Below, piece after piece: positions 1 to 44,751 of a stretch of DNA of 44,751 nucleotides. Location of the stretch: the IMG/VR virus record IMGVR_UViG_3300012683_000012, positions 1 to 44,751 of that record; one strand, 5' to 3'. This DNA is from a virus. Under the pieces are notes generated by a model, which did not search any database, was not told where the DNA came from, and saw only the letters and a list, made by a program, of their open reading frames with translations. The stretch's first letter is position 1; each line of letters opens with the position of its first letter. The position numbers were made by a program, and so were the translations under genes.

Positions 1-252
1 CCAAGAGATATATCCCCCTATCGCCTCGAGCCCCTTTGAGTTAGCGTCATCGGTTTAGGGTGGGAACGTGCCACCCCCCCCCCCCAACCCATCCGTCGGG
101 GACCCCCTTGGGCCGATTCTGGGGGGAATTTGGGGGAATCGGGAAATTCGCCGTCCCGGCGATGGGTTGATATCCGTGCGGCCCGATGCATCCATTATGC
201 ATTCCTACGCATTTGTGGCGCGTTTGGGCGCATTCCTGATGGCCTCAGCGCA
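1..252. other. Left-end non-coding segment with poly-C tract
   Basis: No convincing gene is seen here; short open frames on the + strand run into the leftward gene that starts at 882 and look like antisense shadows. The stretch holds a 12-base run of C at 74-85, followed by G runs near 121-127 and 132-136. Homopolymers like this are prone to sequencing error. If the genome is circular or circularly permuted, this segment joins the right-end non-coding DNA (44671-44751) to form one intergenic region between the promoter at 44635-44670 and the terminator at 253-282. Confidence 0.5.
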
Positions 253-282
253 GACGGGGCGACCATACCGGCCCGCCCCGTC
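253..282 (-). terminator. Hairpin terminator of the left leftward operon
   Basis: A perfect 9-bp inverted repeat, GACGGGGCG (253-261) and CGCCCCGTC (274-282), encloses a 12-base loop. It lies only 6 bases past the stop codon (289-291) of the leftward gene 289-882. There is no clear U tract on the leftward side, while the + side is followed by TTTATT. It could be a weak leftward or bidirectional terminator, or an RNA-stabilising hairpin. Confidence 0.45.
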
Positions 283-288
283 CGTTTA

Positions 289-882
289 TTACTTTGCCTC
301 TTCGAGCTCCTGCAGCATCCCCCCCGCGTCGATGCCCACGGTCTTGCCCTCCTCTTGCCGAATCCGGTCGATTTCCTTCGCTACCCTCTTGACAGCCATC
401 AGCCCGGCCCGCACGTCGGTCTCGGATACTTTTCTCTTGAGACGTTCCGATTCTGACAGCGCCTTCTGCATGATGTAGGTCGCGAAGGATGTCCTGTCCG
501 ACCAGGCGTTTGGATAGATCGCTTTCATCGCCCGATACAGCAGTCCCCCCTGTGATCCCGTCCCTCCTGTTGCGACGGCGTTCCACGGCCCGCCCGACAT
601 CAGCCTGTCGGCGCATTCCTTCATCGCAGCGAATTTCTCTTCTGGCGTGGCGCTAGCCCCTGTCTCAGGGTCTCGCCCGATGGCGGCACGATCCGAGACC
701 TTTTGAATCACGCCGTGTATCGCAGCACGTTGAATCAGTGGCGGCAGCATTTTGAAATCCACGTCTGCCGAGAGAACCATCATATCCACGATGAAACTAC
801 CCGCTTCGGACTTGAATTCAATCTTGCCCGAATCGTCTACCGTGTGCCCGACTACAGCGTTCTGCTTCCTTTTCGATTGCAT
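289..882 (-). CDS. Conserved phage protein of unknown function (copy 1 of 2)
   Basis: This 197-residue protein has AGGAG 9 bases before its ATG. It is a diverged relative of the protein at 40069-40632. Both have an N-terminal beta-rich part, then an AA-x-HGV-x-QK-x-D/x-AA segment (residues 52-67 here), a 'd...L..G.W' segment, a helical middle and an acidic C-terminus (LQELEEAK here, ILGELA there). The pattern 'HG.xQK..D.AA ... DPETG.SATPEEK' resembles a small protein often seen near early genes of phages; its function is not known to me. It follows 948-1121 in a two-gene leftward operon and is followed by a hairpin. The gene assignment is firm, the function unknown. Confidence 0.8.
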   Translation of the reverse strand: MQSKRKQNAVVGHTVDDSGKIEFKSEAGSFIVDMMVLSADVDFKMLPPLIQRAAIHGVIQKVSDRAAIGRDPETGASATPEEKFAAMKECADRLMSGGPWNAVATGGTGSQGGLLYRAMKAIYPNAWSDRTSFATYIMQKALSESERLKRKVSETDVRAGLMAVKRVAKEIDRIRQEEGKTVGIDAGGMLQELEEAK

Positions 883-915
883 GATCTAACACTCCTATGA
901 ATGACGCTAGCCTAA

Positions 916-935
916 CCTCCACTAGGCGCGATGTT
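916..935. repeat. Left arm of an inverted repeat flanking gene 948-1121
   Basis: The arm reads CCTCCACTAGGCGCGATGTT on the + strand. It matches the reverse complement of 1138-1157 at 18 of 20 positions, with the first 11 bases identical. The arm overlaps a separate hairpin, GGCGCG (925-930), loop ATGTTA, CGCGCC (937-942), which begins just after the stop codon of gene 948-1121 on the leftward strand. Confidence 0.75.
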
Positions 936-947
936 ACGCGCCACGAT

Positions 948-1121
948 CTAACCCCATTCCGCGAGTTTCGCCATACCCGCGTTGTATTCCTTTTCTTCTT
1001 TTGGCGTCATGTGCATTACAACCTGGCTGCTATCCTTCCCGGCCAGACAGGTTGCTATCACGATAACACGGCTCGGCCCGGATTCGTCCGAATGTGGTGT
1101 ATCCCAATGGTCATTTGTCAT
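948..1121 (-). CDS. Small phage protein, unknown function
   Basis: This 57-residue acidic protein starts with MTNDHWDTPHSDESG and then has a short hydrophobic strand (RVIVIATCLAG). I chose the ATG at 1119-1121 because GGAGG sits 5 bases upstream; an in-frame start 18 bases earlier has no such site. The gene is enclosed by inverted-repeat arms (916-935 and 1138-1157), and its ribosome-binding site lies in one of them. It is the first gene of the leftward pair with 289-882. I do not recognise the family. Confidence 0.65.
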   Translation of the reverse strand: MTNDHWDTPHSDESGPSRVIVIATCLAGKDSSQVVMHMTPKEEKEYNAGMAKLAEWG

Positions 1122-1126
1122 GGTAA

Positions 1127-1157
1127 CCTCCAAGGGCAATATCGCCCCTAGTGGAGG
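1127..1157 (-). promoter_or_regulatory. Hairpin sequestering the GGAGG ribosome-binding site
   Basis: On the leftward transcript the order is CCTCC (1157-1153), GGGC, a GATATT loop, GCCC, then GGAGG (1131-1127) and ATG (1121-1119). The outer CCTCC/GGAGG and inner GGGC/GCCC arms pair, so the Shine-Dalgarno of gene 948-1121 would be buried in the stem. This would make translation of that gene conditional. The pairing is visible in the sequence; the regulatory role is inferred. Confidence 0.5.
1138..1157. repeat. Right arm of an inverted repeat flanking gene 948-1121
   Basis: This is the partner of 916-935 in opposite orientation. CCTAGTGGAGG at 1147-1157 is the exact reverse complement of CCTCCACTAGG at 916-926. 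The arms are about 200 bp apart and enclose a single small gene. Confidence 0.75.
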
Positions 1158-1362
1158 CTAGGCATTGCGTCTGGTTGATCGACATCCTGCGCCGCTAGGC
1201 GACCCGCCATTGCGACATCCCGTTTGGTGTAGGGCGACCGTACCGTTAGCGTGGAACCAGGGGCTCGCCCCCAATCATTGGGCTATCCATGCCATACCAT
1301 TGTAGATGCAAACAGCATGCCTGACCTAATCCATTGATCCTGTTGAGGCGCCTCCCGCGATG

Positions 1363-1379
1363 TGACGCAAATTGCGTCA
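1363..1379. promoter_or_regulatory. Perfect palindrome, candidate operator
   Basis: TGACGCA and TGCGTCA flank a 3-base centre AAT, giving a perfect 7+7 dyad. It lies mid-way in the non-coding region between divergent gene sets. The size and symmetry fit a dimeric DNA-binding protein site, and no such protein can be assigned here. Confidence 0.4.
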
Positions 1380-1610
1380 GGTTGTGACGTTCTACGGCAC
1401 TGTCAGCGATTCGACAGTAAATGGTGCCCATGCATCATCGCTCTGCGCCATCCAAGGCATGAGTTAGCGCTCACTAATCATATCCACGCCCTGCGCATAG
1501 CGTCCAGCCCGATGCCCGGGGTATCAAGCGGCAGGCCGGGGTTGAGGATTGGGGGCTTTAGGCGGGGTCTCTATCCTCGCGCAAACTGGCGTAGCCAATC
1601 CGTACCCGAC

Positions 1611-1622
1611 TATGATATCATA
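1611..1622 (-). promoter_or_regulatory. TATGATATCATA motif, site A
   Basis: This is one of five copies of the palindrome TATGRTATCATA. Read on the - strand it is followed by GTCGGGTACGG, matching the tail seen at the other copies (two bases, then CG-K-N-Y-R-CG). It lies in the control region upstream of the leftward pair 948-1121 and 289-882. No good -35 box is seen at the matching distance, so it may be a protein-binding site rather than, or as well as, a -10 element. Confidence 0.6.
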
Positions 1623-1713
1623 CCCGTGCTTGGATACTCCCCCTCTCGCCGTCACAACAGCGCCAAGACTGGAAGTTTCCTTCCGATTCGTCACGCCCGA
1701 CCCCATTGCGCCC

Positions 1714-2358
1714 ATGTGGGCGACGGGTTATACTTCGGGCGTGGATGCTCTCCTCGCAGACCTGGAACGCCCGTTCCTCGAAAGAGGGGACCCGCTGCCT
1801 CCCGCCCGCGCAGCACGCCCTCTATCCCCGGGCCCCCGCAAGCTGAACTACACCCATGAGGACTGCATCGATGCCATTCTGGCGAATCCCGCAGTCACGC
1901 AGAACGAGCTTGCCGCCCGCTATGGTTATACGGCGAGCTGGATCAGCCTTATCATCAACTCGGACGCCTTTCAGGCGGCTCTGGCGAAGAGGCGGGATGA
2001 GGTCATTTCGCCCGAGCTTCGAGCAACCGTGGAAGAGCGCTTCCGTGCATTGATTACAGAGTCGCAAAAGGTCCTCCACGAGAAGCTCCTCGCCCCGAAC
2101 TGTCCGCCCGCCCTCGCCCTTGGGGTGCTGGGGACGGCATCGAAAGCGCTAGGCTACGGGGCCCGGGACCAGAGCGTCAATATCAACCAGAACACGTTTG
2201 TTGTGGCCCTCCCGCCCGCCGCCGCAACGTCGGAGGACTGGGCTCGCGGGCGCACGTTGGAGCACTCCCCCAGCGACCGTAGGTCGTCGGGCGTAGACTC
2301 CAGCCCGATCGGCGTAGCCGATAGCCGCACGCTGCCACAACCAACGGAGACACCATGA
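1714..2358 (+). CDS. terS: Terminase small subunit
   Basis: This is the likely DNA-recognition subunit of the packaging motor. The core (residues about 45-125) begins with LNYTHEDCIDAILANPAVTQ and continues with a helix-turn-helix (NELAARYGYTASWISLII), then a long helix rich in E, R and K. The C-terminus is Pro/Ser-rich. It lies directly before the terminase large subunit set. The start is uncertain: no clear Shine-Dalgarno is found before the ATG at 1714, the frame stays open back to about 1549, and GTG 1741 is another option. I prefer 1714 because motif site A at 1611-1622 would otherwise be coding, whereas the other four copies all lie between genes. The family call rests on the HTH plus position. 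Confidence 0.65.
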   Translation: MWATGYTSGVDALLADLERPFLERGDPLPPARAARPLSPGPRKLNYTHEDCIDAILANPAVTQNELAARYGYTASWISLIINSDAFQAALAKRRDEVISPELRATVEERFRALITESQKVLHEKLLAPNCPPALALGVLGTASKALGYGARDQSVNINQNTFVVALPPAAATSEDWARGRTLEHSPSDRRSSGVDSSPIGVADSRTLPQPTETP

Positions 2359-2561
2359 CTAAGAAAGTTCGGATCGAGAACGCGGACACTGCGAACTACA
2401 AGGTAGTTGTACAGATCTGGGACAAGGGCGTCCAGAATGAGAACGGCGTGCCAACGCCCGACACCCTCGTGAAGGAAATCGAGCTCGCCTACCCGACCTC
2501 GATGACGGGGGACGATATGTACCTGACCAACACGCGCTATATCGTCGTCAAGGAAGCGTGA
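2355..2561 (+). CDS. Small phage protein, unknown function
   Basis: This 68-residue protein starts at an ATGA overlap with the terminase small subunit gene. It opens MTKKVRIENADTANYKVVVQ and is rich in beta-prone residues (VVQIWD, KEIELAYPTSM, YLTNTRYIVVKEA), suggesting a small all-beta fold. I recognise no motif. Its position in the packaging module suggests a capsid or packaging accessory, but this is inference only. Confidence 0.75.
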   Translation: MTKKVRIENADTANYKVVVQIWDKGVQNENGVPTPDTLVKEIELAYPTSMTGDDMYLTNTRYIVVKEA

Positions 2562-2734
2562 TGCCATTCAAATCCGTCGCCCAGAGAGGGTTCATGTTTG
2601 CCCGCCATCCCGACATCGCCAAGCGGTGGGCCGCGGAGTATCCCTCGCAGGGCAAGCTCCCCGCCCGGGTCTCGAGCCCGCGGGCGAAGGTGGCGAGCGC
2701 CCTCATGTCCCGCCAGCCCAAGCCCTATGGATAA
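2561..2734 (+). CDS. Small basic phage protein (AQRGFMFARHP type)
   Basis: This 57-residue gene starts at a TGATG overlap with the previous gene. Its sequence begins MPFKSVAQRGFMFARHPDIA and continues with KRWAAEYPSQGKLPARV. The 'FKS.AQ..FMFA.HP.IAKRW..E.P....LP' pattern is a very common tiny basic protein encoded between terminase and portal genes of many tailed phages; its role is not established. The stop TAA at 2732-2734 overlaps the start of the next gene by 8 bases. The pattern and the coupling make it a confident gene despite its size. Confidence 0.8.
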   Translation: MPFKSVAQRGFMFARHPDIAKRWAAEYPSQGKLPARVSSPRAKVASALMSRQPKPYG

Positions 2735-2996
2735 CCCCGCTGACCCCGCAAGCTACATGGACCCCAGTCCCCTCCAGCTCGGGGGCCCTGGAATGGAAGG
2801 AAACAACGCTATGGTTGCCCGCCAAGCCGCAGCCCAAGCTGCGATCCGCCGTCTTCTCCTCCAACGCGCTATGCAGGGGATGCAGGGCGGAATGCCTATG
2901 GCCCCGCCGCCCCAGATGTTGGGGGCGCCCCCCATCCGCCCGATGGCTCCCCAAGCAATGCCGGGCCGCCCTCCCTTCGGTGGAGGATCATACTGA
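2727..2996 (+). CDS. Small Met/Pro/Gln-rich protein
   Basis: This 89-residue protein starts MDNPADPASYMDPSPLQLGG. It has a helical middle (MVARQAAAQAAIRRLLLQRA) and a low-complexity tail of M, P and G ending FGGGSY. The ATG at 2727 lies inside the end of the previous gene; an open frame extends further upstream, but that part is the antiparallel reading of the 57-residue gene and was dropped. I know no function. The composition suggests a disordered structural or assembly factor. Confidence 0.65.
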   Translation: MDNPADPASYMDPSPLQLGGPGMEGNNAMVARQAAAQAAIRRLLLQRAMQGMQGGMPMAPPPQMLGAPPIRPMAPQAMPGRPPFGGGSY

Positions 2997-3058
2997 TGTC
3001 CTGGGGTATGCTCCTCATTATACTGATCGTGCTGGCGATCTTCGCCACACCGAGCTGA
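2996..3058 (+). CDS. Tiny membrane peptide, 20 residues
   Basis: The start overlaps the previous stop as TGATG, and its own stop overlaps the terminase large subunit start, again as TGATG. After MSWG comes one hydrophobic stretch (LLIILIVLAIFA), long enough for a single short membrane helix. The double coupling supports translation, but it could merely be a spacer that keeps ribosomes moving to the terminase gene. Function unknown. Confidence 0.45.
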   Translation: MSWGMLLIILIVLAIFATPS

Positions 3059-4509
3059 TGAAACCGCCCGAAGTCATCTGGCAGCCCCAACCCGGCCCTC
3101 AGACCGACTTCCTTGAGTGCCCGATCGCGGAGATATTCTTCGGTGGGGCCCGGGGCGGGGGGAAGACGGACTCCGTTCTGGGAAAGTGGCTCCAGCATTG
3201 CTCCCGATGGGGTGCCCGGGCGAAGGGAATCATCGTCCGCCGCCGCCTCAAACAGCTCGAGGACATGATCGCCCGGGCGAAGGTCCTCTTTATCCCTCTT
3301 GGAGGGGCGTACAATGACCAGAAATCCACTTTTACCATGCCGAACGGTGCGGTACTGCGGTTCCGGTATCTGGAAAGAGACAGTGACGCCGAAGAATACA
3401 TCGGCCACTCCTATACCTTCCTCGGAGTCGAAGAAATCCCCAACTTCCCCTCGCCCGAACCGATCAATAAGCTCCGAGCAACGCTCCGCTCAGGCGAGGG
3501 AGTTATCCCCCAAATGGTCGCAACAGGCAATCCAGGAGGTCCGGGACATAATTGGGTCAAGGCTCGCTACATCGACCCCGCTCCCCGCGGGTACAAGATC
3601 CTGAAGGAAGCCTTCAAGAACCCCTTCGACGGGACCGTCATGGAGATTGAAAGGGTGTTTATCCCATCCCGCCTGACGGACAACATGATCTTGATGAAGA
3701 GTGATCCGTTCTATGTCGCCCGCCTCCAGCAACAGGGCAGCGCCCAACTCGTCAAGGCTTGGCTCGAGGGAGACTGGGATGTCGTCATCGGGTCATTCTT
3801 CGACTGTTTCGACCCTCACCGTCATGTCCTGCCCGTCAGCGTCCTCGAAACGATCCCCTACATCGCCCGCCGCTTTCGCTCTTTCGATTGGGGGTCTGCT
3901 AAGCCATTCTGCGTGGGTTGGTATGTCCTCAGTGATGGATCTTGGGGACTTCCTCCGAACGCCCTTCTAAAGTATCGTGAATGGTACGGCGCAGCCAGCT
4001 CGAATGTGGGCCTCAAGATGACCGCGGAGGCTGTTGCGGAGGGCATATCCCTTCGAGAGGAGGGTGAGCACATCGGCTATGGCGTGGCGGACCCCGCCCT
4101 CTTCGTCGAAGACGGTGGCCCCTCGAAGGCAGCCCGAATGGCAGCCCGCCGGGTCGCCTTTCTCAAGGCGGACAACCGCCGCCTCTCAGGCTGGGATCAG
4201 CTTCGGCAGATGCTCCTCGGCGAGGACGGCCTCCCCATGCTCTATTTCTGCGAGAACTGCGAGGACACGATCCGCACGCTCCCCACTCAGCAACACGACG
4301 AGGGCGAGCCCGAAGACATCGACACCGAGGGCGAGGACCACGCCGCCGACGAGACCCGCTACGCTGTGATGTCCCGTCCGCTGCTCAAGAAAAACCTCTT
4401 GAACGAGGGTTCGATGTTCCCGAAGCTTCCGGGTCAGATGTCTTGGAATGAACTTGTCGCCGGGCGGAAGGCCCGCCGTCTTGCCGCTGAGGCAGAGAGG
4501 ATCACATGA
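3058..4509 (+). CDS. terL: Terminase large subunit (packaging ATPase and nuclease)
   Basis: This 483-residue motor protein pumps DNA into the procapsid and cuts it. The ATPase domain shows Walker A GGARGGGKT (residues 29-37) and Walker B FLGVEE (121-126, catalytic Glu at the end). The RNase H-like nuclease domain opens with SFDWGSA (Asp at 277), with a further acidic GVADPALF segment. The start at 3058 is set by the TGATG overlap with the small gene before it; the frame is open further upstream, but that part reads through the two preceding genes. Length is typical. The stop overlaps the next gene by 4 bases. Confidence 0.95.
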   Translation: MKPPEVIWQPQPGPQTDFLECPIAEIFFGGARGGGKTDSVLGKWLQHCSRWGARAKGIIVRRRLKQLEDMIARAKVLFIPLGGAYNDQKSTFTMPNGAVLRFRYLERDSDAEEYIGHSYTFLGVEEIPNFPSPEPINKLRATLRSGEGVIPQMVATGNPGGPGHNWVKARYIDPAPRGYKILKEAFKNPFDGTVMEIERVFIPSRLTDNMILMKSDPFYVARLQQQGSAQLVKAWLEGDWDVVIGSFFDCFDPHRHVLPVSVLETIPYIARRFRSFDWGSAKPFCVGWYVLSDGSWGLPPNALLKYREWYGAASSNVGLKMTAEAVAEGISLREEGEHIGYGVADPALFVEDGGPSKAARMAARRVAFLKADNRRLSGWDQLRQMLLGEDGLPMLYFCENCEDTIRTLPTQQHDEGEPEDIDTEGEDHAADETRYAVMSRPLLKKNLLNEGSMFPKLPGQMSWNELVAGRKARRLAAEAERIT

Positions 4510-4739
4510 GCATTTTTAATACAAGGTTCGGCGGGGCAAAGACAATCACGACGAATGACACTGTCCTCCAAGCATACAGTGGTATCTACATTGGCGGGGC
4601 GGGCAACCTTCGTGTCATCATGGAGTCGGGCGACGATGTCCTCTTCACTGCCCCGCCCGTTGGCACAATCCTCCCGATCCGTGTAACTAAAGTCATGGCT
4701 ACGAACACCACCGCCACCCTCCTTATCGGACTCCAGTGA
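4506..4739 (+). CDS. Small beta-rich virion-module protein
   Basis: This 77-residue protein is coupled to the terminase gene by an ATGA overlap and to the portal gene by a GTGA overlap. It opens MSIFNTRFGGAKTITTNDTV and continues with a run of predicted beta strands (LRVIMESGDDVLFTA, ATLLIGLQ). It resembles small accessory proteins with a single beta-sandwich domain that occur between terminase and portal genes. Function unknown. Confidence 0.7.
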   Translation: MSIFNTRFGGAKTITTNDTVLQAYSGIYIGGAGNLRVIMESGDDVLFTAPPVGTILPIRVTKVMATNTTATLLIGLQ

Positions 4740-7033
4740 CCGCTCTGGCCGACCCCGAAGCCCCCTCCACCCGACCCGCTGAGGTCAAGCGGTGGCTTGG
4801 CGATATCGAAGCCTCGTGCAAACGCGAGGACGACTATCGCAAGGAGGGGAAGAGGCTCTGGAAGATGTACGAGGGGGAGCTCAAGGACGAGGTCCCTTTC
4901 AACATCTTGTTCTCCAACACGGAGATCCTCCTTCCCGCCCTCTATGGTGCCCGGCCCCGCCCGATCGTGCAGCGCCGTTTCAAGGACACCGACCCGCTCG
5001 GCAAAGCCGCCTCCATCGCCGCGGAGCGTATGCTCACCTTCCTCATGGACACGAATTCCGAGGAATACGACGACTTCGACACGACGATGAAGGAGAATGT
5101 CCTCGACGCCTGTGTGCCCGGGCGTGGGCTGATGGAGTTCTGCTACGATGGCAAAACGGCCCATCCGGTCGGCCCGGACGGCCAGCCCGACACCGCGGCG
5201 CCCGCCCAGCTCGTCTCGGAGTGTGTCTATCCCGAGACCTGTCTCTGGAACCGCTACACCTTCGGCTACGCGAAGAAGTGGAAGGATGTCCCTTGGGTCG
5301 CGTTCGAGCTATACTTCGAGCGCAAAGAGGCCGAGGACGAGTTCGGGCTCGAGCTCGCCACCAAGCTCCAGTACTCCACCGAGGGCGACGAAGACCGCGA
5401 GACGAAGGACAGCGCGACCCGCGAGGGAGATCGTAAGGTCGCCAAGGTCTGGAAGATCTGGGACAAGCGCTCGCGGAGGCTCCTATTTGTCTCGACTGGC
5501 ATTCCGGACTATCTCAAGGAATGCGATGACCCCTACCAGCTCTCGGGATTCTTCCCTACCCCGAAGCCTCTGCGCTTGATCGCCAAGAGTGGGAACCTCG
5601 CCCCGACTGCGCCTTACGTGGAGTATGAAAACCAGGCCCGCGAGCTCAACACTCTTACTTCTCGGATCAACTCCCTTATCAAGATGTGCAAGGTCCGCGG
5701 TGTGTACGATTCCTCCATGCAATCCATTGAGGATGCCCTCAAGGGGGAGGATGGGGACCTCAAGCCCACCGACCAGCCTTCGACCATGTCCCGAGAGGGT
5801 GGGCTGGACAAGCACATCTGGCTCATGCCGATTGACAAGGTCATTACGGTTATCCAGCAACTCTACATCGCCCGCCAAGCCTGTAAGCAGGTGATCTATG
5901 AGATCATGGGCCTCGCGGACATCATGCGTGGGTCCACCCAGGCGAGCGAGACCCTCGGAGCCCAGCAGTTGAAGGCACAATTTGGGTCTGTCCGGATGAA
6001 GAATCCCCAGAAGGAGGTCCAGCGCTACGCCCGCGACTGCCTTCGGATCATGCTCGAACTCGCGGTGAACCGCTTTATGCCCGAAACCTGGGCCAAGATG
6101 ACTGGGCTGCCCTACCTAACGGATGAGCAGGCCATGCAAGCCCAGCAAGCAGCTCAGATGGCAACCCAGCAGGCTATGGCGACAAACCAGCCTCCTCCGC
6201 AACTCCCGCCCCCTCCACCGAAGTGGAGCGATGTCCTCTCTCTCCTCAAGAACGACCTACAGCGCGAATATCGCATCGACATCGAGACGAACAGCACGGT
6301 TGACCCCGACGCTAGCGAGGCCAAGAAGAACATGGGCGAGCTGATGGCTGCGATGAGTCAGTTCCTCAACGGCGTGGGTCCCCTCGTGCAGGAGGGCGTC
6401 CTCCCGATCGAGGCCGCGAAGGCGATGCTCCTCGGCGTGGCCCGCCAGTATGAATTCGGCTCGGAGGTCGAGGACCTCATCCGTCAGATGCAGCCCCCTC
6501 AACCCCAGGCCCAAGACAAGTCGGGCGAGCAGGCCCTCGCGGCCCAACTCGCGTCGGAGAAACTCAACTCTCAGGGCTTGCAGCAGCAGAATCTTCTCCT
6601 GAAGCGCGAGCAAGACCTCAACGCTAAGGACGCCGATCTCAAGGTCAGGGAGGCCAGCCTCCAAGCGAAGGAAGAAATCCACCGAATCCAGTCGGGCGCT
6701 GTGACCACAGCCCAGCGCAACGAAAACAAGGTTGCCCTATCGCAGCACAAGCAGATCTTCGACGGGGCCGTGGGGAAGGTCCAGGCCCTGGTCAAAGAGC
6801 TCGATGGGAAGATGAAGGCTCACGCTAGCGAACAGGGCGTTCGGGACAAGGCTGCGAAGGATGTCCAGACTGCCCATGCGAAGGCCTCCGCATCGACCGA
6901 AGGTGTCCTGAAGGACCTCCACGCCGCGGTGGTCGCTCTGACCAAGGCCACCCTCGCCCCGAAGGAGCGCAAGCTTGTGAAGGACAAGACTGGGAAGACT
7001 ACTGGTATGGTCGAAGTTCCAACGGGAGGATGA
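4736..7033 (+). CDS. Portal protein (P22 gp1-like size)
   Basis: This 765-residue protein is the likely dodecameric channel at the capsid vertex. The start is the GTG at 4736, overlapping the previous stop as GTGA. The N-terminal part begins with helices (RWLGDIEASCKREDDYRKEG) and the conserved 'NILFSNTEILLPALYGARP' segment. A Q/P-rich linker lies near residues 465-495. The C-terminal 180 residues are a long coiled coil, probably the barrel. Length is close to P22 gp1 (about 725). Position between terminase and scaffold supports the call. Confidence 0.85.
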   Translation: MTALADPEAPSTRPAEVKRWLGDIEASCKREDDYRKEGKRLWKMYEGELKDEVPFNILFSNTEILLPALYGARPRPIVQRRFKDTDPLGKAASIAAERMLTFLMDTNSEEYDDFDTTMKENVLDACVPGRGLMEFCYDGKTAHPVGPDGQPDTAAPAQLVSECVYPETCLWNRYTFGYAKKWKDVPWVAFELYFERKEAEDEFGLELATKLQYSTEGDEDRETKDSATREGDRKVAKVWKIWDKRSRRLLFVSTGIPDYLKECDDPYQLSGFFPTPKPLRLIAKSGNLAPTAPYVEYENQARELNTLTSRINSLIKMCKVRGVYDSSMQSIEDALKGEDGDLKPTDQPSTMSREGGLDKHIWLMPIDKVITVIQQLYIARQACKQVIYEIMGLADIMRGSTQASETLGAQQLKAQFGSVRMKNPQKEVQRYARDCLRIMLELAVNRFMPETWAKMTGLPYLTDEQAMQAQQAAQMATQQAMATNQPPPQLPPPPPKWSDVLSLLKNDLQREYRIDIETNSTVDPDASEAKKNMGELMAAMSQFLNGVGPLVQEGVLPIEAAKAMLLGVARQYEFGSEVEDLIRQMQPPQPQAQDKSGEQALAAQLASEKLNSQGLQQQNLLLKREQDLNAKDADLKVREASLQAKEEIHRIQSGAVTTAQRNENKVALSQHKQIFDGAVGKVQALVKELDGKMKAHASEQGVRDKAAKDVQTAHAKASASTEGVLKDLHAAVVALTKATLAPKERKLVKDKTGKTTGMVEVPTGG

Positions 7034-7036
7034 GAA

Positions 7037-7330
7037 ATGGCCTCTCGCGTTGCATTGGGTCCGATCGAAACAGTTACCATAAACAACATGGTAACAGGCC
7101 CTCGGACAGCCATTGTCTTCGGCTCTTCTCCTTGTACCCTCGTTAACGCGTGTGGAGTCCGAATCCAAGTTATGCTTTCTGGAGGCACGGTGACAACCAT
7201 TGAAGCCTCTAAGGACGATGGAACCTTCGATAATGTCGGGCTGCTCGGAGGGTCGTTCCTTGTGAACCCAGGTGACACGCTTCGTGTAGCCTATGTCGTC
7301 GCACCGGCTGGTGTGTTCGCCCCACTTTAG
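7037..7330 (+). CDS. Small beta-rich virion-module protein
   Basis: This 97-residue protein has GGGAGGATGAGAA directly before its ATG, a strong ribosome-binding site. Sequence features are short beta strands (ETVTINNMV, RIQVMLSGGTVTTIEAS, DTLRVAYVVAPAGVF) and no charged helices. General composition matches the 77-residue protein at 4506-4739, so it may be another small surface or accessory domain. Not recognised. Confidence 0.7.
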   Translation: MASRVALGPIETVTINNMVTGPRTAIVFGSSPCTLVNACGVRIQVMLSGGTVTTIEASKDDGTFDNVGLLGGSFLVNPGDTLRVAYVVAPAGVFAPL

Positions 7331-7339
7331 GAGAACTTG

Positions 7340-7945
7340 ATGGCATCACAAAGCTGGGGCCAACTGATTGCGACGATCCCGCTAGCTGGGACGCAATACA
7401 ATACTTACACGACCACGCAGTCCATGCTTACGACTGCGACGGCAACGGAGGCAGCGAGCGGCTTAGCCACACTTCCACCGAACTTCTTCCAGCGTGGCTC
7501 GCTCCTCGTGATCGACTTCCTCGCGGCGATCTCCAATCGCGTAACGGGACCAGACACCTTCACCATCAATATCAAGGTCGGCACGGTGATCGCATTCACC
7601 ACCGGCGCAATTACTCTGACAACCACAGCACACACGAATATTCCTCTCAAAGGTAAGATTGAGCTTTCCTGTCGCACCGTCGGTAATGGCACCCTTGCGG
7701 CCCTTATGGGGATAGCAGTACTGTCGGGCCAGATGATCCAGCAAGGCGGAACGGCTGGTGCGGATTCTGCGACCCTGAGCAACACAATCATCATGCCGAA
7801 TACTGCACCCGCAGTAGGAACGGGATTCGACTCGACCGTAGCAAACACGCTGGACTTCCAAACCGCCCAATCCTTCAGTGGCGCGGGCAACGGTTTCCGC
7901 CTCGACGAGTATCGTGTCGTGAGTTGGGGCAATTCAGCCGTATGA
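7340..7945 (+). CDS. Putative virion protein, beta-rich
   Basis: This 201-residue protein has AGGAG upstream; I use ATG 7340 rather than the TTG one codon earlier. It is rich in T, A, G and S, with repeated beta strands (GSLLVIDFLAAISN, TFTINIKVGTVIAFTT, GNGTLAALMGIAVLSGQMIQ). The C-terminus, NGFRLDEYRVVSWG, looks like a beta-sandwich edge. The composition fits a capsid decoration or head-fibre protein. No catalytic motif is seen. Confidence 0.65.
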   Translation: MASQSWGQLIATIPLAGTQYNTYTTTQSMLTTATATEAASGLATLPPNFFQRGSLLVIDFLAAISNRVTGPDTFTINIKVGTVIAFTTGAITLTTTAHTNIPLKGKIELSCRTVGNGTLAALMGIAVLSGQMIQQGGTAGADSATLSNTIIMPNTAPAVGTGFDSTVANTLDFQTAQSFSGAGNGFRLDEYRVVSWGNSAV

Positions 7946-7948
7946 CCC

Positions 7949-8869
7949 ATGTTGAGACTCTTTCTTAGCATCCTCCTCATGGCTTGGGCCTTCGTCTCAG
8001 GAGCCGCGACCTCTACCAAGACGGTAACGAAGTCCGTCACGGCGGGGAATCTGATCGTCTGTGGATTTGCCTGTGGCGACGGAACCTCCACTCCCACGAT
8101 TTCAGACGGAGTCAATAGCTGGACTCCGGTAGGCGCATCGCCTATCAAGGATACGACTAACGCGGCTGGTGTCTCTATGTGGTGGGCCGTCGCAGCGACA
8201 ACAGGCTCTATCACCATCACCATCACGGCGACGCCCACAACCTTCAATGGGACATGGGTTGGGGAGTGGAGCGGGAACGCTGCTGCGAGCTTGGATGCCG
8301 GGTCGGCTGGTCTTGCGAACATCACCGGCAGCACCGCGACTAACGGAATGGCGACCGGAGCCTTCACCCCGAGCGTGGATGGCTGTCTCATCGTCAGCTT
8401 CATCAACGACGACAGGAACCCCGCAACCAGCACCCAGTATACGGCAGGGACAAGCCCGGTAGCGTTTACCAAGCGCACTACAGTGTCGGCTGATCCCGCG
8501 GGCGCCTCTGATACGACCTATGCGGTTGAGGATGCAGTCCAGACGACCGCTGCAAGCATCAACCCGACATGGACCGAGGCGGTTGCTGATACCGCGGTTG
8601 CGATAGGCGCGGCGTTCAAGCCACTCGTCGCATCCGGGCTCGGCGCAAACTTTGGAAACGCCCTCCATCCCGGCCTGAGCCCGGGCCTCGGCGGGATAAG
8701 CTCGGCCCGCTTCCAGCCCTCGAACTGGTGGCCCTACACCCCGCCCGTTGTGGTTGCATTCGACCCTGCCCTGATGTCCGCGATGGAGAAGCATGGAAAC
8801 GATCCCCTGGTCTTACCGCCGCAAATGGTGGCTTCAGGAATGACGCCGCCAGAAGAAATGCCAACTTAA
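7949..8869 (+). CDS. Putative virion protein with hydrophobic N-terminus
   Basis: This 306-residue protein starts MLRLFLSILLMAWAFVSGAA, which looks like a signal peptide with an AxA-type site, unusual for a virion gene. The body is a beta-sandwich of Ig or lectin type (TKTVTKSVTAGNLIVCGFAC, SMWWAVAATTGSITITITAT, WVGEWSG) followed by a Pro/Gly-rich tail (FGNALHPGLSPGLGG). Shine-Dalgarno support for the start is weak. It could be a decoration or receptor-type domain; an exported role cannot be excluded. Confidence 0.6.
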   Translation: MLRLFLSILLMAWAFVSGAATSTKTVTKSVTAGNLIVCGFACGDGTSTPTISDGVNSWTPVGASPIKDTTNAAGVSMWWAVAATTGSITITITATPTTFNGTWVGEWSGNAAASLDAGSAGLANITGSTATNGMATGAFTPSVDGCLIVSFINDDRNPATSTQYTAGTSPVAFTKRTTVSADPAGASDTTYAVEDAVQTTAASINPTWTEAVADTAVAIGAAFKPLVASGLGANFGNALHPGLSPGLGGISSARFQPSNWWPYTPPVVVAFDPALMSAMEKHGNDPLVLPPQMVASGMTPPEEMPT

Positions 8870-8881
8870 AGGAGCACTAAG

Positions 8882-9325
8882 ATGCCAGCAATGTATGTGG
8901 TAGGAAGAACCGCGGCGGGGACGAACCTTACCATCGCTCTCGTGGCGGCAATCGCCTCCGCCCGCCCCTCGATCCACCAGCTCATTATCGCGTCGGACTC
9001 TGCGCCCGCGGACATCGCCACGAAGTTCCAGCTCCTGCGCCACACCGTCGCAGCGACGGGCGGGACGGCATTGGTTACGAAGGCCGCCGACCCCGGTGGC
9101 ACGTCGGGCCTCTGCACCGCCCTTCAGGGCACCATGACCGAGCCGACCTACGAAACGAATGGTGAGCTCGAAATCTCGCTCAACCAGCGTGCGACCTACA
9201 CCTGGAATGCAAACCCCGGGCGCGAGATCAAGTCTGCTGTCGGGACGGCCAACGGCCTCGGGCTGCGGAGCATCGCCTCGGGCGCAACGCCGAATATCAA
9301 CGCAACTTTGGCGTGGGATGAATGA
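8882..9325 (+). CDS. Putative virion protein
   Basis: This 147-residue protein has AAAGGAGCACTAAG before its ATG. It starts with a beta strand (MYVVGRTAAGTNLTIALVAA), then DIATKFQLLRHTVAATGGTA and several short strands. The C-terminus, PNINATLAWDE, overlaps the next gene by 4 bases. Composition and neighbours point to a structural or decoration protein. Family not recognised. Confidence 0.65.
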   Translation: MPAMYVVGRTAAGTNLTIALVAAIASARPSIHQLIIASDSAPADIATKFQLLRHTVAATGGTALVTKAADPGGTSGLCTALQGTMTEPTYETNGELEISLNQRATYTWNANPGREIKSAVGTANGLGLRSIASGATPNINATLAWDE

Positions 9326-9540
9326 GACCTGCTGGCTATGCCCGAATCGACGACCCCGAAGTCGGGGTTATCGAGATGGACACGCTTCAGTGTGTTCACT
9401 GTGGGTTCCACTGGCACATTGTGCCCGGCTCGGGCCGAACGAGGGGCTGGTGCATGAAGTGCAATGGCCCTCATTGTGGCGGCGCGGAGTGCTGGGAATG
9501 CCGCCCCTATCAGAAGCTTGTTGATGAAGGTCACTGGTAA
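9322..9540 (+). CDS. Zinc-finger protein, 72 residues
   Basis: The start overlaps the previous stop as ATGA. The protein carries CVHCGFHWHIVPGSGRTRGW followed by CMKCNGPHCGGAECWEC. These Cys-x2-Cys pairs plus extra Cys/His can bind one or two zinc ions. Small zinc proteins of this type are common in head modules of podoviruses and siphoviruses with no settled role. The stop is followed within 3 bases by the next gene's GTG. Confidence 0.75.
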   Translation: MRPAGYARIDDPEVGVIEMDTLQCVHCGFHWHIVPGSGRTRGWCMKCNGPHCGGAECWECRPYQKLVDEGHW

Positions 9541-9542
9541 AT

Positions 9543-10457
9543 GTGGCTGATCGTGGGCTCATCCAATACCAATCTCTCACCGGCCCGGTTTGGAGGGAGC
9601 CTGTCGCCGCAGCGTTGGCGTGGCTTCCGAGAGGGGAGCCGGCCCGACCTCTCGAACGGCGCAGTCTTGGCGAATCCGTCTATCCGCCGTTCTACGAACT
9701 CTACAGCCCTGCCGGGCTGCATTGGCTCCCGTCGGGCCGCTGGCCTCTCTATCCAGAGGTTCGCAAGCTCGGAGACTTCCAGCAGCCTCCGTTCCAGGCA
9801 CTCTACAAACCTGAGCAGCTTGGCTGGACACCGTCGCCCGTTGTCGGGCGAGCAGCCCCGCGAGGCACGCTCGACCTCACCGTCGAGCCTCTCCAGTTCG
9901 CTGCGCCCGCATTCGACCCACAGCATCTGGAGTGGATACCAAAGGATCAGCCCGCCGTTCGGAGCATCCCTTACACTCTGCAGAGCCTATGGGTTATCGA
10001 CCCGAGCCCTATCGTCACGGTCCCGTTCGACCCGCAGTTCTTCCCATTCCAAGCTACCGATATCCTCCTTGCGCGGAGCCTTCAGGCTGCCCTCCAGAGT
10101 GATTTCACCACCCCACCCCTCCCGCCCGGGCCCGACGTTATACCTCCAGTCCCCGACACTGGCCTTGGCGGGTCGAGTGCTGTCCATCCCCGCCGCAGGG
10201 TTGTCTATGTCAAGGGAGACAAGCGTAAGCCCGAGTCCTTCATCGACCGTATCGGGGAGCCGTTCCTTCCGCTCGAAGAGACTCCCGAACCTGTACCCGA
10301 CGCAGCTTCTGCAGCGCCTCGCGTCGATACTACGCAGGTCCGCTCTGCATTGGCTGCGCGGCTGCCTACGGCTCCCCTCCCTTCCGTTTCGACGCCTCTC
10401 GTCACGCTCAAGCCTGCGCCCGACGACGAGGACGACGATCTTCTCTTACTGAGCTAA
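9543..10457 (+). CDS. Proline-rich repeat protein of the head module
   Basis: This 304-residue protein starts at GTG 9543. It contains at least three degenerate repeats of about 40 residues: PPFYELYSPAGLHWLPS, PPFQALYKPEQLGWTPS and APAFDPQHLEWIPK. The second half is Pro-rich and basic, then ends in an acidic DDEDDDLLLL tail. A competing frame starting at 9541 gives a Ser/Arg-rich product without repeats and is rejected. The role is unknown; the aromatic/proline repeats suggest a binding surface. Confidence 0.7.
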   Translation: MADRGLIQYQSLTGPVWREPVAAALAWLPRGEPARPLERRSLGESVYPPFYELYSPAGLHWLPSGRWPLYPEVRKLGDFQQPPFQALYKPEQLGWTPSPVVGRAAPRGTLDLTVEPLQFAAPAFDPQHLEWIPKDQPAVRSIPYTLQSLWVIDPSPIVTVPFDPQFFPFQATDILLARSLQAALQSDFTTPPLPPGPDVIPPVPDTGLGGSSAVHPRRRVVYVKGDKRKPESFIDRIGEPFLPLEETPEPVPDAASAAPRVDTTQVRSALAARLPTAPLPSVSTPLVTLKPAPDDEDDDLLLLS

Positions 10458-10458
10458 C

Positions 10459-10875
10459 ATGCCAATCTACGTCTATGACTGTCGGGGCTGTGGAGCGCGA
10501 TTCGAGAGGTTCATGCCGCTCGCTCTCTACCGTCAGACCGTCGTCCATACCTGCGCGGGCCTAGGCTCGAAGGTCATCCTCCCGCCGGTGGTTCGAGGGG
10601 ACCTCCCAGGCTATGAGAGCCCGATCGACGGGCGGTGGGTTGAGGGGAGGAGGGCCCGACACGAGGACCTGCGCCGGAGCGGCTGCCGCCCCTACGAGAC
10701 TGGCGAGAAGGAGTACCACGAACGGAACAGGCTCAGGGAGAATGAACGCCTTGAGGCCACGATTGACGAGAGTGTGGAGCGCCAAGTCGCCGCCATGCCC
10801 TCTCGAAAGAAAGAGCTCCTCGAGCAAGAAATCCTCTCAGGGGCAACAACCGTAGTTCAACGCTTAGGAGAATGA
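10459..10875 (+). CDS. FmdB-like zinc-ribbon protein
   Basis: This 138-residue protein starts MPIYVYDCRGCGARFERFMP, the typical opening of FmdB/regulatory zinc-ribbon proteins, with a first Cys-x2-Cys knuckle at residues 8-11. The second zinc half is less clear: a single Cys in VVHTCAGLGSK. The C-terminal half is a charged helix (EKEYHERNRLRENERLEATI). Phages often carry such proteins just before the scaffold. Function unknown. Confidence 0.75.
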   Translation: MPIYVYDCRGCGARFERFMPLALYRQTVVHTCAGLGSKVILPPVVRGDLPGYESPIDGRWVEGRRARHEDLRRSGCRPYETGEKEYHERNRLRENERLEATIDESVERQVAAMPSRKKELLEQEILSGATTVVQRLGE

Positions 10876-10876
10876 G

Positions 10877-11863
10877 ATGCCCGACGACATCGAGCTAAAC
10901 ATTGACAAGACAGTAGACGACTTCATTGGGGAGATAGCACCGGGCTCAGAGCCCCCGCCCGACGACGTAGCACTCGACCCGAAGCCTGCGCCCGGTGCGG
11001 CTCCTGCGGTCACCTCCCTCGCCAAGCCTGCTGTCCCGGGCGCAGTCGAGCCCATCGCCTTCCCCAAGTCTTGGAAGCAAGACCTCGCCCCTCACTGGGA
11101 CAAGATGCCCCGCGAGCTCCAGGACTATGTGACCAACACCCGCGAGAAGGACTATCTCAACGGGCTGGAGCAATACAAGCAAGGCCACCAAGCCTATACT
11201 CAGTTCCACGAAGTCCTCCAGCCGTATATGCCCCGTATCACTGCCCTCGGAATGCACCCCGCCGAGGCCGTTCGGGCGCTGATGAACGCGGACTGGGCAT
11301 TGAGCCAAGGCACCCCCGAACAGAAAGCGGCCATGCTCGGCCAGATCTGCCAGAACTACGGCATCGACCCGAGGACGATCGCGGGCGCAGCGCCCGACCC
11401 GAACGCTCAGCAGCCCACCGCTGTCGAGCTCGAACTCCGTAAGAAGTTCGACGGGCTGCACTCCAACCTCAACCAGTTTATCCAGTCCCAGGTCTCCGAG
11501 AAGCGATCTGTGATTGACAAGGAAGTCGCAACTTTCGCCGCCGACCCTGCGCATCCCCACTTCGATGCTGTCGCCGATCACATCGTGCGCCTGCTCAATG
11601 CGGACAAGAACCTGTCCCTCCAGGATGCGTATGACCAAGCCGTTTGGGCTAACCCGACTACCCGAGCCAAAGCTATCGAGGCCCTCAACAAGGAAACCTC
11701 GGAGAAGGCTCGCAAGGAGCGGGAAGCTGCTGCAGCGGCTGCACAGAAGGCGAGACTCGCGAACGTCCGTGGCAAGCCGACGGACAAAACCACCGGAGCC
11801 CCGAAGGTCGGGTGGGAGGAAGCTCTCCCCGTCACCGCCGAGGCAATCTCGAAGCGAACATGA
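10877..11863 (+). CDS. Capsid scaffolding protein
   Basis: This 328-residue protein has an acidic, Pro/Ala-rich disordered N-terminus (about residues 1-55), a helical middle (PKSWKQDLAPHWDKMPRELQ, then LNGLEQYKQGHQAYTQFHEV) and a basic, Lys/Ala-rich C-terminal helix (KETSEKARKEREAAAAAAQK). That composition is typical of internal scaffolds that bind the capsid protein through a basic C-terminal helix. It lies immediately before the major capsid gene, separated by 14 bases with AAAGGATAAGG. Confidence 0.8.
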   Translation: MPDDIELNIDKTVDDFIGEIAPGSEPPPDDVALDPKPAPGAAPAVTSLAKPAVPGAVEPIAFPKSWKQDLAPHWDKMPRELQDYVTNTREKDYLNGLEQYKQGHQAYTQFHEVLQPYMPRITALGMHPAEAVRALMNADWALSQGTPEQKAAMLGQICQNYGIDPRTIAGAAPDPNAQQPTAVELELRKKFDGLHSNLNQFIQSQVSEKRSVIDKEVATFAADPAHPHFDAVADHIVRLLNADKNLSLQDAYDQAVWANPTTRAKAIEALNKETSEKARKEREAAAAAAQKARLANVRGKPTDKTTGAPKVGWEEALPVTAEAISKRT

Positions 11864-11877
11864 AAGGATAAGGCATC

Positions 11878-12864
11878 ATGCCCTCCCCGAATAGCACCTT
11901 TACGGAGTTGGTGTCCACGACCTTCCGCAACCACAACACGGAGATCAAGGACAACATCTCCAAGAACAACGCCCTGTTGGCGTATCTCAGCAGGAGCGGC
12001 AGGACCCGCAAGGAGGATGGCGGGCTCTCGATCGTCGCGCCGCTCGATTACGCCGCGAATTCGACCTATCAGCGGTATAGCGGTTTCGATGTCCTAAACG
12101 TCTCACAGAGCGACGTGATCTCCTCGGCGGAATTCTCCTGGAAGCAGATCGCCGTCAACGTCGTGGCGGACGGGCTTACCATGCGGATCAACAAGGGGCA
12201 GTCCCGCCTCATCAACCTCGTCAAGGCTCGGATCAAGAACTCCATCCGGACGTTCAAGAACAACTTCTCGAGCGATGTGTACAGCGATGGGACGCTGACG
12301 AATCAGGTCAACGGGCTCCAGGCGCTTGTCGCAGACGCCGGGACCGGAACAGTCGGCGGGATTGACTCGTCCGCCTTTCCCTTCTGGCAGAACGCCGTCC
12401 AGTCTGCAGCGGCCCCGCTGCAAGGTGGTGGCGCCATTACCCTCTCGGCGACGACCTTCGAGTCATTCCTGCTCGGGGCGTGGCTCAACCAAGTCCGTGG
12501 GGACGACAAGCCCAACCTCATCGTGATGTCGAACGACTACTTCACCTTCTTCGAGCTCTCCCAGGTCTCGCTGAAGAGGTATGTCGAAGAGGGCGCGGGC
12601 GCAGTCAATGCGGGCTTCACGAGCATGAAGTACAAGGACGCGACGGTCATCTTCGACGGTGGCTCCGGTATCCCGACCTCGCACTTCTACATGCTCAACA
12701 CGGACTACTTCGAGCTCGTGGTCCACGAGGACGCGGACATGACCCCATTGGATGGAGAGGGCGGACTGCGCCCCTACAACCAAGACGGGACCGTGATCCC
12801 CGTGATCTGGCAGGGCAACCTCGTCACCTCGAACCGACGGCTGCAATGCGTCGGCAAGGCGTAG
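11878..12864 (+). CDS. Major capsid protein
   Basis: This 328-residue protein follows the scaffold and precedes a decoration-type gene. It begins MPSPNSTFTELVSTTFRNHN and has a glycine-bounded core with long helices (SRLINLVKARIKNSIRTFKN) and strands (NLIVMSNDYFTFFELSQVSL, ATVIFDGGSGIPTSHFYMLN). The late segment LRPYNQDGTVIPVIWQGNLV reads as the closing strand of an HK97-type fold. Assignment rests on position, length and composition. Confidence 0.85.
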   Translation: MPSPNSTFTELVSTTFRNHNTEIKDNISKNNALLAYLSRSGRTRKEDGGLSIVAPLDYAANSTYQRYSGFDVLNVSQSDVISSAEFSWKQIAVNVVADGLTMRINKGQSRLINLVKARIKNSIRTFKNNFSSDVYSDGTLTNQVNGLQALVADAGTGTVGGIDSSAFPFWQNAVQSAAAPLQGGGAITLSATTFESFLLGAWLNQVRGDDKPNLIVMSNDYFTFFELSQVSLKRYVEEGAGAVNAGFTSMKYKDATVIFDGGSGIPTSHFYMLNTDYFELVVHEDADMTPLDGEGGLRPYNQDGTVIPVIWQGNLVTSNRRLQCVGKA

Positions 12865-12897
12865 CCCGCGCCCGCCAACCTTTCAAGGAGAACCAAA

Positions 12898-13614
12898 ATG
12901 TACGCAGCACTCAACACCCCGGCGGGCAACCAGCCTTTCAATGACTGGTTCACGCCGGACACGACCCAGCGCTTCGCTCTGGGAACCAAACAGAGCGCCG
13001 TCGATCCCTACTGGGGTTGGGGGGAGTTCGTCTATGCAAAGGCGTCCGGCGCCATCACCCCGCGGCTCCTGTGCGTGCTCGACGAGACCTACCTCGCGGT
13101 CGGGATGCCCAACGCGGCGAATCAGGGCTTCCCCGCCTGCGTCGCAATGGGCTCGATGGCGACCCTCACCTTCGGCTGGTTTATGGTCGTCGGGCTGACG
13201 CCGATCAAGGCCTCCGCTACGGTGGCCGCGGACGCGAGCGTCGGGCTGACGGGCGTGGGCCAGATCGGAGCCTTCGCCGCGGGTAAGCAGATCGTCAACG
13301 TCCGGAACAGGCTCTCCCAGACTGGGACCAAGACCTTCGCTAACACTCAGACGACGAACGGGACGGGCAGCCTCATCACAAACGGGTATGATGGGCTGTT
13401 CCTTGGGGCAGCGCTCAGCGGAACAGGCGTACCCGCTTCGACCGTGGTAGCGAAGCTCGACCCTGACGGGCGGACGGTCTACACCGGCTCGGCGGTCGGG
13501 ACGCTCGGGGACAAAAACTCGACGGCGACGGGCAGCATCACCCTGACCGGGACGTGGACGGGATTCTCGATCTGTCAGATCGCGTATCCGTTCGCCCAAG
13601 GCCAGATCACATAA
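12898..13614 (+). CDS. Putative capsid decoration or head-stabilising protein
   Basis: This 238-residue protein has AAGGAG before its ATG. It contains small-residue-rich strands (ATVAADASVGLTGVGQIGAF, AAGKQIVNVRN) of the kind seen in DUF2190-like head proteins, followed by a Thr/Gly-rich beta domain (TNGTGSLITNGYDGLFLGAA). It follows the capsid gene and is followed by a stable UUCG hairpin, so it is probably among the abundant virion proteins. The family match is a judgement from sequence character, not a search. Confidence 0.65.
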   Translation: MYAALNTPAGNQPFNDWFTPDTTQRFALGTKQSAVDPYWGWGEFVYAKASGAITPRLLCVLDETYLAVGMPNAANQGFPACVAMGSMATLTFGWFMVVGLTPIKASATVAADASVGLTGVGQIGAFAAGKQIVNVRNRLSQTGTKTFANTQTTNGTGSLITNGYDGLFLGAALSGTGVPASTVVAKLDPDGRTVYTGSAVGTLGDKNSTATGSITLTGTWTGFSICQIAYPFAQGQIT

Positions 13615-13624
13615 CGGCGCAACC

Positions 13625-13646
13625 CTCGGGGGCTTCGGCCCTCGAG
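13625..13646 (+). terminator. UUCG-tetraloop hairpin after the capsid genes
   Basis: CTCGGGGGC (13625-13633), loop TTCG and GCCCTCGAG (13638-13646) form a 9-bp stem with one G-U pair and an extra-stable tetraloop. No U run follows, so it is more likely an attenuator or an mRNA-stabilising end than a full terminator. It lies 11 bases past the decoration gene stop, separating highly expressed head genes from tail genes. Confidence 0.5.
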
Positions 13647-13677
13647 CCACCCCAACCTCTGAAGGAGCGACACTCCA

Positions 13678-14274
13678 ATGGCTGAAATAATGCGTGAGCG
13701 GCCCGCCTATGTGCGGTTTGAGAAGCGCCCGATCGAAGATCGGGACGAGACGATCAAGAAGGGTCACTGGGTCGGGAAGGACGTGATCTACGCCCTTGTT
13801 ACCCCGCCCGGGACGAAGGATGTTGTCGTGGTCGAGGCGGAAGAATGGATCAAGCGCCTGAAGCGCGAAGAGAGCGAAGGCCGTATCCCCTCCCAGTTCG
13901 TCGAGGCGTATGAGCGGGCGTTCGAGAAGTACAAGAAAGGGGAGGAACTCCCCCTCGACGGTACGCCGATCCGAGGCTGGCCTCCTCTGAGCCCGGCCCA
14001 ACAGCAGAACTGCATCGCGATGAATATCCATACTGTGGAGGACCTCGCCAACCTGAACTCCGAGGGCATGGCCCGCTTCGGCATGGGCGTGGTTGAGCTC
14101 AAGCGCAAAGCCACAAACTGGCTCGAAGCGGCGAGCTCGACGGGTGTGCTTGCGGCCCGCATGACCGCCCTCGAGATCAAGCAGACCGATCTGGAGGCTC
14201 AGAACACCCGCCAGCGTGAGCTGATCGAGAAGCTCCAGAAAGAGAACATGGAACTGAAACGGGTCCCAGCCTGA
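13678..14274 (+). CDS. Virion-module protein with HhH-like segment and coiled coil
   Basis: This 198-residue protein has GAAGGAGCGACACTCC upstream. Residues 1-60 are beta-rich (AYVRFEKRPIEDRDETIKKG, DVVVVEAEEWIKRLKREE). A middle segment, IHTVEDLANLNSEGMARFGM, resembles a helix-hairpin-helix, and the C-terminus (QTDLEAQNTRQRELIEKLQK) is a coiled coil. Its place between capsid and connector genes suggests a head-completion role. Not recognised as a named family. Confidence 0.65.
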   Translation: MAEIMRERPAYVRFEKRPIEDRDETIKKGHWVGKDVIYALVTPPGTKDVVVVEAEEWIKRLKREESEGRIPSQFVEAYERAFEKYKKGEELPLDGTPIRGWPPLSPAQQQNCIAMNIHTVEDLANLNSEGMARFGMGVVELKRKATNWLEAASSTGVLAARMTALEIKQTDLEAQNTRQRELIEKLQKENMELKRVPA

Positions 14275-15014
14275 TGGCAACCACGGTCCTCCAAGTTATC
14301 AAGGAGTTCGCCGGGCGGCAAGGACTCCCTGTCCCGACTGCAATCCTCGGGAGTACGGACTCGGGAGTAGTACAGTTCCTCCGCGTCCTTGAGGAGGAGT
14401 GTATTGCCCTTGCGGCCCGCGGGCCGTGGCAGACCCTCATCAACGAATACACCTTCACCTCCCTCGCCACGGAGTCCCAAGGGACCATAGCGGCGGGCTT
14501 CGGATCGGCGCCTGTGGCGCTCAACGGCTACCGCTACATGATCCCAAACCTTCTGTGGGATCGAACCTCCCGCATCCCGATCTGTGGCTCCCTCGACCCG
14601 CAGGTTTGGAGCTATCTCAAGACGATGGGGATTACAGGCCCCTACAACCAGTTCCGCTTCCGAGGGGATCAGCTCATAACGATCCCTGTCATGACGGCGG
14701 GCCATACTGTCGCCTTCGAGTACATCACCAGCAACTTTGTCAACCTCGCGGGCGTGACCTCGGCGGGTGCAGCCCGCTTCGCCGCAGACACGGACACAAT
14801 TCGGCTCCAAGACGATATCGTCCTCGCGGGGTTGACTTGGCGCTGGCTCAAGAAGAAGGGCTTCGCCTATGCGGAGGACTTCAATACATACGAGGATCTG
14901 GTGAAGGACCAGCTCGCCCGCGAGAAGCCCGGCCGGACGTTGAGCCTTGTGGGCGGCTACCAAGGATTTCGCCCTGCCATCACAATCCCCCTCATGAGCA
15001 CCATCCCGCCATGA
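14274..15014 (+). CDS. Head-tail adaptor, P22 gp4-like
   Basis: This 246-residue protein overlaps the previous stop (TGATG). It has an N-terminal helical unit (TVLQVIKEFAGRQGLPVPTA, then FLRVLEEECIALAARGPW), a beta core (LWDRTSRIPICGSLDPQVWS, HTVAFEYITSNFVNL) and a C-terminal helix (WRWLKKKGFAYAEDFNTYED). This layout is typical of adaptor proteins that seal the portal in podoviruses. It is coupled by ATGA to the tail-hub gene. Confidence 0.7.
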   Translation: MATTVLQVIKEFAGRQGLPVPTAILGSTDSGVVQFLRVLEEECIALAARGPWQTLINEYTFTSLATESQGTIAAGFGSAPVALNGYRYMIPNLLWDRTSRIPICGSLDPQVWSYLKTMGITGPYNQFRFRGDQLITIPVMTAGHTVAFEYITSNFVNLAGVTSAGAARFAADTDTIRLQDDIVLAGLTWRWLKKKGFAYAEDFNTYEDLVKDQLAREKPGRTLSLVGGYQGFRPAITIPLMSTIPP

Positions 15015-16615
15015 GAACCGCCGTTCAGCAGGCCGAGCGTCGGATGCCTGTGACGGTCCGCGAGAGCCTCACAGGGTCCCTTAACGCCACGAGGTCTGTC
15101 CCCGCCCCCGTTGGCGGCTGGAACGCCCGGGACGCCCTTGCGGAGATGAAGTCCACGGACGCCATCCGCCTGACTAATATCTTCCCCCGCCCGACCTACT
15201 GCGAAGTTCGTGGGGGCGCAACAAACTGGGCGACGGGGATGGCAGCCCTCGGCAAGAGCTTGATGCCCTGGAACGGTCCCACAGGATCGAACAAGCTGTT
15301 TAGCGGGACGAGCTCGGGGGTGTACAACGTCACCGCAAGCGGGGCGGTGGGCGCTGCCGAGACAGTGACCTGTACGAATGGGAAGCTGCAGCATGTTAAC
15401 TTCGCTGTGGCGTCGGGCGCGGAATATCTCATTGCGGCTAACGGCACGGACAAGATTCTCTACTACGACGGGACGACTTGGACGAATGTGGACGGAGGGA
15501 CCGTCCCTGCGATCACAGGTGTCACAACGACAAATATCATCCACGTCAATTCCTTCAAACAGCGCCTCTTCTTCATTGAGAAGTCGAAGCTCTCTTTCTG
15601 GTACCTCCCGGTCTCCTCTCTCGGAGGCGCCGCGGTCGAGTTCCCGATGAACCAGATCTTCTCCCGGGGTGGGTTCGTCATGGCGATGGGGACTTGGACG
15701 ATCGACAGCGGGACCGGGTCGGATGACCTCGCCGTGTTCGTGACCTCGGAGGGGGAGGCTGCGGTGTTCCAGGGGGATAATCCAGGGAGTGCCGCGGCGT
15801 GGAAGCTTGTGGGAGTGTTCTTCGTCGGGCGCCCGATCGGGCGGAGGTGCTTTACCAAGCTCGGCGGGGACATGATCCTTCTGATCGAGGGTGGGGCATA
15901 TCCGCTATCCCAAGCCCTCCTCACCGCCGCTATCGACCGTCAGAAAGCGATGACGAACAAGATCGAACAGGCCTTTACGACTGCGGCCCGCCTGTTCCAG
16001 TCCGTGTTTGGGTGGGACGCCACTGTGTATCCGGGTCAGAGTGCTGTCATCATCAATGTGCCTAACGTCGAGGGCGGGCTGCACTACCAGTACGTCATGA
16101 ACACGATTAACAAGTCGTGGTGCCAGTTCAGTGGATGGGATGCGGAGTGCTTCGCTGTGTTCAATGGGGAGCTATACTTCTGTCGGAGTGGCTCGAATGG
16201 CACAGCGAAGGCATGGACTGGACCGTCCGACTTCGGGGCGAACATTGTCACCGACGGGAAGCAAGCCTTCAACTACTTCGGCTCGGACGACCAGAAGCTC
16301 TTGAAGCTCGTTCGCCCGAATCTCATGCTGACCGGCCCAGTCTCCTTCCTCATCGGTGCAGACGCCGACTTCAACGACAGCCAGCCTATGGGCGTGGCCG
16401 CATACACTGTCGGGGCGAGCGCCCTGTGGGATGTTGCGATCTGGGATGTCGATGTCTGGAGCACAGACTTCATCCTCCAGAAGGACTGGAAAACCGCAGC
16501 CGCGGTGCCAGGGTTCTGCTTCGCCCTCCTGCTTCGGGTCGCGACGAACCAGGTTGGGATACAATGGGCCTCAACGGACTTCGTATTCGAGCGGGGAGTG
16601 GGGGGTGTGACGTGA
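15011..16615 (+). CDS. Tail hub / DNA stabilisation protein, P22 gp10-like
   Basis: This 534-residue protein starts at the ATG at 15011 (ATGA overlap); an open frame upstream reads antisense-like sequence through the adaptor gene and is not used. After an N-terminal arm come conserved phrases GGWNARDALAEMKSTDAIRL and FPRPTYCEVRGG, then repeated four-stranded blades (EYLIAANGTDKILYYDG, DLAVFVTSEGEAAVFQG, CFAVFNGELYFCRSGSNG) as in a beta-propeller. This organisation matches gp10-type tail proteins of P22-like phages. The stop overlaps the next GTG start. Confidence 0.75.
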   Translation: MRTAVQQAERRMPVTVRESLTGSLNATRSVPAPVGGWNARDALAEMKSTDAIRLTNIFPRPTYCEVRGGATNWATGMAALGKSLMPWNGPTGSNKLFSGTSSGVYNVTASGAVGAAETVTCTNGKLQHVNFAVASGAEYLIAANGTDKILYYDGTTWTNVDGGTVPAITGVTTTNIIHVNSFKQRLFFIEKSKLSFWYLPVSSLGGAAVEFPMNQIFSRGGFVMAMGTWTIDSGTGSDDLAVFVTSEGEAAVFQGDNPGSAAAWKLVGVFFVGRPIGRRCFTKLGGDMILLIEGGAYPLSQALLTAAIDRQKAMTNKIEQAFTTAARLFQSVFGWDATVYPGQSAVIINVPNVEGGLHYQYVMNTINKSWCQFSGWDAECFAVFNGELYFCRSGSNGTAKAWTGPSDFGANIVTDGKQAFNYFGSDDQKLLKLVRPNLMLTGPVSFLIGADADFNDSQPMGVAAYTVGASALWDVAIWDVDVWSTDFILQKDWKTAAAVPGFCFALLLRVATNQVGIQWASTDFVFERGVGGVT

Positions 16616-17088
16616 ACGGAGTCCTTCGCAATGGGGATATCATGCTGACCGAGCCCCGCGGGCCCCTCCTCGCATGGTTTTGTGCCCGTACAGGTCAGCC
16701 CCTTCAGGGATGGGAGAACGCTAGCATCATAGCGAGGGTGTCAGGGCTCCTGCCAGTCGTTGTTATCCTCTATAACCAGTTTCACCGCCCTGATATCTGG
16801 ATGCACGTCGCTGCCGAGCCTGGGAGGATCTGGTGTACGCCCGATTTCCTCGGGCACATCTTTGCATATCCTTTTGAGCAGCTCGGCTGTGGGCGCGTCA
16901 CTGCTCTCGTCTCCCGCTCGCACGCCCGGCTACGCAAGCTCGTCCTCCACCTCGGCTTCGTCGAGGAGGGGACCTTGAGGGAAGCACTCCCGACAGGAGA
17001 TGCTCTGATCGCATACGGAATGCTGCGGCGGGAATGCCGCTGGATTGGAGAGTCCGATGTCGAAGCCCAACGCACCCGCGCCGCCTGA
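16612..17088 (+). CDS. GNAT-fold acetyltransferase-like protein
   Basis: This 158-residue protein starts at GTG 16612, overlapping the hub stop as GTGA. The sequence runs through a GNAT-like order of strands and helices: WMHVAAEPGRIWCTPDFLGH, IFAYPFEQLGCGRVTALVSR, then HARLRKLVLHLGFVEEGTLR, where the 'LGF.EEG..R' phrase is typical of the C-terminal GNAT half. Phages often carry such a gene within the tail module, and its substrate is unknown. Its C-terminus overlaps the next gene by 32 bases. Confidence 0.7.
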   Translation: MNGVLRNGDIMLTEPRGPLLAWFCARTGQPLQGWENASIIARVSGLLPVVVILYNQFHRPDIWMHVAAEPGRIWCTPDFLGHIFAYPFEQLGCGRVTALVSRSHARLRKLVLHLGFVEEGTLREALPTGDALIAYGMLRRECRWIGESDVEAQRTRAA

Positions 17089-18079
17089 CTTCACTGGGGC
17101 GGCTGCCCAGACCGGCCAGAGCAATATCACGGCGGCGATTATTAACCGCTTGATGGGGATGCAAGGGTCGAATACACCTTGGGGCTCCCTCTCATTCAAC
17201 CAGACTGGGACGACCCATGTCGGGCCGAGTGGGGTTGCTCCGGGGTCGTCTTCCTCTGGAGGGGCTGACGTGTCGAGTGGGGGGTTCAATGGTAACTTTG
17301 GTGGTATCCTAGGCAATCTGCCTGGCCCTGCTGGTGCCAATGGCTTTAACATCCCTCAGTTTACCTCGACCGTTACGCTCTCCCCCGAGCAGCAGGCTAT
17401 CTTCAACCAGCAGCAGCAGAACCAGGCCCAGTCGGGCCAAGCGGCGGGCCAGCTCATCGAAGGCTTGGATACCAGCCCGATCAACTACAGCGGGATGCCC
17501 GCCCTCCCTTCTGGGGACCAGCTCAATGCGACCCGCCAGTCCGTCTCGGATGCGATCTATGGGAGGCAGGCTCGCTATCTCGACCCACAGTTCTCCCAAG
17601 CTGAGGATGCCGAGCGGACGCGCCTTGCGAACCAAGGGTTCGCTACCGGGACAGAGGGATTCTCCCGGGCGATGGGAGATTTCAACCTGTCGAAGCAGCG
17701 AGCCTACGCAGATGCGCGAGACGCCGCGACGAGCCAGGCCGGGGCGGAGGTCTCCCGAGACTACGGGATGGGACTTTCGTCCCGCCAGCAAGCCGTCTCG
17801 GAGGCGCTCTCGAAGCGCCAGCTCCCGCTCAACATGATCGCGGCCCTCCAAGGTGGGCAGCAAGTCGGGATGCCATCCTTCCCAGGAGCGCCCGGCGGGC
17901 AGGGTGTACCTGGAACGGACTATCTCGGCGCAGCCGGGCAGCAAGGACAGGCGAACCTCCAGAATTATGGGATACAGGCCGGGCAGTACAATAGTCAGAT
18001 GGGCGGGCTGTATGGGCTTGGGTCGATGGGGTTGATGTCCTACCTCATGAATGCCGCTCCTGCAATGGCGGCAGTATGA
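17057..18079 (+). CDS. Internal virion / ejection protein, Gln/Gly-rich
   Basis: This 340-residue protein starts at ATG 17057 with GGAG 6 bases upstream; a TTG four codons earlier is less likely. It is low-complexity: Gly/Ser-rich (residues 50-85), a Q-rich run near residues 105-125, then helices with small residues and repeated QQ (SSRQQAVSEALSKRQLPLNM). It ends with a hydrophobic stretch (GSMGLMSYLMNAAPAMAAV). In podoviruses, proteins like this at this position are stored in the head or tail and injected with DNA. Confidence 0.65.
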   Translation: MSKPNAPAPPDFTGAAAQTGQSNITAAIINRLMGMQGSNTPWGSLSFNQTGTTHVGPSGVAPGSSSSGGADVSSGGFNGNFGGILGNLPGPAGANGFNIPQFTSTVTLSPEQQAIFNQQQQNQAQSGQAAGQLIEGLDTSPINYSGMPALPSGDQLNATRQSVSDAIYGRQARYLDPQFSQAEDAERTRLANQGFATGTEGFSRAMGDFNLSKQRAYADARDAATSQAGAEVSRDYGMGLSSRQQAVSEALSKRQLPLNMIAALQGGQQVGMPSFPGAPGGQGVPGTDYLGAAGQQGQANLQNYGIQAGQYNSQMGGLYGLGSMGLMSYLMNAAPAMAAV

Positions 18080-18113
18080 GAAACCAAAAATCCCTGACGA
18101 ACCCATCATCGGA

Positions 18114-18125
18114 TATGGTATCATA
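18114..18125 (+). promoter_or_regulatory. TATGGTATCATA motif, site B
   Basis: This site occupies the 61-base gap between two ejection-protein genes. Flanks are CGGA before and GACGGTCACGA after, matching the other copies. If TATCAT (18119-18124) is a -10 box, the start would fall near 18131, about 10 bases before ATG 18141, and CTGACG at 18094-18099 could be a weak -35 with a long spacer. It may serve as an internal late promoter or a regulator site. Confidence 0.6.
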
Positions 18126-18140
18126 GACGGTCACGATATC

Positions 18141-19472
18141 ATGGCAGACACTCTCGACCCAAGAACTCAAGGCTATTCCGTCTCGCCCTACCCGCCCGAG
18201 CTCCAAGGAGAGGCGGCGGCGCTCCATCGTCGGCGGGCCCTCGCAGACATGCTTATGCTTCGGGCAATGCAGCCCATGCCCCAGCCCACAGGCTATGGTG
18301 GCATCCCTGTCCCAATCAGCCCCTTTGCGGGTCTCGCCCATATCGCCCAGACAGGGATTGGAGCGATGGCTGGGCAGGGTGTGGATCAAGGCGAAGCCGC
18401 CCTCGCAAATCGCTATTCCGAAGGGCTGCAAGGAGCGACCAAGCAGGTTACAGACCTGACAGGGCAGGGCAAGTTCGACGAGGCCTCTCAGGTAGCGAGC
18501 CGATGGCCCGCCCTCAAGGCGATTTCGGAGAAGCTCCTCGAGCGGCAGATCGCCCCAAGGCCGACTTATCATCCCTTCGAGACCGCCACACCGTCGGGCG
18601 AGCCCGCGACGAGCTTCTACGATCCAAATAACCCGCCTGAGGGAGCCGTCAAGAAGCCCTTCAAGATGGGCTTTGAGAACCTTAGCAATGTCGTGCAGCC
18701 CGTCAATCCCTACACTCAGACCGCACCCCTCCCCCGTGGCCTCGATCCAAATAGGGTCCCGACGCCTGAGGATGTGGAGGCAACCGCGAGGATGATCGCG
18801 GAGTATAGGATGCCAGGGTATACTGGGAACTCAGCAAGGTCGCTGGGCGCAGCCCTCACGATGCGTCGGGTCTCCGAGCTCAATCCTCAGTACGATGCTG
18901 CGATCTTCCCTGTCGCTAAGGCTGGCGAGATCAACTTCATCGAGAAGAACGGGCCGCAGATTCGGGCCTTCGGGACCCTCGCCCGTCACGTCGAGGCGGC
19001 GAAGGAGCTCTTCAAGACACTCGATAATCCAACCGACATCCCCCGTCTCAACCAAGCCCGCAACTTCTTCCAGCAAGAGTTCGGCGTTGCCGCGCCAACG
19101 CAGGTCAATCTCGCCAAGCAGTTCATCGCGGACGAGATGGCGAAGGCGGTCCTTACAGGACCAGGGGCGCTGGACGATAGGAAGCACTTCGCGGAGGCCC
19201 TCGCCCGCCATGCCAGCCAAGCCCAATTCGAGGGCGACCTCGACACGACGATGAAGTTTGCTGTCGAGCAGATGAAGGGACACGAGCAGCAGTACAAGTC
19301 CATGACGAAGAGCAATCGGGCAGACTTCCAGGAACGGTTCCTCGACCCTCAGATGCAGTCGATATACCGGAAGTATGGTGGTGGACGGAGGGCGAGCGAC
19401 CAGACTCCTGGCCTTCCTGACCCTGCCGCGATAGATGCTGAACTCGCCCGACGGAAGGCCGCTGGTGGCTGA
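18141..19472 (+). CDS. Internal virion / ejection protein
   Basis: This 443-residue protein starts at ATG 18141 (MADTLDPRTQGYSVSPYPPE); the frame is open 90 bases further upstream, but that part overlaps the previous gene and motif site B. There is no clear Shine-Dalgarno. The sequence is helical, with small repeats in the first 130 residues (RRALADMLMLRAMQPMPQPT) and a long helical C-terminal half (RLNQARNFFQQEFGVAAPTQ). The position and composition match the second ejection protein of podoviruses. Confidence 0.7.
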   Translation: MADTLDPRTQGYSVSPYPPELQGEAAALHRRRALADMLMLRAMQPMPQPTGYGGIPVPISPFAGLAHIAQTGIGAMAGQGVDQGEAALANRYSEGLQGATKQVTDLTGQGKFDEASQVASRWPALKAISEKLLERQIAPRPTYHPFETATPSGEPATSFYDPNNPPEGAVKKPFKMGFENLSNVVQPVNPYTQTAPLPRGLDPNRVPTPEDVEATARMIAEYRMPGYTGNSARSLGAALTMRRVSELNPQYDAAIFPVAKAGEINFIEKNGPQIRAFGTLARHVEAAKELFKTLDNPTDIPRLNQARNFFQQEFGVAAPTQVNLAKQFIADEMAKAVLTGPGALDDRKHFAEALARHASQAQFEGDLDTTMKFAVEQMKGHEQQYKSMTKSNRADFQERFLDPQMQSIYRKYGGGRRASDQTPGLPDPAAIDAELARRKAAGG

Positions 19473-21267
19473 CCTCTCCACCCTCTCAACGGAGGACCTC
19501 CTCGCCCTCAAGGGAGGGGATCTGTCCAAGGTCTCGACGGCGGGGTTGCAAGCGCTCAAGGGCCTTCAGTCCGGCCCCTCCGCAGCGGAGCGGGTTGCGA
19601 CAGACCCGATCTCGACAGGAGCTAGGGCGACCGCTGGCGCTACGCCCGCCGAGCTCATTGCGGGCAGCGCTCCCGGGCGGTTCCTCCTCGAACCCGCCCG
19701 CGGGCTGCTCGAACTCGGGAGCCATGTTGGACTGCCTGGAGGTGAGAGCGCCAAGGCGACAGGAGAACTGATCGGGCGCGGGCGTGAAGCCTATGGGGAC
19801 AAGGGCCTCGACATTGCGGGCATCGCTGGGCAGGTCGCCTCGCCCGCTGTCCTCAAGGCTGGCAAGCTCATCCCTGCGGGGGCGAGCCTTCTGCAGAAGG
19901 CTGTAGGGAGCGCCGCTACAGGAGCCGTGGCTGGTGCCACAACGCCGACGGCGGACAAGGGCGACTTCTGGAAGGAGAAGGGGATGCAGACTGGGACGGG
20001 CGCAGCGCTCGGAGCCGCCCTCCCGCCCGCGGGTGCCCTCGCGAAGGGGCTGTTCAGCACGGTATATAAAGCGTTCGAGCCTATCATCCCTGGAGGCCCG
20101 GAGGCCATCCTCGGGCGGTTCCAAGACAAGCTCCTTGGCTCAGCCAAGCAGAAGGTTGCACAGGCTTTGGCGTCCGCCCGCGAGCTTGTCCCTGGATCCC
20201 GCCCCACCGCGGGCGAAGCCGTAGCGGGCATCCCAGAGGCCTCCGCTCTTGCGGCCCATCAGAGGGCAGTATCTACCGCCCCTGCGGTGTCGGGGCAGTT
20301 CGTTGCCCGGGCGGGAGAGCAAGAAGGTGCGCGGGCTGCTGCCATTGGTGATATCGCCAAGACGTCCGCGGACCTTGCGGCGGCGGAGGCTGCGAGGGCA
20401 GGAGAGGCCGCAACGAACTATGGTAAGGCCTTCGTGGAGACGACTAAGGCCGATCCAACCCTCGCCAAGCTCGCGGAGGACCCTTTCTTCAAGCGGGCGA
20501 TACCCGACGCCATCGACCTCGCAGCGTCGAAGGGAATCAACGCGAAGGACAATCTCACCCAGTTCCTCCATTATGTCAAGGTCGGGCTGGACAAACAGCT
20601 TAGCCGAACAGGCGATACCGCCCTCGCCTCGACGGAGAAGGAGGCTGTGCAGGGCGTCAAGGCCAAGCTCACGGCTTGGATGGATGAGAAGAATCCAGCC
20701 TATGCTACGGCCCGCGCCCGCTTCTCCGAGATGAGCAAACCCATCAATCAGATGGAAATCGGGCAGGGACTCCAGGACAAGCTAGCTGCCCCCCTTGGCG
20801 CGAGTGAGAGGGCTGCGAGCTTCGCCTCCGCCGTTAGGAGTCCTGAGAGCCTGATCAAGTCCGAGGTAGGCGGGCCATCGCGGAGCCTCGCAGACATCCT
20901 CACACCCCAACAGCTTGGAGCGGTCAACGCCGTAGGCTCCGACCTTGGGCGTAAGGCCCAGTTCGAGCGGCTCGCCCGCGGGACGAACCTCGGAGGGACG
21001 GGAATGCAGCCCGAGAACCTCCTCCCGAATCTCCTCTCCCGCCCCGCGATGGTCGCTAACTATGTTGCGAAGAAGCTCGGGCACAACCTCGAAGATCGCG
21101 TGACGACCTTGGCGGGCCGCCAGTATCTCAATCCGCAGGAGCTTGCCGCCGCCCTAGCGGACAAACCGATCTCTGTGCGGAAGCGCCTGATCGACGAACT
21201 CCTCCAGCGGACAGGCTACCCAATCGTGTCGGGAGCACCGGCGGCCGCTGTCGCCCAACAATACTAG
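19465..21267 (+). CDS. Large internal virion / ejection protein
   Basis: About 600 residues long. I favour GTG 19465 with GGAAGG upstream over the TTG-type or ATG starts 30 bases earlier. Long Ala/Gly-rich stretches (GSAATGAVAGATTPTADKGD, GTGAALGAALPPAGALAKGL) could be membrane-active, and the C-terminal half is helical and charged. No lytic transglycosylase motif is seen, though such a domain sometimes occurs in this gene. It lies directly before the tail fibre. Confidence 0.7.
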   Translation: MADLSTLSTEDLLALKGGDLSKVSTAGLQALKGLQSGPSAAERVATDPISTGARATAGATPAELIAGSAPGRFLLEPARGLLELGSHVGLPGGESAKATGELIGRGREAYGDKGLDIAGIAGQVASPAVLKAGKLIPAGASLLQKAVGSAATGAVAGATTPTADKGDFWKEKGMQTGTGAALGAALPPAGALAKGLFSTVYKAFEPIIPGGPEAILGRFQDKLLGSAKQKVAQALASARELVPGSRPTAGEAVAGIPEASALAAHQRAVSTAPAVSGQFVARAGEQEGARAAAIGDIAKTSADLAAAEAARAGEAATNYGKAFVETTKADPTLAKLAEDPFFKRAIPDAIDLAASKGINAKDNLTQFLHYVKVGLDKQLSRTGDTALASTEKEAVQGVKAKLTAWMDEKNPAYATARARFSEMSKPINQMEIGQGLQDKLAAPLGASERAASFASAVRSPESLIKSEVGGPSRSLADILTPQQLGAVNAVGSDLGRKAQFERLARGTNLGGTGMQPENLLPNLLSRPAMVANYVAKKLGHNLEDRVTTLAGRQYLNPQELAAALADKPISVRKRLIDELLQRTGYPIVSGAPAAAVAQQY

Positions 21268-21276
21268 GACAACATT

Positions 21277-22587
21277 ATGCCTTTCTCGGGCGCAGGCGTT
21301 TACACTCCACCGGCGGCAGACTTCCCAGTCGTCACGCAGACGGTGATATCGTCCACACACTTCAATAATACGATCAATGATATCGCCACGGCGCTCTCGA
21401 CGTGCCTGACCAAGGACGGTCAGCAAACCGCGACGGCGAATATCAACTTCGGAGGGTTTCGAGCAACCAATGTTGGGATAACGGGGGTCGCGGGCAGCGT
21501 CGGGACGCCCGCGATCAATGTCTCAGACACTGGGACAGGGCTCTATCGCTCCGCGGCGAGCGAACTCGCGGTAACGGTGGCGGGGACGCAGAGAGGAAGA
21601 TTCGATGCGACTGGATTGATCGTCACAGGGGTGGGGACGTTCTCGGGCGCGACTTCGACGACAACGCTTACCGCCTCCACGAGCGTGGTGACGCCGCTGA
21701 TGGGAACGGGCACTGATGCTAGGTTTGATTTGCAAATAGGCGGGTCAAGTCGCTGGGCAATTTTCCCGTCCGCAGACAATTACGATCTTTACCCGTCTAA
21801 CGGAGACAATGTACAAAGCATAGGGCGCGCTGCAAATCGTATCAAGGCAGTCTTCACCCCTATCATCGACTCCGGCACCACCGGATCGCTGTCGCTCAGG
21901 ACGAACAATGGACAGACGCAAGTTAGCATCCGTGATCTTGCTGGAAATGCCTCGAATCAAGTTGTATTGGCTGGCGGAATTTCTACTCTTACTGTGCTCG
22001 TTGGGGCTGATGGTACAGATACAAACATTGGAATGCGCTTCGGCTCGAAGGGTGCCGGAGGCATGGAGTTTTTCACCGCCACGACAATAACGAGCGGGGC
22101 TCTTGCTGCCGGTTCGAAGCAGTTTGACGTTCTCCACACCGCCGCCGCAAACCGCAATATCACCGTCACCGGCTCCAACGGCGGGAACCCTACCATCTCG
22201 ACCACGGCGGGGAGCTTGGCGATTACGCCGAATGTGGTAATAGCAGGAACGACGCTACAAATTGGCACTAACCCCTCCGCTACAGGAGCTATATGCCTTC
22301 CGTACAGCAGCGGCTCGAGTTCAGCTATCTCAGCCCGAAACGCCGCAAACAGTGCAGACCTCCTTTTGATACACACTATTACTCTAAATGGTATCGCTGA
22401 TCTTGTGGGTATTGCAACCAGTGCAAGTAACGCTGGAATGTATGCCAAGGCGCGATCTGGAGGTGCAGCTCCTACAACTAGCGATCTCCAAGCAGGAAAT
22501 TGGACGGTATGGCGAGACACGGGCGGGGCAACGACGAAGCTCTACTACAACAACGCGGGCGCGATCCAGAGCGTCGCCCTAGCCTGA
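21277..22587 (+). CDS. Tail fibre protein
   Basis: This 436-residue protein begins with a virion-attachment-type region (FPVVTQTVISSTHFNNTIND, IATALSTCLTKDGQQTATAN), followed by the common fibre phrase 'NVSDTGTGLYRSAASELAVT' and a beta-rich shaft. The end, NWTVWRDTGGATTKLYYNNAG, is a standard fibre C-terminal cap. Bases about 21720-22500 are richer in A and T than the flanks and use different codons, which points to exchange of the receptor-binding part. It is the only fibre gene seen. Confidence 0.8.
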   Translation: MPFSGAGVYTPPAADFPVVTQTVISSTHFNNTINDIATALSTCLTKDGQQTATANINFGGFRATNVGITGVAGSVGTPAINVSDTGTGLYRSAASELAVTVAGTQRGRFDATGLIVTGVGTFSGATSTTTLTASTSVVTPLMGTGTDARFDLQIGGSSRWAIFPSADNYDLYPSNGDNVQSIGRAANRIKAVFTPIIDSGTTGSLSLRTNNGQTQVSIRDLAGNASNQVVLAGGISTLTVLVGADGTDTNIGMRFGSKGAGGMEFFTATTITSGALAAGSKQFDVLHTAAANRNITVTGSNGGNPTISTTAGSLAITPNVVIAGTTLQIGTNPSATGAICLPYSSGSSSAISARNAANSADLLLIHTITLNGIADLVGIATSASNAGMYAKARSGGAAPTTSDLQAGNWTVWRDTGGATTKLYYNNAGAIQSVALA

Positions 22588-23000
22588 TGGACCCCTTCGA
22601 CCCCTCCAAGCTTTGGCTCTCGCCCTCGGGCCTCCAGTCCTATCATACCGATCGGGCTGCAGGATACAATGAGAACAACACAGGCCTCGGTGCGGAGTAT
22701 GATATCTCCCCGAGGGCGAAGATCGCGGCGGGGCTGTTTCGGAACAGTGTGGATCGGGAGAGCCGCTATCTTGGAATGGCTCTGCTTGGGCGCCCGCTCG
22801 ATTCGATCGAGGGCTTGCGGGCGGGCCTGATGGCAGGAGCTATCAACGGCTACCCCGACATGCGCGGTGGGGGATTCTTCCCCATGCTCGCCCCGATGAT
22901 GTCCTACGAGGGGAAGAATGTCGGGCTGAACGTTATGGGCCTCCCCAAGGTGGGCAATATCTCCCCCGTCGTCGCGGCCCAGATGAAGGTCAGATTCTGA
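22587..23000 (+). CDS. Small beta-barrel-like protein
   Basis: This 137-residue protein is coupled to the fibre gene by TGATG. It shows alternating strands with glycine and aromatic residues: SYHTDRAAGYNENNTGLGAE, YDISPRAKIAAGLFRNSVDR, LRAGLMAGAINGY, and ends KVRF. Strands of this length and a C-terminal aromatic residue resemble an eight-stranded outer-membrane-type barrel. No signal peptide is visible. Its place just before membrane genes suggests a host-envelope or receptor-modifying role, which is inference. Confidence 0.6.
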   Translation: MDPFDPSKLWLSPSGLQSYHTDRAAGYNENNTGLGAEYDISPRAKIAAGLFRNSVDRESRYLGMALLGRPLDSIEGLRAGLMAGAINGYPDMRGGGFFPMLAPMMSYEGKNVGLNVMGLPKVGNISPVVAAQMKVRF

Positions 23001-23230
23001 TGTTATCCCTGACAGATCTCCTCTCCATCCTTGGCGTGTTCACAGCGGCGATCATCGCTGCCCTCGGGGCGGTTTGGATTGAGCTCAGGTCGATTCGGAA
23101 GCGCTTGCACAAGCTCGAGGGTGTGGGGACATTCGCGGTGGAGGTCCTCCAGAAGTATAGGCTCCTGCGGAGGGAGGATCGGGACCCTATGCTCGACAAT
23201 GGGCTGGACAAGCTTAGGAAGGAGCCATGA
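23000..23230 (+). CDS. Small membrane protein with coiled tail
   Basis: This 76-residue protein starts at a TGATG overlap. Residues 1-26 are a membrane segment (LTDLLSILGVFTAAIIAALG), followed by a basic helix (ELRSIRKRLHKLEGV). This N-out single-span layout is common among class III holins and spanin-like accessories. It overlaps the DUF5675 gene by 4 bases. The holin role is tentative. Confidence 0.6.
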   Translation: MLSLTDLLSILGVFTAAIIAALGAVWIELRSIRKRLHKLEGVGTFAVEVLQKYRLLRREDRDPMLDNGLDKLRKEP

Positions 23231-23841
23231 AGCTCCGACTCGACCCTCTAGCCCACAGCCCGCGCTCGACGATCTCCCGACTGTTCGTCAACGAGGTCTT
23301 CGAGTGCTTCGTCCTCGAGCCGCCCGACCCTATCCCCGCCGGGACCTATGAGATCAAGCTCCAGCCTTCCGCCCGCTTTCACCGCCCGATGCCCTTCCTC
23401 CAAAACGTGCCCGAGCACACCGGCATCGAGATCCACTGGGGCAATACCGCCGAGGACACGAAGGATTGCCTCATCGTCGGGCAGAACACCACGCCCGACT
23501 TCGTTGGGGAGTCCGTCGCCGCTTTCAACGCTCTCTTCACCAAGCTCGAAGAGACCAACCCCATCACCATCGAGATTACACGACAGGCTATCCTGCCTGC
23601 CGCGCCACCAGTGGAGGAATTGAAAGGAACCCTGCCTATGGCAGACCCCGTCCCCGCCCCAAAGCTCCAACTTACCAACCACGCCCCTGTAACGGCGACC
23701 TTGCTCGCCAGCGCAGTTACCTCCGTTGCGCTCACTCTGATGAAGGCGAAGTATGGCCTAGACCTTAACGGTCAAGAGGCCAATATCACCATCATCGTTG
23801 GGGCGATTATCGGATACCTCACGAAAGGACAGACACAATGA
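23227..23841 (+). CDS. DUF5675 protein fused to a holin-like tail
   Basis: This 204-residue protein has a DUF5675 domain at residues 1-88: FECFVLEPPDPIPAGTYEIK, a 'FLQNVPEHTGIEIHWGNT' segment and EDTKDCLIVGQ. After a Pro-rich linker comes a hydrophobic C-terminal part (VTATLLASAVTSVALTLMKA, ANITIIVGAIIGYLTKG) with about two membrane spans. An internal ATG at 23638 (residue 138) has AAAGGAA upstream and could yield the membrane part alone (67 residues). DUF5675 proteins recur in lysis modules; catalytic activity is not proven. Confidence 0.75.
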   Translation: MKLRLDPLAHSPRSTISRLFVNEVFECFVLEPPDPIPAGTYEIKLQPSARFHRPMPFLQNVPEHTGIEIHWGNTAEDTKDCLIVGQNTTPDFVGESVAAFNALFTKLEETNPITIEITRQAILPAAPPVEELKGTLPMADPVPAPKLQLTNHAPVTATLLASAVTSVALTLMKAKYGLDLNGQEANITIIVGAIIGYLTKGQTQ

Positions 23842-24182
23842 GAACCCTCCGACTCCACGCCGCAGTATGGGCTCTGGCCGTCTTGACGGCCTGCGCCGCC
23901 CTCGGCCTCCCGACAGCCGAGACGTTCAACCAGAAGCTCGCCGTAGGGTATGGGACTGTGACCGCCATCCGCAACAGCGCCACAACCCTCGTCACAGCGG
24001 GTAAGCTCTCGCCCGATGATGCCCAGAACGTCCAGACCCAAGCCGACACCGCCCGCAGCGCGCTCGACCTCGCCCGGACAGCATACCGTTCAGGGGATAC
24101 AGCGGGCGCCACAACCAAGCTCGATACCACCGCTACGGTCCTTCGAGCTCTGCAAGCTTACCTCGCATCGAAAGGAGCATAA
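23838..24182 (+). CDS. Phage lipoprotein (possible outer-membrane spanin-like)
   Basis: This 114-residue protein overlaps the previous stop as ATGA. The N-terminus is a lipoprotein signal: MRTLRLHAAVWALAVLTAC with lipobox LTAC and Cys 19 as acyl acceptor. The mature part is helical and rich in T, A and D (NSATTLVTAGKLSPDDAQNV). Lysis modules of Gram-negative phages carry outer-membrane spanins with this signal, but the mature part lacks the usual Pro-rich character, so the spanin role is uncertain. Confidence 0.65.
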   Translation: MRTLRLHAAVWALAVLTACAALGLPTAETFNQKLAVGYGTVTAIRNSATTLVTAGKLSPDDAQNVQTQADTARSALDLARTAYRSGDTAGATTKLDTTATVLRALQAYLASKGA

Positions 24183-24185
24183 TCC

Positions 24186-24419
24186 ATGGGAAACGCAGCC
24201 ATTGCAATCGACCTCATCCTCGGTCTGATCGACCGAGCCCAAGCCATCGGCGGGCTGATCTCGAAGGCCCAGGCCGAAGGCCGTGACGTTACGGACGCGG
24301 AGCTCGATGGCCTTGCCGCAACAGATGACGCCGCGAAGATCGCCCTCGCCGCTGCGATAGCGAAGGCCCGGGCTAATCCGCCTGTGCCCGCGAGCGGTGG
24401 GGGGCCCGGCCCGAAATAG
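24186..24419 (+). CDS. Small helical protein
   Basis: This 77-residue protein follows the lipoprotein gene by 3 bases with AAAGGAGCATAATCC upstream. It forms amphipathic helices (AIAIDLILGLIDRAQAIGGL, then ISKAQAEGRDVTDAELDGLA) and has a disordered Pro/Gly tail. No membrane span is certain. Similar small proteins occur in lysis modules. Function unknown. Confidence 0.65.
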   Translation: MGNAAIAIDLILGLIDRAQAIGGLISKAQAEGRDVTDAELDGLAATDDAAKIALAAAIAKARANPPVPASGGGPGPK

Positions 24420-24424
24420 CCTCG

Positions 24425-24808
24425 GTGAGATGGCTTGCTGCTATCCTCCTCGTCGGCGTGTTCCTTCGCCATGATACATCCTTTTTCTTGGCGAAGATCA
24501 CCCGGTTCTCCCCCTCGGAGTGGTTCTATCTCTTGGGGGGAGCGTGGGAGGTAGTTCTATGCGCCGTCCTTCGGACCCGAGTGCGAGGCTACTTCGCCGT
24601 CACAGCGATGTGGATTGGGATGCTCGAGGGCGGGCAGATCGCAGTCTGCCAAGCCTTGCTCGATGGGCCAGTGCCGGCGGGGGTAAGCGAATGCGACTAT
24701 ATCGCTGGCTGGCCTGTGGGGGAGTGGATCGTCGGGTTGGAGCTTACGCTTCTGTTCATCGCCGCAGCGACGAGGTGGCAATGGGGATCACGCTTATGGT
24801 CATCCTAA
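24425..24808 (+). CDS. Multi-span membrane protein
   Basis: This 127-residue protein starts at GTG 24425. Three or four hydrophobic segments are visible: LAAILLVGVFLRH, WFYLLGGAWEVVLCAVL, YFAVTAMWIGMLEGGQIAVC and WIVGLELTLLFIAA. No motif ties it to a named family. It sits among other membrane genes and may be part of the lysis or exclusion functions. Its end overlaps the next small gene by 28 bases. Confidence 0.6.
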   Translation: MRWLAAILLVGVFLRHDTSFFLAKITRFSPSEWFYLLGGAWEVVLCAVLRTRVRGYFAVTAMWIGMLEGGQIAVCQALLDGPVPAGVSECDYIAGWPVGEWIVGLELTLLFIAAATRWQWGSRLWSS

Positions 24809-24915
24809 CCGTTGGGGGGACAGAGATCGCAGTGCTTTCTAGCCCAGCCGTGGCACTGATCATGATGGCTTTAGCCTGTGCGGGCGGAGCGCTCTCCTAT
24901 GAGCGGACTCGGTGA
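24781..24915 (+). CDS. Tiny membrane protein, 44 residues
   Basis: The ATG at 24781 is preceded by GAGGTGGCA. The product, beginning MGITLMVILTVGGTEIAVLS, has two close hydrophobic stretches with a Ser/Pro turn and ends ALSYERTR, a basic cytoplasmic tail. It overlaps both neighbours in other frames, as is usual in this module. A holin or antiholin role is possible but unproven. Confidence 0.5.
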   Translation: MGITLMVILTVGGTEIAVLSSPAVALIMMALACAGGALSYERTR

Positions 24916-25234
24916 TGATCCCCGCCTTCTCCCTGACGCTGTCCGCAAGCTCGAAGATGAAATCTTTACCATCAAGGAGTATATAGCGAATGACCTTGTT
25001 GCAACGGATAGACGAAACACGGCCGTCTTCTCAGACGCCCAGACCGCTCGAATGGAAGCCTGTATCGCTACAGCCCTCGCTGTCTTTGTGGGGAGCGACA
25101 CTTTCACAAAGGCACAAGATCTTCGTCTCGAGCTCAACGCCGGGCGGCAGGCGATACGATTCATTTTGTGGCTGGTTTGCTCGTTCGTGGCTGGGGCCTC
25201 GTCCGTCGCCGTCTATTATTTCAAACTCCATTGA
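24899..25234 (+). CDS. Tail-anchored membrane protein
   Basis: This 111-residue protein starts at ATG 24899 (MSGLGDDPRLLPDAVRKLED). Residues 15-80 are a charged helix (EDEIFTIKEYIANDLVATDR), and the C-terminus has one membrane span (FILWLVCSFVAGASSVAVYY). This N-terminal coil plus C-terminal anchor is common for phage membrane proteins near holins. An upstream GTG seven codons earlier is possible but lacks support. Confidence 0.6.
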   Translation: MSGLGDDPRLLPDAVRKLEDEIFTIKEYIANDLVATDRRNTAVFSDAQTARMEACIATALAVFVGSDTFTKAQDLRLELNAGRQAIRFILWLVCSFVAGASSVAVYYFKLH

Positions 25235-25244
25235 GGAGAGGAAC

Positions 25245-25463
25245 ATGAGATTTACCAAGCTTGCAGTCCTGCTACTCGCCTTCGTCGCGCTGTCCGCGTT
25301 CGCAGCAGAGCCCGCGCCCAATCCTGCTAAGGCGCGGGCCGAGTGCAAGGATGCGCCGCCCGTCATGAAGCACCCTGCGGACTGGAAGAAAGCAAAGCGC
25401 GAGGCGTTCCATCGCTGCATGGCGGGAAAGGGCGTGCAGAGCAGGGTGATCCGTGCGAAATGA
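25245..25463 (+). CDS. Secreted PsiF-repeat-like protein
   Basis: This 72-residue protein has GAGGAGAGGAAC before its ATG, a strong ribosome-binding site. It starts with a clear signal peptide (MRFTKLAVLLLAFVALSAFA, cleavage after AFA-A). The mature part carries 'ARAECKDAPPVMKHPADWKK' and 'KREAFHRCMAGK', two Cys spaced like the PsiF repeat of bacterial periplasmic proteins. It may form a disulphide in the periplasm. Its use to the phage is not known. Confidence 0.65.
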   Translation: MRFTKLAVLLLAFVALSAFAAEPAPNPAKARAECKDAPPVMKHPADWKKAKREAFHRCMAGKGVQSRVIRAK

Positions 25464-25711
25464 AGGCATCACGTCTTCGCTACCTTGTCTATTGGTCAAG
25501 ACAGGCGGGTCGGTTCCGCACCGAGGTCAAGCGGCTTCGCAAGGTGCACGCGGCAGTACAGGCATACCACAACGCGCGATCAGACCTCATCGCCGGGCGG
25601 GTCTCAAAGACCGATGGCCAAGCGAATCTGGAGTGGCAGTGGGGCCGCTTAGAGCATGCGCTCTATGCTTGTAACAGGGGAGACATGCTTGCTAAGAAGC
25701 CTCGGGCGTGA
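25460..25711 (+). CDS. Small basic protein
   Basis: This 83-residue protein is coupled to the PsiF-like gene by an ATGA overlap and to the next gene by GTGA. It opens MKASRLRYLVYWSRQAGRFR and is rich in R, K and H with two helices (EVKRLRKVHAAVQAYHNARS, TDGQANLEWQWGRLEHALYA). The net positive charge suggests nucleic-acid or membrane binding. Family not recognised. Confidence 0.6.
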   Translation: MKASRLRYLVYWSRQAGRFRTEVKRLRKVHAAVQAYHNARSDLIAGRVSKTDGQANLEWQWGRLEHALYACNRGDMLAKKPRA

Positions 25712-26007
25712 AGGGCGGAACGCTCTGGGAAGCACGCGGATGCCCGCTAGGGTGGTGCAGCAGATGTGGGGCATTCATTCATGCCCCTGGTCGAATCATT
25801 GAACGAAAGGAGAAGCCAAATGAAGTCGTTTGCAAGCGTTGTTCTGATGCTCATAAGCTCGCTAGCGTGGGGAGCGCCGTTTGTGCAGTCGCTTCCAGTG
25901 GCGCCGGGGGCGACAACCTCACTACAGTGCGGAGTGCTCCTCGATGCGACTCCAAAGGTGGTAATCCCGGCGACAGCGCTGATAACCCCGGCGGGCACGA
26001 TCTGTAA
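25708..26007 (+). CDS. Zinc-ribbon-like protein, uncertain C-terminus
   Basis: GTG 25708 overlaps the previous stop as GTGA. The first 50 residues carry two knuckles, WCSRCGAF and VVCKRCSDAH, a convincing four-Cys ribbon. From residue about 55 the frame runs out of phase through the strongly coding gene 25820-26179 and becomes low-complexity (SGAGGDNL...GGNPGDSADN). Either the true protein is short and its end has been altered, or the overlap is real. It shares reading frame with the start-less frame 26008-26490. Confidence 0.4.
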   Translation: MKGGTLWEARGCPLGWCSRCGAFIHAPGRIIERKEKPNEVVCKRCSDAHKLASVGSAVCAVASSGAGGDNLTTVRSAPRCDSKGGNPGDSADNPGGHDL

Positions 26008-26179
26008 GTTCGATGTGGGCGCGGTTCCGGTGGGTCAGCATACCATCACAATGACCGTGATAACCACGAACGATCCGAAGTATGGGAGTCAGGAGTCTCC
26101 TCCGTCCGTCCCTTTGGCGTTCAGTCTGCCCTGGCCGACGCCGCTGGTCGCACCGGGTGGACTGCAACTTACTCCCTGA
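25820..26179 (+). CDS. Secreted beta-rich protein
   Basis: This 119-residue protein starts at ATG 25820 with AGGAG 8 bases upstream; the frame is open 54 bases further back without such a site. It has a signal peptide (MKSFASVVLMLISSLAWGA, cleavage after WGA). The mature part has two Cys (LQCGVLLDATPK and TICKFDVGAVPVGQHTIT) and reads as one fibronectin or Ig-like sandwich ending GGLQLTP. It is probably exported to the periplasm. Role unknown. Confidence 0.7.
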   Translation: MKSFASVVLMLISSLAWGAPFVQSLPVAPGATTSLQCGVLLDATPKVVIPATALITPAGTICKFDVGAVPVGQHTITMTVITTNDPKYGSQESPPSVPLAFSLPWPTPLVAPGGLQLTP

Positions 26180-26490
26180 CCTGTCAGGCCGGAGTTTGCA
26201 GCAACGTCGCTGCTATACCTGACATTTCGGCTGACGGCACCAAGATTCCGCCCGGGCAGATCGTCTTCCCGGGCGGCGTTATATGGACTTCCGGACCGCC
26301 CGACCCGGACGGGGTTGCGCTAGGACAGGTCTCAATCTGGCGCAACGGCGTCAAGGTCAAGGGCTCGGTGAATTATCTCCTGCTAAAGGGCGGCAACATC
26401 TACAACTACGATCCGCCGTCACCGCTCGGAACTGGAGCAGGCTGGGAGCGTTGGACTGGAACAGGGTGGACAGCGACGGCTGCGCCTTGA
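26008..26490 (+). pseudogene. Open frame without a start codon, secreted-type domain
   Basis: From about 26115 to the TGA at 26488-26490 this frame encodes a protein-like sequence: GWTATYSLTCQAGVCSNVAA, IPPGQIVFPGGVIWTSGPPD, QVSIWRNGVKVKGSVNYLLL, and ends WTGTGWTATAAP. There is no ATG, GTG or TTG at a sensible position. It could be the second half of gene 25820-26179 joined by a -1 shift near 26115-26175, a decayed gene, or a frame broken by a sequencing error. No canonical slippery heptamer is seen. Confidence 0.5.
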
Positions 26491-26501
26491 GCGGCGGGCG
26501 C
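26482..26501. terminator. Weak hairpin between converging transcripts
   Basis: GCGCC (26482-26486) can pair with GGCGC (26497-26501) across a 10-base loop, spanning the gap between the rightward frame stop (26490) and the leftward stop (26501). No U run is present on either side. It is the only hairpin at the convergence point, so rho-dependent or collision-based termination may operate. Confidence 0.25.
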
Positions 26502-26758
26502 TAGACATCGTCGTCTTCGTCCTCCCAGTCCAGCTCCTGCGGCCCGTCATCCACGACCTCGAAGACAGACGGTTTGGGCTCCCACCATATGGCGTCCGGG
26601 CCGCAGAGATCCGTTGCGATCCTGCAGGTCTCGGCGAAGTTGACATAGCCCGGGCGCTTGCCCGAGGTACACTTCCCAAAGGTCTCCCGAAGGAGCTCAG
26701 AATCCTCGTAGGGGACATAGTGCTTGCAGTTCTCACAACTTCTTAGTGGTTCGGGCAT
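26501..26758 (-). CDS. Small Cys-rich protein, putative zinc binding
   Basis: This 85-residue protein starts MPEPLRSCENCKHYVPYEDS. Cys residues occur at CENC, GKCTSG, ETCRIA and LCGPDAIWW, enough for one metal site, and the tail is strongly acidic (DWEDEDDDV). It resembles in layout the leftward protein at 31656-31889, which also has CENC. Such proteins recur in replication regions of phages without known role. It is the last leftward gene before the convergence point. Confidence 0.75.
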   Translation of the reverse strand: MPEPLRSCENCKHYVPYEDSELLRETFGKCTSGKRPGYVNFAETCRIATDLCGPDAIWWEPKPSVFEVVDDGPQELDWEDEDDDV

Positions 26759-26972
26759 CGAGTTTCTCCTTCATACAGGTTTTGTTCCGCTCACAGCGGA
26801 GGTCGCCCGACGCCACAGCGTCGTAGCGGTAGCGGATCGCCCGCCCGCTTACGCCAAGGCGTAGGCCGAGCATGGCACAGGAGATTGCACGGTTCGCTTC
26901 AAGCCCCGCGTAGGGGCAGCAGAACCCGAGGCCCCGGGTTAGCATTTGATCGACTGAGGTCTTTACGGTCAT
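26733..26972 (-). CDS. Small leftward protein, unknown function
   Basis: This 79-residue protein starts at ATG 26972 (MTVKTSVDQMLTRGLGFCCP); the frame is open 45 bases further back, but that part would cover motif site C and overlap the helicase-like gene. It has four Cys (CC, C, C) and a basic centre (LRLGVSGRAIRYRYDAVASG) that could be a short HTH. It overlaps the next gene by 26 bases. Not recognised. Confidence 0.6.
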   Translation of the reverse strand: MTVKTSVDQMLTRGLGFCCPYAGLEANRAISCAMLGLRLGVSGRAIRYRYDAVASGDLRCERNKTCMKEKLDARTTKKL

Positions 26973-26975
26973 GGA

Positions 26976-26987
26976 TATGGTATCATA
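26976..26987 (+). promoter_or_regulatory. TATGGTATCATA motif, site C
   Basis: This copy sits exactly in the 20-base gap between two leftward genes (26993 and 26972). The tail TTCGGTTACGG follows on the + strand, so the asymmetric part points right, opposite to the genes around it. On the - strand the palindrome ends 3 bases before ATG 26972. No -35 box is convincing on either side, which favours a protein-binding role. Confidence 0.6.
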
Positions 26988-26992
26988 TTCGG

Positions 26993-28189
26993 TTACGGCT
27001 TCGCCCCGCCCTTCCATGTAAAGGCCACGATGCGCTCTTTATCACGCTCATAGCCAATATAGTTCGCGCGGACAGCGGCAAGCATCACGCCCTCGATCTG
27101 CTTCGGGTCGGCGAAGAAGGCATGGAGGTAGCGGTAAGCTTCCTCGTAGGACACGGTCTGTCGCCTTCGGATGAACTCTATGAAGCGATCCGCTTGGCGG
27201 GTCTCGGGCGTCTTCCCTACGAGGGCGAACACGCTGGGCATCTCGGCTTCGAGATCTGTTATCATCGTGTTCGCAGCCACCACATCACCAAGTTCTATCA
27301 CGAGGCTGTCTCTTTGGGCGGCTGATATTATCATAGCGAGCTTGTAGATGTGAGTTTGCTTGCGACTGATATAGCCGCCAAAGCGCTCGTCGGCCAAGCT
27401 CTGCCCGCCGTTGAAGTGCTTTGCGTACCATTCTTTGTTCCATAGCTTGACCTCTGGGGTTACACTGAATTCGCCCGCGAGGACGGATATCCTCTCCAAG
27501 TCCTGGACGAGGAGGTCCGCCGTCTCCCGCATACCCGCGGGGACAGAGTCCGCGGGCCAGTCCACGAGCTTCTCTTTGCGCTCGGCATAGACGTAGAGGA
27601 TGCGGCTCGACAGCCCGCCCCCAATCATTCCCTCGGGGACATTCTCCTGAATCCAGGAGGGCGTGGTGCAAGCGATAAGGTTGAACCAAGCATTCTGCAC
27701 GACATCGTTCCCGCTCATCTTCGTGACCTTCTCGAAGAGCTCCCGCGAGTCGTACAGTGTGATAAGGTTTGTGACAAGCTGGCGATCGCGTGGGTCGAGG
27801 AGATTGCCGAGCTCCGTCGCACAGGAGGTTATAGCGGACATCGTGAGCCATTGGTCTCCGACTTGGAAGGACTCTGCTGAGGCGGCGAAGGAGGTGACGA
27901 GGGCTTGCCACGTTATGGCGTCCGGTCCGAACTTGATGCCCGGGACCCGTCGGAGGAGCTTGATCGCGAGGTCAGCCGTGGTGGACTTCGAGACAATGGC
28001 GGGCGGCGCGACGAGCAAGACGAAGAGATTGGGATACCATTGGAAGGCATACTGTTCGATCCATACCTTCCGTCGCAGGGCGCCCGCAACGGCCACCGCC
28101 CCGCTGAAGAAGTGCATCCGACGGGGGGCCTCGGTGAAGGAGGCATAATCGACGTATGCCTGTAACCAATCGCTGAAATTTCGCGTCAA
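26993..28189 (-). CDS. DUF3987-like helicase/primase-type protein
   Basis: This protein of about 398 residues starts at TTG 28189, with GGGGAG 7 bases upstream and a TTGA overlap with the polymerase stop. It shows a loop like a Walker A (APPAIVSKSTT), an ELGNLLDPRDRQLV segment, LYDSRELFEKVTKMSGNDVV and 'NLIACTTPSWIQENVPEGMI' followed by GGGLSSR. These phrases are typical of the DUF3987 proteins that take the helicase or primase place in phage replication modules. The lysine/serine loop lacks a standard GxxGxGK, so ATPase activity is inferred. Confidence 0.65.
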   Translation of the reverse strand: MTRNFSDWLQAYVDYASFTEAPRRMHFFSGAVAVAGALRRKVWIEQYAFQWYPNLFVLLVAPPAIVSKSTTADLAIKLLRRVPGIKFGPDAITWQALVTSFAASAESFQVGDQWLTMSAITSCATELGNLLDPRDRQLVTNLITLYDSRELFEKVTKMSGNDVVQNAWFNLIACTTPSWIQENVPEGMIGGGLSSRILYVYAERKEKLVDWPADSVPAGMRETADLLVQDLERISVLAGEFSVTPEVKLWNKEWYAKHFNGGQSLADERFGGYISRKQTHIYKLAMIISAAQRDSLVIELGDVVAANTMITDLEAEMPSVFALVGKTPETRQADRFIEFIRRRQTVSYEEAYRYLHAFFADPKQIEGVMLAAVRANYIGYERDKERIVAFTWKGGAKP

Positions 28190-29526
28190 TGGCAGTCTCC
28201 CCAAGAGACGGGCGACGTTTTGATGGAGATGGGGATAACTAGCGGGTCAGGGTAGGGGACGGTTATAAGCGATAGTTCATTAATCCTCGGCAACAATCGT
28301 GTCGTGTCCGCTGTCTTGAACTGCCCGCCAAGCGAATCGTGAACTTGGAGAAGGACCTGGACTTCGGGTAGCTGTTCGCACAGGTTAACCCACGCCCGAT
28401 TTATAACGCAGGCGACCGTAGACTGGGGAATCCAGGCAGCGGCGTTGCCGAGGATCGTATCATGTCGATCAAAGTAGAAGCGCTTGTATCCAAAGGCATT
28501 CGACACGCAGGGGATCTTTCCAACGCCTAACTGTGTCTTGACTCGAGCGTGCCAGCGAGGGATACCTGGGTGTGCACCAAACCAGTTATCTATAAAACGT
28601 TGGGCTTCTTGGAGCGTTGTGCCAAGCGTTGCGGAGACTGTCTTAGCGGTGCCGGTGTTATCGAGCGCATGGACGATGCGCTTGGCATAATCCCGTTTCC
28701 CGCCGATCCTGGCGCGATGCTCCTTATAGTTAGCGTGGGTCTCGGTGAGCTCCTCGGGCGGAATCCCCTTGATCTGGTATAGGTCACACGCGGTAAAACA
28801 GTGAATGTCTATACCTTTATGCAACGCGAGCTTAAGCTCCTTGTCATCTGCCTCCCAGACCACGACATAGAACTCCGCCCGATCGAGGTCTTCCTCAAAG
28901 AAGGTATATCCCTCGTCGGGCACGAACATACGCTTGACGTTCGGAAGGGTCTCTCCACGTTCGAGGGCCTTGATCAGGGAGCGAGAGCCCGGGTGGGGGA
29001 TATATTGGAGATTCATCCCGACGCCAAAGGCATTCTCGCTTGAACTGAAGCGGTATGTCTCCGTCCCACATATATTGAAGGACGACCCCATTCGACCCTC
29101 CTCATCGAGTCTGGCCTCCATGAAGTTATCTCGGAACGTTGCAAGGCTACGCCAGTGGAGGATCTTGTGGCATAGAGGCTTGAGGAGCGGCTCGCGCTTC
29201 GCGATGGTGTCGAGGGCCTCGTCGTCAGTGGTGGGGCGGGGTGGCTGACCCGGCTTCGCCCGCGTGAGCACGACCTTCTGGGCGAGGTCGGTATAGAAAA
29301 GGGTAAGCATCTGCTTGGGGGAGCGAAGGTTTATCGTATGGCCGAGGACCGTTTCGATCCAGACCTTAGTTGTATCCATCGCGGCGTCGAGCTCTTGGGT
29401 TATGTCAGCCTTGGCGGTCGGATCAATCTTTATCCCGAGTTGCATCGCCCGAAGCGCCGCCCAAAACAGCCTCTGCTGAAAGGCGTTTTGCTCCTCCAAG
29501 CCCATCGAGCTAAGGACGGACACCAA
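28186..29526 (-). CDS. polA: DNA polymerase I-type polymerase domain (family A)
   Basis: This 446-residue protein carries the palm and fingers of a family A DNA polymerase. Motif A is FFEEDLDRAEFYVVVW (Asp 213), motif B RDYAKRIVHALDNTGTAKT (278-296) and motif C LLQVHDSLGG (His 396, Asp 397). In motif B the usual Tyr-Gly is replaced by Asn-Thr-Gly. The exonuclease half is in the upstream gene, which this one overlaps by 17 bases in another frame. The start is a TTG at 29526 lying 3 bases after GGAGG, or an internal ATG at residue 8. It is coupled to the next gene by TTGA. Confidence 0.9.
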   Translation of the reverse strand: MVSVLSSMGLEEQNAFQQRLFWAALRAMQLGIKIDPTAKADITQELDAAMDTTKVWIETVLGHTINLRSPKQMLTLFYTDLAQKVVLTRAKPGQPPRPTTDDEALDTIAKREPLLKPLCHKILHWRSLATFRDNFMEARLDEEGRMGSSFNICGTETYRFSSSENAFGVGMNLQYIPHPGSRSLIKALERGETLPNVKRMFVPDEGYTFFEEDLDRAEFYVVVWEADDKELKLALHKGIDIHCFTACDLYQIKGIPPEELTETHANYKEHRARIGGKRDYAKRIVHALDNTGTAKTVSATLGTTLQEAQRFIDNWFGAHPGIPRWHARVKTQLGVGKIPCVSNAFGYKRFYFDRHDTILGNAAAWIPQSTVACVINRAWVNLCEQLPEVQVLLQVHDSLGGQFKTADTTRLLPRINELSLITVPYPDPLVIPISIKTSPVSWGDCH

Positions 29527-31486
29527 GGACCTCCGCGCATTCCATTGTTCGGACTGCGTCCTCGCAGTTATGGACTACGACACCATTGGCTATGAAAGTT
29601 CCAGCAGTAGTAGTTATATCATAGACTGTGTCTATCCCTTCCGGTGCGATCTTTGTTACCTTTGTTCTTTCAAGCTGAGCGAACCCACTCCAGCCGTGCT
29701 GGATTGCTCCTTTTATGAAGTTGAGCATTAAGCGCTTTGTAGGAAACATTCCTAAAACGCGTAGATATTCACGGAGTCCCCCCTTGAAATCTACATATTC
29801 GGCGTTGGCTTTAGAAGCTTGATTTACCTTGAAACCATATTTTAGCAGGATTCGTTTTCCTTCTTCGAGGACGGCGCCTTCCTTTTGGGAGAAGGAGATT
29901 CGCGCGAAGTGATGATCTCCTTTGTAAGAAGCTCCGATTGTTCCTTCTCCGTCTAGAAGTCCAGCCATCCAACCACCTTCGAAGTGATTAACTACTTCCC
30001 AAGGCCTCCCTACAGAGAGAACTAGGTCGCCTACTTGAAGTTGCTGAAGTTGTTTCCAACCAGAGCCTTTCCACTTTCCACCAATAATGGTCTGGACAAA
30101 GACTTTATGGTCGGGCGTCCCTCGAAGGAACTCACCATTTTCTAAAGAGACACGGATAACTGTAGCCTGTCTGAAGACTTTGTTTGTAACGATCGCAGCC
30201 CGAAGCTTCCTTGAATATCGTGTCCCGGTTTGTTCCTCATCAAAGGCGAGAACTGGCTCTCCAACTGCTAGTTGATCCAGCCTTGTCCATTGGGAGAGAC
30301 CGTTTAACACTAGTGTTTCCCCTGTAAGGCAGTTATAGCGCCAGAACTGTTCTTCGCCAATGGCGGGGTCCCACTCCTTGGAATCGTCCTTCCAGTAGAT
30401 ATAGTGCTCGTTGTAGAGGCTGGCTTGGAAGTCGAGCGATTTCTTGAACCCGCCCTGATGCTTCTTGGTGCCCTTCTTGTGTTTGGCGAGGGAGGTATCG
30501 TCGGGACCCGCGGCAGCGGCGAAGGCGGTGTGGTGGGCGATCATCGTGTCGAACGTCACCCTCGGGACGAAGTGCCAGTGCCTCCAGGTGTACTGGCAGT
30601 CGTAGAGGAGGTTCTGGCCAAGCACTCGGGCGTTAGAATGGGAAAGAACTTTGTGCAACATGGACAAGACCATCGCTTCCTTTTCTGGAGGCCAATAACC
30701 TTCGGGTTGCCCGACTGCCATAAAGGGGATGCAGATTGCATTCTCCTTATCCCACGCAATGCCAGCACAAGCGATTTGACCAGCTCTTGTTTCGAGGTCG
30801 AATGAGAGGAGGGTTGGGCCTTGCGAGCACCGCGCATAAAGAGCTCCTAGCGTTCCTAGTGCTTGGATGATGGAGGGTCGAATAATGAATGTCCAGTCAG
30901 GAAGTCTGTATATCGAAGATGTAGACTCGCGCTTAGCTCTGCGGAGGTCATTGAGCGCGACTGCCCGCCAGTCCCACTGTCTAAGGATAGCTGCCGGATG
31001 ATACGTCGGAATGACTTTAACAGGCGGATTCGGGACCGCGTCCGTAAGGTCCGCTGCATTCTGGACAAGCTGTGAGCCCCGCCACTTCGTAATACCCCAA
31101 CGGCCCGTAAGCGCCCAGAGCGGCGTGTTCCCCAACGCAAGGATAAGGGTAGGTTTGACAAGAGCGATCTCCTTTAAGAGGGAATGATAGCCCGCGAGGA
31201 GGATGGGTTTGACCATCCGGTCGCGCAGGCGAACACAATCAGGCGTTATCTCTTTCTTCGTTAGCGGTATCCACGCTCGGATGTCGTTGCCCGCGGGCTG
31301 CGCGTTGACGACATTGGAGACATAGCACTCCGACCTCATGATCCCGACCTCATGGAGCATCCTGTCGAGCTCCATCCCGCTCATCCCAACGAAGGGCTTG
31401 CCCGCCCGCGCTTCGTCCGCGCCCCAAGCCTCTCCCACGATAAAGATTCTGGCGTTCGGGTTGCCGCCCCCGATAGGGAGAGTCAT
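29510..31486 (-). CDS. Uracil-DNA glycosylase / 3'-5' exonuclease with an intein
   Basis: The precursor is 658 residues. Residues 1-185 form a family 4 or SPO1-type uracil-DNA glycosylase domain: GEAWGADEARAGKPFVGMSG (motif A) and PTYHPAAILR (motif B). Residues 220-385 plus 641-658 form a DnaQ-like proofreading exonuclease: SFDLET (Asp 230, Glu 232), NLLYDCQYT (Asp 296), and ExoIII Y-N-C-E-D (Tyr 384, Asp 643). An intein (386-640) interrupts ExoIII. After splicing the product would be 403 residues. The stop lies inside the polymerase gene. This is the N-terminal half of a polymerase that is one chain in phages such as SPO1. Confidence 0.9.
   Translation of the reverse strand: MTLPIGGGNPNARIFIVGEAWGADEARAGKPFVGMSGMELDRMLHEVGIMRSECYVSNVVNAQPAGNDIRAWIPLTKKEITPDCVRLRDRMVKPILLAGYHSLLKEIALVKPTLILALGNTPLWALTGRWGITKWRGSQLVQNAADLTDAVPNPPVKVIPTYHPAAILRQWDWRAVALNDLRRAKRESTSSIYRLPDWTFIIRPSIIQALGTLGALYARCSQGPTLLSFDLETRAGQIACAGIAWDKENAICIPFMAVGQPEGYWPPEKEAMVLSMLHKVLSHSNARVLGQNLLYDCQYTWRHWHFVPRVTFDTMIAHHTAFAAAAGPDDTSLAKHKKGTKKHQGGFKKSLDFQASLYNEHYIYWKDDSKEWDPAIGEEQFWRYNCLTGETLVLNGLSQWTRLDQLAVGEPVLAFDEEQTGTRYSRKLRAAIVTNKVFRQATVIRVSLENGEFLRGTPDHKVFVQTIIGGKWKGSGWKQLQQLQVGDLVLSVGRPWEVVNHFEGGWMAGLLDGEGTIGASYKGDHHFARISFSQKEGAVLEEGKRILLKYGFKVNQASKANAEYVDFKGGLREYLRVLGMFPTKRLMLNFIKGAIQHGWSGFAQLERTKVTKIAPEGIDTVYDITTTAGTFIANGVVVHNCEDAVRTMECAEVLGVRP
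29567..30331 (-). mobile_element. Intein with LAGLIDADG homing endonuclease
   Basis: This 255-residue in-frame insertion runs from Cys 386 to Asn 640 of the host protein. Splicing motifs: N-terminal CLTGETLVLNG (Cys1), block B GTPDHKVFV (Thr and His), block F VYDITTTAGTFIANG, and C-terminal VVVHN followed by Cys of the C-extein. A LAGLIDADG-type motif, GWMAGLLDGEGTIG, lies at residues 505-518; a second copy is not evident. Its DNA is richer in A and T than the flanks, as expected for recent arrival. Confidence 0.93.
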
Positions 31487-31659
31487 CTAGGCTTGCGCCA
31501 AGGGAGCTGGACGACGAACCGAGCGCCCCAGCGGCCCCAACTCACGGCGAAGGTATGCCAATGCGGATACTTGAGGTCAAGATACAGGAACGCAGGGCGC
31601 CAGCTCCACAGCCCGTCGCTCCAAGCCTTCTCAATGTTGATGGTGATGGGAAGGGTCAT
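31483..31659 (-). CDS. Small aromatic protein, 58 residues
   Basis: This small protein (MTLPITINIEKAWSDGLWSW) starts at ATG 31659, overlapping the previous stop as ATGA, and overlaps the glycosylase-exonuclease gene by 4 bases. It has eight Trp (including WSDGLWSW, HTFAVSWGRWGARF) and a basic end LPWRKPR. It reads as a small beta sheet. Related short proteins follow polymerase genes in some phages; I cannot name a function. Confidence 0.6.
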   Translation of the reverse strand: MTLPITINIEKAWSDGLWSWRPAFLYLDLKYPHWHTFAVSWGRWGARFVVQLPWRKPR

Positions 31660-31889
31660 TGCTTCACAATGACCTTGCCCGGCGCCCACTCCCCACACCA
31701 AAAGGTCACCGTGATCGCAGGGAAGAATGCCATCGTTGCCACCCCTCCGCGAGGGTTGCTTATGGCGATGCCAGTGGGAGGGAAGCGGCGGCAGACAGTC
31801 TGCCGATTGAGCTCACGGTCGGGCTCAGTCTGGAAGAAGAAGTTACAATTCTCACAGCGCTCTCCTTCAGGGTTAGGAGTGACGCTCAC
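31656..31889 (-). CDS. Small Cys-rich protein, putative zinc binding
   Basis: This 77-residue protein starts at GTG 31889, preceded by AGGAGG; two ATGs six codons upstream lack a site. It has ERCENCNFFFQTEP, QTVCRRFPPTG and FWCGEWAPGK, giving four Cys spaced as a small zinc fold. It shares the opening CENC and layout with the protein at 26501-26758, so both may belong to one family. Coupled by ATGA to the next gene. Confidence 0.65.
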   Translation of the reverse strand: MSVTPNPEGERCENCNFFFQTEPDRELNRQTVCRRFPPTGIAISNPRGGVATMAFFPAITVTFWCGEWAPGKVIVKQ

Positions 31890-32001
31890 AGATCCTCCTC
31901 GCATCACTCACAGCCATCTGGAAGTCGAGCTCCCGCTCGGCAGGGGAGCGCCGGTCCTGGCGCCCGAGGGCTAGATGAGATGCTTCTGCTTGGCGATCCA
32001 A
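31873..32001 (-). CDS. Possible small protein, start uncertain
   Basis: A short frame ends at 31873 and reads RQDRRSPAERELDFQMAVSD followed by ARRICERHS. The composition is like a real small basic protein, and it fills the gap between 31971 and 31889. The only start that gives a useful length is TTG 32001, inside the upstream gene and with a poor ribosome-binding site. It could be a chance frame. Confidence 0.3.
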   Translation of the reverse strand: MDRQAEASHLALGRQDRRSPAERELDFQMAVSDARRICERHS

Positions 32002-32165
32002 GCGGTCATCACGATCCTGCCCTCCCCGCTTGGGGGCTTGTGCATCTCGCGGACTTGGCTTAAGGGTATCCACATTTCCTCCTGTTGGATTTCGATGAGA
32101 ACGGCCTTCTCGGACTCCCTCAAGAAGGTGCAGACAGCTTGGTATGTTGGTTCGTCGTGGGTCAT
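31971..32165 (-). CDS. Small protein, unknown function
   Basis: This 64-residue protein starts at an ATGA overlap with the ParB-methyltransferase stop. Its sequence (MTHDEPTYQAVCTFLRESEK, AVLIEIQQEEMWIPLSQVRE, then MHKPPSGEGR) looks like a small beta barrel or OB-like fold. Such proteins recur in phage replication modules. No motif is recognised. Confidence 0.65.
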   Translation of the reverse strand: MTHDEPTYQAVCTFLRESEKAVLIEIQQEEMWIPLSQVREMHKPPSGEGRIVMTAWIAKQKHLI

Positions 32166-33511
32166 TTCAGCGCTTGGAGCCGGGCCGCTGCGATACCGGC
32201 GTAGATAGGGTCGAGCTCGATGCCGGTGGCGCGACAGAGGGCGTTATGCGCTGCAACAAAGATCGTCCCTGTTCCCGCAAAAGGATCGAGTACGCTGTCA
32301 CCTGGCCGGACGGACCTCTTAAGTAGATTCTCAAATAGTGCGACGGGCTTCTGGGCGCCATGAGATAAATTAACATCTCCTCTCGTTTCGATAACGTCAG
32401 AATAAATCCTCGTAACTTTACGCCAGCCTTTGATTGCATATAGAACGAGCTCCCATTTCCGTTGGGGACCATGCTCGGGTAGCGGGACCCGCGAGCCATC
32501 GAGCTTATAGTTGATAAGCGGCGTCCTGTGCACATACCACCCGAAGGACTCCATGAGGTTGCTCAGGAAGTGAAACTTGTCGATGTCGCAACAGACGTAG
32601 GCGTGGGCTTGATCCTTAGCGACGCGCCAGCTCTGGCGGACGAACTCGCACATCAACGTTTCCCAAGCCTCCCCGCCCACATCATCATACCCATGCGTCT
32701 GCGAGACCAACCTCCCGCCCGCATCACCGAAATCCTGAGCGTCGATCCCGTAGGGCGGGTCGGTGAGAATGACATCGAACTGTGCCCCCGCCATCCCCGC
32801 CATGAGGGCGATGCAATCACCCTGAAGGAGGGTATGGTCCCGAGCCGAAAACGATGCCCCCACGACCCTCGCCATTTCAGCATGTCGCGCAGCATCCGCC
32901 TTCCGTCGGAGAATGCCAATGGCCTCGTCCACATGCTTTGCCTTCGCAACATCAGGGTCACTGAGGTGCGGCGCCACAAGGAGTCGGATGGCATACTGAG
33001 CGTCTCCGGAGGAGTCCTTCATGCCCGCCCGCTTGGGGGCGAGGTAGTCGTCTGCGAGGTCGGAGATCGCGGGCGCAGGTCGCCCCTCCGCTTTGGCGAG
33101 GTCATTCTCGACTTGGGTTATCTCTGCGATGGCTGCGGTCTCCTCCTGCCAAGAGAGGTTATCTCGGCGGAGATTCTCTTCGAGCTCGGCCCTTCGGGCG
33201 GGGAGAGGCTTGAGCTCCGTGTCGAGGGTGGCGGGGATTTGGCCTGGGTCGAGCGCCCGCCCCTCGTATCGCACAGCCTCTCCAAACTCATTCATGTCGC
33301 GCACGGCCCGGAGCCTGCGCTCCCCCGAAACGAGCACCCACCCTTGGGAGCTTAGCGGGGCCTCCTCCGCTGTCGGGAGCCGTACAACAATGGGATTTTG
33401 CAAGCCGACCTTTCCGATGGAGGACTGCAAGCCCTGCAACCTTTCTGGATCGAACTCTCTGCGCTGCCGGTTTGGCAGGATTATGATTCTTGCGATGTCG
33501 ATAATTTGCAT
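32162..33511 (-). CDS. ParB-like domain fused to a DNA methyltransferase
   Basis: This is a 449-residue fusion. Residues 1-130 form a ParB/Srx-like domain, with VSGERRLRAV at 61-70. Residues 225-449 form a Rossmann methyltransferase with motif IV DPPYG (251-255) before the SAM-binding motif DPFAGTGT (409-416), the beta-class order; HGAQKPV (384-390) fits the conserved 'QKP' region. DPPY supports N6-adenine or N4-cytosine methylation. It is first after a likely terminator (33524-33541), so it may have its own promoter. No cognate restriction enzyme is seen; protecting phage DNA is a reasonable role. Confidence 0.85.
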   Translation of the reverse strand: MQIIDIARIIILPNRQRREFDPERLQGLQSSIGKVGLQNPIVVRLPTAEEAPLSSQGWVLVSGERRLRAVRDMNEFGEAVRYEGRALDPGQIPATLDTELKPLPARRAELEENLRRDNLSWQEETAAIAEITQVENDLAKAEGRPAPAISDLADDYLAPKRAGMKDSSGDAQYAIRLLVAPHLSDPDVAKAKHVDEAIGILRRKADAARHAEMARVVGASFSARDHTLLQGDCIALMAGMAGAQFDVILTDPPYGIDAQDFGDAGGRLVSQTHGYDDVGGEAWETLMCEFVRQSWRVAKDQAHAYVCCDIDKFHFLSNLMESFGWYVHRTPLINYKLDGSRVPLPEHGPQRKWELVLYAIKGWRKVTRIYSDVIETRGDVNLSHGAQKPVALFENLLKRSVRPGDSVLDPFAGTGTIFVAAHNALCRATGIELDPIYAGIAAARLQALK

Positions 33512-33523
33512 AGTTCTCGATCT

Positions 33524-33541
33524 AAAAAGGCCCCCACGGCC
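33524..33541 (-). terminator. Possible intrinsic terminator before the methyltransferase
   Basis: On the leftward strand GGCC-GTGGG-GGCC (33541-33529) is followed by TTTTT (33528-33524) and A. The stem is short (4 bp), but the U run is good. It lies downstream of the SSB-like gene at 33615 and 13 bases before the methyltransferase ATG, so it would separate two leftward transcription units. Confidence 0.45.
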
Positions 33542-33614
33542 CGAAGGGGAGGGAGGACGAACCGTGGGAGCGAAGCCGTCTGCGGAGGGAAGAGGAAAGA
33601 AGAACCTCCGTGGC

Positions 33615-34109
33615 TCAGACGGGTGCAGCGACTTGCGTCACGTCGGCTTGGAGCTCGCCCGTCTTCTTGTTTGGGCTGTGGCCGACGCGATATTTTACCC
33701 TCATGCCCGCGAGGGAGGTCTTGCTCCAGGGCTTGATCTGCTTGCCCGTTTTGTCCTGGTGGCCCGTCGCGGTGAGGAGGTAGCCCAGCCCGCGATTCTT
33801 GCCGGGCGCGAGGTCGAGCCCCTTGCCGTCGGGTGCCATGTCGAGGAAGATGCTCAGGCGACAGCGGGCGGGAGCGACAGCCCCGTCACTGAGGGCGGAG
33901 GGATTGTCGGTGTACATCCCGACTTCCATCACGGTGTAGGTGACGGGCTGGCCCGTTTCCTTGTCTTGGGAGTCGAAGGACCGGATCACAATGTCCTTGT
34001 CCCCCGAGCCAATGTAGCCGTCCCAGTCGCCCGCTTTGTGCAACGGAAAGCGAGTATCGAACGAGGCTTGTTGGGGACTGTTGAGAAATTCTTGTGGGTC
34101 GAAATTCAT
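33615..34109 (-). CDS. Putative single-stranded DNA-binding protein
   Basis: This 164-residue protein has GGAG 7 bases before its ATG. It shows beta strands typical of an OB-fold (DKDIVIRSFDSQ, PVTYTVMEVGMYTDNP, CRLSIFLDMAPDGKG) and a C-terminal SPNKKTGELQADVTQVAAPV. It lies between the Sak4-like recombinase and the methyltransferase, the usual place of phage SSB-type proteins. There is no acidic C-terminal tip, so it may act differently from bacterial SSB. The assignment is from context and fold character. Confidence 0.55.
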   Translation of the reverse strand: MNFDPQEFLNSPQQASFDTRFPLHKAGDWDGYIGSGDKDIVIRSFDSQDKETGQPVTYTVMEVGMYTDNPSALSDGAVAPARCRLSIFLDMAPDGKGLDLAPGKNRGLGYLLTATGHQDKTGKQIKPWSKTSLAGMRVKYRVGHSPNKKTGELQADVTQVAAPV

Positions 34110-34164
34110 AAAGCTCCTGTGTGGTTAAGGTTAGGTTTGCCGGGTTGCGGACTCGGTCGCCGTG

Positions 34165-34995
34165 TTACTCGATTATCCCGCCCCTCGACTTCCAACGCTC
34201 GACGATCGGGCCGAAGCTTGGCGGCATCCCATCTTCGATCGGGAGGTTGCGGGTCTTGAGAACGACCCCGCTCGCCGCCGTGGACCAAGTAAACTTCTTC
34301 CCCTCCCTGTTCGCTAGGATAACATCGGAGAAGATCTGGGGGAGCTTCGGGGAGAGGGCCTTGCCCAAGCTCTGGAGCATGATCTTAGTCCCGCCGCCGA
34401 CTTCATCGAGGATGCGGTCGAGGTGGGCGATGACCACGACCCAGCATCGGGTTACTGTGACAAGCTGCCGGAGGAGGTTCTCGATATTGTTCTGCGTGAT
34501 CATATATTCGGGCTGGGACATAACGGGTTTCCCGCCGACCGTGAGCTCGATACCCGCCCGGACGAGCTCGGAGAGGTGGTCTATGACGATGGCTCGGCCC
34601 GTCCCCCATGTGTCCACCGCTCCAAGCTCCTCTCCCGTCCGGTCATCCTTGAACTTCGACAGCGCGGATAGGATATCGACGAAGCGGGTGTACTTCCCCC
34701 TGTTCGGATCGGGGAGCTGGCTCAGCGAGGCATAGGTCAGGGTGTTGATCCGTTGGGCGTCCTCCGTGAGCTTGGCCCAGTCGCCCGCGGGCCTCGGGAT
34801 ATAGCGCCAGCCCAGCCTAGCGGCTGGCACGTCCCCCAAGACCTCGTAGCCAGGCTCCAGCGCGATGACATATGGCTTGATCCCCGCATCGCACAGCGTT
34901 CGGATGGCGTGGGTCTTGCCGTTACCGCCCTCACCCATTAGGAGGATCTTTGGCCCGACTAGCGGGCTCTTCGCGGGCGCGAGGACGGCGCTCAC
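34165..34995 (-). CDS. Sak4-like RecA-fold ATPase
   Basis: This 276-residue protein starts at GTG 34995 (GTGA overlap). Walker A is GEGGNGKTH (21-29). Walker B-like strands are RAIVIDHLSEL and WVVVIAHLDRI. The remaining order fits the RecA-core ATPases called Sak4, which promote single-strand annealing with phage SSBs. The neighbouring SSB-like gene and the Cas4-like nuclease gene suit a recombination module. An alternative is a general P-loop ATPase. Confidence 0.7.
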   Translation of the reverse strand: MSAVLAPAKSPLVGPKILLMGEGGNGKTHAIRTLCDAGIKPYVIALEPGYEVLGDVPAARLGWRYIPRPAGDWAKLTEDAQRINTLTYASLSQLPDPNRGKYTRFVDILSALSKFKDDRTGEELGAVDTWGTGRAIVIDHLSELVRAGIELTVGGKPVMSQPEYMITQNNIENLLRQLVTVTRCWVVVIAHLDRILDEVGGGTKIMLQSLGKALSPKLPQIFSDVILANREGKKFTWSTAASGVVLKTRNLPIEDGMPPSFGPIVERWKSRGGIIE

Positions 34996-35135
34996 AGCGA
35001 GCCGATCCGATCGAGCTGCTCTTGGATTTTCGCCAGTTCGGCCTGGATTCGCTTCATTGCCTCGATGACTTCTTGGCGGGTGTCGTCGAGCTGTTCGAGA
35101 ATGCTAGGCTGCTTGCTTGAGCGTGTCGCGCTCAT
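34992..35135 (-). CDS. Small coiled-coil protein, 47 residues
   Basis: The sequence begins MSATRSSKQPSILEQLDDTR and continues with QEVIEAMKRIQAELAKIQEQ, a clear amphipathic coiled coil. ATG at 35135 has GAGGAG 7 bases upstream, and its stop overlaps the Sak4-like GTG start. Size and coupling suggest a partner or regulator of the ATPase; this is inference. Confidence 0.65.
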   Translation of the reverse strand: MSATRSSKQPSILEQLDDTRQEVIEAMKRIQAELAKIQEQLDRIGSL

Positions 35136-35460
35136 GGGAGGTCTCCTCAAGGTAATGTTTCAAGTGAATCTCGTACTCGCGCTGTACCAGCACCGCTGGC
35201 ATTCTTTCCATTTCGTCGTGGAACCAGAGGATTAGCGATCCTGGAACCTCGCCCCGAGAGGGAGGGCAGCCCGCACAGGCTCCATAGAATCGCATAACCG
35301 CCCTGTTTGGAAAATACTTCGCCGCCCAGACCGCCTCGCAGGCTTCACAGAAATAGGCGAAGCCATCACCGGATTCCGCGGTCTTGACCCGCGCATAGCG
35401 CGTCCCTTCGATCCACCACTCCAAGTCGAACGCCGAGTTCGAGAGGTCGATGTGGTTCAT
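35104..35460 (-). CDS. Small protein with a putative zinc ribbon
   Basis: This 118-residue protein starts at ATG 35460, overlapping the previous stop as ATGA. Four Cys occur in two pairs, YFCEACEAVW and GACAGCPPSRG, as in a zinc ribbon. Flanks are acidic (HIDLSNSAFDLEWWIEGTRY) and hydrophobic (GSLILWFHDEMERMPAVLVQ). It overlaps the coiled-coil gene by 32 bases. Function unknown. Confidence 0.6.
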   Translation of the reverse strand: MNHIDLSNSAFDLEWWIEGTRYARVKTAESGDGFAYFCEACEAVWAAKYFPNRAVMRFYGACAGCPPSRGEVPGSLILWFHDEMERMPAVLVQREYEIHLKHYLEETSHERDTLKQAA

Positions 35461-35801
35461 GCCTTTGAGGGCGTTGGGTCGAGGATTTCGTAAGCCCGCC
35501 CCACCACAATAGCCCCGAACGCCAGCCCAATGAGCCTCTTGAGCTTGACAATCTCGTCCGCCGTGAGGTCGGGCTCGGGCTCTGACATGACCTTGAGGGC
35601 GAGCTGGTAGCGCTTGAAGCGCTCCTCTCCGTCGGGCGCGTCGCCCGTGAGGTTGAGGGCCTGGAGGGCTTCGGTGCAGGCCTTCCGCAATGTGAAGTCG
35701 CGTTCGGGCCGCAGGACCTTGCCGTTGGTGTCTCGGATGGCGGCGTCGCGCAAAGGGATGCCCTCTATGTCGTGGAGGATGGTGGTGATGGGGACTTTCA
35801 T
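35457..35801 (-). CDS. Conserved early-region protein, unknown function
   Basis: This 114-residue protein starts at ATG 35801 with GGGAGAACA upstream (MKVPITTILHDIEGIPLRDA). The middle, ERDFTLRKACTEALQALNLT, then EERFKRYQLALKVMSEPEPD, is strongly helical. I have the impression of similar proteins in early regions of other phages, often beside recombination genes, but cannot name a function. The next gene overlaps by 4 bases. Confidence 0.7.
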   Translation of the reverse strand: MKVPITTILHDIEGIPLRDAAIRDTNGKVLRPERDFTLRKACTEALQALNLTGDAPDGEERFKRYQLALKVMSEPEPDLTADEIVKLKRLIGLAFGAIVVGRAYEILDPTPSKA

Positions 35802-35875
35802 TGTTTGTTCTCCCAAGATTTGCGAGCGCAGCAGGCTTCGAAGAAGTCTGGGCCGATGCCATGCGTTCTGTTCAC
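35798..35875 (-). CDS. Tiny protein, 25 residues
   Basis: The product begins MNRTHGIGPDFFEACCARKS and ends WENKQ. The start is GTG 35875, overlapping the Cas4-like stop as GTGA, with GGAG 8 bases upstream. The stop overlaps the next gene as ATGA. The exact fit between two couplings and the Phe/Cys-rich centre support a real gene, though it might only be a coupling peptide. Confidence 0.5.
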   Translation of the reverse strand: MNRTHGIGPDFFEACCARKSWENKQ

Positions 35876-36771
35876 AGAGGTGTCTCCGTCCTCGTTAGCG
35901 GGTCCCATTTGCGTCTTTCAAAGCCCATCTCTAGCCAAGGCTTTGGATCTTCTGCCATGCAGACTTGTCGAAATTGACAACCGCCATAAGCGGTACATGC
36001 GTCGTCTAGATTGAAGTCCCATCGGCCTGTTTTCCATTGGAGAATCAACCTCTCCAAGTCTCGAACGGTCTGTTGTAGCCACCTCTCTATCATCCAAGCC
36101 GGTCGATATGTTGTGTGTTGCAAGGTATCGTAACGGGTTTTCAGGATCGACACCCCCCTCACAAGGACGCCTGTAACCTTGATCCCCTGCATCCCCGCGC
36201 CCCAACAGTACGCGGTGAACTGGCTTCGGAGGTCCCACTGGGTGGACCAGTAGGAGCCGAGGCTGGTCGATGTCTTATCGTCGTGGACCCAGACGCCATC
36301 GGCGAAGGAGACGACTTGGTCCGCCCGCCAGGAGTAGACCAATGGCTCCCCGCTCGTGGGGTGCATGATTGGGAGGGGCTCCGCGCCACTGAATTCGATC
36401 GCGCGCTTGCCCGAGGGCATGAGGATCGGCTCCGTCCCGTCCGCCCCGAGAGGGTAGCGGTCGAAATGGAACTCGAGAGCCCCAAGCATGCGGTCGAGGG
36501 TCTTGGCGGAGCCTTCGGGCGCGACGTAGTCTCCATACTCCTCCATCAGCGCGGCGGAGCCGTGGGCGATGGAGTCTGGGGCGCTGAACCCACCCTCATA
36601 GAAGGAACGGCGGGCACGCTCCAAGCCGCTAGCGTAGGCTCGGCCCGCGTGGAGGTGGACGGAGATGCCGGTCGGTTTGTAATGTTCAAACGAAGAGAGG
36701 TTAGCCTTCTGACCACAGGCCCGGGCGGCAGCGAGGAGAGTGGAATCCACAACCTTGGGAAAGTCGGTCAT
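35872..36771 (-). CDS. Cas4/RecB-type nuclease with Fe-S cluster motif
   Basis: This 299-residue protein starts at ATG 36771 with GAAGGAAATAGA upstream. It has an N-terminal Cys (residue 19, AARACGQK), a PD-(D/E)xK core (VYSWRADQVV followed by HDDKTSTS) and three C-terminal Cys in CTAYGGCQFRQVC. Four Cys in this arrangement hold a 4Fe-4S cluster in Cas4 and AddB-like exonucleases. It likely resects DNA ends to give single strands for the Sak4-like annealase. It is coupled to a small membrane gene upstream. Confidence 0.75.
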   Translation of the reverse strand: MTDFPKVVDSTLLAAARACGQKANLSSFEHYKPTGISVHLHAGRAYASGLERARRSFYEGGFSAPDSIAHGSAALMEEYGDYVAPEGSAKTLDRMLGALEFHFDRYPLGADGTEPILMPSGKRAIEFSGAEPLPIMHPTSGEPLVYSWRADQVVSFADGVWVHDDKTSTSLGSYWSTQWDLRSQFTAYCWGAGMQGIKVTGVLVRGVSILKTRYDTLQHTTYRPAWMIERWLQQTVRDLERLILQWKTGRWDFNLDDACTAYGGCQFRQVCMAEDPKPWLEMGFERRKWDPLTRTETPL

Positions 36772-36938
36772 TCTATTTCCTTCAGGTCGAGGATAGCCGC
36801 GGGCCAGATTAGCCAGCAGAGCATAATCGCTATAAACCATTCCTCTGCAGTTCGTTCGTGATGCTTAGGTGGGTGCTTGTGGAGTGCGCACACTACCAGC
36901 GCTAGGGTTACAATATAGTAGAGGAGTAGCCAGATCAT
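36768..36938 (-). CDS. Small membrane protein, 56 residues
   Basis: The start is ATG 36938 (ATGA overlap with the tiny gene before it). It begins MIWLLLYYIVTLALVVCAL, one membrane span, then HKHPPKHHERTAEEW and a second hydrophobic run (FIAIMLCWLIWPAAILDL), so two spans with a short His/Pro loop. The stop overlaps the nuclease start. It is third of three consecutive small membrane genes. Confidence 0.6.
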   Translation of the reverse strand: MIWLLLYYIVTLALVVCALHKHPPKHHERTAEEWFIAIMLCWLIWPAAILDLKEIE

Positions 36939-37000
36939 GACACCGCCAGCCACAGAACGAGGAGCACTGCGAGGGAGAGCATGAGGAAGGGGTCACTCAT
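36935..37000 (-). CDS. Tiny membrane peptide, 21 residues
   Basis: After MSDP the sequence is one hydrophobic run (FLMLSLAVLLVLWLAVS) that would span a membrane. ATG 37000 lies inside the end of the preceding tiny gene, and the stop overlaps the next gene as ATGA. Size is at the lower limit for a gene, but the conserved coupling and hydrophobicity in this three-gene set support it. Confidence 0.5.
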   Translation of the reverse strand: MSDPFLMLSLAVLLVLWLAVS

Positions 37001-37073
37001 CCCAGTCCCGAGCGGTCCAAACGAAGCAGGCGAGGAGGGCGACGACTACGATTATAATTACAAGTTTAGTCAT
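36993..37073 (-). CDS. Tiny membrane peptide, 26 residues
   Basis: The peptide starts MTKL, then one hydrophobic span (VIIIVVVALLACFVW), then TARDWDE, a charged tail. The start at 37073 overlaps the end of the preceding 55-residue gene. It is the first of three overlapping membrane genes. Such peptides can act on host membrane proteins or lysis timing; nothing specific is visible. Confidence 0.55.
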   Translation of the reverse strand: MTKLVIIIVVVALLACFVWTARDWDE

Positions 37074-37233
37074 CGTGTTCAGCATAGATCGCTGCTCGGA
37101 CAGCCTCGTTAGCTTGATGGAGTTCCTCTTCGCAGTCGTGTGTGTCGATCGAGGAGTGCACCGCCTTCAGCGCTTCGAGCTTGATCTTGGCGTCGATCCA
37201 TCGTTGGACCGCTTCCCACTGACGGAAGGTCAC
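37066..37233 (-). CDS. Small acidic helical protein, 55 residues
   Basis: The start is GTG 37233 with TTGGAGGGCGGGCC upstream and a GTGA overlap. The sequence, beginning MTFRQWEAVQRWIDAKIKLE and continuing ALKAVHSSIDTHDCEEELHQ, is a helix-rich hairpin. Its stop overlaps the first of the tiny membrane genes by 8 bases. Function unknown. Confidence 0.55.
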   Translation of the reverse strand: MTFRQWEAVQRWIDAKIKLEALKAVHSSIDTHDCEEELHQANEAVRAAIYAEHDD

Positions 37234-37466
37234 GGCCCGCCCTCCAAATCCGCCAGCAGCGCATCCCCGTCCACCACCACAGCCTTGGCCTTGCGGGCCT
37301 TGGAGTTCGCAGAGGTCTGTGCGGCGGCGATGCGGCCCTCCCGCATCAGGGCGACGGCCCGACGCATGAGGGCGAGGCGCTCGGGCTGGTGCGCCTCGTC
37401 GTTTGGGACAAGCGGCAACGCCGCTCGGATCGAGTCGATCTCAGCTTTCGTTTCGGGCGAATACAT
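37230..37466 (-). CDS. Small helical protein, 78 residues
   Basis: The start is ATG 37466, after a GGAGACCTG ribosome-binding site. The first half is helical (MYSPETKAEIDSIRAALPLV, ERLALMRRAVALMREGRIAA), then a Lys/Ala linker and an acidic end (GDALLADLEGGP). Not recognised. It overlaps the previous gene by one base. Confidence 0.65.
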   Translation of the reverse strand: MYSPETKAEIDSIRAALPLVPNDEAHQPERLALMRRAVALMREGRIAAAQTSANSKARKAKAVVVDGDALLADLEGGP

Positions 37467-37666
37467 CAGGTCTCCTGTATAGACTTCTTGCCGTCCAGCA
37501 CATCGAAGTATAGGCCGAGCGCCGCGCTCACAATGGTTGTCAGGCCCTTTGGGGGGATCTTGCCGTGAAGCGTGGAGTACGCCTGGACCTTGAGGCGGTC
37601 GTGGAGGCCTTGCGGTATCCAACATCCGAGGTGGACCGAGGGCTCGACGTTACGAGGATGGGGCAC
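37466..37666 (-). CDS. Possible ribbon-helix-helix DNA-binding protein
   Basis: I chose GTG 37666, preceded by GGAAGAG; an ATG 14 codons earlier has no ribosome-binding site. The protein (66 residues) has VEPSVHLGCWIPQGLHDRLK then VQAYSTLHGKIPPKGLTTIV and SAALGLYFD, an order of strand, helix, helix seen in Arc/CopG-like proteins. That fold would suit a phage regulator. The assignment is by pattern only. Confidence 0.5.
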   Translation of the reverse strand: MPHPRNVEPSVHLGCWIPQGLHDRLKVQAYSTLHGKIPPKGLTTIVSAALGLYFDVLDGKKSIQET

Positions 37667-37937
37667 TTGTCTCTTCCGTAGTGAAGCGGGCTTCGGGTTC
37701 CTCGTCATTAAGGGGACGCAGATAACTCAGCTTTCGGGCTACGACCATCCAGCCCGGATGACGACTCTTCGGCCTGATGGCAGGTAAGGGGAAGCCTTCG
37801 ACCTCTACACTGATGCCGAAGGCGCCCGCCTCGTCGAAATGGAGCCCTTGGATGACGGTGCCTCGGGCTCCAAGGGCTCGACTGCCCTTGATTATCTCAA
37901 ACCTCGTCCCGACTTGAGTAATGTCAGCTCTGTGCAT
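37650..37937 (-). CDS. Small beta-rich protein, 95 residues
   Basis: The start is ATG 37937, with a strong GAAGGAGG site upstream and a 14-base overlap with the gene before. It opens MHRADITQVGTRFEIIKGSR and continues with ALGARGTVIQGLHFDEAG, like a small KOW or SH3-type barrel, then VEVEGFPLPAIRPKS. The C-terminal 20 residues are charged and disordered. Function unknown. Confidence 0.6.
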   Translation of the reverse strand: MHRADITQVGTRFEIIKGSRALGARGTVIQGLHFDEAGAFGISVEVEGFPLPAIRPKSRHPGWMVVARKLSYLRPLNDEEPEARFTTEETSAPSS

Positions 37938-38616
37938 CGAACGCCTCCTTCAGTTTCATCTTGCATTCCTTGGTCAAGCCCTCGATGATGTCCAAGCCCG
38001 CCGGGAGATAGAGGATAACCCGCGGGCCAGACAGCCGAATGGCTGTATCGAGGACGGCCCGCCGTATCCCTACGCCCCTCGTCGCCCCGACATGGACGAC
38101 ATGCTCGCCCTCGCTCGCCAGCCCATCATCAAGGACGATTTGCATTGCAACGGTGAAGTGGAGCTCGGTCGAGGGCTCCGCCCGGTAGCGCTCCTCGGAG
38201 TTGTGGAGATACCAAGGATCGCTGACGTATTCGACCTCGTGGCCGAGGAGGGGATCGGCTGCACCGCGGACAAGCTTGCGCGCCCCGATGACGGTGGCGT
38301 GGCGGTAGGAGATGAAGAAGCCGAGGATGGTGTCCACGGGCGCTGTTGCAAGATCGTCTGCGAGATCGTGTGCGCCACCTCGTCCGCTGGCTTGATGGAC
38401 CAGCGTAACATTGGACCAAGGCGTCCAGTTCGCCGGGTCCTTGTAGAGGCTGTCGAGCCGCTGGATGCCCGCCGGAGCGTCGCGCCGCTTTGCCTTCAGG
38501 GGGATGGCGGATCGCTTCGCGTCAAGGGCGCGGGCGAGCTCGGCGTCGAGTTCGTCCATCTCAATAGCGCGGAGATCGTCTGCTGTGGGTTCGGGCATTT
38601 CGTTCAGGCTTTGCAT
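37924..38616 (-). CDS. Leftward protein of unknown function, 230 residues
   Basis: The start used is ATG 38616 with GGAGG 4 bases upstream; the transcript from the promoter at 38665-38699 would begin at 38658, where another in-frame ATG (MRVDGG...) opens a possible leaderless form 14 codons longer. The sequence begins with acidic helices (MQSLNEMPEPTADDLRAIEM), then a basic linker and alpha/beta core (ILGFFISYRHATVIGARKLV, ELHFTVAMQIVLDDGLASEG, VVHVGATRGVGIRRAVL). Not recognised. Confidence 0.65.
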   Translation of the reverse strand: MQSLNEMPEPTADDLRAIEMDELDAELARALDAKRSAIPLKAKRRDAPAGIQRLDSLYKDPANWTPWSNVTLVHQASGRGGAHDLADDLATAPVDTILGFFISYRHATVIGARKLVRGAADPLLGHEVEYVSDPWYLHNSEERYRAEPSTELHFTVAMQIVLDDGLASEGEHVVHVGATRGVGIRRAVLDTAIRLSGPRVILYLPAGLDIIEGLTKECKMKLKEAFDAQS

Positions 38617-38657
38617 GAATCCTCCGAGTGAGGCGGATCGACCTCCGTCAACCCGCA

Positions 38658-38699
38658 TACGTCTATGATATCATATCCGTTGACGAATGCAACAAAGTT
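38658..38699 (-). promoter_or_regulatory. Leftward promoter with motif site D
   Basis: The -35 is TTGCAT (38692-38687), the spacer 16, and the -10 TATCAT (38670-38665) lies within the palindrome TATGATATCATA (38664-38675). The extended -35 reads AACTTTGTTG. The predicted start is 38658, the A of an ATG. This region matches the promoter at 43237-43278 in -35, spacing, palindrome and tail (CGTATGCGG). It drives gene 37924-38616 and those below. Confidence 0.8.
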
Positions 38700-38732
38700 A
38701 TGAAAATAGCGGTGTTCGGGCGGCCCGGCAGG

Positions 38733-38933
38733 CTACGCCCGCTGGGGCAAGCGTTCCAGTGTCCAGTGCTTGGATCTGCAGTAGTTCTCGACTTGAGGCA
38801 TCCCCCACCCTTCCATGTAGCGGATGATTGGAGCCGCCTTCGCTACGACGTCTGCCCGTCGCTCGAAGCCAGCGACGAAGTGTCGGGCTGTGATCTGGTA
38901 TAGAAAGGCTGGTGGCTGGCCGGGATAGTTCAT
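38733..38933 (-). CDS. Small protein, 66 residues
   Basis: The start is ATG 38933, overlapping the previous tiny gene as ATGA. The sequence (MNYPGQPPAFLYQITARHFV, AGFERRADVVAKAAPIIRYM, then EGWGMPQVENYCRSKHW) looks like a real small globular protein with two helices. It recalls short early-region proteins of other phages, whose function is unknown to me. Confidence 0.65.
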   Translation of the reverse strand: MNYPGQPPAFLYQITARHFVAGFERRADVVAKAAPIIRYMEGWGMPQVENYCRSKHWTLERLPQRA

Positions 38934-39007
38934 TCAGCCAATCCGAGCATGAGTAGAAAACCGCAGGCAAAGCCTAGAATAAATGCAGTGCCGACAGCGA
39001 AAATCAT
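38930..39007 (-). CDS. Tiny membrane peptide, 25 residues
   Basis: The peptide opens MIFAVGTAFILGFACGFLLM and ends LGLAE. The start overlaps the stop of gene 39004-39693 as ATGA, and its stop overlaps the next start as ATGA. It has one hydrophobic span with Gly-rich helix packing. The double coupling makes a real gene plausible. Confidence 0.5.
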   Translation of the reverse strand: MIFAVGTAFILGFACGFLLMLGLAE

Positions 39008-39693
39008 ACGGGATCGACTGGCTGTGGCTTGCGTTGATTGCGCACGGTGAGGGCTTTGGCTTCGGCAATTTCCGGAAAGTCGCGGTCAATGTTCGCGCCC
39101 GCATTACGCATGTAGTGGAGCGCCGTCATAAGCGCGTTTCTGAGCTTGTCGCGCTCCTCAATGACCACATGGAAGCCGGGTACTAAGAGCGTCATATCAA
39201 GCGGCGGCGCACCTTTCGAGGCGGCTGTCTTCTCTGCGACTTCTTCCATTGTGGGATAGTCCCGGACATGATTCATTCTGATGAGCGCGTTCTGGGCCTT
39301 CGCTAGACGCTCAACAAATTCCGCCGTGCGGGGCCAGAAGCTAGCTTCCGAGTAGTCTCCGCGGGTGTCTCGCACAAGCCAACCTTGCTCGACCATCAGC
39401 AGCAAATCCTCCAAGGCGCTTCGAGCGTCATTGAAACCGAGAATCTTGCGCACTTCGATGTTGCGGCGGTCAGTCAACGAAACCGGCACATCTTTTTCTG
39501 AGGGCGCGTCTTTTGTGACCTCCCAGAGTGTTTGATAGCTCTGCGCCTGCACGCTTTCGACGAAGCGTATGAGCCGATTGACCGGACTATCAGGGGGCTT
39601 GCCGTGTTCGGCACAATACGCCGGAATATCACCATCGCCAACAGCCGCGCAACCGCACGGATACTTTCTTCGCGTCCAGAGAACGCTGCTCAT
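39004..39693 (-). CDS. Leftward early protein, 229 residues
   Basis: The sequence begins MSSVLWTRRKYPCGCAAVGD and has two Cys near the N-terminus (PCGCAAVG and YCAEHGK), a likely small metal site. The middle is helical (ARSALEDLLLMVEQGWLVRD), and the C-terminal part includes ERDKLRNALMTALHYMRNAG. The start overlaps gene 39690-39956 by 4 bases. No named family recognised. Confidence 0.6.
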   Translation of the reverse strand: MSSVLWTRRKYPCGCAAVGDGDIPAYCAEHGKPPDSPVNRLIRFVESVQAQSYQTLWEVTKDAPSEKDVPVSLTDRRNIEVRKILGFNDARSALEDLLLMVEQGWLVRDTRGDYSEASFWPRTAEFVERLAKAQNALIRMNHVRDYPTMEEVAEKTAASKGAPPLDMTLLVPGFHVVIEERDKLRNALMTALHYMRNAGANIDRDFPEIAEAKALTVRNQRKPQPVDPV

Positions 39694-39956
39694 GCTGGCC
39701 TCGCCGAAAAACGTTCGTTGTCGCCCTTTACCTCGCGCTCTGCGTGTTCCTCAAGCATTGCCTGAAGCCGCTGGATCGTTGCCCACTTGCCTCGCGGGAA
39801 TGCGTCATCACTATCGGCGACGAATCGGAGCTTGAATGAAAGCCATGCCACAATCTCCGGTTGTTCCCAAGGATGCAGATCGGGCCATTCGTAATTACCG
39901 CAGACGCGCTCCAAAGCCACGTAGGTTTCTGGTGTAAGGGACTTTAGATGGATCAT
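39690..39956 (-). CDS. Small early protein, 88 residues
   Basis: The ATG at 39956 has GGAGG 9 bases upstream. The sequence (MIHLKSLTPETYVALERVCG, NYEWPDLHPWEQPEIVAWLS, then FKLRFVADSDDAFPRGKWAT) is helical. It lies just below the terminator at 39985-40002, so it must use read-through or an unseen promoter. Not recognised. Confidence 0.6.
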   Translation of the reverse strand: MIHLKSLTPETYVALERVCGNYEWPDLHPWEQPEIVAWLSFKLRFVADSDDAFPRGKWATIQRLQAMLEEHAEREVKGDNERFSARPA

Positions 39957-39984
39957 GAGAGAGTGGTCCTCCTACTTAAAGGAA

Positions 39985-40002
39985 AGGCCCCCGTAGGGGC
40001 CT
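39985..40002 (-). terminator. Intrinsic terminator after gene 40069-40632
   Basis: On the leftward strand AGGCCCC (40002-39996), loop TACG, GGGGCCT (39991-39985) is followed by TTCCTTTAA. It is a perfect 7-bp GC-rich stem with a U-rich tail. It lies 67 bases past the stop of gene 40069-40632, defining that gene as a short unit between promoter 40709-40745 and this stop. Confidence 0.8.
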
Positions 40003-40068
40003 GTTCCCGCACACCCTGCCGTCATGCAACGGTAGGGCGCACTTCCCGAGGAGGGATCGGGCTGTTCG

Positions 40069-40632
40069 TTACGCGAGTTCTCCGAGGATTGCTTCGGCAT
40101 CCACGCCAGCCGCGCTCTTTGCGGCTGCAGACTCGAGCTCGCGGATCTTCGGGCCGACTCGATCCGAGGATCGGAACGAAGCGTAAAGCGCCTGCCGGGT
40201 GAGCTTCTGCCCGCGCTTCTCCGCTTCGGCGATTTTGCTGTCAACCCAGGCCTTGATCTGCTCGGGTGTCTTGCCGAACACGGCGCACAGTGCCCGCACG
40301 ACCACACCGGCTCCGCCGAACCCGCCACCTTCGCGGGAGGCCTTCCAGTTCCCTTTCGCAAGGTTGTCCAGGGTGTCTTGCACGGCGAGGATCATGTCTT
40401 CGACATTCTTCTCGCCCGCCGCACTGTCGCCCGCTTTTTGGGACACTCCGTGGCCCGCGGCTTGGAGGACCAGGGCGTCGGGCAGCTCAAACGAGATGCT
40501 CTGCCCGTTGACGAAGTCGAACAGGACGGTGACCTTCCCGCCGTCCGTCTTGTAGCTCTTCTGCATCTTGCGCTCGCCCGCGAATCCCACGCTGCGCCCG
40601 TCGTTCATTGTGACTTGGTTTACTTCGGCCAT
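40069..40632 (-). CDS. Conserved phage protein (copy 2 of 2), likely highly expressed
   Basis: This 187-residue protein has AGGAGAAATCAAG before the ATG. Segment QAAGHGVSQKAGDSAA (residues about 57-72) aligns with AAIHGVIQKVSDRAA of the protein at 289-882, and both end in an acidic helix (EAILGELA). The beta-rich N-terminus (GGKVTVLFDFVNGQSISFEL) is also shared. It has its own strong promoter, a leader hairpin and a strong terminator, so it should be abundantly made. Family members occur in early regions of other phages; function unknown. Confidence 0.8.
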   Translation of the reverse strand: MAEVNQVTMNDGRSVGFAGERKMQKSYKTDGGKVTVLFDFVNGQSISFELPDALVLQAAGHGVSQKAGDSAAGEKNVEDMILAVQDTLDNLAKGNWKASREGGGFGGAGVVVRALCAVFGKTPEQIKAWVDSKIAEAEKRGQKLTRQALYASFRSSDRVGPKIRELESAAAKSAAGVDAEAILGELA

Positions 40633-40649
40633 CTTGATTTCTCCTGTTT

Positions 40650-40677
40650 TAGCTGACCTTTATAGGGCCGTCAGCTA
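40650..40677 (-). promoter_or_regulatory. Leader hairpin upstream of gene 40069-40632
   Basis: TAGCTGAC (40650-40657) and GTCAGCTA (40670-40677) are perfect 8-base arms with a 12-base loop in the 5' leader, 17 bases before the start codon and next to the ribosome-binding site. It may protect the mRNA or bind a regulator. Confidence 0.5.
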
Positions 40678-40708
40678 TGTTGCCCGCCGCCCGGATGGGC
40701 GAGATTGG

Positions 40709-40745
40709 ATTATACACCCGCCACGGGCGGGCGCAACGAAGTTTG
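40709..40745 (-). promoter_or_regulatory. Strong leftward promoter of gene 40069-40632
   Basis: The -35 is TTGCGC (40736-40731), the spacer 16 and the -10 TATAAT (40714-40709). The extended -35 is AACTTCGTTG, shared with four other leftward promoters. The spacer carries a palindrome CCCGCC-ACG-GGCGGG (40717-40731), a possible operator. The promoter overlaps the 3' end of gene 40710-41069. Confidence 0.85.
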
Positions 40746-41069
40746 ATGTGTGAGATTCCATTCTATTACCTTCTGCTTGTTGAATACTTCGCGCTCCAGC
40801 TCCGCGACGCGGGCCTGCGCCTGGGCGAGGCGGCGTTCGGACTTCTCTGCGCGCCCCTCCCAGTGGGTGCAGTAATCAGCTACAGATTGGTTACGGATAG
40901 AAATCTCTACAATTCCCCATTTCGTCCATTGTTGAAGCTCGCGTTGGAGCGTCTCGATGATCTCCACAGCCAAACGCTCATTAGAAGGCGCGGGTAGAGT
41001 TCGCCAGTAATCGAGCAATTCAGGATCGGCATGAACTGCCTTCCTATCGGCCTTCTGTGCATCACTCAC
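40710..41069 (-). CDS. Coiled-coil early protein, 119 residues
   Basis: The start is GTG 41069 after GAGGGGGAC; the frame is open upstream but overlaps the previous gene. The second half (ADYCTHWEGRAEKSERRLAQ, AQARVAELEREVFNKQKVIE) is a coiled coil. It is helical throughout. Its stop lies inside the promoter of gene 40069-40632. Not recognised. Confidence 0.65.
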   Translation of the reverse strand: MSDAQKADRKAVHADPELLDYWRTLPAPSNERLAVEIIETLQRELQQWTKWGIVEISIRNQSVADYCTHWEGRAEKSERRLAQAQARVAELEREVFNKQKVIEWNLTHQTSLRPPVAGV

Positions 41070-41461
41070 GTCCCCCTCCCCTCGGCTTCGGCGGCGGAGA
41101 GCAGTCGTTCCAAGTGCTCCCACGGTTTGTATGGATCGTACCCAGTCCCGACTTTCTCCTGGAGCTGGTAAAGCCAGTGCCACGCCTCGATATAGTCAGC
41201 TTGGATTAAAGCGTCCCGACATTTCAGAATCATCTCGGCGAGCACTTGGTCGCTCGACAGCTGGCGATCCTTCAGCGCATCCTCGTAGCCTTCAAAGTAC
41301 GCGGCCTTGAGCGCCTCAGGCGGCTGGCGGCGCAGGACGGCGAGGTTGGCGCGGAACCAGATTTCCAGCGCAGTGTGGAATTTAGCATAAGCATCAGGGC
41401 CAGCGGCTTCTGACAGCATCGCTAACCGTTCAATCTCGTCCGCACGCTTATCGTCGGTCAT
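41066..41461 (-). CDS. Helical early protein, 131 residues
   Basis: The start is ATG 41461, with GGAG 5 bases upstream (MTDDKRADEIERLAMLSEAA). The protein is helical with aromatic residues (HTALEIWFRANLAVLRRQPP, EAWHWLYQLQEKVGTGYDPY). It overlaps the next gene by 4 bases. Function unknown. Confidence 0.65.
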   Translation of the reverse strand: MTDDKRADEIERLAMLSEAAGPDAYAKFHTALEIWFRANLAVLRRQPPEALKAAYFEGYEDALKDRQLSSDQVLAEMILKCRDALIQADYIEAWHWLYQLQEKVGTGYDPYKPWEHLERLLSAAEAEGRGT

Positions 41462-41637
41462 GGGCGCTCCTGTTTTCTTATTTCTGGTTTGAGTGCATTT
41501 ATGCGCGCCTCTATCTCGGCAGAAGATGCGTAAGATTTCGTTCCATGATCTATCCAAGCGTCTACCACTTTGAGCAATTGAATAATTTGCGCCTGCGCTT
41601 CTTTGAAGCCTCGTACAAAATCATTGTTCTCAGTCAT
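41458..41637 (-). CDS. Small helical early protein, 59 residues
   Basis: The sequence opens MTENNDFVRGFKEAQAQIIQ and continues LLKVVDAWIDHGTKSYASSA. The start at 41637 overlaps the stop of gene 41634-42290 as ATGA, and its own stop overlaps the next gene. Double coupling and the helical pattern support it. Not recognised. Confidence 0.6.
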   Translation of the reverse strand: MTENNDFVRGFKEAQAQIIQLLKVVDAWIDHGTKSYASSAEIEARINALKPEIRKQERP

Positions 41638-42290
41638 GAGCGCTCCGGTGGGGGTGGGAGGGGCATCCAGTGGGTGATCGGATATTTGCTGTCAACTAGG
41701 AACGCTTTGCTGTCGTGGCTCATGATCCGCCATTGACCGCTGAGGTGATATCCGAGTCGTATTGGCTCGTCAGGATGTTCAGTGGTGACCAAAACAAGCT
41801 CAGCACTACTTGGATACCGCTCGAATGGTTTGCTCACCGGAATCCACCCCTGCCCGAGCTTCTCGATGAGGGCGGCGGCTTGACGGAGACTGTTGGCGAT
41901 GTCCTTCTCCTTTTCTATCGTGTAATCCCATCGTGCTTTGTGCTGAGATTGCTCGAAATACTCAGCAGCCTCGTTCAGCCGCTCCACCATCGCTGCCACG
42001 TCGGGTGCAGATACCGGTGCAGACCTGTTTGTGTCTGCCTGATGTTCCCCCGGCACTGCACGTTGATTTTCCCCCGGCTGCTCCTTGGCGGACTTTCTAG
42101 GGCAATCGTCCCAATGTTCTCCCGTAGCGCCACACTCGGGACAGAGCGTACTGAGGCGAGACAGTTGAGGGTGCTCCTTGGCGGGAGATTTGGGTGCTGG
42201 TGCTTTGAGTAGACGTTGAAACTCGGCATTGTCAGCATCATGGTCATGCCCACAAGTAGGGCACGTTCCTTTGAAAGCAGCGATTGTCAT
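41634..42290 (-). CDS. Protein with zinc finger and DUF551 domain
   Basis: This 218-residue protein has GGGAGGTTCA before its ATG. The N-terminus has CPTCGHDHDADN and LCPECGATGEHWDDCPRK, a zinc-finger pair. The C-terminal 75 residues match the DUF551 layout: GWIPVSKPFERYP, LVLVTTEHPDEPIRLGYHLS, GQWRIMSHDSK, then HWMPLPPPP. DUF551 proteins are common in early regions of phages and prophages; function unknown. Confidence 0.75.
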   Translation of the reverse strand: MTIAAFKGTCPTCGHDHDADNAEFQRLLKAPAPKSPAKEHPQLSRLSTLCPECGATGEHWDDCPRKSAKEQPGENQRAVPGEHQADTNRSAPVSAPDVAAMVERLNEAAEYFEQSQHKARWDYTIEKEKDIANSLRQAAALIEKLGQGWIPVSKPFERYPSSAELVLVTTEHPDEPIRLGYHLSGQWRIMSHDSKAFLVDSKYPITHWMPLPPPPERS

Positions 42291-42868
42291 TGAACCTCCC
42301 TCACGGCTTGCCAGTAAGCGTCTCTTATTTTCTCCAGAGACTCCGCTGTAACCGATGCGTTGGCAAGTGCATTGATATAGTCATTCGCGGCGCAATACGC
42401 CTTCTCGACGCGCTGGAGTTTAAGAATCTTGCGGGCCATGAAGCGCTTGTCATCATCCATCGAATGCGACATCAACTCGACCGGAAATGGCTCACCCTCC
42501 GCCACCCTAGCGGGGGCGTGCTGGAGGGCGCGGATGCGGGCAGTCAGTTCAGCAACAGTATCGTAAACATACTCTTTCCCGCTACGGTTGCCTTCGTTCG
42601 CATAGACATTGCAGACGAATGCAATTTCCTCTAGCACAGCGCTCTTATGCTTCGCCAACACCTCCTCGCGCACGGATTCGAGTGAGAGGGCGCGGAGGGC
42701 GAGGTCGCAGAGGGTATTCGCTTGTCGCGCTGACTCAGCATGCGAGAGAAAAACGCCTTCTGTGTCTGTTACCCAGTGCGATTCACAAATCTTGCGCCAG
42801 AGTTCAATCTCCTCCCTCGTCAGCCTCCCCATCTCCGCATCCTTTCTCGTCAGTGCGTCATCGGCCAT
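42287..42868 (-). CDS. Helical early protein, 193 residues
   Basis: The start is ATG 42868 with AAGGA upstream. It is helical (MADDALTRKDAEMGRLTREE, VREEVLAKHKSAVLEEIAFV) and ends KIRDAYWQAVREVQ. Its stop overlaps the DUF551 gene start. No motif seen. Confidence 0.6.
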   Translation of the reverse strand: MADDALTRKDAEMGRLTREEIELWRKICESHWVTDTEGVFLSHAESARQANTLCDLALRALSLESVREEVLAKHKSAVLEEIAFVCNVYANEGNRSGKEYVYDTVAELTARIRALQHAPARVAEGEPFPVELMSHSMDDDKRFMARKILKLQRVEKAYCAANDYINALANASVTAESLEKIRDAYWQAVREVQ

Positions 42869-42872
42869 TGAG

Positions 42873-43115
42873 CTATTCCTTCGTCTTGATAGAGAATGTT
42901 TCGTCGATCGGCTTGGCAGTCAGGATGCGATCAGCCTGGTCCGCGTCGAATGTGACCGCGCAAATCTTGTGCAACCTAACTTTCTCGCCGAGAGGTAAAG
43001 TTCGCTCAACACCCTCGACCGGGCGCTTGAACGGATTGGTCAGCGCACCGCCGCACTGCCAACAGCGTATCTGCACTCTAACGTCATCGGCCATCGGGGC
43101 GGGCTTTCCAGTCAT
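42873..43115 (-). CDS. Small Cys-containing early protein, 80 residues
   Basis: The start is ATG 43115, overlapping the previous tiny gene's stop as ATGA. The segment VQIRCWQCGGALTNPFKRP has a Cys-x2-Cys pair, and HKICAVTFDADQADRILTAK follows. The fold may be a single zinc knuckle. It is second in the transcript from promoter 43237-43278. Confidence 0.65.
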   Translation of the reverse strand: MTGKPAPMADDVRVQIRCWQCGGALTNPFKRPVEGVERTLPLGEKVRLHKICAVTFDADQADRILTAKPIDETFSIKTKE

Positions 43116-43237
43116 GGGTTCTTCGCAAGTCGTTCGTTGAGCTTAACTACCAAGGATTCCATCTGCCCTCGCGTGAGCTGGACTTCCTGATCGCCCTGCG
43201 TGATGCGCACCAACGAGAAATTTCCGTCTATCCGCAT
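43112..43237 (-). CDS. Small early protein from a predicted leaderless mRNA
   Basis: This 41-residue protein begins MRIDGNFSLVRITQGDQEVQ and continues LTRGQMESLVVKLNERLAKN, a strand then a helix. The ATG at 43237 coincides with the predicted transcription start: TATCAT, six bases, then ATG. No Shine-Dalgarno is possible upstream, so initiation would be leaderless. It is coupled by ATGA to the next gene. Confidence 0.6.
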   Translation of the reverse strand: MRIDGNFSLVRITQGDQEVQLTRGQMESLVVKLNERLAKNP

Positions 43238-43278
43238 ACGGTTATGATACCATATCCGCGCCCGAAATCAATCAAGTT
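43237..43278 (-). promoter_or_regulatory. Leftward promoter with motif site E
   Basis: The -35 is TTGATT (43271-43266), the spacer 16 and the -10 TATCAT (43249-43244), inside the palindrome TATGATACCATA (43243-43254 on the + strand). The extended -35 is AACTTGATTG. The predicted start is 43237, the A of the ATG. The layout matches the promoter at 38658-38699, including CGTATGCGG after the palindrome. Confidence 0.8.
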
Positions 43279-43736
43279 TCGTTAGCCTGCGGCCCGCGCT
43301 CAAGCTCCGCAAGCAGCCCTGCCCCTCCATCCGCAAGCGGCTCAGCTGGCGTGGCAAGATTCTCCGCGAGCACGGCGGCGAGGGAAGTTTGGGACTTGGG
43401 CTGGAAGCGGACGGTGGCGGTGCCTTCGATCGAAATGCTTGTGTTCGACGCGACACGGTAGAGCGCCCTGAGCAGTCGCCCGTCCGCGCTGTCGGGCAGC
43501 TTCCCGCCCGCGACGAGCATGGACGCCAGAGCGTCAAGGTCTTCGAGATTGAACTTGCGGGCCTCGACCTCGGCGCGGAGGCGCGCCCAGAAGTGGTACA
43601 TCCCAGCCCGGAGGGCGAAGGCCTTGCGTGGCCCGGGCCCGCCACAGTCCACCGTTCTCGAAGGGACCGTGAGGAGCTCCTCTGTGAAGGCGAAGAACTC
43701 CTGAGGGTGGGCGTCGAGGGTACGCGGGCGGGGCAT
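43272..43736 (-). CDS. Early protein, 154 residues
   Basis: The start is ATG 43736, which overlaps the stop of a short upstream frame as TGATG. The sequence begins MPRPRTLDAHPQEFFAFTEE, then has a helical region (FALRAGMYHFWARLRAEVEA) and a segment ALYRVASNTSISIEGTATVR. The C-terminal part is disordered. The overall plan looks like a small conserved early protein. Not recognised. Confidence 0.65.
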   Translation of the reverse strand: MPRPRTLDAHPQEFFAFTEELLTVPSRTVDCGGPGPRKAFALRAGMYHFWARLRAEVEARKFNLEDLDALASMLVAGGKLPDSADGRLLRALYRVASNTSISIEGTATVRFQPKSQTSLAAVLAENLATPAEPLADGGAGLLAELERGPQANET

Positions 43737-43888
43737 CAAACGCCGCAGGCGTTAGCAAATCGTATTGAATCGAAGGACTCGCTTTCGTCTGCGAAGTAGC
43801 AAGACAAGGCAGACACGATCTCGTCGATAGCTTCCACTGTGTCCGTACCGGGGACGGTGCTAGCGCACCGCCAAGATTGGAAACACAC
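43736..43888 (-). CDS. Possible small protein, 50 residues
   Basis: A frame beginning at GTG 43888 reads CFQSWRCASTVPGTDTVEAI then DEIVSALSCYFADESESFDS and ends RFANACGV. Its stop overlaps the next start (TGATG). The ribosome-binding site is weak, and the frame stays open upstream with protein-like sequence (LYTLEAGGRYGKSSV), so the start may be elsewhere. It overlaps gene 43860-44111 by 29 bases. Confidence 0.35.
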   Translation of the reverse strand: MCFQSWRCASTVPGTDTVEAIDEIVSALSCYFADESESFDSIRFANACGV

Positions 43889-44111
43889 AGACGACTTGCC
43901 ATAGCGGCCACCCGCCTCTAGAGTATATAGACCGATTGAACACAGCGCTCGCGCTGCGGCCCGCCAGCCTGTCGCACTGGCCGATGGTCCAGGGCTTACG
44001 CGACTGTGTTGATGCCTCTGCCCCCTTCGCCTCCCTCATGCCGAGCGCAAGGACAATGATTGCGCCAAGGACGCAGGCTGCGAGCTTGCGTTCCCAGAGG
44101 GCTGCGTTCAT
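43860..44111 (-). CDS. Small exported or membrane protein, 83 residues
   Basis: The start is ATG 44111, overlapping the previous stop as ATGA. The N-terminus (MNAALWERKLAACVLGAIIV, then LALGMREAKGAEA) is a signal peptide or anchor. The rest has WTIGQCDRLAGRSASAVFNR and ends with a hydrophobic stretch. It may be an early envelope protein. Part overlaps another open frame after residue 75. Confidence 0.5.
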   Translation of the reverse strand: MNAALWERKLAACVLGAIIVLALGMREAKGAEASTQSRKPWTIGQCDRLAGRSASAVFNRSIYSRGGWPLWQVVCVFPILAVR

Positions 44112-44290
44112 GGAAGATACGCCTCGCAGCAGCGATCATAGTGAGCCGTGGCCCCGAGCCGAGTCGCAAGCCTATCCGCCTCTGGCTGGGTTTGCGTCAT
44201 ATCGTCCTCGCTGCGGAATATCCCAATGTCCGCAATGACAACATCCCCTAGGACGATCTCGTAGAAGTCTGTGTGCCCGAGGTGTTCCAT
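44108..44290 (-). CDS. Small early protein from a predicted leaderless mRNA
   Basis: This 60-residue protein begins MEHLGHTDFYEIVLGDVVIA and continues DIGIFRSEDDMTQTQPEADR. The promoter -10 TATAAT ends 7 bases before this ATG, so the mRNA would start at or one base before it; an earlier ATG lies inside the -10 box and cannot be used. Not recognised. Confidence 0.6.
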   Translation of the reverse strand: MEHLGHTDFYEIVLGDVVIADIGIFRSEDDMTQTQPEADRLATRLGATAHYDRCCEAYLP

Positions 44291-44297
44291 ATTCGAC

Positions 44298-44334
44298 ATT
44301 ATATAATGGGCGGGCGGGCCGCGTCAACAAAGTT
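44298..44334 (-). promoter_or_regulatory. Leftward promoter, site F
   Basis: The -35 is TTGACG (44327-44322), the spacer 18 and the -10 TATAAT (44303-44298). The extended -35 is AACTTTGTTG, part of CATAACTTTGTTG, identical over 13 bases to the promoter at 38658-38699. The predicted start, near 44291, abuts ATG 44290. This is the best sigma70 match in the window. Confidence 0.85.
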
Positions 44335-44356
44335 ATGTGTCCCGCCGCGCACGACT

Positions 44357-44605
44357 TTAGACATTCGGATACACTGCAGTGTTGAACACTTCAAGGATGT
44401 TCCTAACCTCCCTGATCGTGTCAAGCCTGACCTCAGCAATGACTTCATGCTCCCGCTCGCCCTGCGGTCTTCGCCTCTGCCAGATAACCTCGAACAGCCT
44501 CGGTAGCGATACAAACGCTGGACAGATCGTCCGGAGGAACCTTGCCTCGCCCGCAAGCTCTTTGTCGGGTGCATTGAGACAGTTATAGTACGCTGATGCA
44601 ATCAT
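44357..44605 (-). CDS. First leftward early protein, 82 residues
   Basis: The start is ATG 44605 with GGGAGACTAAA upstream; the frame is open 39 bases further back, but there it overlaps the promoter. It begins MIASAYYNCLNAPDKELAGE and has a basic stretch (LFEVIWQRRRPQGEREHEVI) and acidic helix. Normal leader of about 30 bases. Not recognised. Confidence 0.65.
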   Translation of the reverse strand: MIASAYYNCLNAPDKELAGEARFLRTICPAFVSLPRLFEVIWQRRRPQGEREHEVIAEVRLDTIREVRNILEVFNTAVYPNV

Positions 44606-44634
44606 TTTAGTCTCCCGTTTTATAGAACATTGCC

Positions 44635-44670
44635 ATTGTATCATGCCCTTCGGCCCAATGCAATGAAGTT
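44635..44670 (-). promoter_or_regulatory. Leftward promoter, site G
   Basis: The -35 is TTGCAT (44663-44658), the spacer 17 and the -10 TACAAT (44640-44635) with an upstream TG (extended -10). The extended -35 is AACTTCATTG. It is the first of the leftward promoters and drives gene 44357-44605. The 11-bp repeats at 44703-44735 lie just upstream. Confidence 0.85.
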
Positions 44671-44702
44671 TGACTAAAACATTGTGTACCCGATTTTGGC
44701 GA

Positions 44703-44735
44703 ATATGTCCCAGAGCTGTCCCTGAGCTGTCCCTG
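44703..44735. repeat. Three 11-bp tandem repeats upstream of the first early promoter
   Basis: Units are ATATGTCCCAG, AGCTGTCCCTG and AGCTGTCCCTG, in phase with one helical turn. They lie about 35-70 bp upstream of the -35 at 44663. The spacing suits binding of one protein to one face of DNA, as in an activator or an origin iteron. Bases 44736-44751 after them show nothing. Confidence 0.6.
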
Positions 44736-44751
44736 ACGTATCAAAAATGCC

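Follow-up and report, generated by a model that had tools for sequence, protein, structure and literature searches.

A class-1 intein with a single-motif LAGLIDADG unit at the ExoIII motif of a tailed-phage proofreading exonuclease

How can a phage proofreading exonuclease work when its catalytic motif is divided by a long in-frame insertion? The question is raised by a 658-residue ORF (31486..29510, minus strand) in an IMG/VR virus record of tailed-phage type (IMGVR_UViG_3300012683_000012; 44,751 bases), the whole of which was analysed and is termed the window below. The terminase, portal, primase-like and methyltransferase genes of the window mark it as a tailed phage.

The divided ExoIII motif and the anatomy of the insert

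The ORF begins with a UDG-family-4-like domain (residues 5-186; 30929..31474, minus strand), recovered by Pfam UDG at 6.6e-23 and by TIGR00758 at 5.6e-26, the latter with a score below the curated cutoff. It is followed by a DnaQ-like 3'-5' exonuclease domain, whose N-extein part (about residues 224-385; 30332..30817, minus strand) ends in FWRYN; here the match to Pfam DNA_pol_A_exo1 (3.9e-4) lies below the gathering score, and the assignment is also based on alignment to about 85 relatives with the UDG-exonuclease-polymerase architecture. Within this region (window 30332-31486, minus strand) exonuclease residues ~324-346 form a 22-residue insertion, approximately AAAGPDDTSLAKHKKGTKKHQGG, which is common to the window and its relatives L002 and L003 and missing from more distant aligned homologues. 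At residue 386 the reading frame enters an insert of 255 residues (29567..30331, minus strand), which separates Asn from Cys in the family-A ExoIII motif (YxxxD), here Y-N-C-E-D. The whole reads EEQFWRYN-(CLTGETLV...TPDH...WMAGLLDGEGTI...YDITTTAGTFIANGVVVHN)-CEDAVRTMECAEVLGVRP, with the insert in parentheses. The C-extein CEDAVRTMECAEVLGVRP (29510..29566, minus strand; 18 codons and the stop) holds the Asp of the ExoIII motif, and the same peptide occurs in L002 and L003. As the polymerase is encoded by a separate downstream ORF, the host of the insert comprises only the UDG and exonuclease domains and the C-extein is confined to 18 residues; removal of the 255 codons leaves a predicted product of 403 residues.

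The first-pass annotation had read this insert as an intein from the letters alone, with its position between Asn and Cys and a set of splicing residues (Cys1, a TPDH block B, a terminal His-Asn and Cys at +1). The ORF reading confirmed the placement, the coordinates proved exact, and all of these residues are present. Profile searches of the kind it had called for recovered Pfam Intein_splicing at 2.8e-10, above the gathering score, together with Hint (4e-6) and LAGLIDADG_3 (3.4e-4), and TIGR01443 (intein_Cterm) matched the full ORF at 6e-5, above its curated cutoff; against the intein itself, LAGLIDADG_3, Hint and TIGR01445 score modestly, slightly under their curated cutoffs. The insert can be divided as follows: 1) an N-terminal Hint segment (residues 1-107; 30011..30331, minus strand; TIGR01445 9e-5 and the structural model), with block A containing Cys1 and block B containing T72-P73-D74-H75; 2) a central endonuclease unit; and 3) a C-terminal Hint segment (residues 217-255; 29567..29683, minus strand; TIGR01443), with block F VYDITTTAGTFIANG and block G VVVHN. 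The class-1 set of residues is complete (Cys1, T72..H75, D238, H254, N255 and Cys+1), and in the family alignment H75 is invariant while position 72 is mostly Thr or Ser. A class 3 intein is ruled out by the nucleophilic Cys at position 1.

An AlphaFold model built from a 10-sequence alignment (pLDDT 87.8, pTM 0.84) predicts a Hint fold that encloses one complete single-motif LAGLIDADG unit. Its fold matches in the PDB are endonuclease-bearing inteins (7qsu, 7qst, PI-PfuI) and mini-inteins, and a PDB search with the intein sequence gave no significant match. Neither a group I intron nor any other Rfam RNA was detected in the window, L006, L007 or L014. Thus, as read from sequence and model, the insert is confirmed as a complete class-1 intein. 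With the ExoIII Asp displaced by 255 residues, it is a sound inference that the exonuclease cannot be active without splicing.

A single-motif endonuclease and its relatives

The endonuclease unit spans residues 117-212 (29696..29983, minus strand; models and Pfam LAGLIDADG_3), and its LAGLIDADG motif WMAGLLDGEGTI occupies residues 121-132 (29936..29971, minus strand). It is modelled as helix-strand-strand-helix-strand-strand-helix-helix, and when modelled alone (pLDDT 87.2) it retrieved LAGLIDADG enzymes, including I-CreI and I-MsoI, at E-values near 1e-3 in a fold search. These two enzymes are homodimers that, like the unit in the window, have one motif per chain; in contrast to it they are intron-encoded, free-standing and not nested in an intein, and both sequence identity (low) and TM-scores (modest) to the window unit set them apart. 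Across an aligned set of ten viral inteins the residues G124, D127-G130, Q149, R200 and L201 are invariant, of which E129, the acidic, presumably metal-binding residue at the motif end, and Q149 are of catalytic type; we take them, by analogy, to be the counterparts of I-CreI D20 and Q47. A two-motif intein of the PI-SceI type was rejected, as the block E motif is absent from the sequence, the model and the family alignment. A clear pseudo-palindrome, which a homodimer might favour as its target, was not seen at the insertion site, where the best self-symmetry is 8 of 11 pairs, a level reached by chance in about 5% of cases.

A profile scan recovered nine further full-length viral inteins with the same layout (237-270 residues), and a single motif is the norm for this family of inteins of 240-275 residues, all aligned members having just one. 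The family further includes inteins in the portal proteins of Gordonia phages (Neoevie gp8 and others), which are 27-29% identical to that of the window over their full length and share its single-motif layout, but differ from it in their host protein and in having Thr at +1. It also includes the Pham3880-g inteins in terminase-like proteins of C1 mycobacteriophages (LinStu gp250 was compared), which show full-length homology and a single motif, though they are only ~23-25% identical to the window intein and occupy another gene and site; one of these, from ScottMcG (gp245), undergoes splicing in E. coli, where part of the precursor persists (PMC5050341). The top viral fold match of the intein model, A0A411CH48 (1007 residues, TMq 0.85), has the length of LinStu gp250, the terminase-like protein with the homologous intein. 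Only distant members were found in the plasmid collection, and four distant ones in the genome collection. The host genes, as far as readable, encode viral portal or portal-like proteins, terminases, polymerases and ParB-like proteins. The ParB-like-looking genes are those of L025 and L022; in the window itself a ParB-N domain fused to an N6/N4 DNA methyltransferase (32162-33511, minus strand) is intein-free.

The first-pass annotation had left it undecided whether a unit with one visible motif acts as a dimer or is degenerate. The evidence largely decides for an intact single-motif domain, because the motif, E129 and Q149 are invariant in ten viral inteins and the modelled unit is complete; the degenerate alternative is unlikely, and we infer that the endonuclease acts as a homodimer. 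A related proposal is that the intein can still splice but is en route to a mini-intein, its motif being the remnant of a two-motif enzyme, as other phage inteins such as those of the BAKA and Bethlehem TerL proteins carry LAGLIDADG enzymes with two motifs (PMC5050341). We regard this as unlikely, because one motif is the rule throughout the family, D127-G128-E129-G130 and Q149 do not vary, and conservation is about equal in the endonuclease and splicing parts (56.7% and 58.4% identity, respectively) in comparison with a second intein at the same site, described below. The intact, mobile element thus remains the preferred reading. More tentatively, and as something that may or may not prove general, compact single-motif inteins forming homodimers could represent a broad, phage-centred family that has repeatedly targeted catalytic motifs of replication and packaging genes, with ExoIII as one homing site; homing would then need two excised inteins to pair. 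As part of the same tentative reading, the family seems to have been little described as such.

Inteins favour conserved catalytic sites (PMC2814812), and family-A polymerases of phages offer parallels within the same gene family, with catalytic motifs invaded in L072, L100, L021, L023 and Klebsiella phage ZCKP1. However, the sites of these inteins fall within the polymerase domain (O-helix region, motif A) rather than in ExoIII, and some of the inteins are unrelated to that of the window. The ZCKP1 "polymerase/exonuclease" intein was considered as an ExoIII precedent and rejected, since it sits in polymerase motif A. L023 (IMGVR_UViG_3300043395_003089) has two inteins in one UDG-exonuclease-polymerase ORF: one interrupts the UDG domain, and the other, in the polymerase domain, belongs to the single-motif family. 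In L072 and L100 in-frame inserts of ~300 residues in the O-helix region of the polymerase ORF start with C(I/L)T and end in VTGN/TNY (the slash marking the junction); they are unrelated inteins with Gly replacing the penultimate His. A search of open-access papers turned up neither an ExoIII-site intein nor a description of single-motif inteins as a family.

Empty sites and a second allele in a distant phage

Two close intein-free relatives, L003 and L002 (88% and 84% identity), align with all 403 of 403 spliced residues without a gap, which is the ungapped junction that the first-pass annotation had suggested looking for, and FWRYNCEDAVRT runs uninterrupted across it in both. The site is likewise empty and ungapped in L028 (78% extein identity). 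A profile scan for the UDG-exonuclease part gave 80 loci, and an insert at the ExoIII site is absent from all of the ~85 relatives inspected; the Cys required at +1 is present in 69 of 85 relatives with a readable motif, the motif being left unread in six loci (two duplicate contigs, the rest truncated or split).

A degenerate DNA scan combining W-x-Y-N-C with the intein start returned a single contig, L111 (IMGVR_UViG_3300037524_000944). Its unannotated intein, of 257 residues, occupies the same site to the residue (YN/C...VVVHN/CED), in the same exonuclease domain as that of the window, although in L111 the first half of the polymerase is joined to the exonuclease. The two inteins are 56.9% identical while their N-exteins are 44.8% identical. 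In the extein tree the window clusters with L002, L003 and L028 (support 100) and L111 is placed elsewhere; forcing both intein carriers into one host clade is rejected (p-AU 1.2e-8). Inheritance along with a shared host gene being rejected by this test, we conclude from the sequence comparisons that the element has spread horizontally to the same site in the two phages, probably by homing. Between the two inteins dN is 0.39 and dS ~2.8, and the ratio, in which dS is saturated, points to purifying selection. A profile scan of IMG/VR with both alleles gave no third one besides the window and L111, peptide patterns found no close intein relatives there, and scans for His-Asn-Cys preceding the ExoIII Asp matched L111 alone among exonucleases, the other matches being different genes or noise.

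Base composition sets the insert apart as well. Its GC content of 0.467 is the lowest of all 765-nt stretches in the window (mean 0.599, sd 0.031), bearing out the earlier remark that it is AT-richer than its surroundings, and its GC3 is 0.412 against 0.56-0.86 for the other long ORFs; in both inteins GC3 is ~0.41-0.42, compared with 0.69 and 0.78 in their N-exteins. The recent transfer proposed on the basis of this composition gains support from the empty sites in sister phages and from the same-site intein in a distant phage.

These distributions bear on three further explanations. The intein might be retained mainly for regulation and not as a selfish element, holding proofreading back until splicing has taken place; conditional splicing is known for other inteins, and only the UDG-exonuclease chain would be blocked since the polymerase is on a separate ORF. 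Yet sister phages with 78-88% extein identity lack it, and its patchy presence (2 of ~87) and foreign base composition are what one would expect of a mobile element, making such a role improbable. Ancient vertical inheritance with many independent precise losses could account for one site being occupied in two distant phages, and counts of changes on the tree do not by themselves separate gain from loss; we nevertheless consider it quite improbable, as it requires the element to have been lost precisely many times among ~85 intein-free relatives, and the similarity between the inteins exceeds that between their hosts, from which both also differ in being AT-rich. Finally, although the Hint fold is also found in some non-splicing proteins, a stably inserted Hint-like domain that does not splice is hardly credible here, given that every splicing residue including Cys+1 is present, that the active-site motif is divided exactly and that empty homologues are ungapped.

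Predicted course of splicing and homing, and the neighbouring polymerase gene

We therefore read the insert as a mobile class-1 intein carrying its own homing endonuclease, with a probability of about 0.9, splicing, dimerisation, cutting and homing being its presumed activities. Upon translation of the 658-residue precursor, Cys1 would attack the peptide bond of Asn(-1), the N-extein would be transferred to Cys(+1), and Asn255, aided by His254, would cyclise, leaving the exteins ligated as a 403-residue UDG-exonuclease with Y-N-C-E-D restored. The single-motif domain probably dimerises and would cut the ExoIII codons in co-infecting phages that lack the intein, after which recombination would copy the intein into them. 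Since the DNA at the site codes for a catalytic motif, it is not easily mutated by the phage, nor can the insert be lost imprecisely.

The polymerase ORF (28186..29526, minus strand; Pfam DNA_pol_A 1.5e-31) lies in the +1 frame relative to the exonuclease ORF, which it overlaps and which ends in LGVRP 18 codons past the intein. This split is common to the window, L002, L003 and L028, while most relatives have a single UDG-exonuclease-polymerase ORF. At the break (window 29510-29526) the sequence reads CGT CCT TAG C at the exonuclease stop, with GTG in the overlapping +1 frame; one inserted base would explain it. A polymerase start at the GTG at 29523, behind GGAGG at 29534-29530, is plausible; alternatively, a +1 frameshift at CCT-TAG-C would yield an exonuclease-polymerase fusion of matching length. 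With either arrangement an intein left unspliced would be expected to inactivate the exonuclease, as its ExoIII Asp is displaced, but not necessarily the polymerase.

Other breaks occur in these genes. In L033, L036 and L056 an earlier stop ends the exonuclease ORF, so that the ExoIII motif sits on the next, polymerase ORF. A break at a single recurrent position interrupts the family-A polymerase gene of L007, L014, L050, L064, L078, L081, L088, L091, L094, L099, L103, L106 and L111: the first half terminates in NLQN-IPKG(D/N)EE or a similar sequence, and the second begins anew ahead of (L/M)PNxRKMFIPDPG, a position just upstream of motif A and close to the intron site of the SPO1 polymerase. 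In L091, L103 and L111 the second start overlaps the first half or follows it closely, and at the other extreme almost 2 kb containing unrelated ORFs, such as a ThyX-like one in L007, lies between the halves; no intein sequence was seen at the ends of this break, and Rfam found no intron in L007 or L014.

While this kind of element is already known, the allele is new and so, to judge from the open-access literature, is the site, adding the ExoIII motif of a proofreading exonuclease to intein insertion sites and explaining, for annotation, a phage exonuclease that looks broken though it probably is not. The compact family with its half-sized endonucleases could serve as a source of small splicing or meganuclease scaffolds, and the empty and occupied alleles, together with the distant allele at the same site, constitute a natural experiment for measuring homing between phages.
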